A stretch of 64,000 nucleotides of DNA from Rhodoferax sp. (lineage in GTDB: Bacteria > Pseudomonadota > Gammaproteobacteria > Burkholderiales > Burkholderiaceae_C). Of the stretch, positions 1 through 64,000 are shown piece by piece. The stretch is from positions 1 to 64,000 of the forward strand of contig JAIFLV010000013.1 in the NCBI GenBank assembly GCA_020048895.1, given 5' to 3'. Position 1 is the first letter of the stretch. Each line of letters begins with the position of its first letter. The notes beneath the pieces are model-generated. The model was not told the DNA's origin, searched no databases, and saw nothing but the letters and a program-made list of their open reading frames with translations. Position numbers and translations under genes: made by a program.

Positions 1-888
1 TCACCATGCATGCACGGAGTCAACCGGGAAGCTGCCATCCTTGACGGCGGCCACATAGGCTTCCAGAGCGCCCCGAATGCTGTTGGACTCCAGCATGAAA
101 TTGCGCACAAACTTGGGGTTCTTCCCGAGGTTGACGCCCAGCATGTCGTGCAGCACCAGCACCTGACCGGCCGTGCCTTTGCCAGCGCCAATGCCAATGG
201 TTGCGCAATGTTGCAGTTCTGCGGTGAGTTCGCTTGACAACTGCGCTGGCACCATTTCCAGTACCAGCATGGAAGCGCCGGCATCCTGCAATTCGTGGGC
301 CTGGCGCTTGAGTGTCTCCGCGCCTGCGGTGGTCTTGCCCTGCACCCGGTAGCCACCGAGTGCGTGGACCGTTTGCGGCGTGAGCCCCAGGTGGGCACAC
401 ACAGGGATACCGCGTTCCACCAGAAAACGCACCGTCTCAGTGGTCCAGCCGCCGCCTTCGAGTTTGACCATGTGGGCTCCTGCCTGCATCAGTACCGATG
501 CACTGCGCACAGCCTGCTCGCGTGACTCCTGGTAGGTGCCAAAAGGCATGTCGCCAATCAGCCAGGCCGTGCCCTGCGCACGGCGCAACCCGCGCGCTAC
601 GGACTCGGTGTGGTAGCGCATGTCTTCGAGCGTCACCCCCACGGTGCTGTGCAGGCCGCGGCAGACCATGCCCAGCGAGTCGCCGACCAGAATGCATTCG
701 ATGCCCGCGGCATCGGCTACGGCAGCGAAAGTGGCATCGTAAGCGGTCACCATGGCAATCTTTTCGCCCCGGCTGTGCATTTCCAGCAAGCGCGGCAGAC
801 TGATCGGTTTGCGCGTGGCCATGGGCGAGGCAGGCGGCAGCGTGCCGTAGGGGGATGCCGAGGTATTGTTGCCAGCGTCTTGCACCAT
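1..888 (-). CDS. panB: 3-methyl-2-oxobutanoate hydroxymethyltransferase
   Basis: PanB transfers a hydroxymethyl group from 5,10-methylene-THF to 2-oxoisovalerate, the first committed step of pantothenate (CoA) synthesis in the cytoplasm. The 295-residue protein shows the family motifs MVTAYDA, the metal-site segment VGDSLGM, MVKLEGG, and the catalytic-glutamate region LVLEMVP, followed by IGIGAG. The first ~22 residues are a Ser/Pro/Ala-rich extension; a second Met (MATRKPISL) would give a more typical length, so the true start may be about 66 bp further in. The stop codon is the first three bases of the window, so the gene is complete. Family assignment is secure; only the start is uncertain. 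Confidence 0.96.
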
Positions 889-942
889 GGGGCGCCTTCC
901 AGAAGTAAAAAGGGTTGCGTGAACGGCCCGAATACTAACCGT

Positions 943-2238
943 TTACAGCAATTTCATCTTCTTCGCGGATTCGCGCAGCTCCGCGCGGAAGTTCGGGTGG
1001 GCGATGGCAATCAGTGCTTCGCAGCGCTGGTGCGCCGATTTGCCGCGCAGCTGGGCCACCCCAAACTCGGTCACGACGTAGTTGATGTCGTTCTTGCTGG
1101 TGCTGACATGGGTGCCAGGGGACAACCAGGGCACGATGCGCGAAATGGTGTCGTTCTTGGCCGTGGAGGGCAGCACGATGAATGCCTTGCCGCCCTTGGA
1201 GCGGTTGGCGGCGCGCACAAAATCGGTTTGCCCGCCGGTGCCGGAGTAAGGCAGAAAGCCCAGGCTTTCGGAGCCGCATTGCCCCAGAAAGTCGATCTGC
1301 ATGGTGGCATTGATGGCGTGCAGGTTGTCGTTCTGCCCTGCGATGTAGGGGTCATTGGTGAGACTGACGGGGTGCATTTCCATGGCCTGGTTGCGGTGCA
1401 GGAACCGGTACAGCTTCTTGGAGCCCAACGCAAACGTCGCCACCATCTTGCCCGGCATGAAGTTCTTGCGGGCATTGGTGATCGCGCCGGCCTCCACCAG
1501 GGTCATGATGCCGTCGCCCACCATTTCGGTGTGCACACCCAGGTCGTGCTTGTGGGTGAGTTGCATCACCACCGCGTCCGGAATGCCGCCATAGCCAATC
1601 TGCAGTGTTGCGCCATCCGGGATCATGTCTGCCACGTACTTGCCAATGGCCTCCTGCACCGGGCCAATCTTGGGCAGGCCCACCTCAAAAATGGCGTCGG
1701 TGCTCTCGGCGAGGGCCGTCACCTGAGAAATGTGGACGTGGCAGTTGCCGTTGGCAAACGGCACATTGGGGTTGACCTCCAGCACCACGGCGCGCGCTTT
1801 TGCGATGGCTGCCATGGTGTAGTCCGGGCCCAGTGAGAGCGAAAAGTAGCCGTGTTCGTCCATGGGCGAGGCCATGCTGAACACCACGTCGGCAGGTATC
1901 TGCTGGCGCTGCAGCAGGTCGGGAATTTCGGAAAAATTGGCCGGGATGAAGTCGGTCCAGCCATCGAGCCCGCCCGGGCGCGATGTACCACTGAAGAAAT
2001 AGGCCAGATGGCGCACATGCGCGACTGTTTCCGGATCGAAGTACGCAAACTTGCGCATCGGCAGTATTTGGCAAATACGCACATCCCGGAAACTGCGTCG
2101 TGCATCCGACAGGGCGGTCAGTAGGGCAGGGGGTTCACCCACTCCGGTGGGTACAACGATGGTTTCTCCATCTTGCACGATGCGAATGGCATCGTGCGCT
2201 GGGCGCAGTTTTTCCTGGTATTGGCTCTGGATAGACAT
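943..2238 (-). CDS. acetyl-CoA hydrolase/CoA-transferase family protein
   Basis: A 431-residue member of the acetyl-CoA hydrolase/transferase family (Cat1, 4-hydroxybutyrate CoA-transferase and succinyl-CoA:acetate transferase relatives). These enzymes move CoA between acyl groups through a glutamyl-CoA intermediate. The segment HTEMVGDG matches the family's active-site glutamate region, with IGYGGIPDAV before it and GGQTDFVRAA and YVVTEFGVAQLRGK after it, all typical of the C-terminal domain. A good ribosome site (AAAGGAG) precedes the ATG. It lies in the same direction as scpA, 12 bp downstream of it. The acyl substrate cannot be told from sequence; acetate or a short hydroxy acid is likely. 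Confidence 0.9.
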   Translation of the reverse strand: MSIQSQYQEKLRPAHDAIRIVQDGETIVVPTGVGEPPALLTALSDARRSFRDVRICQILPMRKFAYFDPETVAHVRHLAYFFSGTSRPGGLDGWTDFIPANFSEIPDLLQRQQIPADVVFSMASPMDEHGYFSLSLGPDYTMAAIAKARAVVLEVNPNVPFANGNCHVHISQVTALAESTDAIFEVGLPKIGPVQEAIGKYVADMIPDGATLQIGYGGIPDAVVMQLTHKHDLGVHTEMVGDGIMTLVEAGAITNARKNFMPGKMVATFALGSKKLYRFLHRNQAMEMHPVSLTNDPYIAGQNDNLHAINATMQIDFLGQCGSESLGFLPYSGTGGQTDFVRAANRSKGGKAFIVLPSTAKNDTISRIVPWLSPGTHVSTSKNDINYVVTEFGVAQLRGKSAHQRCEALIAIAHPNFRAELRESAKKMKLL

Positions 2239-2250
2239 GTGGCTCCTTTG

Positions 2251-3108
2251 TCAGGTGGGGGTGTAGGCCAGTCGCACGTAAATGGGCGCAAAAGCTTCGG
2301 CCTGGGTAATTTCGATCAGGGTTTCCTTGGCCAGTTCGAGCATGGCGATAAAGGTCACCACCAGCACCGGTGCACCGCTGGCCGGGTCGAAAAGGTCCTC
2401 GAAGCCAACAAACTTGCGGCCTTGCAGGCGCTTGAGCACGATGCTCATGTGTTCGCGCACCGAGAGTTCCTCGCGGCTGATTTTGTGGTGCTGTACCAGC
2501 TTGGCGCGTTTCAGAATGTCGCGCCAGGCGTCCGCCAGATCGGCCACATGCACATCGGGAAAGCGGGGTTGCAGCGCCTGCTCAATGAACACTTCGGCCT
2601 TAAGGAAGTCGCGCCCAAACTGTGGGATGGCATTGAGTCGCGCTGCCGCAAGCTTCATTTGCTCGTACTCGATCAGGCGGCGCACCAGTTCGGCGCGCGG
2701 GTCTTCGGCTTCCTCGCCGTCGGCCACCTTCTTGGGCGGCAGCAGCATGCGTGACTTGATTTCGATCAGCATCGCCGCCATCAGCAGGTATTCGGCTGCG
2801 AGCTCCAGATTGCGTTTGCGAATCTGCTCCACGTACACCAGATACTGCCTGGTGACGCTGAGCATGGGAATGTCCAGAATATTGAAATTCTGCTTGCGTA
2901 TCAGGTAGAGCAGCAGGTCCAGGGGCCCCTCGAAGGCTTCAAGAAACACCTCCAGCGCGTCCGGCGGGATGTACAGGTCCTGCGGCATGGCAAACAGGGG
3001 CTCGCCATACAGGCGCGCCACTGCCACGTGGTCCACCACCTCGGGGCTGGCAGACAGCGCGGACAAGGCAACCTCCGGCTGGCCATCCAGCGGGGCAATC
3101 TGCGTCAT
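2251..3108 (-). CDS. scpA: segregation and condensation protein A
   Basis: ScpA is the kleisin subunit that bridges SMC heads in the chromosome condensation complex. The 285-residue protein has the characteristic kleisin N-terminal segment (FEGPLDLLLYLIRKQ, about residues 60-75), then LDIPM, QYLVYVEQIRKRNLELAAEYLLMAA and the winged-helix C-terminal region. The first ~50 residues are an extension relative to many ScpA proteins. No clear Shine-Dalgarno is seen upstream of the ATG; the upstream spacer is almost entirely a copy of the interspersed repeat described at 3114-3172. No scpB is in view. Confidence 0.94.
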   Translation of the reverse strand: MTQIAPLDGQPEVALSALSASPEVVDHVAVARLYGEPLFAMPQDLYIPPDALEVFLEAFEGPLDLLLYLIRKQNFNILDIPMLSVTRQYLVYVEQIRKRNLELAAEYLLMAAMLIEIKSRMLLPPKKVADGEEAEDPRAELVRRLIEYEQMKLAAARLNAIPQFGRDFLKAEVFIEQALQPRFPDVHVADLADAWRDILKRAKLVQHHKISREELSVREHMSIVLKRLQGRKFVGFEDLFDPASGAPVLVVTFIAMLELAKETLIEITQAEAFAPIYVRLAYTPT

Positions 3109-3113
3109 GAAAG

Positions 3114-3172
3114 TGCTATCGGAAAAGTAGCTGGTTACGCTCTATCCACGGGCGCTACAGCCATATTTTTAC
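3114..3172 (+). repeat. interspersed ~57-bp repeat, copy 1 (intergenic)
   Basis: Reads GCTATC, then GTAGCTGGTTACGC, then GGGCGCTACAGCCATATTTT. It shares this order of blocks (GCTAT, GATAGCTGCTTACGC, GGGCGCTAGAGCC, ATTTT) with copies at 8750, 44703, 52927 and 57968. It fills nearly the whole spacer between the DUF3460 stop and the scpA start. Confidence 0.6.
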
Positions 3173-3379
3173 TTATTTGATGTCAGTCTGGTAGACGTAG
3201 GGTTTTTGCTCCACGCGCGCTTTGCGAAAGCCTATCCACGCGGCGCGGTCCACAATTTTGTCCCACAGCAGGGCGCGCCCGACGCTCTGCTGTTCAATCA
3301 GTTCCGGCCGCTTCGTTTTCAGTTCGTCAATGAACACGGTGGCATCTGAACGGTAGTCGGGGCGGCGAAAAATATGCAT
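3173..3379 (-). CDS. DUF3460 family protein
   Basis: A 68-residue protein that matches the small DUF3460 family (start MHIFRRPDYRSDATVFIDEL; later RALLWDK). The family is essentially restricted to betaproteobacteria and its function is unknown. It is basic and has no signal peptide or membrane segment. It lies upstream of and in the same direction as scpA, from which it is separated only by repeat DNA. It is divergent from the hydrogenase-4-like operon. Confidence 0.85.
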   Translation of the reverse strand: MHIFRRPDYRSDATVFIDELKTKRPELIEQQSVGRALLWDKIVDRAAWIGFRKARVEQKPYVYQTDIK

Positions 3380-3512
3380 GGCAAAGAACCTTACTGCGGA
3401 TTGTTGATTGCATTTTAGCGGGTCGCACTGGCTGCGCCCTTACGGAGTGCGCTTCGCCATCATGTACGATGACAGGTATGGCGTCCCCAGTGAATTTTTC
3501 AACCGCGATGGT

Positions 3513-5537
3513 ATGAGTGTTTTGATGCATCCTTCGTTGTGGTTGCATCTGGACTGGGTGCTGGGGGTGGTGGTGGCCTGGTTGCTGATTGGTGTGCTGG
3601 GGGTGCTGGCGTTGCGGCGCTTTCGGCTGGTGGCAATCGTTTTATTCCCCGCGGGAGCCCTGGTGTCGCTGGTGCTGATGGCCGTGGCGCTCAGTGCTGC
3701 CTTTAGCGAGGTGCAGGTGGCGGTATTGCCGCTGGGCTTGCCCCAGTTGCCATTTCATCTGCGCTTGGACAGTCTGTCAGCCTTCTTTCTCTTGCTCATC
3801 GGAGGGGTTTCGGCGGGCGTTTCGGTGTTCGCGGCGGGCTATTTTCGCCAAGGCGAGGGTACGCCGCCCGGCCTGATCTGCCTGGAGTACCACGTGTTTC
3901 TGGCCAGTATTGCCATGGTGGTGCTGGCTGACGACGCCTATGTGTTCATGGTGGCGTGGGAGACCATGGCCTTTTCCTCGTTCTTCCTGGTCATGGCCAA
4001 CCACCGCATTCCTGAGATCCGGCAAGCCGGCTACCTGTATGTGCTGGTAGCGCACATAGGCGCTTTAGGAATTTTGTTGTGCTTTGGACTGTTGCAGGCC
4101 AATACGGGCGACTATACCTTCGCCAATATGCGTGCGCAGCATCTCACGCCCTTCTGGGGTTCGGTGGCATTCGTCTTGGCGGTTTTCGGCTTTGGTGCCA
4201 AGGCCGGCTTGTTGCCGCTGCATGCCTGGTTGCCCGAAGCGCACCCGGCCGCCCCGTCACCATTCTCAGCACTGATGAGTGCCGTGATGCTGAAGATTGC
4301 GCTCTACGGCATCCTGCGCGTGTCCTTTGATTTGCTGCAAACACGCATCTGGTGGTGGGGCGTGCTGCTGATGGCCGTGGGCCTGGCCACCGCGCTGTTT
4401 GGCGTGGTGTTCTCCACCATCCAGGTGGAGATGAAGCGCCTGCTGGCGTATTCGTCGATTGAAAACATCGGACTGATCTGCGCCGGACTGGGCTTGTCGC
4501 TGCTGTTTTCGGCCTATTACATGCCAGCCCTGTCGGCACTGGCTCTTACTGCTTCGCTGTACCACATGATGAGCCATGCGTTTTTCAAGAGCCTGCTGTT
4601 TTGCAGCACAGGCGCGGTGATGCACGCGACCGGAGAACGCAGTCTGGGCAAGCTCGGCGGATTGCTGCGCTTTATGCCCTGGGTGGCCTGGCCAACCCTG
4701 GTGGGGGCCTTGTCCTGTGCCGGGTTGCCACCGTTTGGCGGCTTTGTCGCCGAGTGGCTGTTGCTGCAGAGTTTTCTGTTTACCACCGGGTTTCCCAGCC
4801 CGACGCTGGACATGCTGGTGCCGGTCATGGCCGCGCTCATTGCGCTCATTGCGGCCCTGTCCGGCTTCACCATGGTCAAGTACTTTGGCGTGATTTTTCT
4901 TGGCCAGCCCCGGGAAAACAAGTTGACCTCGGCCCACGATGCCGGTGCCTGGGAGCGCCTGGGCATGGTGTGGCTCGCGCTGGGGTGCGTTTTTCTGGGA
5001 CTGTTTCCCAACCAGATGATTGCGCTGATCGACCCGGTCACCCAAAGCCTGGTTCACGCCGGCATGGCCCACACGGTGGCAGAAAACGGCTGGTTGCTGG
5101 TGCCGGTGCATGTGGATCGTGCCAGCTATGCGCCCGCCATTTTTCTGCTGGGTGTGCTGGCCTGTGTGGGGCTCACGTTCGTGCTGGTGCGCAGGCTCTA
5201 CCACGGGCGCTTGCGCCGCGGCCCTGCGTGGGACTGCGGCCACCCGTGGCAGACCGCGCGCATGCAGGACACGGCGGAAGGCTTTGGTCAACCGATTCGC
5301 CAGATTTTTGAGCCATTCTTTCGCATCGAACGCCATCTGCCCAGCGCCTTTGATGCAGAACCCCATTACCGCGTGACCGCGCAGGATCCCTTGTGGTTCT
5401 GGCTGTACCTGCCGATCGCGCGGTTGGTGGAGCGCATCTCCAGGTTTGTAGGTTTGCTGCACCAGGGTCGTATTGCGGTATACCTGATTTACAGTTTTGT
5501 CACGCTGGTCGTGGTGCTTCTGGTGGTGCAGCGATGA
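3513..5537 (+). CDS. hyfB: hydrogenase-4-like proton-pumping subunit B (NuoL/HyfB family)
   Basis: Large multi-pass membrane subunit of the Mrp/NuoL antiporter type, about 674 residues from this start, close to the usual HyfB length. Visible family landmarks are DDAYVFMVAWETMAFSS, KAGLLPLHAWLPEAHPAAPS, MKRLLAYSSIENIG, LYHMMSHAFFKSLLF and LPPFGGFVAEWLL, with lysines and histidines in the broken helices that carry protons. The open frame extends upstream to a TTG at 3408, but ATG 3513 or ATG 3525 gives an N-terminus that goes straight into the first helix (MHPSLWLHLDWVLG); I chose 3513. It overlaps hyfC by ATGA. First gene of the Ehr-type operon; it would couple redox chemistry at HyfG/HyfI to proton or sodium movement. 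Confidence 0.9.
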   Translation: MSVLMHPSLWLHLDWVLGVVVAWLLIGVLGVLALRRFRLVAIVLFPAGALVSLVLMAVALSAAFSEVQVAVLPLGLPQLPFHLRLDSLSAFFLLLIGGVSAGVSVFAAGYFRQGEGTPPGLICLEYHVFLASIAMVVLADDAYVFMVAWETMAFSSFFLVMANHRIPEIRQAGYLYVLVAHIGALGILLCFGLLQANTGDYTFANMRAQHLTPFWGSVAFVLAVFGFGAKAGLLPLHAWLPEAHPAAPSPFSALMSAVMLKIALYGILRVSFDLLQTRIWWWGVLLMAVGLATALFGVVFSTIQVEMKRLLAYSSIENIGLICAGLGLSLLFSAYYMPALSALALTASLYHMMSHAFFKSLLFCSTGAVMHATGERSLGKLGGLLRFMPWVAWPTLVGALSCAGLPPFGGFVAEWLLLQSFLFTTGFPSPTLDMLVPVMAALIALIAALSGFTMVKYFGVIFLGQPRENKLTSAHDAGAWERLGMVWLALGCVFLGLFPNQMIALIDPVTQSLVHAGMAHTVAENGWLLVPVHVDRASYAPAIFLLGVLACVGLTFVLVRRLYHGRLRRGPAWDCGHPWQTARMQDTAEGFGQPIRQIFEPFFRIERHLPSAFDAEPHYRVTAQDPLWFWLYLPIARLVERISRFVGLLHQGRIAVYLIYSFVTLVVVLLVVQR

Positions 5538-6484
5538 GCGGTCTGGGGGTACTTTCACAACTGCTGGCGCTGCTGACCGCGCTGCTGCTGGCGCCCCTGT
5601 TGTCAGGCTGGGTCAGCATGTGGCGGCACTGGCTGCAGAACAAGTCGGCACCGGGCCTGTTGCAGCCCTACCGCATGCTGCACAAGTTGTTCCACAAGGA
5701 CTCGGTGATGGCAGAGCACGCCTCGGCGCTGTTTCGCTTTGCGCCTTATGTGATTTTCGGCTGCATGGCGCTGGCCAGTGCCATCGTGCCAACGTTGTCG
5801 ACCGATCTGCCCCTATCACCGGCAGCCGATGCCATTGCGTTGGTGGGTCTGTTTGCGTTGGCACGGGTGTTCATTTCGCTCGCCGCCATGGACGTGGGCA
5901 CCGCCTTTGGTTCGCTGGGGGCACGGCGCGAAATGCTGGTGGGCTTTCTGGCCGAGCCGGCATTGCTGATGGTGCTGTTTTGCGCCTCGATGATTTCGCG
6001 CTCGACGTCACTCACCACGATGGTGGAGACGCTGGCGCATCGCGACCTGGCGATTTACCCCAGCCTGCTGCTGGCCGGGGTGGCGTTTGCCATGGTGTCA
6101 CTGGCCGAGAACGCGCGCGTGCCGGTGGACAACCCGGATACGCACCTGGAACTGACCATGGTCCACGAGGCGCTGATCCTGGAGTATTCTGCGCGGCACC
6201 TGGCGCTCCTGGAGTGGGCTGCCAGCCTGAAGTTGTTCACCTACTCCTGCATCGGACTCGCACTGTTTTTTCCGTGGGGTGTGGCCGAGGCCAATGCGCC
6301 CGTGGCGCTGCTGTTGGCATTGCCGGTCCTGGTGTTCAAATTGGCCCTGGGTGGCATCGTGCTGGCGGTGATCGAAACGGCGAGTGCCAAGATGCGGATC
6401 TTTCGGGTGCCGGAGTTTCTGGGCACGGCCTTCCTGCTGGCGGTGATCGGTCTGTTGGTGAATGTGTTGTTGGGGGTGGGATGA
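5534..6484 (+). CDS. hyfC: hydrogenase-4-like subunit C (NuoH family)
   Basis: A 316-residue integral membrane protein of the NuoH/HycD/HyfC family, the subunit that docks the peripheral arm onto the membrane arm. Seen are the early cytoplasmic loop QPYRMLHKLFHKDSV (analogue of the NuoH loop that contacts the quinone region), a conserved acidic loop RVPVDNPDTHLELTMVHEA, and about eight hydrophobic segments. The start ATG overlaps the hyfB stop and the stop overlaps hyfE, both as ATGA, indicating translational coupling. Confidence 0.93.
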   Translation: MSGLGVLSQLLALLTALLLAPLLSGWVSMWRHWLQNKSAPGLLQPYRMLHKLFHKDSVMAEHASALFRFAPYVIFGCMALASAIVPTLSTDLPLSPAADAIALVGLFALARVFISLAAMDVGTAFGSLGARREMLVGFLAEPALLMVLFCASMISRSTSLTTMVETLAHRDLAIYPSLLLAGVAFAMVSLAENARVPVDNPDTHLELTMVHEALILEYSARHLALLEWAASLKLFTYSCIGLALFFPWGVAEANAPVALLLALPVLVFKLALGGIVLAVIETASAKMRIFRVPEFLGTAFLLAVIGLLVNVLLGVG

Positions 6485-7146
6485 ACCACTACGCACCCCA
6501 GCTCATCAATCTGTCGGCCACGCTGATTTTGCTGCTGTCGTTTGCCATGATCTCGCAGCGGCGCATTGTGTCCCTCATCCATCTGTTCACCATGCAGGGT
6601 GTTGTGCTGGTGGCGGCATCGTTCCTGCTCGGGTTTGTCACGCAGCAACCTGACCTGTATGTGTCGGGGGCCTTGACGCTGGTGCTCAAGGTGTTCTTCA
6701 TTCCCTGGATGCTGCACCGGATGATCAGAAAGCTCAACGTGCGCTGGGACGTGGAGACGCTGCTCAATATTCCCACCACCATGCTGGTCGGCATTGGCCT
6801 CGTCATCTTCGCGTTCAGCCTGGTATTGCCAATTTCCCGTCTGTCGCACTCGATTGCCAGCGGATCGCTGGGTATTGCACTGGCCTGTGTGCTGCTGTCG
6901 TTCATGATGATGATCGTGCGCTCCAAGGCCATTCCGCAGGTGATCGGATTCCTGTCGATGGAAAACGGGCTGATCTTTGCAGCCACCACCGTGACCAACG
7001 GTATGCCCATGATTGTGGAGTTTGGTATCGCACTGGATGTGCTGGTGGCGGTGCTGATTCTGGGAGTGTTCATGTTCCAGATCCGGGAGAAGTTTGACAG
7101 TCTGGACATCCACAACCTGGAAAAACTCAAGGACGACTGCGCATGA
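6481..7146 (+). CDS. hyfE: hydrogenase-4-like subunit E (NuoK-like)
   Basis: A 221-residue multi-pass protein of the HyfE family; the C-terminal half resembles NuoK (MENGLIFAATT, then a hydrophobic helix with VEFGIALDVLVAVLILGVF). HyfE has no counterpart in E. coli hydrogenase-3 and is diagnostic of hydrogenase-4/Ehr-type modules. The true start is the ATG at 6481, overlapping the hyfC stop; a longer open frame upstream in the same register is only the shadow of hyfC. The stop overlaps the hyfF start. Confidence 0.92.
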   Translation: MNHYAPQLINLSATLILLLSFAMISQRRIVSLIHLFTMQGVVLVAASFLLGFVTQQPDLYVSGALTLVLKVFFIPWMLHRMIRKLNVRWDVETLLNIPTTMLVGIGLVIFAFSLVLPISRLSHSIASGSLGIALACVLLSFMMMIVRSKAIPQVIGFLSMENGLIFAATTVTNGMPMIVEFGIALDVLVAVLILGVFMFQIREKFDSLDIHNLEKLKDDCA

Positions 7147-8597
7147 GTCCCTTGTTCTTTGCGCTGGGTTTTCCGCTGTTGGGGGGAGTGTTGTTGGCGC
7201 TGGTGGGGCAGCGCGGTTATGCGCGCGATGTGAACGTAGGTTTTAGCCTGCTGACTTTTCTGGCCGCCTGCGCCATGACCGCACAGGTGGTTCGCGATGG
7301 GCCGCAGTTGGTGTGGGACAAACAGTTTTACGTAGACCCGCTCAACGTCTTTCTGGTGACCCTGACGGCCTTTGTGGGGCTCACGACGGCCATCTTTTCG
7401 CGCCCCTATATGCGCGTGGAGCAAGACCACGGCAAGATGACACCGGTGCGCATGCGGCTGTACCACAGCATGTACCAGCTGTTCAGCTTCACCATGCTGC
7501 TGGCGCTGACCACCAACAACCTGGGCATCATCTGGGTGGCCATGGAGGCGGCCACACTCACCACCGTACTGCTGGTCAGTGTGTATCGCACATCGGCCAG
7601 TCTGGAAGCGGCGTGGAAGTACTTCATCCTGTGCGGCGTGGGCATTGCCCAGGCACTGTTTGGCACCATCCTTTTGTATATGGCAGCGGATCGGGTGCTT
7701 GGCTCCGAGCACGCCACACTCTTGTGGACCAGCCTGAACACCATCAAGAGCCAACTCGACCCCAACATCATGACGCTCGCCTTTGTGTTTCTGCTGGTGG
7801 GCTATGGCACCAAGGTCGGGCTGGTGCCGCTGCACAGCTGGCTGCCCGATGCGCACGCCGAAGGCCCAACGCCCGTGTCGGCGGTGCTCTCCGGTCTGTT
7901 GCTCAACGTGGCGATGTACGCGCTGCTGCGTTGCAAGGTGCTGGCGGATGGCGCACTCGATTCCGCCATTGCCGGGCAACTGATGATGGGCTTTGGTCTG
8001 CTGTCGGTTACCGTGGCGGCGTTTTTCCTCTCGCGCCAAAAAGATGTGAAGCGCATGTTCTCGTATTCCAGCATCGAGCACATGGGTTTGATCACCTTTG
8101 CCTTTGGCATGGGCGGGCCGCTGGCCAACTTTGCCGGTCTGCTGCACATGACGGTGCATTCGCTGGTGAAGTCCGCGATCTTCTTCGCCGTGGGGCATGC
8201 TACCCAAAAGGCCGGCACCCAGGTGATGGCCGACATTCGCGGGCTCATCAAGGTGAATCCGACCGTGGGCTGGGGTCTGATGGTGGGCACCATGGCCATT
8301 TTGGGCATGCCGCCGTTTGGCGTGTTCGCCAGCGAGTTCCTGATTTTGACTACCGCCATGCGTGAGCAGCCGTGGGCGACTCCGTTCCTATTCCTGGCCT
8401 TGGGCGTGGCGTTTGCATCGATGCTGGTGCGGGTGCTGCCCATGGTGTTTGGCGACACCATCCTCAAACCGTTGGCCCATCCGCCAGCCTTGATTCCGGT
8501 GTTTGTGCACCTTGGGCTTGCGCTGATGCTGGGTTTGTACATTCCCCCCTATTTGAATGGCTGGTATGTGCAGGCTGCTGCCATGCTGGGAGGCTAG
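7143..8597 (+). CDS. hyfF: hydrogenase-4-like subunit F (NuoN/NuoL-like antiporter)
   Basis: A second proton-conducting antiporter-type subunit, 484 residues. It shows FVFLLVGYGTKVGLVPLHSWLPDAHAEGPTP-type sequence (the conserved helix 7-8 lysine and histidine), VKRMFSYSSIEHMG and LLHMTVHSLVKSAIFF. Together with HyfB the complex has at least two potential ion channels. HyfD, a third antiporter subunit in E. coli hydrogenase-4, has no counterpart here. The start overlaps the hyfE stop (ATGA); the stop is 3 bp before hyfG. Confidence 0.93.
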   Translation: MSPLFFALGFPLLGGVLLALVGQRGYARDVNVGFSLLTFLAACAMTAQVVRDGPQLVWDKQFYVDPLNVFLVTLTAFVGLTTAIFSRPYMRVEQDHGKMTPVRMRLYHSMYQLFSFTMLLALTTNNLGIIWVAMEAATLTTVLLVSVYRTSASLEAAWKYFILCGVGIAQALFGTILLYMAADRVLGSEHATLLWTSLNTIKSQLDPNIMTLAFVFLLVGYGTKVGLVPLHSWLPDAHAEGPTPVSAVLSGLLLNVAMYALLRCKVLADGALDSAIAGQLMMGFGLLSVTVAAFFLSRQKDVKRMFSYSSIEHMGLITFAFGMGGPLANFAGLLHMTVHSLVKSAIFFAVGHATQKAGTQVMADIRGLIKVNPTVGWGLMVGTMAILGMPPFGVFASEFLILTTAMREQPWATPFLFLALGVAFASMLVRVLPMVFGDTILKPLAHPPALIPVFVHLGLALMLGLYIPPYLNGWYVQAAAMLGG

Positions 8598-8600
8598 GCC

Positions 8601-10187
8601 ATGAAGATTGCTGGGCTGGACGTTGAATTTTCTGCTCTGGCAGCACCGGTGCCGGTCTGGCATGCCCTGGTGAGCGCGCCGCAGTGGCTGACCGCTGCAG
8701 ATCTGGTGCGGGAGCAGGGCGGCCGCTTGCTCGCGTTGTGGGCCGGTTCTGCTATCAAAACGGAAGCGATTCACGCATACGCAGCGGGCGCCAGAGCCAT
8801 ATTTGTTACGTATGTCACGATCGATGGCCTGTTTTGGCTAGAGCTGCCCTTGGTTCCGGCGGACGGTGTGTGTAGCTACCCGGACCTGACCTTTGCGTTT
8901 CCCGCGGCAGCGCGTATGCAGCGCGCCGCTGCCGACTTGTCGGGTGTTGTTGCCACAGGCGCTCAAGACCAGCGACCCTGGCTCAACCACGGCGCATGGG
9001 CCACAGACCACTATCCCCTGTTGCAGGATCCGCGCAATCTGCCGCTGCCAGAGCCCGGTGCGCTGATCGACTACCCGTTCGTGCCCGTGTCAGGCGACGG
9101 CGTACACGAGATTCCTGTGGGGCCGGTGCACGCCGGCATCATCGAGCCGGGGCACTTCCGGTTTTCCATTGTGGGTGAGAAGGTGTTGCGCCTGGAACAG
9201 CGTCTGGGTTACACCCACAAGGGCATTGAGCAACGCATGACCCAGTTGGAACCGCTGCAGGCACATCGGTTGGCGGGGCGGGTTTCGGGCGACTCGACGG
9301 TGGCCTATGCCTGGGCCTACTGCATGGCGCTGGAAGCAGCAACGCACACCACAGTCCCGACGCGTGCGGCCTGGTTGCGTGCGCTCATGCTGGAGCGCGA
9401 ACGTATCGCCGCCCATCTGGGCGACTTGGGCGCCTTGGGCAACGACGCGGCCTTTGCCTTTGCGCTGGCGCAGTTTTCCAGACTGCGGGAGGACTGGGTA
9501 CGCGGCTCCAAAGCTGCCTTTGGCCACCGCTCCATGATGGACTGTGTTGTGCCGGGCGGCGTTCTGCAGGACTTGGACCTCGCCCAGGTCGTGCCCATGC
9601 TGGCCAGTTGCGATGCGCTGGAGTCCGACGTACGCCGGTTGCGGGGCATTTTTGATTCCCATGCCGGCCTGCAAGACCGTTTTCTGACCACCGGTCGCGT
9701 GATGCCTGCGCTGGCAAGCCAATTGGGGCTCACCGGACTGGCCGGGCGAGCCAGCAGCCAAAGTTGGGATGTGCGCTGCGACCATCCGTTTGTGCCGTAC
9801 GACCGGTTGGCAGTCAATATGGCAACCCACCACAACGGCGATGTCGCGGCGCGTGTGGCGGTGCGGTTCGATGAGGTGCTGGAGTCGCTGCGGCTGATTC
9901 GGCGCATCGTGACGGAGATGCCTCAAGGCCCCGTTGCCAGTGCATTGAAGTTCGATGCGCAGAGTGCCAGGGGCGCGGGCTGGGTGGAAGGCTGGCGTGG
10001 CGAGATCTTTGTGGCGCTGGAGTTGTCGGGAGCCGACGAGGGCCACTGCATCGGGCGCTGCCACCTCCATGACCCTTCCTGGCACAACTGGCCAGTACTG
10101 GAGCATGCCATCCTGGGCAACATCGTGCCGGACTTTCCGCTCATCAACAAGTCGTTCAACCTCAGCTACTCGGGGCAGGACCTATGA
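8601..10187 (+). CDS. hyfG: hydrogenase-4-like large subunit (NuoCD/HyfG family) lacking NiFe ligands
   Basis: A 528-residue protein with a poorly conserved NuoC-like N-terminus (about 1-165) and a NuoD/HyfG-like remainder (GPVHAGIIEPGHFRFSIVGE, RLGYTHKGIEQRM, ERERIAAHLGDLGALGND). In true group 4 NiFe hydrogenases the metal is held by R-x-C-G-x-C and a C-terminal D-P-C-x-x-C. Here the first site reads RVSGDS (227-232) and the second SFNLSYSG (518-525), so all four cysteines are gone. The protein therefore cannot bind NiFe as known hydrogenases do and fits the Ehr group described between complex I and group 4 hydrogenases. Residues ~50-70 are encoded by what looks like a copy of the interspersed repeat. 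Electron partner unknown. Confidence 0.9.
   Translation: MKIAGLDVEFSALAAPVPVWHALVSAPQWLTAADLVREQGGRLLALWAGSAIKTEAIHAYAAGARAIFVTYVTIDGLFWLELPLVPADGVCSYPDLTFAFPAAARMQRAAADLSGVVATGAQDQRPWLNHGAWATDHYPLLQDPRNLPLPEPGALIDYPFVPVSGDGVHEIPVGPVHAGIIEPGHFRFSIVGEKVLRLEQRLGYTHKGIEQRMTQLEPLQAHRLAGRVSGDSTVAYAWAYCMALEAATHTTVPTRAAWLRALMLERERIAAHLGDLGALGNDAAFAFALAQFSRLREDWVRGSKAAFGHRSMMDCVVPGGVLQDLDLAQVVPMLASCDALESDVRRLRGIFDSHAGLQDRFLTTGRVMPALASQLGLTGLAGRASSQSWDVRCDHPFVPYDRLAVNMATHHNGDVAARVAVRFDEVLESLRLIRRIVTEMPQGPVASALKFDAQSARGAGWVEGWRGEIFVALELSGADEGHCIGRCHLHDPSWHNWPVLEHAILGNIVPDFPLINKSFNLSYSGQDL
8750..8811 (+). repeat. interspersed ~57-bp repeat, copy 2 (inside hyfG)
   Basis: Reads GCTATCAAAA, then GATTCACGCA, then GGGCGCCAGAGCCATATTTG, matching the block order of the intergenic copies at 3114 and 57968. 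It is read in frame as part of the variable NuoC-like N-terminal region of HyfG. The middle block is more diverged than in the intergenic copies. Confidence 0.55.
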
Positions 10188-10705
10188 TTTGGCGTGTATT
10201 GCATCAGATTGGCAAGACCGGTATCCGTACCGAGGCTGCGCCTGATATTGGCGAAAAGGCAGAGGCCGAGGCAACCCAGATCCAGCGCGCCTTGCTCGAC
10301 ATTCTGGGCCAGGCGCTGACCATTCGGCAGGTGGACGCCGGGTCGTGCAACGGCTGCGAGCTCGAGATCCACGCGCTGGGCAACCCCTACTACAACATTG
10401 AGGGGCTGGGCATCAAGTTTGTCGCCAGCCCACGCCATGCGGACCTGCTGCTGGTCACCGGCCCGGTGTCACGCAATATGGAGATGGCACTTCAGCGCAC
10501 CTATGACGCCACCCCTGACCCCAAACTGGTGGTCGCTGTGGGCGACTGCGGGTGTGACGGTGGCATTTTCGGTGAGAGCTATGCCAGCTGTGGCAAGGTC
10601 TCCAACGTCATCCCCGTTGACGAAGCCGTTGCTGGATGCCCGCCGGAGCCACTCGAAATTCTGCGCGGCATTTTGCGGGCCGTGCGCAGGCGCGTGCGGT
10701 CCTAA
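10184..10705 (+). CDS. hyfI: hydrogenase-4-like small subunit (NuoB/HyfI family)
   Basis: A 173-residue NuoB-like subunit that carries the 4Fe-4S cluster next to the large subunit. The ligand set is intact: SCNGCE (C55, C58), GDCGCDGG (C122 region) and AGCPPEP (C152). So electron transfer into HyfG is preserved although HyfG has no NiFe site. The ATG overlaps the hyfG stop. Last gene of the operon; no HyfA or HyfH ferredoxin-like subunit and no hydrogenase maturation gene is found in the window. Confidence 0.94.
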   Translation: MIWRVLHQIGKTGIRTEAAPDIGEKAEAEATQIQRALLDILGQALTIRQVDAGSCNGCELEIHALGNPYYNIEGLGIKFVASPRHADLLLVTGPVSRNMEMALQRTYDATPDPKLVVAVGDCGCDGGIFGESYASCGKVSNVIPVDEAVAGCPPEPLEILRGILRAVRRRVRS

Positions 10706-10728
10706 ACCATTCAGACGATTCGAACGTT

Positions 10729-11652
10729 TTGGTCAAACATCCTCTCTTCTCCCAGCGCCGGGTTGTTGTTCTGCTGGCATGCGTCTCCTGTCTGCTCTGG
10801 GGAAGCGCTTACCCTGCCATCAAGACCGGTTATGCGCTGTTCTCCATCGACGCCGACGACATACCCACGAAGATGGTCTTCGCCGGTTACCGCTTTGTTT
10901 TGGCTGGCTTGCTGCTGCTGGCATTTGCGGCAGTGACCCGGCGCCCGTTGCGTCTTCCTGGCTGGGCGCAGGTGCGCCAGATCATGGCGCTGGGGTTGAC
11001 GCAGACCTCTTTGCAGTACATCTTCTTTTATATCGGGCTGGCCTATACCACCGGCGTGAAGGGGTCGATCATGAACGCCACGGGCACTTTTTTCAGCGTG
11101 TTGCTGGCGCATTTCATTTACAAGAACGACCGGCTGAGCTGGAACAAGGCGCTGGGATGTATCGTCGGCTTTGCTGGCGTGATGGTGGTCAACTTCAACC
11201 ACGACTTGCTGGACTTTCACTTCACCCTGCTGGGCGAAGGCTTTGTGGTGGTCGCGGCGTTCATTCTCTCGGCGGGTGCAATCTACGGCAAGAAAGTTTC
11301 GCAAGACATGGATTCGGTAGTCCTTACGGGCTACCAGCTCGCCGTCGGTGGCCTGGTGCTGGTGGCGGGCGGCTTTGCTTTTGGCGGAACGTTGAGCGGC
11401 TTTAGCCTGGAGTCGAGTGCGCTGTTGGGTTATCTGGTGCTGCTATCTTCGGTGGCTTTTGCGCTATGGACGATTTTGCTCAAGTACAACCGGGTCGGTG
11501 AGGTCACCGTGTTCAACTTCCTGATTCCGGTATTCGGCGCTATCCTGTCGGCCATCTTCCTCGGCGAGAGCATTCTGGAGTGGAAATACATGGCCGCGCT
11601 GGTGCTGGTATGTACCGGCATTTACCTGGTAACCAAGACGAGTCGCAATTGA
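10729..11652 (+). CDS. EamA/DMT-family transporter
   Basis: About 307 residues with ten predicted hydrophobic helices in two EamA repeats (CVSCLLWGSAYPAIKTGYAL at the start; second half beginning near GEGFVVVAAFILSAGAIYGK, ending FLGESILEWKYMAALVLVCTGIYL). These drug/metabolite transporters usually export small metabolites or amino acids; the substrate cannot be inferred. No ATG suits the N-terminus: the frame is open back into hyfI, and I chose TTG 10729, which puts a short basic leader before the first helix. The stop overlaps the next gene. Confidence 0.82.
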   Translation: MVKHPLFSQRRVVVLLACVSCLLWGSAYPAIKTGYALFSIDADDIPTKMVFAGYRFVLAGLLLLAFAAVTRRPLRLPGWAQVRQIMALGLTQTSLQYIFFYIGLAYTTGVKGSIMNATGTFFSVLLAHFIYKNDRLSWNKALGCIVGFAGVMVVNFNHDLLDFHFTLLGEGFVVVAAFILSAGAIYGKKVSQDMDSVVLTGYQLAVGGLVLVAGGFAFGGTLSGFSLESSALLGYLVLLSSVAFALWTILLKYNRVGEVTVFNFLIPVFGAILSAIFLGESILEWKYMAALVLVCTGIYLVTKTSRN

Positions 11653-11921
11653 TCAACAAAACCTTTACCAGCGGCCGCATCCGCCGCGCCGACTACAACC
11701 CCGATACGCAGCAGCTCGATCTGCATTGGGACAACAAGAACGTTCTGGCCTACAAGCAGGTGCCCCAGGAGGTGTTTCGCCGACTCTGCGCTGCGCCCAA
11801 CCCCACCACCTACTGGGAGGATCGTATCGCCGAGGAATACCCCAAGGGCAGGCCCATGACGTCGGGTGCAGATGCCGAGGGCGGCAAAAAGTTGAGTGAC
11901 CTGTTTGGCGGCGAGGACTAA
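11649..11921 (+). CDS. KTSC domain-containing protein
   Basis: About 90 residues. The sequence YNPDTQQLDLHWDNKNVLAYKQVPQEVFRRL resembles the KTSC domain (split here into YNPDTQQLDLHW and the VLAYKQVPQEVFRRL stretch), a small fold of unknown function named after its lysyl-tRNA synthetase C-terminal occurrences. I place the start at TTG 11649, overlapping the stop of the transporter gene (TTGA); an ATG at 11580 would embed the N-terminus deeply in the upstream gene. The stop codon overlaps the convergent diguanylate cyclase stop. Confidence 0.72.
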   Translation: MINKTFTSGRIRRADYNPDTQQLDLHWDNKNVLAYKQVPQEVFRRLCAAPNPTTYWEDRIAEEYPKGRPMTSGADAEGGKKLSDLFGGED

Positions 11922-13762
11922 GCGAACACCACCCGATTGCGTCCGGCGTCCTTGGCCTGGTACATGGCTTCGTCGGCCAGGCGTGACAAGGTGTTCGCAT
12001 CGCTGCCGTTGTCAGGATAGATGGCAATGCCGATGCTGCATCCAATCTGTATGTGGTGCCCTTCAACCTGAAACTCCTCGTTCAGGGCGTCGCGGATGCT
12101 GTTGGCAACCGCCAATAACCCGTCGTGGGACTCCACAGCATGCAGCAGAATAACAAACTCATCGCCGCCCACGCGTGCCACAGTATCCGCATGCCGCACC
12201 CTGTCAGTAATGCGCCGGGCCACCTGCTTCAAAAGTGCATCGCCTACGCCATGACCATGCAGGTCATTGACCGGTTTGAATTTGTCCAGATCGAGATACA
12301 GCATGGCAAACCGGCGTTTTTCACGATGGCCCAGCCGAATGGCCTGGCCGAGCCGGTCTGCCAGCAGAATCCGGTTGGCCAGCCCGGTGAGACCATCGTG
12401 CTGTGCCAAGTCGCGCTGCTGCGACTCGCTGGCCGCCAGTTTGGCATTGGCGGTCGCCAGTTCTGCCGTGCGTTCGGCTACCCTTAGCTCGAGTTCCTGC
12501 TCCGAGCGCTGGAGCACTTCAATGCTGGCCTGCCGGGCCGACATCATTTCGGCCTGGGCCGTTTCCCTGGCTCGCCGCTCGGCATGAAAACGTTCAGCCA
12601 AGGCAAATGAGAGCAGCAACATTCCCAGAAGCGAGCCGAATTGCAGCCCGTGCATCGTGAGAAAGTTGGTGGGGATCAGTCCATAGTTGCGCAGCGCAAA
12701 GGCGATTCCAAAAAGCATGAAGAGCGTCCAGGCCAGCAAAAAAAGCGGAGCCGACGCGACCCGGCGTTTCTGGCAGTAAAGGCCCGCGAGTACAGCCAAA
12801 CTGGTGGTAGAGACCGTCGCCACTGTCAGAATCTTGCCGCCGATCATGTACGAAAACCCGATCGAAACCGCCGCAACCGATGCCGACAAAACGCTGCAGC
12901 CCAACAGCACACGGTCCAGCGTGATGGATACGTTTCGTGTCGACAGAAAACTGCGCGTAAACTGCGCCACCCCAAAGGAGCACAGCGCAAAGCCCAACGG
13001 AAATGCGAGATTGGCAAACCACGGCCAGGCCGACCACACATACTCCATGCCCAGGCCATTGAACCCTGCAAGACCCACGCCCAGGCCGGTGACAAACAGC
13101 ACGTAGTCGAAGTACATGCGGTCGCGCATGCTCACCCACAGCAGAGCGTTGTACAGCAACAGTGCCACCAATGCGCCGAAGTAGATCGACAAGCCTGCAT
13201 AGGTGTCTCGGCTGTATTCGGCCCAGCCCGACGGTGTCCAGATCGTCAATGGCACCGACAGGGTTCCCTCCGATCGCACACGCAGGAGCACCCACGCGCC
13301 GTCGGGCGTATCGGCGGGCAATTCAAATACGAAATTGCGGTGGCGGATCGGTCGTTCGCTAAACGGGTAATGGTCGCCCACAACCACGGGAGCCGTCGCA
13401 CCAGGCCGGTAGAACTCCACGTGATCGAGCGTGGGAAATCCGATTTCCATGAGCCGGTCTTTGCGCGCAATGCCCGCAGCATGGGCAGGCACACGAAAGC
13501 CTACCCACCACGCCGATTGTGTGTAGCCCAGGTTAACTCCCGCCGCCGGGGCGGTTGTCACCTGTCCCGACTCAAACCGTTGGCGTACGTCGGCCACCAA
13601 AAGGGTGGATCGCGCGTCTTCCACCAGTGCGGCATGTGCAGCGACTTCCACTCTGCCGTCTGCCGTCAGTTCGGGTGCTTCCAGCAGGGGCGCTGCGTGC
13701 ACGCCAGCCATCGCAACAATCAGCCCGACGACCTGCAACGTCCAGCGAAAAATATAGTACAT
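11918..13762 (-). CDS. 7TM-DISM receptor diguanylate cyclase
   Basis: Membrane-bound c-di-GMP synthase, about 614 residues. Order: signal peptide (MYYIFRWTLQVVGLIVAMAG), extracellular 7TMR-DISM sensory domain (WWVGFRVPA, YPFSERPIRHRNFVFEL), seven hydrophobic helices (about 190-390), a coiled-coil linker rich in Glu/Arg/Ala, and a C-terminal GGDEF domain with the active motif RVGGDEF. The RHAD five residues before GGDEF fits the RxxD inhibitory site, so product feedback is likely. An ATG 33 bp upstream (13795) is in frame, but the chosen ATG has AGGGA before it and starts directly with the signal peptide. It is convergent with the KTSC gene. Confidence 0.9.
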   Translation of the reverse strand: MYYIFRWTLQVVGLIVAMAGVHAAPLLEAPELTADGRVEVAAHAALVEDARSTLLVADVRQRFESGQVTTAPAAGVNLGYTQSAWWVGFRVPAHAAGIARKDRLMEIGFPTLDHVEFYRPGATAPVVVGDHYPFSERPIRHRNFVFELPADTPDGAWVLLRVRSEGTLSVPLTIWTPSGWAEYSRDTYAGLSIYFGALVALLLYNALLWVSMRDRMYFDYVLFVTGLGVGLAGFNGLGMEYVWSAWPWFANLAFPLGFALCSFGVAQFTRSFLSTRNVSITLDRVLLGCSVLSASVAAVSIGFSYMIGGKILTVATVSTTSLAVLAGLYCQKRRVASAPLFLLAWTLFMLFGIAFALRNYGLIPTNFLTMHGLQFGSLLGMLLLSFALAERFHAERRARETAQAEMMSARQASIEVLQRSEQELELRVAERTAELATANAKLAASESQQRDLAQHDGLTGLANRILLADRLGQAIRLGHREKRRFAMLYLDLDKFKPVNDLHGHGVGDALLKQVARRITDRVRHADTVARVGGDEFVILLHAVESHDGLLAVANSIRDALNEEFQVEGHHIQIGCSIGIAIYPDNGSDANTLSRLADEAMYQAKDAGRNRVVFA

Positions 13763-13858
13763 CGTCCCTACACCGAGATAAAAAGGGGGTCGCATAAAAA
13801 CGAGTATGTCATACCGCCTGTATGGCCAGATTCAAGAACGGATTCACCCTGTCGCGGC

Positions 13859-14002
13859 CTACTGGTCGCGCAGCACTCTCCAGAATGGCGCGAACGGCGT
13901 GGCAAAGGCCAGTAACACGACGGCGGTGGTGGCGTGCACGCCCGACTCCATCGCGCTGGACTTCTCGGACTCGAAAAACTCGGAGAATGTTTTGGTGATC
14001 AT
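13859..14002 (-). pseudogene. nhaA: internally deleted nhaA Na+/H+ antiporter relic
   Basis: A 47-codon frame whose start overlaps the preceding antiporter stop (ATGA). The beginning, TFSEFFESEKSS, resembles the extreme N-terminus of NhaA proteins, and the rest, SGVHATTAVVLLAFATPF, resembles the internal NhaA helix usually read as SGVHATIAGVLLAF. The two parts are normally about 200 codons apart, so this looks like an nhaA with a large internal deletion and loss of the C-terminus. It cannot be a functional transporter. Assignment rests on recognising two short motifs. Confidence 0.6.
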
Positions 14003-15249
14003 GGTTGTTGTGTGTCAGTTGCTGTGTCGCCGCGTGGTTTACCCAGCAGCACGCCATACAGTGCCTGCACCGGTTTGGCAGAAAAACCCATGATGAGCAC
14101 AGCGCACAAACTAATGCTCACCAGCACCACCATGTAGGCGGTGTCACGAATCAGCGCGCCTTCTGCCACGCCGTACTGCAGTGGCAGGCTGGCCAACACC
14201 GCAGCAGCCAATCCCTTGGGTGCCAGCATGGATGCAATGGCAGAGTCGCGCAGCGAGAAGCTGCTGGAAGCAAAGACAAAGCGTGTCAGAACAATACGCA
14301 TCAAAAACACCAGCGCCATCATGCTCAGTGCCACCAGGGCCAACATCGAATCACTGAAGTGGATGGAAATGCCCAGGTAAACGAAGAAGTAGGTCTTGAG
14401 CAGAAACACTGCCTCGCGGTAGAAGGCTATATCCATGGGCGTGAGGGCTTCGATCCTGTGCTCCAGCCCGCTGCGTTTAAGCCATTTCTGGTTGAAATTG
14501 GTCAGCGTCAATCCGAGCGACATTGCCGCAATAGCACCCGAGAAGCCCAGAAACTCACTCAGGCCGTAGATCAGGAACGCGTAGGCGATGGTGGTTGAAA
14601 TCGTATTGGGAAAGTCGCGCACCTTGCCCAAAATCAGCAGCCATCCCACACCGCCCAGCATCCCGATCATCGCTGCAAATACCAGCGAAGCCAGCACGCC
14701 CCCGATGAGCTTGCCAGCGCCCACATCGCCATCCATCACGATGTGCAGCAAGGCGAAAACTCCCACAATGCTCAGCACATCGGTGAGCGCCGATTCCAGC
14801 ACCAGCACCGTACTGGCACCCTCTTGCAGACGCAAGGACTCGACCATGGGGATGACCACCGCCGAAGAGGTGCCTGCCAGGATCACTCCCAGCAGCAGTG
14901 CCGGTAGCAGGGTCATATCCAGTGCCAGCATGGCCACCGCAGTCACGATGGCCCCGGTGCCCATGAAACAGCCAAATGTCAGCTTACCCGTGGTGCCGAG
15001 CGACTTCACCATCACATCGAGTCGAAGCGACGTGCCGCTCTCAAAAAGGATCACCACCAGCGCAATGGTCGCAATCACCGGCCCCACCTTGCCAAAGTCC
15101 GCCGGGCTCACCCAGCCCATCAACGGCCCGGCAACCAGCCCCATCACCATCAGCAGCAGCACATCCGGTATGTTGGTGCGCCGAAACAGCACCGCCAGAA
15201 AGTGCGATACAAAAATCATCAGGCCGATGATCAGGATGATGGTGGACAT
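13999..15249 (-). CDS. cation:proton antiporter (Na_H_Exchanger family)
   Basis: A 416-residue antiporter with about twelve helices and no C-terminal TrkA/RCK domain. Family features are FRRTNIPDVLLLMVMGLVAG split around the first re-entrant region, LVVILFESGTSLRLD, GTSSAVVIPMVESL and the active-site helix LESALTDVLSIVGV. The missing cytoplasmic regulatory domain suggests simple pH or Na+/K+ homeostasis and not glutathione-gated K+ efflux. Ion specificity is not decidable. Divergent from the lipoprotein gene at 15420 across a 170-bp spacer; the nhaA relic follows it. Confidence 0.88.
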   Translation of the reverse strand: MSTIILIIGLMIFVSHFLAVLFRRTNIPDVLLLMVMGLVAGPLMGWVSPADFGKVGPVIATIALVVILFESGTSLRLDVMVKSLGTTGKLTFGCFMGTGAIVTAVAMLALDMTLLPALLLGVILAGTSSAVVIPMVESLRLQEGASTVLVLESALTDVLSIVGVFALLHIVMDGDVGAGKLIGGVLASLVFAAMIGMLGGVGWLLILGKVRDFPNTISTTIAYAFLIYGLSEFLGFSGAIAAMSLGLTLTNFNQKWLKRSGLEHRIEALTPMDIAFYREAVFLLKTYFFVYLGISIHFSDSMLALVALSMMALVFLMRIVLTRFVFASSSFSLRDSAIASMLAPKGLAAAVLASLPLQYGVAEGALIRDTAYMVVLVSISLCAVLIMGFSAKPVQALYGVLLGKPRGDTATDTQQP

Positions 15250-15419
15250 GAAGTAGGTCTCAACAGTATTAGTCGAACGTTATGAGCGCGGTGCGTGTTG
15301 TAACCGATTCTATGGGTGGGTGCATCGACGCGTGGTCATGACGGACTTCTGACGCTGCTGGGCACCATCAGAAAACTTCTGAGATACTCCCGGCAGATAA
15401 AAATTGGAGGAGCACTCTC

Positions 15420-16280
15420 GTGAGGTTCGTACGTAACTTTCGTCTTCTTGCCATAAGCTTCGTCACGGTGATGATGCTTGTTGGCTGCGTCGCTCCGCCC
15501 CCGGCAAGTACCCCAATCAGTCCGGAGGCGGCCAACAAAGGCATCAGTCTGTCACGCTCGCTTCCTGCCGTCTTGCCCAGTAAAGCGGTGCCGATACCGC
15601 ACAGTCAGTTTGTTCTCATTCCTTCGGAGAGTGCTGTCGGAATGCTGATGCCCATTCCATTTGTGAGCGGAGCGATTGCCAGTGCCATGGATCACAGTGC
15701 AGCGGAAGCATTTGAGGCACGTTACGCATCGGTTGGCCCCTACCGGATTGCGCTGGCAGAGATGGAGGCAAGCCCACTTTATAGAAATACGGGTGGTGCA
15801 TTGACCCTGCAGCCCTTTGTATTCATGACCGAGTGTGTGGACGACCGCTATCGCCTGGCGCTGGTGTTTCATCTGCAGGGTGGCGACTGGGTGGGCCGTT
15901 ATATGTACCACTTGCCCACGACTTACGCCATCTCCGATTTCAAGGCGCCAAGCGCTGCGCTGTTGGGTTCGTTGCAAGCCGAGCTCGCTGCAGGTGCGCG
16001 CATCTTGCGTCAGTTGGTTGAGCGTGTCGGGCGTGGTGAACTAAAGTCTTCTGGAGTGAAGGCGGATGTCGGGAGCCTCCACCTTGTAGGAGGTAAGGCT
16101 GCGGGACTCATTTCACCCACAGTCATCATTTCCAAAGGGGCGGATGTGCTGCAGGAGTCCGATGGCGCTGTCATCGTGCGCATGGCGGGTGAGATGTCGA
16201 ACGCCGGAACCGCCGGAGGCCTGTTCTTTGGCGTGCACTACTTTCTCAAAGATCAGTTGCACACCTTCAAGAAGAATTGA
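15420..16280 (+). CDS. putative lipoprotein of unknown function
   Basis: A 286-residue protein starting at GTG with AGGAG nine bases upstream. The N-terminus is a lipoprotein signal with lipobox MLVGC (Cys23). The body has no domain I recognise; it includes a hydrophobic stretch (GMLMPIPFVSGAIASAM) and ends in a basic tail. The stop is 32 bp before a mechanosensitive channel gene, so the two are probably cotranscribed. An envelope role linked to that channel is only an inference. Confidence 0.75.
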   Translation: MRFVRNFRLLAISFVTVMMLVGCVAPPPASTPISPEAANKGISLSRSLPAVLPSKAVPIPHSQFVLIPSESAVGMLMPIPFVSGAIASAMDHSAAEAFEARYASVGPYRIALAEMEASPLYRNTGGALTLQPFVFMTECVDDRYRLALVFHLQGGDWVGRYMYHLPTTYAISDFKAPSAALLGSLQAELAAGARILRQLVERVGRGELKSSGVKADVGSLHLVGGKAAGLISPTVIISKGADVLQESDGAVIVRMAGEMSNAGTAGGLFFGVHYFLKDQLHTFKKN

Positions 16281-16312
16281 TTTCCACGCCAACGCGGCCT
16301 CAAGGCAGCCTT

Positions 16313-17980
16313 ATGAAGATGTACTTCGTTGCCCTGTCCCTGGCATTGCTGAGCCTTGCTGCATACGCCAGTGCGCAAACCAACGTGCATACGACGGCAA
16401 CCGCACAAGCCACTGCGATGCCAGTGGAGTCTGCAACGTTGGTGTTGTTCAGCCGACCGGTATTTACTTTTCGTGCGTCCAACCATGGCATTGCAGCCCG
16501 CGATCGGGTTCGTCGTGCGCAGACACGCATTCAGGAGCAACTGGCGGTAACAGGCCCCCATCGGGTCACCTATCACGCCGATGGTGTGGGCATTCAGGTG
16601 CGTATTGATGGTGCGGCAAGCTTCTTCATCACGCCCGAAGATCTGGATCCGGGTAGTGAAGAGAGTTTGGAGCAGACAGCACAGCGTGCAACAAGCGCGC
16701 TGACATTGGCGATCAAGGAGAGCATGGAGAGCCGCAGCCTTGACACCATGATGCGCGCTCTTGGCAGTGCGTTGGCGGCGACTGCGCTGTGTGCAGTGAT
16801 TGTGCGGCTGGCGGCTATTGCAAGACGCCGACTCGCCGATCGTTTGATCGCCATGACCGCAACGCACTCGGACAAACTCCACGTCGGAGGAGTCACCCTG
16901 TTTCGGCGGGAGCGTCTGGCGAAAACCGTGCAATTGGCCATCACGGTTCTGTTTCGCCTGCTGGTTCTGGTTCTGTCTATCGAGTGGCTTAGCTACGTTT
17001 TGCGTTCCTTTCCGTTTACGCGTGCGTGGGGCGAGTCGCTCAACAGCTTCATTCTCGAGCTGGCGACGCCTGTCTTTACCTCCGCCATGGGAGCCGTTCC
17101 CGAGCTGCTGACCGCAGCGTTGATTTTTTATCTCTGCTACCTGCTGACCCAGGCGCTTGACCGTTTCTTCGCAAATGTGCAGAGCGGCCAGTTTCGCTTG
17201 CAATGGCTGGATGCCGACATTGCCGTGCCGACCCAGCGCATCACCAAGGTGGTGCTGTGGTTGTTTGCGCTGGCCATGGCCTATCCCTATCTCCCGGGCT
17301 CGGACACCGAGGCTTTCAAGGGCCTTTCGGTGCTGGCAGGCCTGATGCTCTCCATGGGCGCATCGAGCCTGGTCGGGCAGGCCGCCAGTGGCCTCATCCT
17401 GACCTATGGGCGGGCATTTCGACGAGGTGAATACGTGCGCGTTGCCGAGCACGAAGGTACGGTCATGGATATGGGCATGTTCACCACCCGTCTGCGTACC
17501 GGCCTGGGCGAGGAACTCACCATTTCCAATGCCAGTATTTTGGGATCCACCACCAAGAATTATTCGCGGTCAGTACAAGGCCCAGGCTTTGTCATTGACA
17601 CCTCCGTCAGCATCGGATACGACACCCCGTGGCGCCAGGTGCACGCCATGCTCATAGAGGCAGCCAAACGCACGCCAGGGGTTTTGCATGAGCCTTCGCC
17701 ACAAGTCTTTCAAACCTCACTCACCGATTTTTACCCAGTGTATCGGTTGGTGTGCCAGGCTATTCCAGAAGGTCCGCGTCCACGTGCACAGCTTCTGAGC
17801 AACCTGCATGCCAATATTCAGGATTCGTTCAACGAGTACGGCGTCCAGATCCTTTCGCCGCACTATATGGCGGACCCACATGAGGCAAAAATCGTACCCC
17901 CTGCAAGGTGGTATGAAGCGCCAGCCATTCATGCCAAGCGCGGCGATGGCACAAGTCAAGAATTCAACGATTCACATTGA
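16313..17980 (+). CDS. MscS-type mechanosensitive ion channel
   Basis: About 555 residues: a cleavable signal peptide ([22 protein letters not shown]), a periplasmic N-terminal region of ~125 residues, several membrane helices, then the MscS pore and beta domains ([65 protein letters not shown]). Such channels open when the membrane is stretched and release solutes during hypo-osmotic shock. A TTG at 16277 overlapping the upstream stop is possible, but ATG 16313 has an AAGG site and exposes the signal peptide. Followed by an aquaporin gene. Confidence 0.9.
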
Positions 17981-17993
17981 AAGGGTAAAAGTC

Positions 17994-18683
17994 ATGCAAA
18001 AGTATGCAGCAGAGTTCGTCGGTACGTTCTGGTTGGTTCTCGGTGGTTGCGGCAGCGCGGTCTTGGCTGCGGCGTTTCCGGGGGTGGGCATTGGGCTGAT
18101 GGGGGTGTCGCTCGCGTTTGGTTTGACGGTGCTCACGATGGCGTATGCCATTGGCCACATTTCCGGTTGCCACCTTAACCCGGCGGTATCGGTTGGGCTT
18201 TGGGCGGGAGGGCGATTTCCCTCGAACCAATTGGTTCCCTACATCCTGGCGCAAACCCTGGGGGCGATTGTCGCGGGAGGCGTCCTGTACCTGATTGCCA
18301 CCGGGAAAACCGGCTTTGATGTGGCCGGTGGCTTTGCCTCCAACGGCTACGGTGCGCATTCGCCCGGTGGCTACTCGCTGCAAGCCGCGTTGATCACCGA
18401 AGTGGTCATGACGATGATGTTTCTCATCATCATTCTGGGCGCAACAGATACGCGTGCTCCAGCCGGGTTTGCACCGATCGCGATTGGCCTGGGCCTGACA
18501 TTGATCCACCTGATCAGTATTCCCGTTACCAATACGTCCGTGAACCCTGCGCGCAGCACTGGAGTGGCACTTTATGTGGGTGACTGGGCAACGGCCCAGT
18601 TGTGGCTGTTCTGGTTGGCACCCATTGCGGGTGCTTTGCTCGGGGCATGGGTCTACCGTTTCATTGGAAAGAACCAGGCCTGA
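17994..18683 (+). CDS. aqpZ: aquaporin Z
   Basis: A 229-residue water channel. Both pore NPA loops are intact (GCHLNPAVS and TSVNPARS), with arginine after the second NPA and histidine and phenylalanine positions expected for a water-selective filter ([17 protein letters not shown]). An AAAGG site precedes the ATG. The gene sits 13 bp behind the MscS-type channel, and with the lipoprotein gene these three form a plausible osmotic-response unit. Confidence 0.95.
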
Positions 18684-18712
18684 AACATCGACGTTGAGTC
18701 ACAAGAGAGATC

Positions 18713-20764
18713 ATGAAGCACCACTACATCAAGTTATCCCTTGCTGCGAGCCTTGCCATCAGCACCATGGCCCATGCAGGCAGTTTTCTGAATGACGTTC
18801 CAGCGCTGGGATTTTCACCCGCCAACATGGATACCAGCATCAACCCGCGCCAGGACTTTTACCGCTATGCCGCTGGCAGTTGGCTCAAAAAGACCGAAAT
18901 TGCGCCCAGCGATCCAGACGTCGGCGGCTTTACGCTGCTGGCGCATAACCTCGACAAACAACTACTGACCCTGATCAAGGAAGCCGCTGCAGCCACTGAT
19001 GCGCCCAAGGGAAGCTCCCGCCAGCAAGTCGGTGACTTTTACAAGGCGGCCATGGACGATGCGCGCCGCCATACGTTGGGCCTCAAGCCGCTGGAAGCAG
19101 ACTTGCAGCGCATCAAGGCAGCGCGCGGCACACCGGCCGACTATGGCGGCCTTGCCGGCCGGTTGCAGGATGGATTTGGGGGCTCGCCGCTGATCATGGC
19201 AGCCGCCATGCCGGATGCGAAGGACAGCAGCACCAGCGTATTGGTATTGGCGCCTGGTGGGCAACTGCTCGAACAGGACGAGTACGCCAAGCCCGAACAC
19301 CAGAAGCTACGCGACATCTATCGCCAGTACGTTGTGGCGATGTTGAATGGAGTCGGTGATTCAGTCGATGCCGCCCGGAGCAATGCGGCCAAAGTTCTGG
19401 CTATGGAGGCACGGGTCGCAGGGTCCATGATGACGCCTCTGCAGATGCGGGATCCAGCCAACACCTACAACATGATGACGCTGGACCAGGCGCAGGCGCT
19501 GATTCCGGCGATCGAACTGCGAGCGTTCCTTAAAGAGTTGGGCGTCGCACCACCTAAAAAGGTGCAGGTGATTGACATCAACGCCATGAAGGCGCTGCAA
19601 CGGATGCTCACCGAACTGCCGGTAGACGATGTGAAGCAACTGCTGCGATGGTTTCTGGTAGCCAGTCGCGCCTCGGAACTTGGGCGGCCTTACAGCTTGC
19701 AGGAAGAGGCGTTCACGACCTTACGCAAAGGCCTGAAGAAACCCCCGGAACAAGAGCGCGTGGTCACGCAGCAGATTGGGGCGCAGCTGTATCACCCCTT
19801 GTCGCAGTTGTACGTGCAGGCCTACTTCCCTGACACTACGAGACGCGAAATCACCGAGATGGTCGGGCATATCAAGGACGAGTTCGCCACTCGCCTTCGT
19901 AGCAACACCTGGCTGGACGACGCGACCCGCAGCGCAGCACTTGAGAAGCTTGGAAAAATTGACATTCAGGTGGGCTACCCCAGTGGATGGATTGATTTCA
20001 GCAAGCTCGACATTCGCCCGGACGACCATTTCGGCAACGTGCAGCGTGCCAATCGCTTCGCATTTCAGCGCGATATGGCGCAGGTTGATAAACCCGTTCT
20101 CAAGAATCGCTTTGCGGTAGCGACCAAGACCACACCGATTGCGGTGAACTCCGCTTACAACTTCACCACCAACACTATTGACATCACGGCTGCCATCCTG
20201 CAGCCGCCGTTCTACCAGCCAGGGGCCGATGTCGCCGCCAATTACTGCGCTATCGGCGGGGTGATCGGCCATGAGATCACCCATGGTTTTGACAGTCTGG
20301 GACGCCAATTCGATCCGCGCGGAAACCTGCGCAACTGGTGGACGCCGAAGGCTGATAAAGAGTTCAAGCAGCGCACCGACGTGCTGGTTGATCAGTACAG
20401 CCAATACGAAATCCTGCCCGGCCTGATGCACAACGGCGCTATGACCGTGACGGAGAACACTGCTGACCTGGGTGGCATCACGCTAGCCCATGCCGCCTTG
20501 AAGCGCTATCTGGCGAAGAACCCCACCCCGGACGTCGACGGGCTGAATGCTGACCAACGGTGCTTTGTAGCCTGGTCGCAGATGTGGGCCTACAAGGCCC
20601 GCTCTGAACGTCTGCGGTTTCTGGTGTCTGTCGATGTCCATGCCATTGCATCGGTGCGTGCCGTAGCGCCGCTGCTACACCTTGATGCGTTCCACCAGGC
20701 TTTCGGTACCCGTCCGGGCGACCCAATGTGGCGTGCGCCAGAAAAGCGGGTACGCATATGGTGA
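18713..20764 (+). CDS. M13 family zinc metalloendopeptidase (PepO/neprilysin-like)
   Basis: A 683-residue exported M13 peptidase. It begins with a signal peptide (LAASLAISTMAHA). The catalytic zinc motif is VIGHEITHGFD (HExxH at 520-524), the third ligand lies in ENTADLGG (Glu581), and the substrate-binding motif NAYYN appears as NSAYNFTTN. The C-terminus has the family ending (FGTRPGDPMWRAPEKRVRIW). It cleaves short peptides in the periplasm. The stop overlaps the start of the following CPBP gene (TGATG). Confidence 0.93.
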   Translation: MKHHYIKLSLAASLAISTMAHAGSFLNDVPALGFSPANMDTSINPRQDFYRYAAGSWLKKTEIAPSDPDVGGFTLLAHNLDKQLLTLIKEAAAATDAPKGSSRQQVGDFYKAAMDDARRHTLGLKPLEADLQRIKAARGTPADYGGLAGRLQDGFGGSPLIMAAAMPDAKDSSTSVLVLAPGGQLLEQDEYAKPEHQKLRDIYRQYVVAMLNGVGDSVDAARSNAAKVLAMEARVAGSMMTPLQMRDPANTYNMMTLDQAQALIPAIELRAFLKELGVAPPKKVQVIDINAMKALQRMLTELPVDDVKQLLRWFLVASRASELGRPYSLQEEAFTTLRKGLKKPPEQERVVTQQIGAQLYHPLSQLYVQAYFPDTTRREITEMVGHIKDEFATRLRSNTWLDDATRSAALEKLGKIDIQVGYPSGWIDFSKLDIRPDDHFGNVQRANRFAFQRDMAQVDKPVLKNRFAVATKTTPIAVNSAYNFTTNTIDITAAILQPPFYQPGADVAANYCAIGGVIGHEITHGFDSLGRQFDPRGNLRNWWTPKADKEFKQRTDVLVDQYSQYEILPGLMHNGAMTVTENTADLGGITLAHAALKRYLAKNPTPDVDGLNADQRCFVAWSQMWAYKARSERLRFLVSVDVHAIASVRAVAPLLHLDAFHQAFGTRPGDPMWRAPEKRVRIW

Positions 20765-21528
20765 TGCCCGACAACGATCGCATCGCGCGGCTGGAAGACC
20801 AGGGGCGCGATTTCCCGTACTACAACGGCCTGCCTGTGCCGCTTTCTGCACGGCAGTGGCTGCTGGTTTTGGCCGGCGTGGTAGCGGGCTTCGTGGCGCT
20901 GGTGCTGCCCATTACCTGGCCGGGTGGAATGTTTGGCCAGTTCATCCCTGCGGTTCTGTTGCCCTGCATTCCGTTGGCGGTATTGGCCTTTATAGTGCCG
21001 CACGACTGGAAGGCAATTTTTGGCAAAGTCGGTGGTCGCGAGTTGCGGCTCATGCTAGGGTTTGGTCTGCTGAACTTGGTTGTGAGCATGACTGTCGGCG
21101 TCATAGTCCATGCACTGACCGAAGTGACTCCCAATGCATCCGCGGCGCAATTGGCTGGTCTTGATGCGGCAGGACGTGTCGCGTTTTTCGCCAAGACGAT
21201 CCCCCAGCTTTTTGGCGAGGAGGTCATTACCATCCTGCCGTTTCTGGCGGTCATGCAACTGCTTTCCAAGGGCTTTGGCGTGGGACGCAAATCAGCATTG
21301 GTGGGTGCCTGGCTGGTGACTTCCTTGCTCTTTGGACTGATTCATCTTCCGACCTATGGCTGGAATGTGGTGCAGTGCATCGTGGTCATCGGGTCGGCAC
21401 GCCTGATGCTCACGCTACCCTGGATCATGACCAAGAATATCTGGGTTTCCACCGGAGCGCATATCGTGAACGATTGGGTGCTTTTCTCCATGGTATTACT
21501 GGGCGCAAGCCTTGCGGGCAAGGGGTAA
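20764..21528 (+). CDS. CPBP-type intramembrane protease family protein
   Basis: About 254 residues and six or seven hydrophobic helices, with the CPBP/ABI motifs in order: GEEVITILPFLAVMQ (the glutamate pair, though the usual EExxxR arginine is absent), LFGLIHLPTYGWNVVQC (conserved His) and HIVNDWVLF (His-x-x-x-D/N). These proteins are homologous to the CAAX prenyl protease Rce1. The missing arginine may mean altered activity. Start chosen at the ATG that overlaps the peptidase stop; in-frame ATG and GTG codons lie 6 and 3 bp upstream. Confidence 0.82.
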   Translation: MPDNDRIARLEDQGRDFPYYNGLPVPLSARQWLLVLAGVVAGFVALVLPITWPGGMFGQFIPAVLLPCIPLAVLAFIVPHDWKAIFGKVGGRELRLMLGFGLLNLVVSMTVGVIVHALTEVTPNASAAQLAGLDAAGRVAFFAKTIPQLFGEEVITILPFLAVMQLLSKGFGVGRKSALVGAWLVTSLLFGLIHLPTYGWNVVQCIVVIGSARLMLTLPWIMTKNIWVSTGAHIVNDWVLFSMVLLGASLAGKG

Positions 21529-21577
21529 TGTGCAAAAATCTGCGTTCCGACCTGCAACTTAACAATCCGCAACTCCT

Positions 21578-22213
21578 ATGCCCATCAAGTTCATTGCCCG
21601 GACGCTGACTCCGCTCATTTCTTTGGCCTTGCTCCTTGGGCCACTACCGGTGCGTGCAGAACAGAGAATCCGATGCGACAGCCCGGGATTTGGCTACCGG
21701 CACTGCAGGGCAGACACGGACAACCGGGTCGAGCTGGTGCGGACCTATTCGCTGTTTGCCTGCCGCGAGGGCCAATCCTGGGGCTACGACCATCGCGGTG
21801 TGTGGGTGGACCGCGGATGCTCGGCGGAGTTCAAGGTGGGCCACCGCGGGGGCGGAGGCGACGACACCGGCAAAGTGGTTGCAGGCGTTGCGCTGGTTGG
21901 GCTTGTGGCACTCCTTGCCGCCAACGCGAACAAGAACAAGCAGGAGAGTCAGGAAGTGGCATCCTGGGCCATTGGCACCTTTTCAGGGTTTGACCGAACC
22001 GAGGGTCTTGACGTGCAAGTGACCATTCTTCCGGGCGGACAGGTCACAGGACGTGCGGGCAGCAATGAGTTTACGGGCTCCTTCAAGGGCAACAAACTGC
22101 AGGCTGGCCGGCATGCTTTTCAGGTCGAGCAATCTGGAAACGGTTTTGAGGCAACCGATGACAACGATTCCCGGCACCGCGTGACGTTCAAACGTGTCGG
22201 CAGTGGTTACTGA
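21578..22213 (+). CDS. DUF3011-like exported protein
   Basis: A 211-residue protein with a signal peptide (PLISLALLLGPLPVRA). Residues ~28-90 match the DUF3011 pattern (RIRCDSPGFGYRHCRAD, then SWGYDHRGVWVDRGCSAEF) with four conserved cysteines. A Gly-rich segment and one hydrophobic helix (VVAGVALVGLVALLAANAN) follow, then a polar C-terminal beta-like region. DUF3011 has no settled function; the layout suggests an envelope-anchored protein. Confidence 0.78.
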   Translation: MPIKFIARTLTPLISLALLLGPLPVRAEQRIRCDSPGFGYRHCRADTDNRVELVRTYSLFACREGQSWGYDHRGVWVDRGCSAEFKVGHRGGGGDDTGKVVAGVALVGLVALLAANANKNKQESQEVASWAIGTFSGFDRTEGLDVQVTILPGGQVTGRAGSNEFTGSFKGNKLQAGRHAFQVEQSGNGFEATDDNDSRHRVTFKRVGSGY

Positions 22214-22228
22214 TATTGGAGTGTGATG

Positions 22229-23107
22229 ATGCAAGTTTCTCGTTTCATTCGGTTGGCCCTTACGTGCATGGCGTGGCTGCCATTGGTGGCCATCGCCGAT
22301 ACATCGGCGCCCGGTTCCGGCTTCACTGACCCGGCTGGCGTCGCGCGCCGACCGGCACCTGCCGATATTGATCCGGTGATGCGCCCGGCGGCGGTAGACA
22401 CATTGGCTACGTTACGCAATCGTGGCGTGTTGCGCGTTGGCGTGGTGCCGGTGGAGCCGATGGTGATGCTTGGTAACGATGGTGCCCTGATGGGCTACAG
22501 CGTCGACATTGCGCGAAAGCTTGCGGTGGATCTGGGTGTGAAGGTTGAGTTCATCCAGTCGTCCTGGCCCAACGTCATTTCAGACTTGCTGGAGCGTCGC
22601 TTTGATCTGATCGCTTCGGGCCTGTGGATTACTGCACCACGTGCGCTGGTCGTCAACTTCACAAGCCCTACCGCGGTGGAAGGTGTCTACTTGATCGCAG
22701 GCAAGAAGAAAGCGGCACGCTTGAATACGCAGGCAGACTTCAATCGTCCCGGTGTGACCATCGCCATCTATGCAGGTGCCGCACAGGAAGCGCTGGCGCA
22801 GCGCGCATTCCCCAAGGCAACACTGATTCAAGTGCAGGACGACCCGCTGAATCAGGTGCTCGGTGGGTTTTCCCATGCTGCATTGGTTCCGTCACTCACA
22901 CCACAAGTGGTGGTGAATGCTGCGCCCGATAAATTGAAACTCGCGCTGGCAAGCCCCGTGGGCACCACTTCGGCAGCCATCGCCGTGCGCAAGGGTGATC
23001 CGGATTTCCTGAGCTTCCTCAATACCTGGTTGGCGTTGCAAGCCGAGCAGGGGTGGCTGCAGGAGCGCAAGGACCACTGGTTTGCGATGTCAAACTGGAT
23101 CAAGTGA
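22229..23107 (+). CDS. periplasmic substrate-binding protein (SBP_bac_3 family)
   Basis: A ~292-residue extracellular solute-binding protein of the amino-acid type (SBP family 3), with a signal peptide (LALTCMAWLPLVAIA), a ~45-residue linker and the domain start LRNRGVLRVGVVPVEP, then GYSVDIARKLAVDLGVKVEF and LLERRFDLIASGLWIT. No permease or ATPase genes are nearby, so it may serve a distant ABC transporter or act as a sensor-like orphan. Three consecutive start codons (22223, 22226, 22229) are possible; GGAG at 22218 gives the best spacing for the last. Confidence 0.85.
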   Translation: MQVSRFIRLALTCMAWLPLVAIADTSAPGSGFTDPAGVARRPAPADIDPVMRPAAVDTLATLRNRGVLRVGVVPVEPMVMLGNDGALMGYSVDIARKLAVDLGVKVEFIQSSWPNVISDLLERRFDLIASGLWITAPRALVVNFTSPTAVEGVYLIAGKKKAARLNTQADFNRPGVTIAIYAGAAQEALAQRAFPKATLIQVQDDPLNQVLGGFSHAALVPSLTPQVVVNAAPDKLKLALASPVGTTSAAIAVRKGDPDFLSFLNTWLALQAEQGWLQERKDHWFAMSNWIK

Positions 23108-23212
23108 CTTTTTGTCGTACGCAGTAAGGGGCTAAAGCGATGTTGTTGGCAAGTGGGCCTCTGGCGCGTTCGTGCAACGCATGTTCTTTCCATTTTTCAA
23201 AGGAGAAACGTT

Positions 23213-23410
23213 TTGGGATACCAACAATTTCTTGCCGCAGCGCTGTGTGCGTTCCTGTGCGGCTGCAGTTCCACGGAGGTTGTGCAAGCCCCGCTGGAAG
23301 TGACCATTGGCCAGCAATTGATAGACCTGAAAAAGGCGCGTGACAACGGTGTGTTGAATGCCAAGGAATACGACAACCAACGTCGTCGTCTGATCGACAA
23401 CGTCAAGTAG
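23213..23410 (+). CDS. small SHOCT-like lipoprotein
   Basis: About 65 residues. TTG start with AGGAG seven bases upstream; the signal ends in a lipobox (AFLCGC). The C-terminal half (IGQQLIDLKKARDNGVLNAKEYDNQRRRLI) splits into QLIDLKKARDNGVLNAKEY and a basic tail, the pattern of the short SHOCT helix-pair. Followed 9 bp later by a second protein of the same plan, so the pair likely arose by duplication. Confidence 0.68.
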   Translation: MGYQQFLAAALCAFLCGCSSTEVVQAPLEVTIGQQLIDLKKARDNGVLNAKEYDNQRRRLIDNVK

Positions 23411-23419
23411 GAGCGCAGG

Positions 23420-23644
23420 ATGAACACATCAAGAAGCATATCAATCGGCGTCGCGTTGGTGTTGGTGCTCACAGGTTTGACGGGCTGCGTCAGTAGCAGT
23501 CGCAGCAATGTCACCGTGCAGGAATCGATCAAGTTCTCAAAGGGCCAGGAGTTGAACGACCTCTTGCGCGCAAAACAGGCTGGCGCAGTGACTGATGCCG
23601 AGTACGAAACCTTGCGGCGTGTGTTGATGGAGCGGCCCAACTGA
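23420..23644 (+). CDS. small SHOCT-like lipoprotein
   Basis: A 74-residue lipoprotein (lipobox LTGC) whose C-terminus (ELNDLLRAKQAGAVTDAEYE, then TLRRVL) matches the SHOCT pattern. It is a diverged neighbour of the gene just upstream, with the same length and organisation. ATG start with a GGAGCG upstream site. Function unknown. Confidence 0.75.
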   Translation: MNTSRSISIGVALVLVLTGLTGCVSSSRSNVTVQESIKFSKGQELNDLLRAKQAGAVTDAEYETLRRVLMERPN

Positions 23645-23648
23645 GAGC

Positions 23649-24311
23649 GTGTATCGAACGCATTTGACATCATTGCTTTCCATGGCATTGGGATTGGCAA
23701 TGGCAACCGTGGCACTTGCTGCGCCCATGCCGGTCACTGCAGCACGTCCAACTTTTCACTGCACCAAAGCGCAAGGCACGGTGGAGGCGTTGGTCTGTGG
23801 CGACCCTGCATTGGCCGCACGCGACCGTGAACTCGCCGCCGTTTATAAAACCGTCGCCGCTCGGGCCAAAGGCAAACAAGCTACTACGCTGCGCGCCGAA
23901 CAACGCGGTTGGGTCAAAGGCCGCAATGAGTGCTGGAAGGCGCAGGACACCACCTGGATTACTGCCACCTGGACCGTGAATTCAGTGACTGCCTGCATCG
24001 ATGCGCAGTACCGTTTGCGCACATCCGAGTTGCAAGCTACATGGCACTTGATAGCCCCCAAAACAGTTGCTTATGCCTGTCAGAACGACCCAGCCAACGA
24101 AGTTGTTGCGAACTACTTTGCGACCGACCCACCCACCATTCGACTGGAGCGCGGCGACCGCACCATCACCCTATGGGGCGTGGGCGAGACGTCATTGCGC
24201 ACCTACGAAGGCCCCAACGTCAGCGCTGTGCACAAAGCGCCTACGCTGCAGGTGAACTGGCTTGACACCAACACCGGCAAGACTGAGGCCTTGCGGTGCA
24301 GCGCACGGTAA
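23649..24311 (+). CDS. LprI/DUF1311-like secreted protein with MliC-like C-terminus
   Basis: A 220-residue exported protein starting at GTG, signal peptide SMALGLAMATVALA. Residues ~35-125 fit the LprI N-terminal domain (FHCTKAQGTVEALVCGDPAL, LRAEQRGWVKGRNECW, ACIDAQYRLRTSEL) with paired cysteines. The C-terminal part (VAYACQNDPANEVVANYF, RTITLWGV, TYEG, ALRC) resembles an MliC/PliC c-type lysozyme inhibitor fold. If so it is a two-domain periplasmic lysozyme inhibitor; the second assignment is weaker than the first. Confidence 0.72.
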   Translation: MYRTHLTSLLSMALGLAMATVALAAPMPVTAARPTFHCTKAQGTVEALVCGDPALAARDRELAAVYKTVAARAKGKQATTLRAEQRGWVKGRNECWKAQDTTWITATWTVNSVTACIDAQYRLRTSELQATWHLIAPKTVAYACQNDPANEVVANYFATDPPTIRLERGDRTITLWGVGETSLRTYEGPNVSAVHKAPTLQVNWLDTNTGKTEALRCSAR

Positions 24312-24472
24312 CGTTTGCGCAGTACTCATCAGGGTGCCTGGTGGGCCTGAGGATTTCTAGGAAAAAGTGGCTGCAGCGACCGTGCGGCAGGCGTGGGTAG
24401 CTATGAAATAAAGAGCATTCCGGTCAGATGGCCATGGCTTCAATGGGGATGCCACCCACGTTCAGACGTAGT
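24312..24472. other. intergenic, convergent
   Basis: About 160 bp between convergent genes. I see no clear terminator, repeat or small gene. Confidence 0.5.
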
Positions 24473-26644
24473 TCACAACGCGCGGCTGCGCCGAATATGC
24501 TGGACGAGTTCGCTGTAGTGCACCGGCTTGTTAAACATGGCGGCCATCACGCCGGAGTCGCGCAGAGCAGCATGTTCCGCGGCCAGGCTCTGTGGAACGA
24601 GCACCGCTGAGGGAAGGCGCGCCCAGGCGATCTGGGCACGGTTTTTCAGGAACCAGCTTTGGGCCTGCTCCAAACTGAGGTGGTCTTCAATGTCGCCGAT
24701 AACGAAGACAACTTCCTCATCTTGCACCAAAGTGGCATGCGCAGCCTCTCGCGTAGCCACCGACAGCAGGCGGTAACCCAAAGGCGCAAGGAGATTGTTC
24801 AAGGACTCGGCGAGGCCCGCATCCGCGCTCATTAGCAAGACGGCCGGGGACAAAGCCATCGGCTCAGGGATGGCGTCCTGCGGGTCGCTGTCGAACGTGG
24901 TGCCATAGTGCCGCGCCAACTCGGGCCAGAAGCTCGGGCCAACTGCTTCCATCACCTCGTGCACCGTGGTGTCGCCCGAAATGATGCGCAGACTGCCCGA
25001 AGCTGCCAGCGACTTGAGGCCGCCTTCGCGCAGCGCGTCCAGTGTGGTCAGGCGCGACTCTCCGGCCGCTACTGCGTCGCGCAGCGCGGGGGACATCTCC
25101 ACAATGTCCACAATGGGCAGGCGGCCGAAGAACCCGGTGTAATCGCAAGTTTTGCAGCCAATTCGACGGTAGCGGGGCGGGTTGTGCGTGGTCTGCAAGA
25201 AAGCCAGCTCTTCGGGCGAATAGGGCTCGGTCACCGGTGCGCGGCACTCGGTGCACAGGGTGCGGCACAGACGCTGCGCCGCCACGGCAGCCAGCGCATC
25301 GGCCAGCACCGTGGGCTCAATGCCCAAGCCGAGCAAGCGGGGGATTGCCGTCAACGCGTCGTTGGTGTGAAGGGTTGACAACACCAAATGCCCGGTGAGC
25401 GAGGCCTGCACGGCAATTTCTGCAGTCTCGGCATCGCGGATTTCACCCACCAGCACGATGTCGGGGTCCTGTCGGAGGATGGAGCGCAGGGCTTGCGCGA
25501 AACTGCGGCCCTGGCGCTCGTTCACATCCACCTGGGATACGCCCGGAATACGGTACTCCACCGGATTCTCCACCGTGATGATGTTCACTGAGTGGCTGTT
25601 GAGCTCGGACAACATGCCGTACAGCGTCGAGGTTTTGCCGCATCCCGTGGGCCCGGTCAGGATTACCATGCCTGATGGGCGACGGATGACACGGCGCAGG
25701 GTTTGCAGCGCTGCCAGCGAGAAGCCGGCACCACTGAGCCGGCGCACGCGCCCCTGCTCCAAAAAGCGGATGACCAGCCGCTCTCCCTGGCTGGCTGGCA
25801 GCACCGACACCCGCATGTCAAATTCACGGTCCTGCAGTACCAGGCTCATGCGGCCATCCTGCGGAATCATGCTGTTGGTGGAGTCCATGCCGCATTTGGT
25901 CTTGAAGTGGCGGATCAGGGTCACCGCCACGGCATCTTGGAGCATCACCACACGTCGCAGCTTGCCATCGACGCGAACGCGCACTGAAGCCGAGCCGACG
26001 AAAGGCTGAATGTGCAGGTCCGACGCACGCTGCTCGATTGCCGATGCCAGCATGGCCCGCCCTAGCGTGACGATGGAACTCTCGTTGCCTCGTGCTGAGG
26101 GGATGCCCATCTCACTTACGCTCGCACCCGCCTGGCGCAGTGCTTCACGACCATAGGCAACAGTGGCGGCGATCTCGATAGCATCGGGAGCAGCCAGTAC
26201 CCATTGCACGGGGCGGTTGACCATGAAGCGCAATTGATCGTTTGTACTCTCGTCAAACGGGTTGCTGGTCGCCACGACCAAAGTAAGTTGGTCTAATCGG
26301 AGCGGCAATACCTTGTGGGTACGGCAAAACTGGGAAGGCACCAGCGACAATGCCGCCGATTCTGCATCTTCCAACCCTTGGGCAAATTCCAAACCCATCG
26401 CTGGAGCGAGCTTTCGAGCAATGCCCTTTTCGTCTAGACCACTGGCGGTGACAAGGTTCTGCCAAAGCCGCAGGTACCCGTCAACCCCATCGAGCCGGCT
26501 CAGTTCGGGGCGCTCCGGGAACACCTGCCGAACCGCCTCGAGCAACGCTGTGACCGGGTCGGACTGATAACCAGAGGAAATAGTCACTTCAGTCCCTTGC
26601 AGTGGTCGCACGGTGGCGGATTTAGCGGCAGTTGGTGTCGACAT
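24473..26644 (-). CDS. GspE/PilB-family secretion ATPase with C-terminal receiver-like domain
   Basis: A 723-residue ATPase of the type II secretion/type IV pilus assembly class. Order: MshEN-like N-terminal domain (about 30-170), the ATPase core with Walker A GPTGCGKTS (331-339), Asp-box and Walker B DIVLVGEIRD (395-404), HTND, and a zinc-binding pair CTEC/CKTC (464-500). Unusually, residues ~600-723 look like a response-regulator receiver domain (VLLMSADAGLAESLNNLL, Asp651 in FVIGDIED, Lys706 in NKPVH). The acidic pocket is incomplete, so it may be a pseudo-receiver. It overlaps the pilin gene by 23 bp and ends the three-gene operon. No inner-membrane platform protein or secretin gene is adjacent. 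Confidence 0.88.
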   Translation of the reverse strand: MSTPTAAKSATVRPLQGTEVTISSGYQSDPVTALLEAVRQVFPERPELSRLDGVDGYLRLWQNLVTASGLDEKGIARKLAPAMGLEFAQGLEDAESAALSLVPSQFCRTHKVLPLRLDQLTLVVATSNPFDESTNDQLRFMVNRPVQWVLAAPDAIEIAATVAYGREALRQAGASVSEMGIPSARGNESSIVTLGRAMLASAIEQRASDLHIQPFVGSASVRVRVDGKLRRVVMLQDAVAVTLIRHFKTKCGMDSTNSMIPQDGRMSLVLQDREFDMRVSVLPASQGERLVIRFLEQGRVRRLSGAGFSLAALQTLRRVIRRPSGMVILTGPTGCGKTSTLYGMLSELNSHSVNIITVENPVEYRIPGVSQVDVNERQGRSFAQALRSILRQDPDIVLVGEIRDAETAEIAVQASLTGHLVLSTLHTNDALTAIPRLLGLGIEPTVLADALAAVAAQRLCRTLCTECRAPVTEPYSPEELAFLQTTHNPPRYRRIGCKTCDYTGFFGRLPIVDIVEMSPALRDAVAAGESRLTTLDALREGGLKSLAASGSLRIISGDTTVHEVMEAVGPSFWPELARHYGTTFDSDPQDAIPEPMALSPAVLLMSADAGLAESLNNLLAPLGYRLLSVATREAAHATLVQDEEVVFVIGDIEDHLSLEQAQSWFLKNRAQIAWARLPSAVLVPQSLAAEHAALRDSGVMAAMFNKPVHYSELVQHIRRSRAL

Positions 26645-28109
26645 ACACGGACGTGCTCACCATGGCACTTTGCGCACGCACGTCGCCGCCAAGTGTGTAG
26701 CTGGAATGGCCGGTGGTGTCGACAGGCTGTCCATTCGGGCCCATCACGACATTGGTAATCAGCCAGTTGTTGTTGTTTTGCATCGCAATGTTTGCCAGCG
26801 GTCCGCTACTGGCCTGGGCTTCCGAGAGAGCCCTATTGGTTATTGAAACATCGACGATGGAGCCGCTGTAGCCAGCACTCAAACTGACCATACCCCCTGA
26901 GACCGGTCGCTGGTCCTGACCAACCGCCAGTGTGCCTCCACCGCCAATGGAGCCACGCTCGTTGACCCCTGTTTGACTCCATACCTTACGTCCGTTGTCG
27001 AATAGTTCCAAAACGCCATAAGTGGATCGCCAGGCCATGGTGATGCGGTGGGCTTGCCCGTCATCAACATTGAGACCCGTGTTGTAGTCGGTACCTCCCA
27101 GGGTGATATTCAAGGACCTCGGATTCCAAAGCGAAAAACCGGTGCCGGAGCGCGGCGGGAGGTAGCTCAACAATGTGGCTCCCGGCGCATTGTTGGAAGC
27201 GCCTGCGATCACCACTTCAGTCGTCATAGCAGTCAGGTTGCCCCTGGTATCGAGCGGTCCAGTGGATTTGACGCGGCCGTTGGTCGATGAAGTGCCGAAG
27301 CGCATCACCTGGCGAGGTACCTGACCCGGTGCCACCGCAGGGCAAGCATTTTGACCGCCTGCGCCCGATTGAGCGACCGCACCCGCGCCGCCAGCCAGAG
27401 TGCTGACCACCGCCGGTTGACCACCCACCGGTATAACCACCTGCTGTTGGGTCGCGGGCTGCGAGGCTGCACCTGAGGCCGCGGTCGCAGGCTTGATCAC
27501 CGCGCCGGGACCGCCGGCCACGGTGCTGACTACCACCGGTTGGCTACTCACGGCAACCACCACGTTGGCTGGTGCACATCCGGACTTGGCGGAACTGGAA
27601 GCGGTAATTACCTTGCACAGTGCAGTCTCGCCCGCTAATTTGACCGAGAAGCTAACTGCCGACTCGCCGATCACCGCACCTTGACTGATGACGCTATTGC
27701 GGCTCAGCAGGTGGTGCGCTTCGCGGGTAACTTCGACGCCATGCGCACCCTGGGTCGCGCGGCTGGCGCACATGGTCAGCACGGGGGTAAAGCCCCCCGC
27801 CACCGGTTCAAAATTCACCGCCAGCTGGGCATAGTCGCTTTGCAAGTTGGCTGGCTGCACGGTGCCAGTCAGATTGGCGCAGGCGGTCTGTACCTCACCG
27901 GTTTTGGCCGCGACCTGGATATTGGTGCGAATGGCGTCGTATTTCAGTGCCAATTCTGCCGCCTGAGAACGAGCCGCATAGCTTTGGTAGATGGGCAAAG
28001 CCACTGCAGCCAGTAAGCCGATGATGACAACGACAAAAAGGACTTCCAGGATGGTAAAGCCACGCTGGGCAGAGGGTCCAGTGCGATCGGGCGTGCGGGG
28101 AATGGTCAT
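26622..28109 (-). CDS. type IV pilin-like protein fused to a LamG-like domain
   Basis: A 495-residue prepilin. After a 17-residue leader comes the class III prepilin site RG-FTILE (cleavage after Gly17, Glu at +5) and the hydrophobic helix VLFVVVIIGLLAAVALPIY. A pilin-like head (to about residue 185, with paired cysteines) is followed by a linker containing two similar ~25-residue Val/Gly/Pro/Ala repeats (QPVVVSTVAGGPGAV and QPAVVSTLAGGAGAV). Residues ~290-470 resemble a concanavalin/LamG fold (FSLWNPRSLNITLGGTDY, VDDGQAHRITMAW, LELFDNGRKVW, GYSGSIVDVSI). Ordinary pilins are 130-180 residues, so this would place a sugar- or protein-binding domain on a pilus or pseudopilus. Confidence 0.82.
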   Translation of the reverse strand: MTIPRTPDRTGPSAQRGFTILEVLFVVVIIGLLAAVALPIYQSYAARSQAAELALKYDAIRTNIQVAAKTGEVQTACANLTGTVQPANLQSDYAQLAVNFEPVAGGFTPVLTMCASRATQGAHGVEVTREAHHLLSRNSVISQGAVIGESAVSFSVKLAGETALCKVITASSSAKSGCAPANVVVAVSSQPVVVSTVAGGPGAVIKPATAASGAASQPATQQQVVIPVGGQPAVVSTLAGGAGAVAQSGAGGQNACPAVAPGQVPRQVMRFGTSSTNGRVKSTGPLDTRGNLTAMTTEVVIAGASNNAPGATLLSYLPPRSGTGFSLWNPRSLNITLGGTDYNTGLNVDDGQAHRITMAWRSTYGVLELFDNGRKVWSQTGVNERGSIGGGGTLAVGQDQRPVSGGMVSLSAGYSGSIVDVSITNRALSEAQASSGPLANIAMQNNNNWLITNVVMGPNGQPVDTTGHSSYTLGGDVRAQSAMVSTSVYVDTNCR

Positions 28110-28543
28110 GGTCGCGTCCTTTGTAGGTCACCAGAAGGGTTCATTGTCAGCAGCCAATGGTCGGTTTTGGCAAGCAGGCGGTATTGGGGGCCGGGGTTCT
28201 GCATTTCAACCAACGCGGCCAGAGCAGGCAGGGGCACCTGGTTAGGCCACTCGCCGGTAGTCGACTGCGAACTGTCTACCGCAGCCTTCGCTGCGGTGAG
28301 TGCAGCCGTCATTTCCGCGATCTGGTGCTGCTCAGACACTCCCAGCCAAAAACGTTTGAAGTGGGCGTCGGTGGCTGAAAGAGCAACTAGACCTGCCACA
28401 AGCAAGGCGGCGCCTATTCGGAACCACGGATACCGGTGCGAGGTATGTCGCAGCAATGCATCCCGCTGTACCTGCGCGTGTTCAATCTCACGCTGGGCGC
28501 TGCTCGCCAGAGCATTCAGGTCAGGGGATTTCTGGGCGGTCAT
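28106..28543 (-). CDS. membrane protein of a pilus-like operon
   Basis: About 145 residues with one membrane helix (WFRIGAALLVAGLVALSA) after a 40-residue cytoplasmic segment, then a periplasmic helix-rich region (QIAEMTAALTAAKAAVDSSQ) and a short C-terminal domain. The plan resembles small assembly proteins of type IV pilus systems, but there is no sequence match I recognise. The stop overlaps the pilin start (ATGA), so it belongs to that operon. A TTG start at 28564 is also possible; no good ribosome site supports either. Confidence 0.62.
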   Translation of the reverse strand: MTAQKSPDLNALASSAQREIEHAQVQRDALLRHTSHRYPWFRIGAALLVAGLVALSATDAHFKRFWLGVSEQHQIAEMTAALTAAKAAVDSSQSTTGEWPNQVPLPALAALVEMQNPGPQYRLLAKTDHWLLTMNPSGDLQRTRP

Positions 28544-28582
28544 ATAGTTGTGAAGTCTACCCAATTCGCGTCGACCCCACGA

Positions 28583-30733
28583 TCAATGCACCCGCATTCC
28601 CGGCAGCGCACCTGGCCAGGGGTTCAGCACGTAAATGCCGGGTGTGGCCGCTTCGTCCGCATGGCTCGCAGCCAGCACCATGCCTTCGCTGATGCCAAAC
28701 TTCATCTTGCGCGGTGCCAGGTTGGCCACCATCACGGTAAGCTTGCCTGTCAGGTCTGCAGGTTGGTAGGCACTGGCAATGCCGCTAAAGACATTGCGCA
28801 GCCGTGGCTGGCCGCTCGCGTCTTTCTCGCCCACATCGAGGGTGAGCCGCAATAGTTTGGTGGAGCCTTCCACGGGCTCGCAGTTCACGATTTTTGCGAT
28901 GCGCAGATCGATTTTGGCAAAGTCTTCGATGCCAATGGTGGGTGCAAGCGCCTCGCCGCCGGGCGCTTCGGGGTCTGCGACGGCGGCGGCAGGTGCTGGT
29001 TTTGCTACCTTTTTCGGAGCTGCTTGCGCTTGCTGCACGGGCGCTGCAGCCTCTTTTGGCTCAAAGAGCGCATCTAGCTGCTCGGGCAGCACGCGCTGCA
29101 TCATGTGCTGGTAGGTGCCGATGACGTGTTGCGCGGGCAACGGTTCGCGCACATTGGCAAAGCTCAGAGGTTCCACTTTCAGGAAGGCCTCCACCTGCCG
29201 TGCCAACTCCGGCAGCACGGGCTTGAGGTAACACGTGAGCACCCGAAAGGCTTTGATGCACACGGTGCACACGCCCTGCAGCCGCGCGTCCATGCCAGCC
29301 TGTTTGGCCAGGTCCCAGGGTTTATTGGCGTCTACGTAGGCGTTCACCTGGTCGGCCAGCAGCATGGTTTCGCGCAATGCCTTGGCGCATTCGCGCGCCG
29401 CATACAGCGCTTCAACGCTTTCGCTTTGCAGGCGCAGTTGGTGCAGGAGCGCAGCGCCATCTTCCGGCACCTCACCCAACCGGCCTTCAAAGCGCTTGGT
29501 CAGGAACCCGGCCGCGCGAGAGGCGATGTTGATGTATTTGCCGATCAGGTCGCTGTTGACGCGCGCCATGAAGTCGTTGGGGTTGAAATCAAGGTCTTCG
29601 TTACGTGCCGAGAGCTTGGCGGCCAGGTAATAACGCAGCCACTCGGGGTTCATACCCAGGCTCAGATACTTGAGCGGATCCAGGCCGGTGCCGCGGCTTT
29701 TACTCATTTTTTCGCCGTTGACTGTCAGATGGCCGTGCACAAAGATGTTGTCGGGCGTCTTGCGGCCGCTGAAATGCAGGGTGGCGGGCCAGAACAGGGT
29801 GTGAAAAGTGACGATGTCCTTGCCGATGAAGTGGTACTGCTCCAGCTCCGGGTTGGCCATGTAGGCGTCATAGTCCAGACCCCGCTGGCCCAGCAGGTTC
29901 TTGAGGGACGCCAGGTAGCCAATGGGGGCATCCAGCCAGACGTAAAAGTACTTGCCTGGCGCATCGGGAATCTCAATGCCGAAGTAGGGCGCGTCGCGGC
30001 TGATGTCCCAGTCGCCCAGGCCCTCGCTCTGTGTCCCGTCGGGGTTGGTGCGCACCGAGAACCACTCCTTGACCTTGTTGGCCACTTCGGGCTGCAGCTT
30101 GCCGTCTTGCGTCCACTTCGAGAGAAAGTCCACACAGCGCGCGTCCGACAGTTTGAAGAAGTAGTGCTCGGAGTCCTTGAGCACCGGGGTGGCACCGCTG
30201 AGCGCCGAGTAGGGGTTGATCAGGTCGGTGGGGGCGTACACAGCGCCACACACCTCGCAGTTGTCGCCATACTGGTCTTTGGCGTGGCATTTTGGACACT
30301 CACCCTTGATAAAGCGGTCGGGCAAAAACATGTTCTTCTCGGGGTCGAAGAACTGGGCGATGGTGCGGCGCTCGATCAGCGAGCCGTCCTGGTTGTCGCG
30401 CAGGTCGCGGTAGATTTGCCGTGCCAGTTCGTGGTTCTCGGGCGCGTCGGTGCTGTGCCAGTTATCAAAACCGATGTGAAAACCATCGAGGTACTGCTTG
30501 CGTCCGGCAGCGATGTCGGCCACGAACTGCTGCGGCGTCTTGCCGGCCTTCTCGGCCGCAATCATGATGGGCGCGCCATGCGTGTCGTCGGCACACACAA
30601 AGTCAACCGCCACGCCCTGCATGCGCTGGTAACGCACCCAGATGTCGGCCTGGATGTACTCCATCATGTGGCCAATGTGGAATCCGGCGTTGGCGTAGGG
30701 CAGGGCAGTGGTGACAAAGAGTTGGCGGGGCAT
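28583..30733 (-). CDS. metG: methionyl-tRNA synthetase
   Basis: Class I synthetase that charges tRNA-Met, 716 residues. HIGH motif at 19-22 ([10 protein letters not shown]), the zinc insertion [17 protein letters not shown], the KMSKS loop in [11 protein letters not shown], and an anticodon-binding helical domain. After a Pro/Ala/Lys linker, the C-terminal ~115 residues are a Trbp111-type tRNA-binding/dimerisation domain ([20 protein letters not shown]). Full length for the dimeric form. Confidence 0.97.
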
Positions 30734-30839
30734 GGGGAACGTGCTTTCGGAAGGAGGGGTGATTTTAGACGGCCAGGCAGCGCGAAAACTGATCGCTCAT
30801 AATCAGGATTGAAGCGACAGATCGCAAGGGGATGCAGGT
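30734..30839. other. intergenic, divergent
   Basis: A 106-bp spacer between divergent metG and the HicB-like gene. It must hold both promoters, but I cannot point to convincing -35/-10 pairs. Confidence 0.4.
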
Positions 30840-31046
30840 ATGAACGAAATTGTGTTTGTGGTCGAAATTGCACCTGAGGGCGGCTTTACAGCACGTGCCT
30901 TGGGGGAATCCATCTTTACCGAGGCTGACACTGAGGCGGCACTGCGCATCGCGGTGCAGGATGCCGTGCATTGCCACTTTGACGAGGGCAACTCACCCAA
31001 GGTAATTCGCTTGCATTTTGTGCGCGACGAATTGCTCGCAGCGTAG
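30840..31046 (+). CDS. HicB-like antitoxin
   Basis: A 68-residue protein with the partial RNase H-like HicB fold (NEIVFVVEIAPEGGFTARAL, then ESIFTEADTEAALRIAVQDA). Proteins of this kind are often misnamed 2-oxoisovalerate dehydrogenase E1. It has no separate DNA-binding tail, so it represents the short HicB type. It lies 9 bp upstream of a HicA-like toxin gene, the antitoxin-first order found in part of the HicAB family. Confidence 0.75.
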   Translation: MNEIVFVVEIAPEGGFTARALGESIFTEADTEAALRIAVQDAVHCHFDEGNSPKVIRLHFVRDELLAA

Positions 31047-31055
31047 ACGCGTGGT

Positions 31056-31298
31056 ATGCGTCTTCCGAGAGACTTGTCCGGTGCACAACTCATTCTTGCA
31101 TTCGGAAAATTGGGGTACAGACCCACGCGCCAATCTGGCAGTCATGTGCGACTTACTTGCGATCTGCCCACACAACATCATCTGACTGTGCCATTACATG
31201 ACCCGCTGCGCATCGGGACATTGGCTGCGATATTGTCGGCGGTTGCAGAGGCGCATGGCATGTCCCGCGAGGAATTGCAGCGTCAAATCTTGGGGTGA
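31056..31298 (+). CDS. HicA-like mRNA interferase toxin
   Basis: An 80-residue protein with the HicA double-stranded-RNA-binding fold. The core QSGSHVRLTC includes the catalytic histidine in GSH, followed by LTVPLHDPLRIGTLAAIL, the signature of this family (YcfA/HicA). It probably cleaves mRNA on ribosomes when its HicB partner is degraded. Paired with the preceding gene. Confidence 0.82.
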   Translation: MRLPRDLSGAQLILAFGKLGYRPTRQSGSHVRLTCDLPTQHHLTVPLHDPLRIGTLAAILSAVAEAHGMSREELQRQILG

Positions 31299-31388
31299 GG
31301 TTGGCGCCAGGGAGTGCGAATATCCCTCTGGCACGCTCCCGATATACGTGAGGCGCTACTGAATCAGTCGCAAATCTGGGGCATTGCG

Positions 31389-32693
31389 TCATCGCAATCG
31401 CAAGGGATCACGTCGGCGGTCAATTTGATTTTGCGGGCCGGCAATAGCCAGTGCAGGCTCGCCTTGTGGATCCGTCCACCCAAAGAACTTGCAAACATCG
31501 GCGCGCTTGTGTTGGGTGTCGGCGTAACCCATGGCCATGAGTTCGGTGGTGTAGCCGGTCTCAAAGAGCAGGTAGCTGGCCAGTGCGGAGCCTTTCACAT
31601 CGGCCTTGCGCGAGGACACCCCAACGCCGCCGAGCATGGTGCGCACCGCATGGGGCAGGGCGCCAATGTGGCGTGCGGCCACGTTGTCCAGGCGCTGGCT
31701 GGGTGCAATCACCAGCAGCTCAAGCGGACGCAGTGCGCTGGCCTGCCGAAGTTCTGGCGGAACGAGTTGGATGGTGTGGTTGATGCGTTTGGCGCGCTCC
31801 ACATCCACCGCGAGCGCATCCAGAAAAATGTTGGAGAGTGCATGGCCGGCTATCTGAGCAATGCTGGGGTAGGCGGTGTTCACAAGAGCCTCGGGGGCGT
31901 CCTTGCGTTCGTGCATGCGTCCGGCACCGACCACCAGAATGCGCTCGGCACCCAGGTGAATGGCCGGCGACACCGGAGCAGACTGGCGCATCGAGCCATC
32001 ACCAAAGTATTCGTCGCGCCCGTTGATATGCAACTGGGTGGCCGGAAACACAAACGGAATGGCGCTGGAGGCCAACAAATGGGCATGGGTGATGCGGTCG
32101 CGTACCGCCAGACGCTGGCTGCGTACCCAGGGCATCAGGCGTTTGTCACCTTCAAAAAAGGTGACATGCTCGCCCGAGCTGTAACTCGACGCCGTGACAG
32201 CGAGTGCCCGCATGTGGCCCAGGCGGATGAGTTCGGGCAGCCGCTCCAGCGGCGCCACGCGCTGGAGCAAGGCCGAGAGCGGGCTGTTGTCCAGCAACGA
32301 GCGGGGTTTGACGCGCCGCCAGCGCGCCAGCACCCAGCCTAACGATAGGAGCGTCATCCAGGTGGCACCCGAGCGCAACATGCTCAGGTGGTCGGCGCGG
32401 TAGACCTGGTCGGCATGAAAGCCGCGCCAGGTGCGCGCAATCATGCGCACCGTGGCGTCAAAGTTGTCGGCACCACAGGCCAGTGCCGAGGCGTTGATGG
32501 CGCCTGCCGAGGTGCCCGTGATGATGGGAAACGGGTTGGGTCCCGCCAGTGCACCGCATGCTGCACGGATGTCTGCAATGGCTTCCAGCACGCCTACCTG
32601 GTACGCAGCCCGTGCACCGCCGCCGGTCAACAGCAGGCCGGTAACGGGTGGCGCGGCAGGGGTCGTGGTGGGCAGGAGTGACATCGGGCGCAT
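31389..32693 (-). CDS. patatin-like phospholipase
   Basis: A 434-residue patatin-domain hydrolase. Oxyanion-hole motif GLLLTGGGARAAYQVGVLEA, nucleophile elbow ITGTSAGAINA (serine of GTSAG) and the catalytic aspartate in YFGDGSMRQSAP. The Ser-Asp dyad is therefore complete. A C-terminal ~130 residues of less conserved sequence follow, typical of bacterial patatin-like lipases of this size. No signal peptide is seen. The likely activity is phospholipid or lysophospholipid acyl hydrolysis at the inner membrane. Confidence 0.9.
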   Translation of the reverse strand: MRPMSLLPTTTPAAPPVTGLLLTGGGARAAYQVGVLEAIADIRAACGALAGPNPFPIITGTSAGAINASALACGADNFDATVRMIARTWRGFHADQVYRADHLSMLRSGATWMTLLSLGWVLARWRRVKPRSLLDNSPLSALLQRVAPLERLPELIRLGHMRALAVTASSYSSGEHVTFFEGDKRLMPWVRSQRLAVRDRITHAHLLASSAIPFVFPATQLHINGRDEYFGDGSMRQSAPVSPAIHLGAERILVVGAGRMHERKDAPEALVNTAYPSIAQIAGHALSNIFLDALAVDVERAKRINHTIQLVPPELRQASALRPLELLVIAPSQRLDNVAARHIGALPHAVRTMLGGVGVSSRKADVKGSALASYLLFETGYTTELMAMGYADTQHKRADVCKFFGWTDPQGEPALAIAGPQNQIDRRRDPLRLR

Positions 32694-32742
32694 TATGGGC
32701 TTGTCAGGTTAGATAGACTACGCGTTTTTCAGGAGACAAGTG

Positions 32743-33834
32743 ATGACGGTGAATGAATCGGCGCTGCTCGATGCGCTCAAGGCGGTGGTGGACCCCAACA
32801 CAGGCCGCGACTTTGTGAGCGCCAAGGCATTGAAGAACCTCACCGTTGCCGGTGGCGATGTGGCGTTTGATGTGGAGTTGGGCTACCCCGCCAAGAGCCA
32901 GATGGCGGGCTTTCGCAAGGCACTCATTGACGCCGCCAAAACGGTGACGGGGGTGTCCAACGTGTCGGTCACGATGTCGACCAACATCGTGGCCCACGCG
33001 GTGCAGCGCGGCGTGCAGCTGTTGCCCAAAGTGAAAAACATTGTGGCCGTGGCTTCCGGCAAAGGCGGTGTCGGAAAAAGCACCACCGCGGTCAATCTGG
33101 CGCTGGCGCTGGCGGCTGAAGGGGCACGCGTTGGACTGCTCGATGCCGACATCTATGGGCCGAGTGTGCCGATGATGATGGGCATCGAAGGTCGCCCCGA
33201 GAGCCTGGACGGTGCCAACATGGAGCCAATGGAAAACTATGGCGTGCAGGTCATGTCGATTGGTTTCTTGGTGGCGCAGGACGAAGCCATGATCTGGCGC
33301 GGCCCCATGGCCACCCAGGCACTGGAGCAACTGCTGCGCCAGACCAACTGGAAAGATCTGGATTACCTCATCGTCGATATGCCCCCAGGCACCGGCGACA
33401 TTCAGCTCACCCTGAGCCAACGCGTGCCCATGACGGGTGCTGTGATCGTGACCACACCGCAGGACATTGCATTGCTGGACGCCAAGAAAGGCATCAAGAT
33501 GTTTGAGAAGGTGGGCGTTCCCATCCTGGGCATTGTGGAAAACATGGCGGTGCACGTGTGCAGCAACTGCGGCCACGTCGAGCATATTTTTGGCGCAGAT
33601 GGCGGCAAGAAGATGGCGACGGATTACAAGATGGACTACCTCGGTGCACTGCCGCTGAACATGCAGATCCGGCTGCAGGCCGACAGCGGCAAACCCACCG
33701 TGGTGTCCGACCCCGACAGCGATGTGGCGGGCATTTACAAGGCAGTTGCGCGGCAGGTGGCGGTGTCGATTGCTGCGCGTAACAAGGATTTTTCCAGCAA
33801 GTTCCCCACCATCACCGTCAGCAAGAACACCTGA
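32743..33834 (+). CDS. apbC: iron-sulfur cluster carrier ATPase (Mrp/ApbC)
   Basis: A 363-residue P-loop ATPase of the Mrp/ApbC/Nbp35 family that holds and delivers 4Fe-4S clusters. N-terminal MIP18-like domain (residues 1-90), then the deviant Walker A VASGKGGVGKSTTAVNLA, DADIYGPSVP, VDMPPGTGDIQLTL and the cluster-binding CSNCGH (CxxC). AGGAG lies seven bases before the ATG; a GTG directly before it is also in frame. It is followed 2 bp later by DUF3305, placing a cluster carrier at the head of the iron-sulfur-rich formate dehydrogenase cluster. Confidence 0.94.
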   Translation: MTVNESALLDALKAVVDPNTGRDFVSAKALKNLTVAGGDVAFDVELGYPAKSQMAGFRKALIDAAKTVTGVSNVSVTMSTNIVAHAVQRGVQLLPKVKNIVAVASGKGGVGKSTTAVNLALALAAEGARVGLLDADIYGPSVPMMMGIEGRPESLDGANMEPMENYGVQVMSIGFLVAQDEAMIWRGPMATQALEQLLRQTNWKDLDYLIVDMPPGTGDIQLTLSQRVPMTGAVIVTTPQDIALLDAKKGIKMFEKVGVPILGIVENMAVHVCSNCGHVEHIFGADGGKKMATDYKMDYLGALPLNMQIRLQADSGKPTVVSDPDSDVAGIYKAVARQVAVSIAARNKDFSSKFPTITVSKNT

Positions 33835-33836
33835 CC

Positions 33837-34448
33837 GTGGCCGACCAGCGTCCGTCTGTCGAAGTGGCCGTGGTGATGCGCAGGGAGCGCATCACGGGTG
33901 CCATGAGCCGTTGGCAAGACTGGCGCTGGATATTGGACGACGTGCAACTGCAGGCTCCAGGTTTTGGTACCGAGCCGCGGCTTCTCTATAAAAATGAGAG
34001 CATGGAGCGCTGGCTGCACGGGGGCTTGCGGGTAGAGTTGTTTGAAGACGACGCGGAAGGCTACCAGCTCAACGCCAGCACGCCAGCACCCTGCTGGTTC
34101 GTCCTGTGGCGCATGGAAGATGAAGCCCGACTCGCAGATGAGCCCATTGCGCGCCCGGTGGTGGTGAGCCTGAGTTACCACGACGCCAGCCGCTGGCTCG
34201 ACGCCCAGGAGACCGTAGAGCAGGTGCTGGCGCCGCCCGAAGTAGTGCAGTGGATGCAGGAATTCATTGCCGTTTTCTACCAGCCCGAAGTAAAGCGGGT
34301 CAAGCGCCCGGAGAGCTTCAAGTCCCTGACCGACCGTTTTGGCAACCCGGCGTCCATCAGCACTGCAAGACGCCAGGGTCCGGGCGACGGCAGTGGCGCG
34401 GGCAAGGGCAGACGCCGTTTGCCCGACGAAGGAGCTGCCGGTGGCTGA
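33837..34448 (+). CDS. DUF3305 family formate dehydrogenase-associated protein
   Basis: A 203-residue soluble protein starting at GTG, 2 bp after apbC. It matches the DUF3305 family (VAVVMRRERITGAMSRWQDW, RWILDDVQL, TPAPCWFVLWRMED, VSLSYHDASRWLDAQE). The family is almost always encoded with DUF3306 next to respiratory formate dehydrogenases, which implies a role in their assembly or regulation; the biochemistry is unknown. The stop overlaps the DUF3306 start. Confidence 0.85.
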   Translation: MADQRPSVEVAVVMRRERITGAMSRWQDWRWILDDVQLQAPGFGTEPRLLYKNESMERWLHGGLRVELFEDDAEGYQLNASTPAPCWFVLWRMEDEARLADEPIARPVVVSLSYHDASRWLDAQETVEQVLAPPEVVQWMQEFIAVFYQPEVKRVKRPESFKSLTDRFGNPASISTARRQGPGDGSGAGKGRRRLPDEGAAGG

Positions 34449-34995
34449 GGGTTTTCTGGGTCGGTGGTCGCAGCGCAAGGCCGCCGTGCGCGCGGGCCAG
34501 GAACCGGTGGAGCCGGTGCCACAGCCGTCGGTACCGAAGACCGCGGATGATCCAGTGCGGGCCAACCTGACTTCAACTGCACCTGCGATGCCAGCCGCTG
34601 CGATGCCCACGCCGGATGCGCCAACGCCAGCTCCCGCAGCGCCTACGCTGGAAGATGCGCAGGCATTGAAGTCCGACTCCGATTTCAAACCCTTTGCTGC
34701 CCGCGGAGTCGATCCGGCGGTGCGCAATGTGGCGATGAAGAAGCTGTTTGCCGATCCGCACTTCAATGTGATGGACGGCCTGGACACGTATATTGACGAC
34801 TACTCGCAGCCTACCGCACTGCTGCCCGCAGACCTTCGAAAGATGGCCAGCGCGCAATTTCTGAAGCTGTTTGACGACGAAACGCCCGAAGCAGTTGATC
34901 CCCCACCTACCGGCCTTGCCCATGCCCACTCTGATCTGCAATTGCAACAAGACACTCCCGCTGAACCCGCAGGCCCTGGGGAGCGCACTCAATGA
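34441..34995 (+). CDS. DUF3306 family formate dehydrogenase-associated protein
   Basis: A 184-residue protein beginning at GTG inside the last codons of the DUF3305 gene. The N-terminus GFLGRWSQRKAAVRAG and the later VRNVAMKKLFADPHFNVMDG, LDTYIDDYSQP are DUF3306 signatures. Between them is a ~60-residue Pro/Ala/Thr-rich linker. The 3' end overlaps the next gene by about 74 bp in another frame. Probable cytoplasmic accessory factor for the formate dehydrogenase operon. Confidence 0.85.
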   Translation: MAEGFLGRWSQRKAAVRAGQEPVEPVPQPSVPKTADDPVRANLTSTAPAMPAAAMPTPDAPTPAPAAPTLEDAQALKSDSDFKPFAARGVDPAVRNVAMKKLFADPHFNVMDGLDTYIDDYSQPTALLPADLRKMASAQFLKLFDDETPEAVDPPPTGLAHAHSDLQLQQDTPAEPAGPGERTQ

Positions 34996-37024
34996 GACGC
35001 TGACCGAGCATTCGTCCTTGTGCCGACGGGAGGTCGGCGCGTTCGTGGAGGCGCTTGCCAGCGGTGAGGAGGTGGTGGTGGCCTGCACCCAGGAGTCGCG
35101 CCTGTTTCAGGAAGTAGCAGTGCAAAGTGACGCTTCGACCGGGGTGCCGTTGCGCTTTGTCAATATTCGCGAAACTGCGGGCTGGAGCAAAGAGGCGCGC
35201 CAGGCCACGCCAAAAATTGCAGCACTGCTCGCGCTGGCGCGATTGCCGGTACCCGAGCCAGTGCCAACGGTCAGCTACCAAAGCAGCGGGCACGTGCTGG
35301 TGGTTGGCCCGGTGGATGCTGCGGAGCAGGCCGCTGCCCTGCTTGCCGATGCACTGGACGTGACGGTGTTCGGTGTTGGCACGGGCAGCAATGGTGCCGC
35401 CCAGGAGCGGCGCTACCCGTCGCTTGCCGGTAAGTGGAATGGCCTGACCGGGTGGTTGGGCAAGTTCGAGCTGTCATGGACGCCGGACAACCCGATCGAT
35501 CTGGACTTATGCACCCGCTGCAACGCCTGTTTGGCGGTGTGTCCCGAGGGTGCCATTGGCCTTGATTACCAAATTGACATGGCCCGATGCGGGTCGCACA
35601 GGGATTGCGTCAAGGCCTGTGGCGCAGCCGGTGCGATTGACTTTCAGCGCACCGCCCAGCCGCAGCGCGCCACCTTCGATTTGGTGCTGGATTTGCGTGC
35701 CACGCCCGCCTTCAACCAGCACGCGCTGCCACAGGGCTATTTCCACGCTGGACCGCATGGGCGCACCGATCTGACCTCGGCCCTGATGGGTTTGCGCACC
35801 CTGGTGGGCGAGTTTGAAAAGCCCAAATTTTTTCAATACAAGCAAAAACTCTGTGCCCATAGCCGCAACGAGCAGACTGGCTGTAACGCATGTATCGAGG
35901 TGTGCTCGGCAGCCGCCATTTCCAGTGAACGTGATCAACAGCGCATCGTGGTCAATCCGAATTTGTGCGTCGGCTGCGGCGCTTGCACCACGGTGTGCCC
36001 AAGCGGGGCGCTGGCGTTTGCGTACCCGAACGCCAGCGAGCAGGGCGTGCGTATCAAGACCATGCTTGCCACGTTTGCCAGGGCGGGGGGCAAGCAACCT
36101 GCGCTGTTGCTGCATAGCCTGGAGGCTGGAGTGCGCATCATTGGTGACCTGGGTCGGGCAGCGCGGCTCGATGCCTCGGTGCACGGTGTACCGGCACGGG
36201 TGTTGCCGATGGCGCTGTGGCACACCGCGTCCGTCGGCATGGAGTTGTGGCTGTCGGCGCTGGCCTATGGAGCGTCTCAAGTGTGGGTACTGGTGACCGG
36301 CGAAGAAGCCCCCCAGTATCGCGCTGCGGTGCAGGAACAGATGGATGTGGCGCAGGCGCTGCTTGGCGGGCTGGGTTACCAGGGACAGCATCTGCGTCTG
36401 CTGCACGTCCGCGACGCGCGTGACCTTGCTGCCCTGGACGCCGACCTGCAAGCAGCACCTGCCGATACCGTAGCCCGCGGCGCAAGCTTCGCCATCCAGG
36501 CAGACAAGCGCGCGACGCTGGAACTCGCCCTGGACCACCTGGTGGCCCATGCACCCCAGCAGCCCCAGGTCATTGCCTTGCCGGCAAGCGGCTCGCCACT
36601 GGGGACGGTGGTGGTCAACAAGGACACCTGTACCTTGTGCCTGAGCTGTGTCAATGCATGCCCAGCGGGTGCGCTGCAGGACAACACGCTAGCCCCCGAG
36701 CTCAAATTCATCGAGAAGAATTGTGTGCAGTGCGGCTTGTGCGTGCGCACGTGTCCGGAAAAGGCACTCTCTCTGGTGCCGCGGTTCAACTTGGCGCAGC
36801 AGCGTCGGGAGGCGGTGGTCCTGAACGCCATGCAGCCGTATGCCTGTATCCGCTGCAGCAAACCATTTGGCACACTGAAGGCGATCGAGTCGATGCTGGG
36901 CAAACTTGCCGGGCATGCCATGTTTCAGGGTGCGGCAGCGGACCGTCTCAAGATGTGTTCCGACTGCCGCGTGATTGACATTTATTCCTCGGACAACGAG
37001 GTCCGCATTGACCAGATTCGATAG
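34922..37024 (+). CDS. multi-cluster 4Fe-4S ferredoxin-like protein
   Basis: A 700-residue cytoplasmic protein with five ferredoxin-type cysteine sets: CTRCNACLAVCPEG, CNACIEVCSAAA, CVGCGACTTVCPSG, CTLCLSCVNACPAG and CVQCGLCVRTCPEK, plus additional cysteines near MPTLICNCNKTL and a C-terminal CIRCSKPF/CSDC pair. Proteins of this kind sit beside formate dehydrogenases with DUF3305/DUF3306 and TorD, and are thought to serve their assembly or electron supply; direct function is not established. Start set at MPTLIC, since 17 upstream in-frame residues overlap DUF3306 coding and look like shadow sequence. The TorD-like gene follows after 15 bp. Confidence 0.88.
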   Translation: MPTLICNCNKTLPLNPQALGSALNETLTEHSSLCRREVGAFVEALASGEEVVVACTQESRLFQEVAVQSDASTGVPLRFVNIRETAGWSKEARQATPKIAALLALARLPVPEPVPTVSYQSSGHVLVVGPVDAAEQAAALLADALDVTVFGVGTGSNGAAQERRYPSLAGKWNGLTGWLGKFELSWTPDNPIDLDLCTRCNACLAVCPEGAIGLDYQIDMARCGSHRDCVKACGAAGAIDFQRTAQPQRATFDLVLDLRATPAFNQHALPQGYFHAGPHGRTDLTSALMGLRTLVGEFEKPKFFQYKQKLCAHSRNEQTGCNACIEVCSAAAISSERDQQRIVVNPNLCVGCGACTTVCPSGALAFAYPNASEQGVRIKTMLATFARAGGKQPALLLHSLEAGVRIIGDLGRAARLDASVHGVPARVLPMALWHTASVGMELWLSALAYGASQVWVLVTGEEAPQYRAAVQEQMDVAQALLGGLGYQGQHLRLLHVRDARDLAALDADLQAAPADTVARGASFAIQADKRATLELALDHLVAHAPQQPQVIALPASGSPLGTVVVNKDTCTLCLSCVNACPAGALQDNTLAPELKFIEKNCVQCGLCVRTCPEKALSLVPRFNLAQQRREAVVLNAMQPYACIRCSKPFGTLKAIESMLGKLAGHAMFQGAAADRLKMCSDCRVIDIYSSDNEVRIDQIR

Positions 37025-37039
37025 GAGCCCAGCGACGCC

Positions 37040-37657
37040 ATGACACAACCAAATTTGGCGCCACTGCGTCTAGATGAAGAGACTGCCCGCGCCGAGGTGT
37101 ATGGCCTGCTGGCCGCACTGTTTTATGCCCCACCTGCGGACGTGCTGCTGGCGCAACTGCGCCTGGCCGTGACCGAAGCCCCCCACGCCGGCGGTTTTTT
37201 GGAGGAGCCGTGGCGCGCGCTGGTCGGGGTGGCGCGTGAATGCACTTGTGCGGCAGTGGCGAGCGAATATGCCACGTTGTTTGGTGGCGTTGGGAAGCCC
37301 GAGGTGTATCTGTTCGGCTCGTATTACCTGAGCGGTTTTCTCAACGAGAAGCCGCTGGCCAAGTTGCGCGCGGATGTAGCGGCACTCGGGCTGGAACGCA
37401 ATGAGCCCATGTCGGAGACCGAAGACCACGTGGCGTATTTGTGTGAAGTCATGCGCTATCTGATTGCCGCAGACGATGTTGAAGTTGCCAACTTGACGCA
37501 ACAGCAATTGTTTTTCAGCAAACACCTGCAGACCTGGGTGCCGCGCATGTGCGAGGCAATTGCACGCCATCCAAGCGCGCGCTTTTACCAGGCCCTGGCG
37601 CAATTCACTGCGGCTTTTGTCGATGTGGAACGGCAAGGTTTCGATCTGCTCCAGTAA
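37040..37657 (+). CDS. TorD/DmsD-family molybdoenzyme chaperone
   Basis: A 205-residue all-helical protein of the TorD superfamily (ETARAEVYGLLAALFYAPPA, EYATLFGGVGKPEVYLFGSYYLSG, ETEDHVAYLCEVMRYL). Such chaperones bind the Tat signal and apo-enzyme of molybdopterin oxidoreductases until the cofactor is inserted. Its position, just before the Tat-dependent formate dehydrogenase genes, points to FdhA as its client. AGGAG upstream of the ATG. Confidence 0.9.
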   Translation: MTQPNLAPLRLDEETARAEVYGLLAALFYAPPADVLLAQLRLAVTEAPHAGGFLEEPWRALVGVARECTCAAVASEYATLFGGVGKPEVYLFGSYYLSGFLNEKPLAKLRADVAALGLERNEPMSETEDHVAYLCEVMRYLIAADDVEVANLTQQQLFFSKHLQTWVPRMCEAIARHPSARFYQALAQFTAAFVDVERQGFDLLQ

Positions 37658-37747
37658 TTGGATGTTCGCCTGGCTTAGTCGCACCATGGTTTACCCTTGA
37701 ATAGCCCCAGACTCCGATACATTGTAATTTTGGTGCAAGCTAACTTG

Positions 37748-37778
37748 TTGACAGTGCACTTATGAATGGCTGTTCATA
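37748..37778 (+). promoter_or_regulatory. putative promoter with overlapping inverted repeat
   Basis: A consensus-like -35 box TTGACA (37748-37753) lies 17 bp before a weak -10 region (TGTTCA/GTTCAT). The inverted repeat TATGAA-TGGCTG-TTCATA (37761-37778) covers the spacer and -10, as a repressor site would. The first gene downstream is the Tat-target protein of the fdh operon. Prediction only. Confidence 0.4.
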
Positions 37779-37805
37779 GTTTCAGCCACGGTTCCGGAGA
37801 CAACG

Positions 37806-38012
37806 ATGACAGTAGCAACTTCCAAGCCCTCCCGACGGGGCTTTTTTATAGGCGCTGCAGCGGCCGGTGCGGCCAGCGCTGCTCTGATGTCCTTGCGCTC
37901 TGCTCCACAGGAGGCTGTGGCCGAAGTTGCCCTGAAACCACCGCCTGAAAAAGGTGGTGGATACAGCCTCTCGGAACACGTCAGAAGCTACTACAAGACC
38001 GCCCGCGTCTAG
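37806..38012 (+). CDS. small Tat-signal formate dehydrogenase companion
   Basis: A 68-residue protein of the twin-arginine formate dehydrogenase region family. SRRGFFIGAAAAGAASAAL is the Tat signal with the twin arginines at 10-11; the C-terminus GGGYSLSEHVRSYYKTARV is the conserved family tail. Homologues precede fdhA in many proteobacteria; the protein probably joins or escorts the exported enzyme. It is separated from fdhA by 57 bp. Confidence 0.85.
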   Translation: MTVATSKPSRRGFFIGAAAAGAASAALMSLRSAPQEAVAEVALKPPPEKGGGYSLSEHVRSYYKTARV

Positions 38013-38069
38013 GCCGTTGCGCCACGCGGAGGCACTTCCTTTCCCATCACATCCCACGGAGAGCTTTGC

Positions 38070-41045
38070 ATGCTGCTCACGAAGAAACGCGCGCAACCCG
38101 CCACGGTTGCAAACGATACGCCGTCATTTCGGTTCGCGCAGAGCCTGTCGCGCGGGCTGTCCAACGCACTGCCCACGGTCGACCGACGCGCCTTCCTGCG
38201 CCGCTCCGGCTTGGGGGTGGGTGTCGGGTTGGCGGCATCGCAACTCAGCCTGGTGAAGAAGGCCCAGGCGGCCCCCGCCGGGTCGCGCGACGGCAGCGGC
38301 AAGATCGAAGTCAAGCGCACCATTTGCACCCACTGTTCGGTGGGATGCGCGGTTGACGCGGTGGTCGAAAACGGGGTCTGGGTGCGCCAGGAACCGGTCT
38401 TTGATTCGCCCATCAACCTGGGCGCGCACTGTGCCAAGGGTGCAGCGCTGCGCGAGCACGGTCACGGTGAGTACCGGTTGCGCTACCCGATGAAACTGGT
38501 CAATGGCAAGTATGAGCGCATCAGCTGGGATACAGCGCTTACTGAAATTACTGCCAAATTGCAGGAACTCAAGAAAGCCAGCGGCCCCGATTCCATTTAC
38601 TGGATTGGATCGAGCAAGCACAACAACGAGCAGGCTTACCTGCTGCGCAAATTCGTCAGCTTCTGGGGCAGCAACAACTGCGACCACCAGGCCCGTATCT
38701 GCCACTCCACGACTGTCGCCGGTGTGGCCAATACGTGGGGTTATGGTGCGATGACCAATTCGTACAACGACATGCAAAACAGCAAGTGCGCCATGTACAT
38801 TGGTTCCAATGCGGCCGAAGCGCACCCGGTGAGCATGCTGCACATGCTGCACGCCAAGGAAACTGGCTGCAAGATGATCGTGGTGGACCCGCGTTTCACC
38901 CGCACCGCGGCCAAGGCCGACGAATTCGTGCGGCTGCGTTCGGGCTCCGACATTCCTTTCCTGTTTGGTGTGCTCTACCACGTATTCAAGAACAACTGGG
39001 AAGACAAGCAGTACATCAATGACCGCGTCTTTGGCATGGACAAGGTGAAGGAAGAAGTGCTCGCAAAGTGGACACCCGACAAGGTGGAAGAGGCCTGTGG
39101 TGTCAAGGAAGAGCAGGTCTTCAAGGTCGCCAAGATGATGAGCGACAACCGCCCCAGCACGCTGGTGTGGTGCATGGGGCAAACCCAGCACACCATTGGC
39201 AATGCGATGGTGCGCGCATCATGCATCCTGCAGCTCGCGCTGGGCAATATCGGCAAGTCCGGTGGTGGTACTAATATCTTCCGTGGTCACGACAATGTGC
39301 AGGGTGCTACCGATGTCGGCCCCAACCCGGATTCGCTGCCGGGTTATTACGGCATTGTCGAAGGCTCCTGGAAGCACTTTGCCAAGGTCTGGGACGTGGA
39401 CTTCGAGTGGATCAAAAAGCAGTTCTCAAGCCCCGCCATGATGAGCAAGCCCGGCATCACGGTGTCGCGTTGGATCGATGGGGTGCTGGAGAAGAACGAA
39501 CTGATCGACCAGGATTCGAACCTGCGCGGCGTGTTCTATTGGGGCCATTCGCCCAACTCGCAGACGCGTGGTCTGGAGATGAAGCGCGCCATGGACAAAC
39601 TCGATTTGCTGGTGGTGGTGGATCCCTATCCATCAGCGACTGCGGCCATGGCAGCCATGCCCGGCAAAGCCGAAGATCTCAACCCCAACCGTGCGGTCTA
39701 TCTGTTGCCAGCGGCCACACAGTTTGAAACCAGTGGCTCGTGCACGGCATCCAACCGCTCTTTGCAATGGCGCGAAAAAGTGATCGAGCCGCTGTGGGAG
39801 AGTCGCAGCGACCACATGATCATGCAGCAGTTTGCCGACAAGCTGGGCTTTGGCAAAGAGTTGTCCAAGAACTACAAGATGCAGAAGGTCAAGGGCATGG
39901 ACGAGCCGGTGCCCGAAGACATCCTGCGGGAAATCAACAAGGGTGTCTGGACTATTGGCTATACCGGTCAGAGCCCGGAACGCCTGAAGGCGCACATGCG
40001 CAACATGCATGCCTTCGATGTCAAAACACTCAAGTGCAAGGGCTCGGTGGTGGACAAGGAAACCGGCTACGACATGGCTGGCGACTACTTTGGATTGCCA
40101 TGGCCTTGTTTCGGCACCGCCGAACTCAAACATCCGGGCTCCCCCAATTTGTATGACACCTCCAAGCACGTGATGGACGGTGGCGGCAACTTCCGCGCTA
40201 ATTTCGGTGTGGAGCGCGAGGGCAAAAGCCTGCTGGCAGAGGACGGTTCCCACTCGGTGGGCGCAGATATAACCACCGGTTACCCGGAGTTCGATCACAT
40301 TTTGCTGAAGAAACTGGGCTGGTGGAGCGACTTGACCGACGCCGAGAAGGCAGCTGCCGAGGGCAAGAACTGGAAGACCGATTTGTCGGGCGGCATCCAG
40401 CGGGTGGTGATGAAGGTGCACGGCTGTCATCCGTTTGGCAACGCCAAGGCGCGGGCCGTGGTGTGGAATTTTCCAGACCCCATTCCGCAGCACCGCGAAC
40501 CCCTTTACGGCATTCGCCCCGACCTGGTGGCCAAGTACCCCACGCACGATGACAAGAAAGCTTTCTGGCGCTTGCCCACGTTGTACAAGTCCATTCAGCA
40601 GAAAAATATAGAAGACAAGGTCCACGAGAAGTTCCCCTTCATCATGACCTCGGGCCGGCTGGTCGAGTATGAGGGGGGTGGCGAAGAGACGCGTTCCAAC
40701 CCCTGGCTGGCCGAGCTGCAGCAGGAGATGTTCATCGAGATCAATCCCAAGGTGGCCACTGCCAAGGGCATTCGCAATGGCGAGCGGGCCTGGGTCAGTA
40801 CACCCACCGGCGCGCGCCTGAACGTGCAGGCGCTGGTGACCGAGCGCGTGGGTCCCGACACCGTGTTCATGCCGTTCCACTTTTCAGGGCGCTGGCAGGG
40901 TGCCGACATGCTGGCCTACTACCCCGAAGGTGCCCACCCGCTGGTGCGGGGCGAGGCTATCAATACGTCGACCACTTATGGGTATGACAGCGTCACCATG
41001 ATGCAAGAGACCAAGACCACGGTCTGTAACGTAGAGAGGGCTTGA
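38070..41045 (+). CDS. fdhA: membrane-linked formate dehydrogenase, catalytic subunit
   Basis: A 991-residue Mo/W-bisMGD enzyme that oxidises formate to CO2 in the periplasm. A Tat signal (DRRAFLRRSG, about 38-47) is followed by the 4Fe-4S site C86, C89, C93, C121 and the active-site motif ARICHSTTVAG, with cysteine (C211) and His212; no selenocysteine codon is present. Further family features are GGGTNIFRGHDNVQGATD and a C-terminal MopB-binding barrel (TSGRLVEYEGGG, RSNPWLAELQQEMFIEINP). FdhB follows after 2 bp. Complete and without anomalies. Confidence 0.96.
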   Translation: MLLTKKRAQPATVANDTPSFRFAQSLSRGLSNALPTVDRRAFLRRSGLGVGVGLAASQLSLVKKAQAAPAGSRDGSGKIEVKRTICTHCSVGCAVDAVVENGVWVRQEPVFDSPINLGAHCAKGAALREHGHGEYRLRYPMKLVNGKYERISWDTALTEITAKLQELKKASGPDSIYWIGSSKHNNEQAYLLRKFVSFWGSNNCDHQARICHSTTVAGVANTWGYGAMTNSYNDMQNSKCAMYIGSNAAEAHPVSMLHMLHAKETGCKMIVVDPRFTRTAAKADEFVRLRSGSDIPFLFGVLYHVFKNNWEDKQYINDRVFGMDKVKEEVLAKWTPDKVEEACGVKEEQVFKVAKMMSDNRPSTLVWCMGQTQHTIGNAMVRASCILQLALGNIGKSGGGTNIFRGHDNVQGATDVGPNPDSLPGYYGIVEGSWKHFAKVWDVDFEWIKKQFSSPAMMSKPGITVSRWIDGVLEKNELIDQDSNLRGVFYWGHSPNSQTRGLEMKRAMDKLDLLVVVDPYPSATAAMAAMPGKAEDLNPNRAVYLLPAATQFETSGSCTASNRSLQWREKVIEPLWESRSDHMIMQQFADKLGFGKELSKNYKMQKVKGMDEPVPEDILREINKGVWTIGYTGQSPERLKAHMRNMHAFDVKTLKCKGSVVDKETGYDMAGDYFGLPWPCFGTAELKHPGSPNLYDTSKHVMDGGGNFRANFGVEREGKSLLAEDGSHSVGADITTGYPEFDHILLKKLGWWSDLTDAEKAAAEGKNWKTDLSGGIQRVVMKVHGCHPFGNAKARAVVWNFPDPIPQHREPLYGIRPDLVAKYPTHDDKKAFWRLPTLYKSIQQKNIEDKVHEKFPFIMTSGRLVEYEGGGEETRSNPWLAELQQEMFIEINPKVATAKGIRNGERAWVSTPTGARLNVQALVTERVGPDTVFMPFHFSGRWQGADMLAYYPEGAHPLVRGEAINTSTTYGYDSVTMMQETKTTVCNVERA

Positions 41046-41047
41046 GC

Positions 41048-41671
41048 ATGGCAAGAATGAAGTTTGTGTGTGATTCCGAGCGCTGCATTGAGTGCAATGG
41101 CTGTGTCACCGCCTGCAAGAATGAGAACGAGGTGCCATGGGGCGTGAACAGGCGCCGCGTGGTCACCCTGAACGATGGTGTACCGGGTGAGAAATCCATT
41201 TCTGTGGCGTGCATGCATTGCAGCGATGCACCCTGCATGGCGGTGTGTCCGGTCAACTGCTTCTACCGCACCGACGAGGGCGTGGTGCTGCACGACAAGG
41301 ATGTCTGCATCGGCTGCGGCTACTGCTCTTACGCCTGCCCGTTTGGTGCGCCGCAGTTTCCCTCGCAGGGTACCTTTGGCGTGCGCGGCAAGATGGACAA
41401 GTGCACCTTCTGCGCGGGTGGTCCCGAAGCCAACGGCAGCGAAGCCGAATTCGAGAAATATGGCCGCAACCGCCTGGCCGAGGGCAAGTTGCCGGCTTGC
41501 GCCGAAATGTGTTCCACCAAGGCGTTACTCGCCGGTGACGGCGATGTGGTGGCCGACATCTTCCGCACTCGTGTGGTGCAGCGTGGCAAGGGTGCCGAGG
41601 TCTGGGGCTGGGGTACGGCCTACGCGTCGCAGAAAGCCGGCTCCAATCCCGAGAAGGGAGCCAAGCCATGA
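41048..41671 (+). CDS. fdhB: formate dehydrogenase iron-sulfur subunit
   Basis: A 207-residue four-cluster ferredoxin-like electron-transfer subunit. The four cysteine groups are CIECNGCVTACKNEN, CMHCSDAPCMAVCP, CIGCGYCSYACPFG and the CTFC/CAEMC pair. There is no Tat signal and no C-terminal membrane helix, so it presumably leaves the cell as a passenger of FdhA. A TTG two codons upstream overlaps the fdhA stop, but ATG 41048 is the sensible start. Confidence 0.95.
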   Translation: MARMKFVCDSERCIECNGCVTACKNENEVPWGVNRRRVVTLNDGVPGEKSISVACMHCSDAPCMAVCPVNCFYRTDEGVVLHDKDVCIGCGYCSYACPFGAPQFPSQGTFGVRGKMDKCTFCAGGPEANGSEAEFEKYGRNRLAEGKLPACAEMCSTKALLAGDGDVVADIFRTRVVQRGKGAEVWGWGTAYASQKAGSNPEKGAKP

Positions 41672-41895
41672 CCCGCCTTGCCCTTCTGATGGCCCTGTGT
41701 GTCACGTTAAGTGCGTGCGGAGAAAGTCCGCAGAATCTTGCCGGTAGCCGGTTTGATTCGGCCTCGCACTCAGGCTCTGCCGTCGGTCCCGCATACACCG
41801 TGCCGGGTTGGAAAGCGGGCGACAAAACGAGTTGGGAGCAGCAACTCAAGGCCCGACAGTTGAATGGTCAGAACGACTATTCCAGAATAAAGTAG
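41668..41895 (+). CDS. small lipoprotein of the fdh operon
   Basis: A 75-residue predicted lipoprotein (signal LALLMALCVTLSAC, lipobox LSAC, Cys17), mature part polar and lacking known domains (YTVPGWKAGDKTSWEQQLKA split by Gly/Asp). It overlaps the fdhB stop (ATGA) and precedes fdhC by 9 bp, so it is translated with the enzyme. I do not recognise a family; it may help assemble or anchor the periplasmic subunits. Confidence 0.72.
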   Translation: MTRLALLMALCVTLSACGESPQNLAGSRFDSASHSGSAVGPAYTVPGWKAGDKTSWEQQLKARQLNGQNDYSRIK

Positions 41896-41904
41896 GGGCC
41901 AGCC

Positions 41905-42984
41905 ATGCGCACCCTGTTGATAGCACTGTGGTTGGGCGCAGCCCTCACCAACGTCGCCGTGGCGCAGACGCCCGCTGCGCCCGGCGCGGTGCAGAGCGCC
42001 AATATCATGGACATCCAACCCGAGGCCAGCACACAGCCCGGCTACGCTCAGCAAAACAACGCTGAGCGCGCAAAAGTGCAGCCTGGCAACAACGCGCCCA
42101 TGTGGCGCCAGGTGGGCAGCGGAACGGAGGGAACCAGCAGTTTGCCAAAGTCTCAGGCGCCCGAAGCGGGCGTGCTGATTCAGCCTTTCGTGCAGTACCC
42201 CGGGTCGCGCCTCACCAACGCGGGCGAGGCCTGGTGCCAGGTGCGCAACCACTGGCTGATTCCTTATGGTGGCTCACTGCTGCTGATCGTGCTGGGTGCC
42301 ATTGCCATTTTTTACTGGCGCATCGGTAGCTTCAAATTGCACGAACCCCGCACCGGACGGCTGATTCAGCGCTTCACACCGTTTGAACGCTCTGCCCACA
42401 TGTTCAACGCGGCGGCTTTTACCGTGTTGGCAATTTCAGGCTTGGTCATGGCGTTCGGCAAGTTTTTCCTGTTGCCCGTCATGGGGACAACGCTCTTTGG
42501 CTGGTTGGCTTACATCCTGAAGAACGCACACAATTTTGCTGGCCCGCTGTTTGCTGTGTCGCTGGTGATCGTGATCGTGACCTTTGTGCGCGACAACCTG
42601 CCAGCCAAGGGCGATCTGAACTGGCTGCTCAAGGGCGGCGGTATGTTTTCAGAGCATGAAGTGAAGTCGGGCCGGTTCAACGCCGGTGAGAAAGTGGTGT
42701 TCTGGATTGGCGTATTTGCGCTGGGGCTTGTGGTGGTGGCTTCGGGTCTTGTGATGAACCAAGTGCTGCCGGGCATTGATTACAGCCGCAGCACAATGCA
42801 GATTGCCCACATGGTGCATGCTGCATCCAACATCCTGATGCTGGTGGTGTTTATGGGACATATCTACCTGGGCACCCTGGGAACCGAAGGTGCCCTGGAG
42901 GGTATGAAAACCGGCTATGTGGATGAAACCTGGGCCAAGGAACACCACGAATTGTGGTACGACGAAGTGAAAGGGCGAGCATGA
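41905..42984 (+). CDS. fdhC: formate dehydrogenase cytochrome b subunit
   Basis: A 359-residue membrane anchor of the FdnI/FdhC cytochrome b556 type, transferring electrons from FdhB to the quinone pool. It has a cleavable signal peptide (LIALWLGAALTNVAVA), an N-terminal periplasmic extension of ~110 residues and then four to five helices with haem-ligand histidines (FERSAHMFNAAAF, LKNAHNFAGPLF, QIAHMVHAASNI, MGHIYLGTLG). The N-terminal extension is typical of non-enteric FdhC proteins. The stop overlaps the following small gene. Confidence 0.94.
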   Translation: MRTLLIALWLGAALTNVAVAQTPAAPGAVQSANIMDIQPEASTQPGYAQQNNAERAKVQPGNNAPMWRQVGSGTEGTSSLPKSQAPEAGVLIQPFVQYPGSRLTNAGEAWCQVRNHWLIPYGGSLLLIVLGAIAIFYWRIGSFKLHEPRTGRLIQRFTPFERSAHMFNAAAFTVLAISGLVMAFGKFFLLPVMGTTLFGWLAYILKNAHNFAGPLFAVSLVIVIVTFVRDNLPAKGDLNWLLKGGGMFSEHEVKSGRFNAGEKVVFWIGVFALGLVVVASGLVMNQVLPGIDYSRSTMQIAHMVHAASNILMLVVFMGHIYLGTLGTEGALEGMKTGYVDETWAKEHHELWYDEVKGRA

Positions 42985-43346
42985 AAGCGATTGTTGTCGG
43001 GCTCCTGGCCCTGGTGGTGGCGAGTTCTGTGGTGGCGAAGTTGCCAGCCCCGAGTGATGAGGCCAAAGCGAAAGCGGCCGAGGCGGCTGCGAAGACCGCG
43101 CACACCGGAAAGATGGACGCCTATCTGCTGTGCAAGGCGCAGGACAAGGTGGCCGCGCGGACCAGCAAGGCCGCGGCCAAGCCGGCCGCGAAAGATGCCG
43201 CGCCCCTGCCGCTCTGTGTTGACCCGGGGCCATTTGTCTACACACCTGCGCCGCCAGCCAGCGCAACTGCAGCGGCCGCTTCGGCTCCCGCCGCTGCAGC
43301 GGTGGCAGCCGCACCTGCCAGCAAACCGCAGGACAAGAAACCCTGA
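42981..43346 (+). CDS. Ala/Pro/Lys-rich exported protein of the fdh operon
   Basis: A 121-residue protein with a signal peptide (KAIVVGLLALVVASSVVA), an Ala/Lys-rich helix, two cysteines (YLLCKAQDKV and LPLCVDPGPFVY) and a low-complexity Ala/Pro C-terminus. The two cysteines could form a disulfide in the periplasm. The start overlaps the fdhC stop (ATGA) and fdhD follows after 2 bp. Function unknown. Confidence 0.75.
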   Translation: MKAIVVGLLALVVASSVVAKLPAPSDEAKAKAAEAAAKTAHTGKMDAYLLCKAQDKVAARTSKAAAKPAAKDAAPLPLCVDPGPFVYTPAPPASATAAAASAPAAAAVAAAPASKPQDKKP

Positions 43347-43348
43347 CC

Positions 43349-44206
43349 ATGCCTCCCATAACGTCCATGCGCCGCCCCTTTATGACGCATGCCCAAGTGG
43401 GCATGACGCGTGACGTCACGGTAGTCAATGAGTGGGGCGAGGAAGTCACCAGCACCATTCCGTGTGAACGGGCGCTCACGATTTATGTGGACAAGCGGGA
43501 ACTGGTTACGCTGATGACGCTTGGCGGCCATGCCGAGCTACTGGTATTGGGCTACCTGCGCAACCAACGGCTGGTGCAGTCGCTCGACGAGATTGAATCC
43601 ATCACCGTGGATTGGGAAGTGGGTGCCGCGGCGGTCAAGACCCGCCATGGGATTACGCACATCGAAGAGCGCACGGCCACGCGGGTGGTCACTACCGGAT
43701 GTGGGCAAGGCAGCGTCTTTGGTCATCTCATGGATGAAGTGGATCGCATTGCCCTGGCGCCGGCCCAGATCTCGCAGGGCGAACTCTACGGCTTGGTCAA
43801 CGCCATCCGATTGCAAGACAGCATCTACAAGCTGGCTGGCTCGGTGCATGGTTGTGCGCTGTTTCGTGGCGACACCATGCTGGTATTCGTTGAAGACGTT
43901 GGTCGCCACAACGCCATCGACACAATTGCCGGGTGGATGTGGATGCAGTGTGTGCATGGGTCTGACAAGGTGTTCTACACCACCGGGCGGCTCACCAGCG
44001 AGATGGTGATCAAGTCGGCACAAATGGGTGTGCCGATTGCGGTGTCGCGCAGCGGTATCACGGAAATGGGGCTTGAGGTGGCCAACAAGGTGGGTCTGTG
44101 TGCCATCGGCCGCGCGACCAATAAACGCTTTCTTTGCTACAGCGCGCCCGAGCGTTTGGTGCTGCAGCCCGAATTGGCCGGCGCACGTTTGCGGGCCGTG
44201 GCCTGA
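43349..44206 (+). CDS. fdhD: formate dehydrogenase accessory sulfurtransferase
   Basis: A 285-residue FdhD, which passes sulfur from a cysteine desulfurase to the bis-MGD cofactor and is needed for activity of formate dehydrogenases. Motifs: PCERALTIYVDKRELVTLM, the TTGCGQGSVFG cysteine region (a single-cysteine form of the CxxC site), GSVHGCALF, EDVGRHNAIDTIAG and TGRLTSEMVIKSAQMGVP. It lies between the membrane-bound and the NAD-linked formate dehydrogenase genes and could serve both. Confidence 0.94.
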   Translation: MPPITSMRRPFMTHAQVGMTRDVTVVNEWGEEVTSTIPCERALTIYVDKRELVTLMTLGGHAELLVLGYLRNQRLVQSLDEIESITVDWEVGAAAVKTRHGITHIEERTATRVVTTGCGQGSVFGHLMDEVDRIALAPAQISQGELYGLVNAIRLQDSIYKLAGSVHGCALFRGDTMLVFVEDVGRHNAIDTIAGWMWMQCVHGSDKVFYTTGRLTSEMVIKSAQMGVPIAVSRSGITEMGLEVANKVGLCAIGRATNKRFLCYSAPERLVLQPELAGARLRAVA

Positions 44207-44211
44207 ATGGT

Positions 44212-45939
44212 GTGCCTGGCTCCCGCGACAGCATCGTTCGCCTGGGCAAGCTCAAAGGGCGACAGCCGCACACGGTATCGCTGGCCGAAGTCCATGCACT
44301 GATCGGTGCTCGGCCACCTGACGGCTACCCGCGTGATGTGTTGATCGAATACCTGCACGTCCTCAACGACCATTACCACTGCCTTTTTGAACGTCACCTC
44401 GTGGCGCTCGCCCACGCCATGCGTGTCCCGATGGCCGAAGTGTTCGAGGTGGCAAGCTTCTACCACCACTTTGATGTGCGCAAGGACGGTGATGATGCTC
44501 CGCTGCTGACCGTGCGGGTGTGTGATGGGCTCAGCTGCACGATCGCAGGAGCCGGGCCTTTGTTGGCCGATTTGCCAGCGGTGCTGGGCGCGGATGTTCG
44601 CGTGGTGTCGGTGCCCTGCGTGGGACGTTGCGAGCAGGCTCCGGTGGCGGTGGTCCATCAATGCCCGGTTCCAAACGCCACCCCTGAGGCCGTTTTTCAT
44701 GTGGCAAAAGTGGCTCTCCCGCAGAACCAGCAAGCGCAAGCAGCTATCAATAGTATAGCGGTCAGTAGCACCGTATACACCGATTTCGCGGGGTATCGCG
44801 CCCAGGGCGGCTACGCCTTGCTGCAATCATTGGCACAGGGGCAGCGCGACCCTGAGTCGGTGCTGCAAGCCATGGAGCAGTCGGGCTTGCGCGGGCTTGG
44901 CGGCGCCGGATTTCCTGCCGGGCGCAAGTGGCGCATTGTCCGAGGGCAAAGAACTCCAAGATTTTTGGCGGCCAATCTCGACGAGGGCGAACCCGGCACC
45001 TTCAAGGATCGCACCTACCTGGAGCGCGACCCGCACCGCTTTCTGGAAGGCATGCTGGTGGCGGCGCAGGTGGTGGGTGTGGAGACGTGTTACATCTACC
45101 TGCGCGACGAGTACCACGACTGCCGCGCGTTGCTTCAGGCCGAGATTGCAAAGCTGCAGGCAGATCCACCCTGCTCGTTGCCAACCATCGCGCTGCGCAG
45201 GGGTGCGGGCGCCTATGTGTGCGGTGAAGAATCGGCCTTGATCGAAAGCATCGAAGGCAAGCGCGGTATGCCACGCATGCGACCTCCCTACATCGCCGAA
45301 GTGGGGTTGTTTGGCCAACCGACGCTGGAGCACAACTTCGAGACCCTCTACTGGGTGCGTGACATTGTCGAAAAAGGCGCAGGCTGGTTCAGTGGGCAAG
45401 GCCGCAACGGCCGCACCGGCTTGCGCTCTTTCAGCGTGAGCGGCAGAGTACGCCAGCCTGGTGTGAAACTGGCACCGGCCGGCATCACGCTGCGAGCCTT
45501 GATTGAAGAATTTTGTGGTGGCATGCAGGACGGCCACGCCCTGTATGCCTATCTGCCCGGCGGCGCCTCGGGTGGCATATTGCCCGCCAGCCTCGCCGAT
45601 GTGCCGCTGGACTTTGACACCCTGCAGCCTTATGGAGCGTTCATCGGCTCTGCCGCCGTGGTAGTGCTGAGCCAGCAGGATCGGGCGCGCGATGCGGCCC
45701 TGAACGCGATGCGTTTTTTCGCGCATGAGAGTTGCGGTCAGTGCACGCCGTGCCGGGTTGGCACCACCAAAGCTGCGCATTTGATGCAAGCCCCGGTGTG
45801 GGATGCGGCCACTTTGAAAGACCTCAGTACTGTGTTGGTGGATGCGTCCATCTGCGGCCTGGGGCAGGCCGCGCCCAACCCGCTGCTGTGCGTGCTGAAG
45901 TACTTCCCCCACGAGGTGGATGGGAGCACGATGGTATGA
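44212..45939 (+). CDS. NAD-dependent formate dehydrogenase beta subunit (fused FdsG-FdsB/NuoE-NuoF type)
   Basis: A 575-residue diaphorase subunit. The N-terminal ~165 residues are NuoE/FdsG-like, with the 2Fe-2S cysteines in VRVCDGLSC and VPCVGRCEQ. The remainder is NuoF/FdsB-like: FMN/NADH site (GLRGLGGAGFPAGRKW, NLDEGEPGTFKDR, GAGAYVCGEESALIESIEG) and the 4Fe-4S site ESCGQCTPCR with a later Cys. In most Fds enzymes these are separate genes; the fused form matches the two-subunit FDH1 of Methylobacterium. The start is a GTG 5 bp after fdhD; no ATG fits. The linker between the two halves is encoded by a copy of the interspersed repeat. The stop overlaps the alpha-subunit gene. Confidence 0.9.
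   Translation: MPGSRDSIVRLGKLKGRQPHTVSLAEVHALIGARPPDGYPRDVLIEYLHVLNDHYHCLFERHLVALAHAMRVPMAEVFEVASFYHHFDVRKDGDDAPLLTVRVCDGLSCTIAGAGPLLADLPAVLGADVRVVSVPCVGRCEQAPVAVVHQCPVPNATPEAVFHVAKVALPQNQQAQAAINSIAVSSTVYTDFAGYRAQGGYALLQSLAQGQRDPESVLQAMEQSGLRGLGGAGFPAGRKWRIVRGQRTPRFLAANLDEGEPGTFKDRTYLERDPHRFLEGMLVAAQVVGVETCYIYLRDEYHDCRALLQAEIAKLQADPPCSLPTIALRRGAGAYVCGEESALIESIEGKRGMPRMRPPYIAEVGLFGQPTLEHNFETLYWVRDIVEKGAGWFSGQGRNGRTGLRSFSVSGRVRQPGVKLAPAGITLRALIEEFCGGMQDGHALYAYLPGGASGGILPASLADVPLDFDTLQPYGAFIGSAAVVVLSQQDRARDAALNAMRFFAHESCGQCTPCRVGTTKAAHLMQAPVWDAATLKDLSTVLVDASICGLGQAAPNPLLCVLKYFPHEVDGSTMV
44703..44762 (-). repeat. interspersed ~57-bp repeat, copy 3 (inside fdsGB linker)
   Basis: On the minus strand it reads GCTATACTATTGATAGC, then TGCTTGCGCTTGCTGG, then GGGAGAGCCACTTTTG, matching the intergenic copy at 57968 block by block. 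It lies antisense to the gene and encodes the linker between the FdsG- and FdsB-like domains. Confidence 0.65.
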
Positions 45940-48900
45940 CTGACGCCGCGTCGATCATCCGTTTCACCCTTAACGGGCAGCCCATTGTTGCGAAAGCGGG
46001 CGAGTCGATTCTGCAGGCCGCCCAGCGCCACGGCACCGAGATACCGCACCTGTGCTTCAAGGAGGGCTTGCGCGCCGATGGCAATTGCCGCGCCTGTGTG
46101 GTGGAAATTGTCGGTGAGCGAACCTTGGCACCCAGTTGCTGCCGTACGCCCACCCCCGGCATGCAAGTGCAGTCCACAAGCGAGCGCGCCGTCAAAAGCC
46201 AAAACATGGTCCTGGAACTGCTGCTGTCCGACTTGCCCGACGCCGGCTACAAATGGAATGACGAAAAAGAAAAGCCAAAACCGCTCACACACCCACACCC
46301 ATCTGGCACAGCGGTAGCGCGGGGTGCGCCGGGTGACGATTTGTGCTCGCACCATGAGGAACCCGGCGCACCCCGTGATGCCGTTGGGCCAGAAGCGAGT
46401 GTCACTGAGGCAACAGGACAACACGGAGAACTGTCGCATTGGGCGACTCATGCGGGCGTAACCGTGCGACCTGCCTTGAAGAGCCTGTGCCGCGAACAGC
46501 CGCCCCCCGATCTGTCCCACCCCGCCATCACGGTGAAACTGGACGCCTGCATTCAATGCACCCGGTGCGTTCGCGCCTGCCGTGAAGAGCAGGTCAATGG
46601 CGTCATTGGTTTGGCATTTCGCGGTTCACAAACCAGCATCGTGTTTGATATGCAGGACCCGATGGGCGCCAGCAGTTGTGTGGCGTGCGGCGAGTGCGTG
46701 CAAGCCTGCCCCACCGGGGCGCTCATGCCCCTTACCCAGTTGGGGTCACAGGTGGTCGACAAAAAGGTGGACTCGGTCTGCCCCTTCTGTGGCGTGGGCT
46801 GCCTGCTGACCTACAACGTGCGCGGCAACCGGATCGTCAGCGTGGACGGGCGCGACGGGCCGGCCAACCACGGACGGCTGTGCGTGAAAGGACGCTTTGG
46901 CTTTGACTACGTGCATAGTCCGCAGCGTCTGACCGTGCCACTGATTCGCAAGGCGGGCGTGGGCAAAGACCCCCAGGCGCTCGACGGACTCAACCGTGAC
47001 ACGGCGGACTGGTCTGCCGTGTTTCGCGAGGCATCATGGGACGAGGCGCTGGATCTGGCGGCCGGCAAACTCAAGCACTTGCGCGATACCCACGGCACCA
47101 AGTCCCTGGCTGGCTTTGGCTCAGCGAAAGGCAGCAACGAAGAGGCATACCTGTTCCAAAAACTGGTGCGCACCGGCTTTGGCTCCAACAACGTGGACCA
47201 CTGCACCCGCCTGTGCCACGCCAGCAGTGTGGCCGCCCTGCTCGAGGGGGTGGGATCTGGGGCGGTAAGTAACCAGGTGAATGATGTAGCGCATTCGGAC
47301 CTGATCTTTGTGATTGGCTCCAACCCCACGTCCAACCACCCGGTCGCGGCCACCTGGATGAAGAATGCCGCACAGCGCGGTGCGAAGATTGTGCTGGCTG
47401 ATCCGCGCATTACCGATATCGGAAAACATGCTTGGCGCACGCTGCAGTTCCATGCCGATTCCGATGTGGCCATGCTCAACGCCATGATCCACACCATCAT
47501 TGAAGAAGGCCTTGCAGACCAGGCGTTTATTGCGCAACGCGCTAGCAATTTTGAAGCGCTGAAGGCAACCGTGCAGGCGTATAGCCCGGAGGCGGTGGCA
47601 CCTATTTGTGGCATTGACGCAAGTACATTGCGCGAAGTGGCACGCGCCTACGCCACCGCAGGTGCAGCCATGATTTTGTGGGGCATGGGGGTGAGCCAGC
47701 ATGTGCACGGCACCGACAATGCACGCTGCCTGATCGCCCTGGCCACGGTGGCGGGGCAACTGGGAAAGCCCGGCTCCGGACTGCACCCCTTGCGCGGCCA
47801 GAACAATGTGCAGGGTGCGTCGGATGCGGGTTTGATTCCGATGATGTTTCCCAACTACCAGCGCGTGACCAACAAGGCAGCGCATGCCTGGTTTGAAGAT
47901 TTTTGGCAGACCCCACTGGATGATCAGCCCGGCTATACGGTGGTGGAGATTTTGCGCAAGGCGCTTGCACCCGACGACGACCCGCACAAAGTGCGCGGCA
48001 TGTACATCATGGGCGAGAACCCGGCCATGAGCGACCCGGACCTGAACCACGCCCGCCACGCGCTGGCCAGTCTGGAGCATCTGGTGGTGCAGGACATCTT
48101 CATGACCGAAACGGCCTGGTTGGCCGATGTGGTTCTGCCCGCCACGGCCTGGCCGGAAAAAACCGGTACGGTCAGCAACACCGACCGCATGCTGCAGCTC
48201 GGCCTGCAGGCCATTGACCCACCCGGTGACGCCAAGCCTGATTTGTGGATCATCCAGCAATTAGCCCAGCGTATTGGCCCCCATGCGCCGTTAGCTGGCG
48301 CTCACGTCGGGGCTCCGCCGCTTCGCGGGTCGCTGCCCCCCAAGGGGGCCGTCCCCGCCCTCGCGGAGGCTCGTCAGAGTCTCCGCGACACGGGGCGGCC
48401 CGGCGGCGGGGTAGGCCTTTCCTGGAGCTACAACGGTGAACATTCTGGCGTGGCTGCGGTATACGAAGAAATGCGCCAGGCCATGCACGGGGCCATTGCG
48501 GGCATCACTTGGGAGCGGCTCCAGCGCGAAGGCAGCGTCACCTATCCTTGCCTCGGCGCGGACGATCCGGGCACGCCCACCTTGTTTGGTGAGCGTTTTG
48601 CCACCGACGATGGACGGGTGCATCTGGTGCCTGCCGACACCATTGCCGCAGCGGAGCGCCCGGATGGGGACTATCCCTTTGTGCTGATCACGGGCCGGCA
48701 GCTCGAACATTGGCACACGGGCAGCATGACGCGCCGTGCTGCAGTGCTCGATGCGCTGGAGCCAAGCGCTACCGCGTCGTTGTGCAGCGCGGACCTGTCG
48801 GCTTTAGGGCTGGCACCCGGCGAAGTCGTGACGATTCGCTCGCGACGAGGGCAGGTGGTACTACAGGTGCGGCTGGACGATGGCACGCCGCCCGGGGCTG

Positions 48901-49067
48901 TGTTCATTCCGTTTGCTTTTCATGAGGCAGCGGCCAACCTGTTGACCCATGCGGCGCTGGACCCGGTGGGCAAGATTCCCGAGTTCAAATACTGCGCTGT
49001 AGCCATCACCCGTGGCGGCGCGCTGAACGCCGCGCCGGGCTACCACAAGTCCGACACCGTGGTTTGA
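45936..49067 (+). CDS. NAD-dependent formate dehydrogenase alpha subunit (FdsA/Fdh1A type)
   Basis: A 1043-residue catalytic subunit. Order: NuoG-like 2Fe-2S domain (C40, C51, C54, C68), two 4Fe-4S ferredoxin sites (CIQCTRCVRACREE and CVACGECVQACPTG), the bisMGD-domain cluster CPFCGVGC, and the active site RLCHASSVAA with Cys427-His428 (no selenocysteine). It would oxidise formate in the cytoplasm and pass electrons to NAD+ through the FdsGB fusion. Two segments do not fit the family: residues ~110-161, between YKWND and QHGELSHWA, and ~782-827, between LAQRIG and LSWSYNGE. Both are low-complexity and come from palindromic DNA. ATGA overlap with the preceding gene. Confidence 0.93.
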   Translation: MTDAASIIRFTLNGQPIVAKAGESILQAAQRHGTEIPHLCFKEGLRADGNCRACVVEIVGERTLAPSCCRTPTPGMQVQSTSERAVKSQNMVLELLLSDLPDAGYKWNDEKEKPKPLTHPHPSGTAVARGAPGDDLCSHHEEPGAPRDAVGPEASVTEATGQHGELSHWATHAGVTVRPALKSLCREQPPPDLSHPAITVKLDACIQCTRCVRACREEQVNGVIGLAFRGSQTSIVFDMQDPMGASSCVACGECVQACPTGALMPLTQLGSQVVDKKVDSVCPFCGVGCLLTYNVRGNRIVSVDGRDGPANHGRLCVKGRFGFDYVHSPQRLTVPLIRKAGVGKDPQALDGLNRDTADWSAVFREASWDEALDLAAGKLKHLRDTHGTKSLAGFGSAKGSNEEAYLFQKLVRTGFGSNNVDHCTRLCHASSVAALLEGVGSGAVSNQVNDVAHSDLIFVIGSNPTSNHPVAATWMKNAAQRGAKIVLADPRITDIGKHAWRTLQFHADSDVAMLNAMIHTIIEEGLADQAFIAQRASNFEALKATVQAYSPEAVAPICGIDASTLREVARAYATAGAAMILWGMGVSQHVHGTDNARCLIALATVAGQLGKPGSGLHPLRGQNNVQGASDAGLIPMMFPNYQRVTNKAAHAWFEDFWQTPLDDQPGYTVVEILRKALAPDDDPHKVRGMYIMGENPAMSDPDLNHARHALASLEHLVVQDIFMTETAWLADVVLPATAWPEKTGTVSNTDRMLQLGLQAIDPPGDAKPDLWIIQQLAQRIGPHAPLAGAHVGAPPLRGSLPPKGAVPALAEARQSLRDTGRPGGGVGLSWSYNGEHSGVAAVYEEMRQAMHGAIAGITWERLQREGSVTYPCLGADDPGTPTLFGERFATDDGRVHLVPADTIAAAERPDGDYPFVLITGRQLEHWHTGSMTRRAAVLDALEPSATASLCSADLSALGLAPGEVVTIRSRRGQVVLQVRLDDGTPPGAVFIPFAFHEAAANLLTHAALDPVGKIPEFKYCAVAITRGGALNAAPGYHKSDTVV
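46263..46418. repeat. palindromic insertion 1 inside the formate dehydrogenase alpha gene
   Basis: A ~156-bp in-frame segment. At its centre is a perfect 15-bp inverted repeat, CGGGGTGCGCCGGGT at 46320-46334 and its complement at 46361-46375, around a 26-base loop. It encodes ~52 residues (TAVARGAPGDDLCSHHEEPG and flanks) unlike anything expected in the family. Boundaries are estimated from the protein. Confidence 0.65.
48279..48416. repeat. palindromic insertion 2 inside the formate dehydrogenase alpha gene
   Basis: A ~138-bp in-frame, very G+C-rich segment with two stem-loops: GCCCCC-CAA-GGGGGC (48335-48349 region) and TCGCGGAG (48361-48368) paired with CTCCGCGA (48381-48388). It encodes ~46 residues (LRGSLPPKGAVPALAEARQS and flanks). 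The core resembles a REP-like intergenic repeat I associate with Comamonadaceae. Confidence 0.65.
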
Positions 49068-49101
49068 AGCGTTGATTTGCCTTTTGCGCTAAGGTAGGGG
49101 G

Positions 49102-51645
49102 ATGACTATTTCCTTCTGGCGCCTGGGTTGGCGCACTTTATTGCGTGATTTGCGTTCGGGGGACTTGCGCCTACTGATGGTGGCAGTTACTCTGGCGGTG
49201 GCGGCGTTGACGGCGGTCAGCTTTTTTGCCGACCGGCTCAAAGGCGGTCTGCAGCGTGACGCGCGGCAATTGCTCGGAGGGGACGCCGTGGTCTCCAGCG
49301 ACAACCCAACGCCCGCCGCCTTTGTGGAAAAGGCCCGAGCCCTGGGCCTGAACACGGTGGGAACACTTTCCTTTCCCACTATGGCGCGTGCCAGCGATGC
49401 ACAAGGGGGTGCCGCCAAGTTGGTGGGGCTCAAGGTGGTGGAGCCTGGTTACCCTTTGCGCGGGTCGTTGCGCATTGCCACTGTGCCAAATGCGCCAGAC
49501 GCCGCTACCCGCGAGATTCCGGGTCCGGGGCAGGCCTGGGTGGATGCACCGCTGCTGGAGTCGCTGGCTTTGAGCGTGGGGGATGTGCTGCTGCTGGGCG
49601 ATACCCAACTGCGTATTGCTGCGGTGATTACCATCGAGCCCGATCGGGGGGCGGGGTTCATGAATTTTGCGCCACGCGTGATGATCAACGCAGTGGACGT
49701 GGCAGCTACCAAACTGATCCAGCCCGCCAGCCGCATCACCTACCGCACTGCGGTGGCGGGTGACGATGCTGCGGTTAAAAATTTTGTGGCCTGGGCCGAC
49801 GCCCAGGTGAAGCCGGGCGCCGCCCCGGCTGACAGTGCAGCGGCAGCACGCGGCGTGCGGGTGGAGTCTCTGCAGGGTGGTCGCCCCGAGATGAGTCAGA
49901 CGCTGGACCGTGCCGAGAAGTTTCTGAGCCTGATTGCGCTGCTTGCGGCCTTGTTGAGCGCAGTGGCAGTGGCTCTGGCTGCGCGTGCCTTTGCCGCCAG
50001 CCACCTGGATGACTGCGCCATGCTGCGCGTGCTGGGCCTGTCACAGCGCACCATTGCCAGCGCCTACACCTTTGAGTTTGCGCTGGTGGGTCTGTTTGCC
50101 AGCCTGGCGGGAGCCGCGGTCGGCTATGGCGTACAGAGCCTGTTTGTGATGATGCTCGCCGGGCTGGTAGATGCATCGTTGCCAGCGGCCACGGTATGGC
50201 CGCTGTTGTTGGGGTTGGGCATGGGGTCGACCTTGTTGCTGGCCTTTGGCTTGCCACCGGTGCTGCAACTTGCGCAAGTGCCACCACTGCGGGTGATTCG
50301 CCGTGAGGTGGGCAATCTCAAGCCTGCTTCCATTGGCGTGCTGGCTGTTGGCGTGGCGGGTTTTGCAGCCCTGCTGCTTGCCGCCAGCAGCGACCTCAAG
50401 TTGGGACTGATTGCCGTGGGCGGTTTTGCCGGAGCGGTCCTGCTGTTTGCTGCGTTGAGCTGGCTGGCCGTGCGGTTTTTGCGGCTGGCGGTGAACGAGG
50501 CTACAGCACCACGCTGGCTGGTGCTCGCTACGCGGCAGATGTCGGCACGGCCTGCCTACACCGTGGTGCAGGTGAGTGCGCTGGCGGTCGGGCTGCTGGC
50601 GTTGGTGCTGCTGGTGCTGCTGCGCACCGATCTGATCAACAGCTGGCGCAAGGCCACGCCACCGGACGCTCCGAACCGCTTTGTCATCAACATCATGCCC
50701 GACCAGGCGCAGGCCTTTCGGCAGCGGCTGACAGACGCAGGGGTTGCCAAGTTCGACTGGTACCCCATGATCCGCGGGCGGCTCGTGGCCATCAATGGCC
50801 GTGCTACCTCGCCCGACGACTTTACCGAGGACCGTGCCAAACGCCTGGTGGACCGGGAGTTCAATGTGTCCTACAGCACAGAGCTACCCCAGCGCAATGA
50901 GGTGGTGGCGGGGCGCTGGCAGGCGCATGAAGCCAACGCCATCAGCATGGAAGAGGGCATCGCCAAGACGCTGAACCTCAAGCTCGGCGACAGTCTGCGC
51001 TTCGATATCGGAGGCATGCAGTCCGAGGCCACAATTACCTCGTTGCGCAAAGTGGACTGGGGCTCGATGCGCGCCAATTTCTTTGTGATGTACCCGGTGG
51101 GTGAACTGGTCGACTTGCCCATGACTTTCATGAGTGCCTACAAGGCGCCCGCTACGGCAGGTTTTGACAATGCACTGGTGCGGCAGTTTCCCAATGTCAC
51201 CAATGTGGACATGACGTCCACCATTGCCCAGGTGCAGCGGGTGCTGGACCAGGTGATTGGGGCGGTGGAGTTTCTGTTTATCTTCACCCTGGCTGCCGGC
51301 TTGGTGGTGCTGTTTGCTGCGGTAACGGCCACCCGAGAGGAACGTGCGCGCGAGTTTGCCATCATGCGGGCGGTGGGTGCGCGTGGCAGTCTGCTTCGGC
51401 AGGTGCAGCGCGCCGAATTGGCCGGTGTGGGACTGTTGGCGGGGTTTCTGGCGTCGGTGGTAGCAGCACTGGTGGGGTGGGCATTGGCGCGCTATGTATT
51501 TGAGTTCGAGTGGACCGTCGCACTGTGGGTGCCCCTGGTGGGCGCTGCCGCCGGCGCGGTGCTGGCCCTGGCGGCCGGGTGGTGGGGTTTGCGTGATGTG
51601 TTGCGCCGCCCGGTAGTGGAGACCCTGCGCCGCGCCGCTTCCTGA
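49102..51645 (+). CDS. FtsX-like ABC transporter permease (YbbP family)
   Basis: An 847-residue permease with two FtsX-type modules. N-terminal helix (LLMVAVTLAVAALTAVSFFA), a large periplasmic domain, a helix bundle at ~275-420, a second core domain, and a final three-helix bundle containing FTLAAGLVVLFAAVTATREE and RAREFAIMRAVGARGSLLRQ. This YbbP-like layout normally works with a YbbA-type ATPase and a TesA lysophospholipase; neither is in the window. It could act in lipid or lipoprotein removal. An inverted repeat follows directly after the stop. Confidence 0.88.
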   Translation: MTISFWRLGWRTLLRDLRSGDLRLLMVAVTLAVAALTAVSFFADRLKGGLQRDARQLLGGDAVVSSDNPTPAAFVEKARALGLNTVGTLSFPTMARASDAQGGAAKLVGLKVVEPGYPLRGSLRIATVPNAPDAATREIPGPGQAWVDAPLLESLALSVGDVLLLGDTQLRIAAVITIEPDRGAGFMNFAPRVMINAVDVAATKLIQPASRITYRTAVAGDDAAVKNFVAWADAQVKPGAAPADSAAAARGVRVESLQGGRPEMSQTLDRAEKFLSLIALLAALLSAVAVALAARAFAASHLDDCAMLRVLGLSQRTIASAYTFEFALVGLFASLAGAAVGYGVQSLFVMMLAGLVDASLPAATVWPLLLGLGMGSTLLLAFGLPPVLQLAQVPPLRVIRREVGNLKPASIGVLAVGVAGFAALLLAASSDLKLGLIAVGGFAGAVLLFAALSWLAVRFLRLAVNEATAPRWLVLATRQMSARPAYTVVQVSALAVGLLALVLLVLLRTDLINSWRKATPPDAPNRFVINIMPDQAQAFRQRLTDAGVAKFDWYPMIRGRLVAINGRATSPDDFTEDRAKRLVDREFNVSYSTELPQRNEVVAGRWQAHEANAISMEEGIAKTLNLKLGDSLRFDIGGMQSEATITSLRKVDWGSMRANFFVMYPVGELVDLPMTFMSAYKAPATAGFDNALVRQFPNVTNVDMTSTIAQVQRVLDQVIGAVEFLFIFTLAAGLVVLFAAVTATREERAREFAIMRAVGARGSLLRQVQRAELAGVGLLAGFLASVVAALVGWALARYVFEFEWTVALWVPLVGAAAGAVLALAAGWWGLRDVLRRPVVETLRRAAS

Positions 51646-51743
51646 TTCCGTTTCGAAATCATCCCTGTCGTTGTTACTTCTCCTTGTCGTGCCAGAGCAC
51701 TGCCTGCGGCTTCGGCCTAGACAGAGATGATTGGGAAACGGAA
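51646..51743. repeat. 24-bp imperfect inverted repeat after the permease gene
   Basis: TTCCGTTTC-GAA-ATCATC at 51646 onward is matched on the other strand from 51743 (20 of 24 positions), around a 50-bp centre. It starts at the base after the permease stop and lies between convergent genes. No T-run follows, so it is not a standard terminator; it could be a bidirectional hairpin or a tiny MITE-like element. Confidence 0.55.
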
Positions 51744-51759
51744 TGAGAACTTTCTGGCC

Positions 51760-52419
51760 TTAGTGGCCACGCATGGGCTGCAGTAGCACCATCAGGGCGC
51801 CAGCGCCGCCCTGCGCCGGCGTGGCCTGTACATAGGCCAGTATCTCGGACTTTTGCACCAGCCAGCGCTGTACCTTGCCTTTGAGTACCGGCGTTTTGCC
51901 CGGAGAGCCCAGCCCTTTGCCATGCACCACGCGCACACAGCGAATGCCCTGCTGGTGGGCTGTGCGGATAAACCGCACCAGCGCTTCGCGCGCTTCGTCG
52001 GTGCGCAATCCGTGCAGGTCGATCTGACGTTGCACCGCCCATTCGCCCCGGCGCAGTTTGGTGGTGACATCCACCCCGATGCCGGGCCGTCGGAAACTGA
52101 GGTGGTCGTCGGTGTCAAGCATGCGGTCGATATCGACGACATCGCTGATGGCCTCCTGCAATGCGGCCGCATCGTCACGTGCCTGCTGCTTTGCTACGGG
52201 TGCGGGCGGTGCGGGCAGCAGGTGTGCCCTGCGTTCGTGCACCAGTGGCTGAACGGCACCGACGGCGGTGCGAAACAGATTGTGCTGCACCCGGCGTGCC
52301 TTTTCTGCCTGGAGCCGCCGCTGGGCGGCAACCGTCTGCGCCAACGCGCGCGCGGCGAGTTCTTTCTTGACCTCCTTGAGGCCCGCCAATGACGTGACAC
52401 GCAGCGGCTTGCCTGTCAT
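51760..52419 (-). CDS. Smr domain-containing protein
   Basis: A 219-residue protein: a Lys/Arg/Ala-rich helical N-terminus, then an Smr (MutS2 C-terminal) domain with the LDLHG-type motif as [16 protein letters not shown] and [16 protein letters not shown] (the HGxG motif). Smr domains nick DNA or cleave RNA. The start overlaps the radC stop (ATGA), so the two are translated together; this pairing is common in the family. Confidence 0.9.
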
Positions 52420-53135
52420 ACAAGCCCCGTCTCCGCCATGGAGAGTGCCTGACCGGGCGCCACGATGATGTGGTCGAGCACACGAACGTCCACCAAGGCC
52501 AGCGCGCTCTTGAGCGTTTGCGTCAACATCTCATCAGCGCGGCTGGGCTGTACCGTGCCACTGGGGTGGTTGTGTGCGAGCACCACAGCGGCTGCGCAGT
52601 GGTGCAGGGCGCGCACGACCACTTCGCGTGGATAGACGCTGGTTTGCGTCAGTGTCCCTTGAAACATTTCCTCCATCGCCAGGAGCCTGTTTTGGGCATC
52701 CAGAAACAGCACGGCAAACACCTCATGCTGCTTGTTCGCCAGATAGAGTTGCATGTAATGCTTCACTGCGTTGGGGTCGGCAAACACCTCGCGCTCCTGC
52801 AGCTTCTGCGCCATGGCACGGCGGGCCAGCTCCAGCACGGCCACAATCTCGGCGCGCTTGGCCGGGCCCAGTCCTTTGACACGTTTGAGGTCATCCGCTG
52901 TGGCACCCAAAAGCCCGGATATGCCTCCAAAACCACCCGAGCCCCCGTCTGCATTGCGTGAGGCGCTATCAATTTTGAGTTGAAGTAACTCTTCCGACAT
53001 TTGCAGCACGCCCTTGCCTTGAATGCCGGTACGTAGCAATATCGCGAGCAATTCGATATCACTGAGCGCACCGGGGCCGCGGGAGAGCAGCTTCTCGCGC
53101 GGGCGTGCCTCGGCGGGGATGTCTTTGATAGGCAT
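52416..53135 (-). CDS. radC: RadC family protein (intact copy)
   Basis: A 239-residue JAB/MPN-domain protein. N-terminal helix-hairpin-helix ([14 protein letters not shown]) and a complete C-terminal metal motif, AHNHPSG followed by an Asp in QPSRADEML. RadC proteins were linked to DNA repair but their role is unclear. Relative to the second copy at 55889-56473 it has about six extra residues ([12 protein letters not shown]), encoded by a copy of the interspersed repeat. The stop overlaps smr. Confidence 0.92.
52927..52985 (-). repeat. interspersed ~57-bp repeat, copy 4 (inside radC)
   Basis: On the minus strand: AAAATTGATAGC, then CTCACGCAATGC, then GGGGGCTCGGG and GGTTTTGG, matching the order of blocks in the intergenic copy at 57968. 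It coincides with the short insertion that distinguishes this RadC from its paralogue. Confidence 0.5.
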
Positions 53136-53642
53136 GGGAATGAGTTCGGGCAGAGACAGGTTCTGGGCTTTGGAATCAAGGTCAGTTTATCGGGACTTCG
53201 ATGCTCAACAATTCCCCAGGGACTCTTGCTCACTGACGACAGATTTTTGCAAAACTCAGCGTCTACCCGTGGATTCAAGGCGCGCCTTGCATTGGTAATC
53301 CGGATTGGCTCCAATGCTGCGTTTATTGCCGTCCAGGTCGTCGGTCTGGATTTCTGGAGCCGAGCCAAATCGGAAGACGCGACTGAACAACTGGCCGCGT
53401 GACAGCGGTCATTCTAGTAGGCTCAGCTCCAAGCAATCAACGACCGCTTGTGAGTAGTCAAAGCTGCATCTCGGACTTCGCGTGATGACCAATACCGCAA
53501 GCTGGCGAATCCTCTCCATAGCCGTCGTTCGCTTTCGATTTGATGACGTCGTCATTGTCTGGCTCGGGACAACTCGATTAACGTGAGGCGCTGGTGTCAG
53601 GCTCACGCGGACATTTCTGCCGGGAGCACCAAAGTACGTGAT
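53136..53642. other. gene-poor segment upstream of radC
   Basis: About 500 bp with no gene I can support. It starts with the presumed radC promoter region and includes a 17-bp stretch, CAGTTTATCGGGACTTC (53183-53199), that is repeated at 56520-56536 next to fkpB. The rest shows no family resemblance in any frame; it is probably junction DNA of the segment inserted between the two radC copies. Confidence 0.5.
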
Positions 53643-54551
53643 TTATGCTGAGTACCGATCCAACCACGCCAACATTTCCTCGGGGTGCTGGCCGTAGTAG
53701 TTGTAGCCGTCAAAGCGGTTCAACTTACCCTCGATCCACAGCATTTTCTTCTCCGTGGGGGTGTTGTCCACAATGTGTTGCAAATCCTCAGGGCTGGTCA
53801 GTACATCCTCCCGCACTTGTGAGTACAGCACAGGCACACGCAGCTGGCTCAAGTGCGCATAGGGGGACATGTCGTTAAGTCCAAAGCCGGTGAGCTGCTG
53901 GATGGCCTGATCCACGGTGTCAACCTCCACGTCACCGCCGTACATGGCTATGATTTTTTCTGCCATGTACTTCATGTGGATCGGCTGCACCGCTACCAGG
54001 GCTTTGACGCGGCCAAACAGCTCGGGCTGCAGCGCCATGGCGCGAATGCTGGCGTTGGCGCCCATGCAATGGCTGACCAAGGCTACGTCTTGAGTGGCGA
54101 TATCGGGGCGCTGAGCAACGTAGCGCATGGCACCGGCAGCGTCTTGCCATTCGTGGTGACCGATGCTGGCAAAGCCACTTGGGGATGCGTCGCTAGCGCC
54201 GTGGTTGCGCAGGTCATATGTCAGCACGTTGTAGCCGGCATCGACCAAATGCTTAGCGGTGTTCAAAAATTCCACATGCACTGGCACCAGTTGGGCCACT
54301 TCGCCTTCGGGCACAAAGCCGTACTTGGAGCAGTACAGCGGGTGATTCATCACAGCCAGTTTTGTTCCGCCGCTGGGTATGAACCAAGCACTCAAACGCA
54401 ATCCGTCGAGAGATTCAAAGTTCACTGCCTCGAACGTCATGCCATAGTTGGCAGGTGTTTTGGGCATGGCTGTGCGGTGTGGACGGGTAAAGAGTGCGGC
54501 CAAATTCTGGGCCACGCTGGATGCAGGTGTCGATGTGTGGGTTGTTGTCAT
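53643..54551 (-). CDS. alpha/beta hydrolase
   Basis: A 302-residue alpha/beta-hydrolase. Oxyanion/strand features: NVLTYDLRNHGAS, nucleophile elbow SHCMGAN, in which cysteine replaces the usual serine of GxSxG (sequence V-S-H-C-M-G-A-N), a late Asp in REDVLTSPEDL and a histidine near the C-terminus (YYGQHPEE). A dienelactone-hydrolase-like Cys nucleophile is therefore possible. AAAGG eight bases before the ATG fixes the start; an upstream in-frame extension is not needed. Divergent from the AraC-type regulator, which likely controlled it. Confidence 0.82.
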   Translation of the reverse strand: MTTTHTSTPASSVAQNLAALFTRPHRTAMPKTPANYGMTFEAVNFESLDGLRLSAWFIPSGGTKLAVMNHPLYCSKYGFVPEGEVAQLVPVHVEFLNTAKHLVDAGYNVLTYDLRNHGASDASPSGFASIGHHEWQDAAGAMRYVAQRPDIATQDVALVSHCMGANASIRAMALQPELFGRVKALVAVQPIHMKYMAEKIIAMYGGDVEVDTVDQAIQQLTGFGLNDMSPYAHLSQLRVPVLYSQVREDVLTSPEDLQHIVDNTPTEKKMLWIEGKLNRFDGYNYYGQHPEEMLAWLDRYSA

Positions 54552-54708
54552 GATGAAGCCTTTCAAAACAGGTTTCAGTAGAAAACCTATGAGGTTGAAT
54601 AAGCCGCCAAGTCTATGAAGATCGCTTTCAAAGGCCTTGCCTAAAACGGCCTCGATCATGCCTAATACCGTCAAAATATTAATTTAAATTGAATTTGAAG
54701 AATAATTC

Positions 54709-55743
54709 ATGTCCAATACCGCCATAGTGACGAAGTTTGATAATGCCCCGCTAATCGCACTGGCACACGCCATATTGCAGCATGTGCCTCACATCGCGCG
54801 GGGGCTTGGGCCCTTACCCGCGCCTGTGGGGGTGCAGACCACGCACTGCCCGCAGGTTTTCATGTTCCACCAAACCTGCGCCCAAGTTCGTCAACCCGCG
54901 CTATACAAGCCGGGACTGATCCTCATACTCTCTGGGCACAAATACATCAGCCTAGGCGCGCAAACCTTTGATTACGACAGTACACAAGGCCTGCTTTTGA
55001 CCGCTGCTTACCCCGTGCTATGCACGGCGCAAGCCAGCGCAAAAGCGCCATTGCTGGGGCTATACATCGCATTGGCGCGCCCCCAAGTGGCCCAATTGCT
55101 GCGGCAGATTCAGAGCCTGCGGGAAGTGGCTTTTGTGGCTTCTCCGCAGGTAGGTCCGCCTGCAGCACCATCTTTAGCCGGGTCAATTGCCACGCCCGCC
55201 AGTGCGACCCCAGATCCAGACAACGCAGGACGCGACGCGCACGTGGGCATTACGCCATTTGCCATCACACCGTTGGTGCAGCAAGCGGTGGCGCATCTAC
55301 TGGCTGCGTTGGCTGACCCCATCGCTGCTGCCTTGTTTGGGCCGGAGCGCAGCAAAGCGCTGCTCTACACACTCTTGTAGCAAGCACCTTTTCACAGCGC
55401 GGTGCAGCGCTGGTTGGAGCACGATGGCAGCTACGCCCAATTCCTCAAAGCGATAGACTACATACAAAGCCATTTGGCAGCGCCACTCAGTGTGAAGGGC
55501 ATTGCTGTGCAGGCGGGCTTGAGCGAGTCGTCTCTCAACCGCTCCTTCAAACGCTTCGCGCAAGACACACCACTGCAATACGTGAAGAAGCTGCGCCTAA
55601 ATCAGGCCCGCGCCCAACTGCAGCAAACCAACGGCAGCGTGCAAGGCGTAGCCTATGACGTGGGGTACGAGAGCGTCTCCCAATTCAGTCGGGACTACAA
55701 GCGCTACTTCGGCGCTAATCCAAAGGACGCCCGCAAAACATAG
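54709..55743 (+). pseudogene. AraC-family regulator with an in-frame amber stop
   Basis: One continuous frame of 345 codons interrupted by TAG at 55378-55380. Before the stop is an AraC_N-type effector domain (CPQVFMFHQTCAQVRQPALY, KPGLILILSGHKYISLG); after it comes a complete double helix-turn-helix (YIQSHLAAPLSVKGIAVQAG, LSESSLNRSFKRF, VAYDVGYESVSQFSRDYKRYFG). The stop falls in the linker, at LYTLL-stop-QAPFHSAVQRWLE. Unless it is read through, the protein loses its DNA-binding half. The upstream region is A+T-rich (TATTAATTTAAATTGAATTT). Divergently placed next to the hydrolase. Confidence 0.85.
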
Positions 55744-55888
55744 CGCCGACATAAGGCGGCGTTTCTGCACCGTTCGCTGCCGCAGTTCCGCTCGATAGAG
55801 CAAGCGAAGAAGCAATCCGCTGCTCTACCAACTTGGTACTTATGACACATGCGCATTCTTTATGCGCTGGAATGTCTGTTTCTCGAAA
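55744..55888. other. intergenic
   Basis: No gene, terminator or repeat is recognisable between the regulator relic and the truncated radC. Confidence 0.4.
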
Positions 55889-56473
55889 TCACCAGGTGCC
55901 GGAATGGCACGAAGGAGTCCGCGACCAAAGTCGGCTCTCGGACTGGGTAGCTGTGAAATGCCGAAACCAGCCACAATACTTTCGCAATAAAGTAACACTG
56001 AGTTGCGTCAGTGTCCCTTGAAACATTTCCTCCATCGCCAGCAGGCGGTTTTGCACGTCCAGAAAGACCACCGCAAACACTTCATGGGGGCGTGCCGCCA
56101 GATGCAACTGGAGGTAGCCTTTGATGGTTCTGGGGTTATCCAGCACGGTGCGGTTGCGCAATTGCTGTGCCATGGCGCGACGTGCCAGTTCGAGCACCGC
56201 CATCAACTCTGCGCGCTTGGCAGGTCCCAGGCCTTTGACGCGCTGCAGGTCTTTGGCCGTTGCGTTCAGCAGCCCGGCAAAACCGCCAAACCCAGGATTG
56301 GTCGGCCCAGTACGCATTTGCAACAGCTCGTCGGCCATTTGCAGCACCCCTTTGCCCTGAATGCCGGTGCGCAGCAAGATCGCCAGCAGCTCCGCATCGC
56401 TGAGCGCATTGGCACCTTGCGCAAGCAATTTCTCGCGCGGGCGGGCGCTGGCAGGAAGATCTTTCAGGGGCAT
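55889..56473 (-). pseudogene. radC: truncated second radC
   Basis: Codons from 56473 down to about 56003 encode a RadC N-terminus clearly paralogous to the intact copy ([60 protein letters not shown]). Similarity stops after QGTLTQ; the remaining ~38 codons are unrelated, and the metal-binding AHNHPSG region is missing. A 39-bp identical stretch with radC (56003-56041 and 52644-52682) lies at the breakpoint. Most likely an inactive leftover of the recombination that put the hydrolase/regulator pair here. Confidence 0.85.
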
Positions 56474-56537
56474 AAGGCAGCAACGCGAACCAGCGGCACC
56501 AAGTTTCTACAATAGCTCCCAGTTTATCGGGACTTCT

Positions 56538-56993
56538 ATGACCACACATCTCTCACGCGTCCAACCGGACTCGTTTCTCACGCTGCACTACCGTCTGGCC
56601 GGGCCAGCGGGCAACGTTATCAACACCTTCGAAGGCCAACCGGCTACGTTGACACTGGGAACCGGCGAACTTTCCCCTGCGGTGGAACAGTGCCTGCTGG
56701 GGCTGGAGGAGGGTGCGCACCAGACTTTCGAGTTGCCCGCAGGGGCGGCGTTTGGCGAACGCAACCCGGCCATGCAGCAGTGGCTGGCGCGCAAGGTGCT
56801 TGACGAGATGGGTGACGCCAACGAGACCTACCAGGTGGGCGATGCGGTGCATTTCCCCACTCCCGACGGCACAGGCAAGTTTGCCGGGGTGGTGCTGCAA
56901 ATGGGTGAGGATGGCGCCATGCTGTTCGACTTCAACCATCCGCTGGCAGGCGTTGCCGTGACGTTTGAAGCACAGGTGATCGGCGTTTTATGA
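56538..56993 (+). CDS. fkpB: FKBP-type peptidyl-prolyl isomerase (SlpA/FkpB)
   Basis: A 151-residue SlyD/SlpA-type [54 protein letters not shown], the insert-in-flap region, and [15 protein letters not shown]. It speeds proline isomerisation in folding proteins and is commonly encoded before ispH. The ATG follows a 17-bp sequence that is duplicated upstream of the intact radC. The stop overlaps ispH (ATGA). Confidence 0.93.
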
Positions 56994-57937
56994 CACAGGA
57001 AATTTTGCTGGCCGAACCCCGTGGTTTTTGCGCTGGGGTGGATCGGGCCATTGAGATCGTGGAGCGCGCCCTGCAAAAGTTTGGCGCGCCCATCTATGTG
57101 CGCCATGAAATCGTGCACAACACCTACGTGGTGAACGACCTCAAAGCCAAGGGTGCTATCTTTATTGAAGCGCTTGACGCAGTACCGGCGGGCGCTACAC
57201 TGGTTTTCTCTGCCCATGGAGTGCCCAAGTCGGTGGAACTGGAAGCGCAGCAGCGTGGGTTTCGGGTGTTTGATGCCACCTGCCCGCTGGTGACCAAGGT
57301 GCATGTGGAGGTGGCCAAGCTGCACAAGGAAGGTTATGAATTCATCATGATCGGCCACAAGGGGCACCCGGAGGTGGAGGGAACGATGGGGCAACTGCAA
57401 AGTGGTATCCATCTGGTGGAGGATGTAGCAGACGTGGCACGGCTGTGCCCTTCGCAGAGCGAGAAGCTCGCCGTTGTCACCCAGACCACGCTGAGCATGG
57501 ACGACGCTGCCGAGATTGCCGCGGCCGTGAAGGCGCGTTTCCCGATGGTGCGCGAGCCCAAGCAGCAGGACATCTGCTACGCCACCCAGAATCGCCAGGA
57601 TGCCGTCAAGATGCTCAGTCCTCAGGTCGACCTGGTCATCGTGGTGGGCAGCCCGACCAGTTCCAACAGCAACCGGTTGCGCGAAGTGGCGCACAAACTC
57701 GGCACCGAGAGTTATATGGTCGACAGTGCCGACGAACTGCAGTCGCACTGGTTTGAGGGCCGCCAACGGGTGGGCCTGACAGCCGGCGCATCCGCACCCG
57801 AGGTGCTGGTGCAAGCCGTGATAGATCGCATCCGTGCTTTCGGTGCCGTTTCGGTGCGGCGAGTCGAGGGTATTGCGGAGACAGTGAAATTTCCGTTGCC
57901 CAAGGGCCTCAAACTTGGAGCTGCTGAGCAGGACTGA
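56990..57937 (+). CDS. ispH: 4-hydroxy-3-methylbut-2-enyl diphosphate reductase
   Basis: A 315-residue IspH (LytB), last enzyme of the MEP pathway, reducing HMBPP to IPP and DMAPP with a 4Fe-4S cluster. The three ligand cysteines appear in [24 protein letters not shown] and [25 protein letters not shown] and [12 protein letters not shown] complete the signature. The ATG overlaps the fkpB stop. Confidence 0.97.
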
Positions 57938-57967
57938 CAACTAGGAATGTTCATTGATTGGACAAAC

Positions 57968-59392
<1,425 letters not shown>

Positions 59393-59431
59393 TAGAATTC
59401 GCGCTTCGTTTCGACCGATGCGAACAGTTTA

Positions 59432-59519
59432 GGAGCGGTGGCAGAGTGGTCGAATGTACTTGACTCGAAATCAAGCGTACCGCAAGGTGCCGTGGGTTCG
59501 AATCCCACCCGCTCCGCCA
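59432..59519 (+). tRNA. tRNA-Ser (anticodon CGA)
   Basis: Acceptor stem GGAGCGG pairs with CCGCTCC, and CCA is encoded. The anticodon stem is CTTGA/TCAAG with the loop CTCGAAA (anticodon CGA at 59466-59468), reading UCG codons. The long variable arm and TTCGAAT in the T-loop are as expected for tRNA-Ser. Confidence 0.97.
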
Positions 59520-59527
59520 GTAGACAC

Positions 59528-59572
59528 GCCGCCTAGTGCTATGAAATTGATAGTCTAGGCGGCTTTTCTTTT
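59528..59572 (+). terminator. rho-independent terminator of tRNA-Ser
   Basis: Stem GCCGCCTAG (59528-59536) with CTAGGCGGC (59555-59563), then TTTTCTTTT. The loop contains GCTATGAAATTGATAG, which looks like the first block of the interspersed repeat. Confidence 0.85.
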
Positions 59573-59699
59573 GGGTGTGTTGGGGATTTCTTGACCAATC
59601 TTCCCAATCGCTATCGACCGCTACTCTGTGGCAAGGTGGCTGTGCCGCTTGGTTGACCGTGCGTCCAAGGTGGGCCAGCAGCGTCTGATCATTCAGATT
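59573..59699. other. left flank of the transposon
   Basis: Non-coding stretch between the tRNA terminator and the transposon. It ends with TTCAGATT (59692-59699), the left target-site duplicate. Confidence 0.5.
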
Positions 59700-59800
59700 G
59701 GCTCTGTTAACGTTAAGTAGTGGTCTTGTGTCAACCCATTGCTTCATAAGGCGTTATATGTATAGCATCTTCTGTGGATAACACCCGTTGATGCTCCCCC

Positions 59801-60543
59801 TTGAAACCGACCGATCTACATCGTTTCCTTGATGACTTGCGTGGCATGTCGGCTGACGAATGCCTTGAAGTCAAGACTGTCCTGCGTCTGCGCGAGGGGC
59901 AGGTTGAAAGCTCGCTGGTCATGCGCGAGGCGGAAAAAGCCATCAAGGCGTGTCCTCATTGCGGCTGCTCGAGTGTTGCCAAGGCGGGGAGCAAGGATGG
60001 CCGCCAGCGATTCAAATGCAAGTCCAAGGACTGTTCCAAGAGCTTCAAGCACTGACGGGCACGCCCATGGCTCGGCTTCGCAAGGCGGAGAAGCACATCG
60101 AAAATGGCGCATGCATGGTGGCAGGCTTGAGCGTCAGAAAGACTGCGAGAAGTTTGCAGGTGTCTGCGCCCACTGCCTTTCGTTGGCGTCATCGCTTCCT
60201 GATGGCTCAGAAGGATGTCCAACCCGTCCAACTCTCAGGCGTGGTGGAGGTCGATGAGACCTACTTCCTCGAATCGTTCAAGGGCCAGCGGTAAGGCATT
60301 CCGCGCCCCTCCAAGACGCGTGGCACGCCAGCCAAGAAGGTTGGCCTGTCCATGGAGCAAATCCCCGTGCTGGTGGCTCGCGACCGCTCAAGCTCGGCGA
60401 CCATGACGGTTGTGCTGCCATCGCGCAAGGCCAAGGTCATCGGAGACCGGCTGTTGCCGGTGCTGTCCACCGACTCGCTGCTGTGTTCGGATGGGGCATC
60501 TGCTTATCGCATCATCGCCAAGACCAAAGGCATCGAAGTCAAG
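59801..60543 (+). pseudogene. IS1595-type transposase, frameshifted and interrupted
   Basis: Starts at TTG. Residues 1-~84 form the zinc-ribbon N-terminus (ACPHCGCSSVAKAG, FKCKSKDCSKSF). Around 60047 a one-base loss shifts the frame; the protein continues in the next frame as ALTGTPMARLRKAEKHIENG, SVRKTARSLQVSAPTAFRWR and VVEVDETYFLESFKGQR (first catalytic Asp), then meets TAA at 60292. The same frame resumes as LVARDRSSSATM and LLCSDGASAYRIIA (second catalytic Asp) and then runs into unrelated sequence. The last catalytic region is missing, so it cannot work by itself. Confidence 0.85.
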
Positions 60544-61509
60544 AGCAAGCCCATCGCCTTCATCGAAGTCAAGCAGATCGGCCAGAGCGACGGGGCCGAG
60601 CGCCAACTTTTCGAATACGCCTTCCATATCGGCGTTCCCATGGCGATACTGACCGACGGCCAAGAATGGAACTTCTTCCTGCCAGGAGAGCAGGGCGACT
60701 ACGGCGAGCGGCGTGTCTACAAGCTCGACATCGTGGAGCGGGACGTGGGCGAGTGCGTGGAGCGGTTGGAGCGATACCTGCTGCATTCCGCCGTGGCGTC
60801 CGGCGCGGCGATACAGGCCGCCCAAGAAGACTACCGAAACGTCTCCAAGGACCGTCAGATGCTCGCGGCCTTGCCCAAGGCGTGGTCCCAAATCATCGCC
60901 GACGAAGACGAGATGCTTTTGGAGATCGTCGCCGATCGCGTGGAGAGTCTGTGTGGATTCAAGCCCGCGCCTGATATGGTGGCCGGGTTCTTGAAGAAAA
61001 CCATGCTTGGGCACCCCGAACCGACTGCCCTGAGTCGTGCGAGCCAGCCAACCGCAAGGGCGCCAACGCCGCCTATGGCCACGAAGCAGTCTCAGTTGGA
61101 GCCCACGACGCACCCTCAAAACCTCCTGAAATCACCCGCTCCACCCCGCGTGGCTGAAATGCCCCAGCGGATGGGCTTCTCGCTGAACGGACAGTTCCAT
61201 CCAGGACGAAACGCAATCGACACGCTCAAACAGGTCTTCAATCTTCTCATCCAAAGGGACGCGACCTTCGCAGAGCGGTTTGCAGGATTGCCCAAGCATG
61301 GCAGGACGAGGCGGTATCTGGCCCGGGCGGCGGACGATCTCTACTACGAACGGCCTGATCTGGTCGGCGAGTATTCCGAAAAACTGGATTCAGGGTGGTG
61401 GATGAGCACCAACCACAGCAAGCACACGATCGGAACGATCATCGCCATGGCGTGCGATGTCGCCCAGTTGGCGTATGGGCGAGACCTCGTTGCCCATCTT
61501 GGAGAGTGA
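60352..61509 (+). CDS. chimeric ORF: transposase fragment fused to HsdR_N-like protein
   Basis: An open frame of 385 residues. About residues 1-64 are the middle of the IS1595 transposase. From KPIAFIEVKQIG on it matches the type I restriction HsdR N-terminal-like family (AERQLFEYAFHIGVPMAILT, DGQEWNFFLPGEQGDYGERR, VYKLDIVERD), followed by a Pro/Thr/Gln linker and a C-terminal domain (FHPGRNAIDTLKQVFNLLIQ, HGRTRRYLAR, LDSGWWMSTNHSKHTIGTII). Only the E-x-K half of the PD-(D/E)xK site is kept. The junction holds a 13-bp direct repeat, CATCGAAGTCAAG (60531-60543, 60561-60573). Whether it is expressed is unknown. Confidence 0.7.
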   Translation: MEQIPVLVARDRSSSATMTVVLPSRKAKVIGDRLLPVLSTDSLLCSDGASAYRIIAKTKGIEVKSKPIAFIEVKQIGQSDGAERQLFEYAFHIGVPMAILTDGQEWNFFLPGEQGDYGERRVYKLDIVERDVGECVERLERYLLHSAVASGAAIQAAQEDYRNVSKDRQMLAALPKAWSQIIADEDEMLLEIVADRVESLCGFKPAPDMVAGFLKKTMLGHPEPTALSRASQPTARAPTPPMATKQSQLEPTTHPQNLLKSPAPPRVAEMPQRMGFSLNGQFHPGRNAIDTLKQVFNLLIQRDATFAERFAGLPKHGRTRRYLARAADDLYYERPDLVGEYSEKLDSGWWMSTNHSKHTIGTIIAMACDVAQLAYGRDLVAHLGE

Positions 61510-61617
61510 TGTGGAAATGGGTTCATAAAAGCAAATTGCCCGATTTTTGAGCACCACTACTTAACGTTAACAGAGCCTTCAGATTTGCGGAACGTATCAA
61601 AATCGATACACTAGGCC

Positions 61618-61974
61618 ATGGAGAAGAAATCACCCCAAACCTTAGGTGCGCGGTTTTTCATGACGGATGCCGGCGGTGAGCCGGTTCGTGAGTGGCTGAA
61701 GGATCTCCCCGTCGTTGACCGTAAGTCCATCGGTGAAGACATCAAGACCGTTCAATTCGGGTGGCCCTTAGGCATGCCCTTGGTCGCTCATTTAGATACT
61801 GGCATTTGGGAAGTCCGCACGCGGTTGAGTACACGCATCGCCCGGGTGTTGTTTGTACTCGATGGAGGCACGATGGTGCTCCTCCACGGATTCATCAAGA
61901 AGGAGCAGAAGACTCCCAAACCGGAATTGGACTTGGCCAAAGAGCGGCTCAAACTTTTGAAGAGGCAAAAATGA
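61618..61974 (+). CDS. HigB-like (phage Gp49/DUF891) toxin
   Basis: A 118-residue RelE-superfamily toxin of the Gp49/HigB type: GEPVREWLKDLPVVDRKSIG, PLVAHLDTGIWEVRTRL, RIARVLFVLDGGTMVLLHGF, IKKEQKTPKPELDLAKERL. These cleave ribosome-bound mRNA. The stop overlaps the antitoxin start (ATGA). The transposon ends 40 bp upstream, so the promoter may be altered; GTATCAAAATCGATAC (61593-61608) just before the ATG is a possible operator. Confidence 0.88.
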   Translation: MEKKSPQTLGARFFMTDAGGEPVREWLKDLPVVDRKSIGEDIKTVQFGWPLGMPLVAHLDTGIWEVRTRLSTRIARVLFVLDGGTMVLLHGFIKKEQKTPKPELDLAKERLKLLKRQK

Positions 61975-62258
61975 AAAAGCAAAATATTGGAAGCGATTTC
62001 GATGACTTCCTCGCTGAGGAGGGCATGCTCGAAGAAGTAACCGCGGTGGCGGTAAAGCGGGTGATTGCCTGGCAAATCGAGCAGGAGATGACGGCTCAAA
62101 AGTTGACCAAGACCGCGATGGCGAAGAAGATGCGAACCAGCCGCGCCTCCCTCAACCGCTTGCTCGATGAGAACGACACCAGTCTGACTTTGACTACTTT
62201 GGCCGGTGCGGCGGCCGCACTTGGCCGTCGTATCAAACTGGAGCTAGCGCCTGCCTGA
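61971..62258 (+). CDS. HigA-like XRE-family antitoxin
   Basis: A 95-residue helix-turn-helix protein (KLTKTAMAKKMRTSRASLNR, LLDENDTSLTLTTLAGAAAA, LGRRIKLEL). It pairs with the preceding toxin, toxin-first as in classical HigBA, and should neutralise it and repress the operon. Confidence 0.88.
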   Translation: MKKQNIGSDFDDFLAEEGMLEEVTAVAVKRVIAWQIEQEMTAQKLTKTAMAKKMRTSRASLNRLLDENDTSLTLTTLAGAAAALGRRIKLELAPA

Positions 62259-62311
62259 GTTCCAGCAGGCGACTTGTAGGACCTCAGCAACGCCAGGAAA
62301 AGCGCATAAGG

Positions 62312-62489
62312 TTCCCTGCAATGGGCTTGCAATTCCCTGTTAGTGCATCAAAAGTTCCCTGTTGATTTTCCGTGCGAACTTCGATGAACTGCTTCAAACC
62401 CGCGCCGATACTGGAAATACTTGGGGTTGGCACGCGCCAGGCCAGCTAGAAATCCAAAAAATCCCTGTTAATTTCCCTGTTAACGGGAA
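62312..62489 (+). repeat. TTCCCTG direct-repeat cluster
   Basis: TTCCCTG or TCCCTGTT occurs at 62312, 62333, 62355, 62462 and 62473; the last forms TTCCCTGTTAACGGGAA, nearly palindromic. Spacing is irregular (about 21, 22, 107, 11 bp). No gene lies here. Role unknown. Confidence 0.6.
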
Positions 62490-62546
62490 TTTTCACCAGA
62501 GACGGGTTAGGCGCAGACTACGCCCACCGCAAGATAGTCAATAAAC

Positions 62547-63080
62547 ATGCGCCCTTCGGGGCGTTTTGTTTTTCTACCCATCAATTTACCCACCATCGAG
62601 TTCGTTGCTGGAGAAGTGGCTCTGCGTGTACCGAAGGGCGTGGTGTGTCTGCTTTCCGCATTGCGGGCGCACGGCCTCGGGACCCAGGCACCGTTTGAAG
62701 TCTGGCTTGCCATCGATAATCGTGCATCCATTCCACGGCCTGACCAACCCAAAATTCGTCCTTTGTGGCGATTGGGCTTGGGCAGCAATAGGCCACTGCT
62801 CGGTGCTGTGCTGCTGACCTTTGCGCTGCAAATGGCGACCATCTATGTCCCGGTACTGCATCCCATTTTCAAGACCCAAGCGTTGTCAGCCGTAGAACTG
62901 CTGATTTGCCTGGCCGCTGCCGCCTGCGTTGGGGCTGCAGTGGAAATTGAAAAGGCCCTGCGGCGCAGGCGGCTCGTTACAAGATCCGGCGGCCGCGAAT
63001 TATCCGCAGCAGCACGAAGACAACAGCGACCACCAGACGAATGTGAATCAAGCCACCAATCGATCCGATCAAGCAGATAG
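62547..63080 (+). pseudogene. chimera of AbiEi-antitoxin and P-type ATPase fragments
   Basis: An open frame of 177 codons joining two gene fragments. Codons ~15-72 match the AbiEi abortive-infection antitoxin (VPKGVVCLLSALRAHGLGTQ, APFEVWLAIDNRA). Codons ~78-140 match the last membrane helices of a cation P-type ATPase (RPLLGAVLLTFALQMATIYV, LHPIFKTQALSAVELLICLA, AVEIEKALRRR). Both lack the rest of their proteins, and the ATG is inside a terminator hairpin, so this is most likely not a gene. Confidence 0.78.
62550..62573 (+). terminator. rho-independent terminator
   Basis: Stem CGCCC/GGGCG closed by a TTCG tetraloop and followed by TTTTGTTTTT. No intact plus-strand gene ends nearby except the antitoxin, about 290 bp upstream. 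Confidence 0.75.
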
Positions 63081-63201
63081 TGCGGTTGGTGCGACAGCAC
63101 ACCGACAGGGACGCCACGCCCTGTTCTTCATACACGTTTTTCCCTTGGGGCAAAGTGACGTGTGTGTCCCATTTTGAGTGAAGAGTAGACGCCGGACACA
63201 A
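62977..63201 (-). CDS. lmo0937-like small membrane protein, possibly degraded
   Basis: The last ~30 codons (IGGLIHIRLVVAVVFVLLRI, then IRGRRIL) match the end of the lmo0937/DUF5670-type small membrane proteins, which are about 50 residues. The upstream ~40 codons do not match the usual first helix, so the gene may be truncated and joined to foreign sequence. Its 3' end overlaps the AbiEi/ATPase chimera on the other strand. Confidence 0.45.
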   Translation of the reverse strand: MCPASTLHSKWDTHVTLPQGKNVYEEQGVASLSVCCRTNRTICLIGSIGGLIHIRLVVAVVFVLLRIIRGRRIL

Positions 63202-63308
63202 ACAAGAGAGACTGTCCCGAGTCTTGCTTTAGCCCTTCAAATTCAGAACAGCAGGGGCGTTGGTTGCGCAGAGTGTTGGCTGCAAAAGGACGCGACTGCG
63301 CCCGTTAT

Positions 63309-64000
63309 TCATCGCATTGGTTCGCCCGCGATAACCCGCCCATTCAGTGGATAAGCCGGATCGGTATACCCCGGGGTGGATGGATGCCCGGGACATACGA
63401 AACTGTCTACCAGTTGCTCATCTTCTGCCGTCACCGCGTAGTCCAGTGCTGGCACGTAGTCTTCCCACTGGCTGAGCGTTCGCGGCCCGGCAATGACGGA
63501 GCTGACCACAGGGTTTGCCAACACCCACGCCGTTGCAAACTGCGCCAGAGTGACGCCCCGCGCTTCTGCGTGACGCGCCAGCTGCTGTGCAATGACAAGT
63601 GATTCCTGGCGAAATTCGGTCTCCACCATGCGTCGGTCGGCACGGCCGGCCCGCGTGGAAGGATCGGGCTGCTGCCCGGGTTGGTACTTGCCCGTCAGCA
63701 CGCCACGCGCGATCGGGCTATACGGGGCCACACCAATGCCGTAATACTGGCAGGCCGGCAACACTTCGACTTCCGGCATGCGGTTGAGCAGGTTGTAGTA
63801 GGGCTGGCATACCACGGGTTGAGGCATGCCAAGTTGACCCGCCAGACGTACCGTTTCGGCGATACGCCAGCCTCGGAAATTGGACAACCCCCAATAGCGT
63901 ATCTTTCCTGCGCGCAACAGGGCGTCCAGTGCACGCAAGGGCTCCTCCAGATCCATGCCGTTTTCGTCACGGTGCAGGTAAAGAATGTCTACAAAGTCGG
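63309..64000 (-). CDS. aldo/keto reductase (5' end outside window)
   Basis: The frame is open to the window edge; 230 codons are visible. DFVDILYLHRDENG is the conserved strand with the catalytic-site histidine, followed by ALLRAGKIRYWGLSNFRGWR, YNLLNRMPEVEVLPACQYYG, GVAPYSPIARGVLTGKY and the cofactor-binding C-terminus (FATAWVLANPVVSSVIAGPR). It is an NADPH-dependent carbonyl reductase of the AKR superfamily; substrate unknown. The N-terminal barrel strands with the catalytic Asp/Tyr lie beyond position 64000. Confidence 0.9.
   Translation of the reverse strand, partial: DFVDILYLHRDENGMDLEEPLRALDALLRAGKIRYWGLSNFRGWRIAETVRLAGQLGMPQPVVCQPYYNLLNRMPEVEVLPACQYYGIGVAPYSPIARGVLTGKYQPGQQPDPSTRAGRADRRMVETEFRQESLVIAQQLARHAEARGVTLAQFATAWVLANPVVSSVIAGPRTLSQWEDYVPALDYAVTAEDEQLVDSFVCPGHPSTPGYTDPAYPLNGRVIAGEPMR

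Follow-up and report, generated by a model that had tools for sequence, protein, structure and literature searches.

A hydrogenase-4-like complex without NiFe ligands: almost certainly an Ehr complex and very probably of one kind with Azorhizobium Hyq

Introduction

Six genes at positions 3513-10705 of a 64,000-nucleotide stretch of DNA (the window) encode an Ehr/Hyq-type complex of six subunits that shares its ancestry with group 4 hydrogenases and with complex I. Its large subunit is free of NiFe ligands, its membrane arm comprises NuoL-, NuoH- and HyfE-like subunits and its small subunit holds a single cluster; with these features the complex is almost certainly of the Ehr type and not a NiFe enzyme, which is where an earlier note on this DNA had placed it. 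Membership is judged from these features, the published Ehr sequences being known to us by description.

Ehr is an already known family, widespread and poorly understood, which the window complex joins. As described in the available parts of the reports on Geobacter, Nitrospira, Sulfobacillus and candidate phyla, Ehr complexes are likewise homologues of group 4 hydrogenases and complex I without NiFe ligands, and likewise possess NuoL-like, HyfE-like, large and small subunits (PMC7894505, PMC4378227, PMC10284858). Their function is called unknown in passages of PMC10284858, PMC12342949 and PMC4378227, and HydDB counts Ehr among the families that do not metabolise H2 (PMC5037454).

Results

The window operon follows the gene order B-C-E-F-G-I (Table 1). 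Four of its five junctions overlap by 4 bp (ATGA) and a gap of 3 bp separates hyfF from hyfG, so that the translational coupling throughout claimed in the earlier note holds at every junction except that one. The hyfB-like reading frame is open from 3408, and the start given here is our choice. NCBI models name the membrane subunits hydrogenase 4, scoring 901.9 bits on the hyfB-like product (cut-off 667), 892.6 bits on the hyfF-like product (cut-off 543) and 96.4 bits, below the cut-off of 136, on the hyfE-like product; NCBIfam models score the hyfC-like product under their cut-offs. The cluster contains B, C, E, F, G and I only, with no hyfA, hyfD or hyfH, and no regulator reading frame was found 5' of it. 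The operon is adjoined by scpA and panB, housekeeping genes that recur beside the beta relatives, and the relatives place the window among Rhodoferax-like Comamonadaceae.

Table 1. Positions of the operon genes and HyfG sites in the window.
Feature	Position	Strand	Model match or remark
hyfB-like antiporter-type subunit (EhrA/HyqB kind)	3513..5537	+	NCBIfam hydrogenase 4 subunit B
hyfC-like (NuoH-like) membrane anchor	5534..6484	+	Pfam NADHdh, E 3e-31
hyfE-like membrane subunit	6481..7146	+	NCBIfam hydrogenase 4 membrane subunit; kept in relatives
hyfF-like antiporter-type subunit	7143..8597	+	NCBIfam hydrogenase 4 subunit F
hyfG-like large subunit (EhrL/HyqG kind), fused NuoC- and NuoD-like parts, without NiFe ligands	8601..10187	+	
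RVSGDS replacing RxCGxC, residues 227-232	9279..9296	+	
D282, aligned with NuoCD D325	9444..9446	+	
SFNLSYSG replacing SLDPCxxC, residues 518-525	10152..10175	+	gene end 3 residues on
hyfI-like small subunit (EhrS/HyqI kind)	10184..10705	+	Pfam Oxidored_q6; one [4Fe-4S] cluster site

Alignment of the 528-residue HyfG with E. coli HyfG, HycE and NuoCD bears out the reading that both metal-binding motifs are replaced: HycE C241, C244, C531 and C534 fall on S229, S232, S522 and G525. The four cysteines were also looked for elsewhere in HyfG by alignment and were not found. Its seven other cysteines (91, 241, 315, 337, 393, 483 and 487) are not conserved as a set and include no CxxC pair, and the best-conserved cysteine column of the family, C487, is occupied in only 100 of 126 sequences, which rules out relocated NiFe ligands. 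An inability of the host to make NiFe sites can likewise be set aside: elsewhere in its genome (91.4% complete) it encodes NuoD, HypD and two NiFe large subunits of the ordinary type, bearing RLCGIC and DPCLSC, an internal control indicating that NiFe enzymes are present where this host needs them.

The C-terminal end points the same way. NiFe large subunits often carry a C-terminal tail that a protease cuts off (PMC7654741, in the part available). HycE runs 32 residues past R537, whereas HyfG, like E. coli NuoCD, ends at the residue aligned with R537; stopping at the mature end of HycE, it makes no maturation tail. Termination three residues past the second motif is shared by 79 of 80 relatives, the remaining one (L071) running off its contig. 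The fold matches that of HycE (7z0s_E, TM-score 0.78) at 28-29% identity to the hydrogenase-4/formate hydrogenlyase large subunits HyfG and HycE. An AlphaFold model reached pTM 0.83 with low confidence in the pocket, and for that reason no distances were taken from it.

The relatives are the best 80 of 280 encoding stretches from a contig scan. Their hyfG frames run uninterrupted for 491-544 residues and are complete in 79 cases, and their gene order is the same as far as each contig reaches. Counting the window, the first motif reads RVSGDS in 65 of 81 sequences, RVSGDT in seven, RISGDS in six, and RVSGDA, RVAGDS and RVCGDS in one each; the second reads SFNLSYSG in 75, SFNLSYAG in three, and SFNLDYSG and SFNLAYSG in one each, one row being truncated. 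The recurrence of the replacing motifs across 81 sequences indicates that the change is more than chance. In one beta relative (L034), roughly 2.6 kb of additional DNA separates hyfF from hyfG (L034:3240-5884).

For pocket residues, a set termed Ehr1 was assembled from the window, 79 of the 80 relatives (L071 left out) and 46 other Pseudomonadota sequences, 126 in all, and compared with ten NiFe and five Nuo sequences; two long-branched rows, L164 and L165, were dropped before the Ehr1/Ehr2 alignment. D231, K517, N520 and G525 are invariant in Ehr1 (126/126), and N516 and D282 are each present in 125. None of D231, K517, N520, G525 and N516 is shared by any NiFe (0/10) or Nuo (0/5) sequence compared; residues of this sort, conserved within the Ehr branch only, are what the earlier note had suggested looking for. 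The D282 position is Asp in all five Nuo sequences and Phe in all ten NiFe sequences. The residues H284, E437, R395 and R478, named for the HycE proton path in the available part of PMC9474812, are retained in 126/126 Ehr1 sequences; the position of the HycE canopy residue D529 is Asn in 126/126 and Asp in Ehr2. A quick tree set the window's group apart from the NiFe and Nuo rows only, its long branches making deep placement unsafe.

Key residues of other subunits are kept as well. In HyfI the cluster cysteines C55, C58, C122 and C152 occur in 80/80 relatives, in agreement with the claim that they are intact, and the pump residues of HyfB, the Glu of WETMA and the Lys of GAKAG, occur in 67/67. 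For hyfG, dN/dS ranged from 0.06 to 0.40 (median 0.25) over 209 non-independent pairs with dS of 0.05-0.9, and the medians of the other five genes were 0.12-0.21; the membrane subunits are better conserved than HyfG among the relatives. With open relatives, a conserved operon and pocket residues kept in 126/126, the complex is maintained and not in decay, as had been claimed, and by this conservation HyfG reads as a maintained site with changed chemistry. At the second motif, an alpha clade (e.g. L129; 37 of 126 sequences) has SFNCSYSG, in which a cysteine immediately precedes the site of the lost third ligand; in the beta clade this residue is Leu.

Among 398 Pseudomonadota genomes, 62 encode Ehr1 (match of at least 397 bits, the partial match G144 left out), 47 of them represented in the alignment and the remainder counted by score; the NiFe type is found in ten, from which eight sequences were read. 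The maturase HypD occurs in 10/10 NiFe-type genomes versus 23/62 Ehr1 genomes. A search for it found none in the other 39, nor in 26 of 47 good-quality Ehr1 genomes (at least 90% complete, at most 5% contaminated). HypD is nevertheless commoner with the complex than without it (23/62 vs 71/336, p 0.009, phylogeny ignored), and nifD above cut-off was found in 11/62 versus 29/336 (p 0.04, phylogeny likewise ignored). Because just 11 of the 62 hosts have nifD, recycling of nitrogenase H2 cannot be the general role. In a genus sample of 80 genomes, Ehr1 occurred in six (one a partial match), Ehr2 in five and both in two, with no NiFe type above cut-off.

Ehr2 is a second ligand-poor class, seen in five genomes of the same genus (L157:4039-11251, L166, L167, L168 and L169); ICGDS and SYCGND are among its motifs, and its sequences end in SFDLSYCGNDL. 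The very divergent L164 and L165 (family f50) have the ends RSSFGILSTGVDL and ARLGLSVAGADQ, without NiFe cysteines, and are perhaps further Ehr classes.

To survey the neighbourhood, E. coli proteins were compared by tblastn with 107 Ehr1 flanks, 89 of which held at least 5.3 kb upstream and at least 2 kb downstream of hyfG. HycB, HyfA, HycH, HycI, a piece of HyfR, HypA and HypB were found beside none of the 107 copies, although every one of these proteins matched at least two of the four control loci, a set to which E. coli itself contributed two. Ferredoxins like HycF and HyfH appeared in nine and eight flanks, 2.8-10.7 kb past the hyfG start and outside the operon, and the HyfD matches in 106 flanks are antiporter cross-matches. 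NuoE was found in no flank and NuoF in one, 11 kb away, the controls holding neither nuoE nor nuoF. Of 128 neighbours picked, 119 were scanned, helix-turn-helix (16) and cupin (7) proteins being the commonest. A single cluster and the lack of a linked input module together imply an electron partner that is soluble or encoded elsewhere. In Ehr2, where a HycF-like match occurs in all five loci, the small subunit of L157 has a ferredoxin domain N-terminal to Oxidored_q6, a fusion that shows where such a partner can dock.

Discussion

The window complex shares subunit fold and order with hydrogenase-4 and formate hydrogenlyase and lacks their ligands, maturation tail and HyfA/HyfD/HyfH-type subunits. 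Together with the missing HycI and the 39 of 62 Ehr1 genomes in which no HypD was found, this upholds the claim that either name would be a wrong annotation. Public labels for Ehr1 subunits do mislead: orthologous large subunits are entered as NADH-quinone oxidoreductase subunit C, nickel-dependent hydrogenase large subunit or hydrogenase expression protein HypE. Complex I (NuoCD, NuoB, NuoH, NuoL/M) resembles the window complex in its freedom from NiFe ligands, its C-terminal end and the Asp at D282. In contrast, the window operon includes no NADH module genes, and the quinone His and Tyr of complex I (Nqo4 H38 and Y87 in the available text of PMC7684303) correspond to I181 and G230 of HyfG.

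We consider that the window complex is probably a redox-driven pump, a reversible, ion-pumping oxidoreductase. For its reaction we put forward tentatively, at somewhat under even confidence, the transfer of electrons from a soluble carrier to quinone. A soluble one-electron carrier, ferredoxin or flavodoxin, would dock on HyfI, and its electrons would cross the single HyfI cluster and reach an acceptor, small or hydrophobic and in the simplest case quinone, seated in the former NiFe pocket, where the S-G-D-S and N-K-S-F-N motifs would hold it. The reaction would be coupled via HyfC to HyfB and HyfF; run backward, it would spend the ion gradient and make reduced ferredoxin. The D282 shared with NuoD and the retained proton-path and pump residues support a carrier:quinone reaction. 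It is weakened by the Ile and Gly in place of the quinone His and Tyr, and by the invariant Asn at the canopy position, since non-protonatable canopy mutants of complex I are reported to be impaired in quinone reduction (PMC9474812, in the part available). The absence of a ferredoxin or flavodoxin gene linked to the window operon also counts against it, as do the low confidence of the AlphaFold model in the pocket and the H2 phenotypes of published Hyq mutants (PMC2930871, PMC3357923, as far as their text was available) considered below.

Several other explanations merit comparison with a carrier:quinone pump. A formate or other dehydrogenase encoded elsewhere might feed HyfI, an arrangement proposed for Riflemargulisbacteria and Saganbacteria (PMC6349859) and in keeping with the greater abundance of Geobacter Ehr proteins on formate (PMC7894505), both as given in the text available. 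We judge it unlikely here: HycB/HyfA-like linkers lie beside none of the 107 copies, and no recurrent dehydrogenase is found among the 25 commonest families of the 119 neighbours, a survey of the operon flanks only. An ion or solute transporter whose redox arm is structural or regulatory would agree with the single cluster, the lack of a linked donor and the better conservation of the membrane subunits; it would need neither the cluster cysteines nor the invariant polar residues of the pocket, and we hold it rather unlikely. Pyrococcus MBS shares with the window complex a kinship to group 4 and a departure from hydrogen chemistry, and the reduction of its substrate takes place at the proximal cluster (PMC7684303, available part). 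A similar reduction of sulfane sulfur (polysulfide) is nevertheless very improbable for Ehr1, which is the reverse of MBS: by the same partial source, MbsL keeps two of the four ligand cysteines and has lost the proton path, whereas in Ehr1 the path is retained and not one of the four cysteines is conserved. Decay of a hydrogenase after ligand loss, in whose favour we found nothing, is refuted by the open frames of the relatives, the hyfG dN/dS values and the conserved replacing motifs, and is scarcely conceivable.

A further explanation comes from Azorhizobium caulinodans, whose hyqRBCEFGI is a NifA-controlled seven-gene operon named for its similarity to the hyf genes (PMC2650096, available part). 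Its six structural genes share the order B, C, E, F, G, I with the window operon. HyqG is described as having 504 residues, neither CxxC motif and conserved Cys-258, -491 and -497, and HyqI as having conserved cysteines 55, 58, 112 and 152 (PMC3357923, available part). The large subunit of R. johnstonii 3841 has exactly 504 residues with C259, C491 and C497, in an operon HTH-B-C-E-F-G-I on pRL11, and its small subunit has C55, C58, C122 and C152; all 17 alpha rows listed, when numbered backward from 504, likewise carry C491 and C497. From the order of the genes, the protein length and the numbering of the residues, Hyq and Ehr are very probably complexes of one kind. Unlike Hyq, the window operon has no hyqR; no NifA/sigma54 pair was found upstream of it, in a scan run without a positive control, and nifD had no match in its 91.4% complete genome. 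The same scan found no such pair in 35 upstream regions, ten of them from nifD genomes (three loci had no upstream stretch). The Ehr literature searched for hyq or Azorhizobium, and the Hyq literature searched for Ehr, held no mention of each other, and the two may have been joined before.

If Hyq is an Ehr complex, its mutants bear on whether an Ehr complex could act as a NiFe-free H2:quinone oxidoreductase, making or oxidising H2 at or beside the [4Fe-4S] cluster without nickel. In the published text available, H2 escapes from nodules of the hyq hup double mutant alone (27 vs 0.30-0.36 umol per g per h), and a hup/hyp-deleted strain and one species without hup/hyp are said to recycle H2 still (PMC2930871); under less than 1 uM O2, the hyq hup mutant gave about one-fifth of the H2 of the hup mutant, 14,000 vs 61,000 pmol H2 per 10^9 cells per min (PMC3357923). 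The retained proton path to the old site agrees with such chemistry. On the other side, the published deletions, as described there, take out all seven genes including the regulator hyqR, another nif-linked H2 source persists in the double mutant, and a cell-free assay of isolated Hyq activity was not at hand for its authors (PMC3357923); no purified activity backs the phenotypes. Furthermore, the conserved cysteines of HyqG are G280, I515 and L521 in the window, no cysteine is family-wide, and nifD was detected in no more than 11 of the 62 host genomes, the window's own not among them. We regard NiFe-free H2 chemistry as improbable for the window complex. The sequence evidence would be better fitted by a Hyq that sets the ferredoxin/quinone redox state governing other H2-handling enzymes. 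The earlier note had called the substrate simply unknown, with H2 chemistry out; its rejection of a NiFe annotation stands, and the Hyq mutants, so far as their reports were available, leave the link to H2 in dispute. The statement in the available text of PMC2930871 that hyq is generally absent from non-diazotrophs is contradicted by the nifD count.

As a member of its family the window complex is ordinary; its interest lies in two disagreeing literatures that can now be tested against each other. Joining Hyq to Ehr gives access to a tractable bacterium for which deletion mutants, a reporter strain and measured H2 phenotypes exist, and it exposes a direct conflict between H2 chemistry excluded by sequence (Ehr) and H2 chemistry inferred from genetics (Hyq). 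The survey narrows the question, the complex being common in genomes without detected HypD and mostly without nifD. That Ehr and Hyq form one family including an H2-active enzyme without a NiFe centre or Hyp maturases is, in our estimation, quite improbable; if true, the motifs S-G-D-S and N-K-S-F-N would line a pocket, linked to the [4Fe-4S] cluster, in which H2 reacts, and a fourth hydrogenase type would join [NiFe], [FeFe] and [Fe].

Two features of the other loci concern the DNA just 5' of the operon. Small helix-turn-helix or helix-turn-helix-cupin regulators recur upstream, lying directly 5' of many alpha operons (helix-turn-helix at L131:3789-4100, helix-turn-helix-cupin at L127:14240-14791), and those of the alpha operons are likely hyqR or a stand-in for it. 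In some small-genome alphas, an additional antiporter-like gene is located just 5' of the operon (L151:1923-4061, also L126 and L146), which would lengthen the membrane arm.
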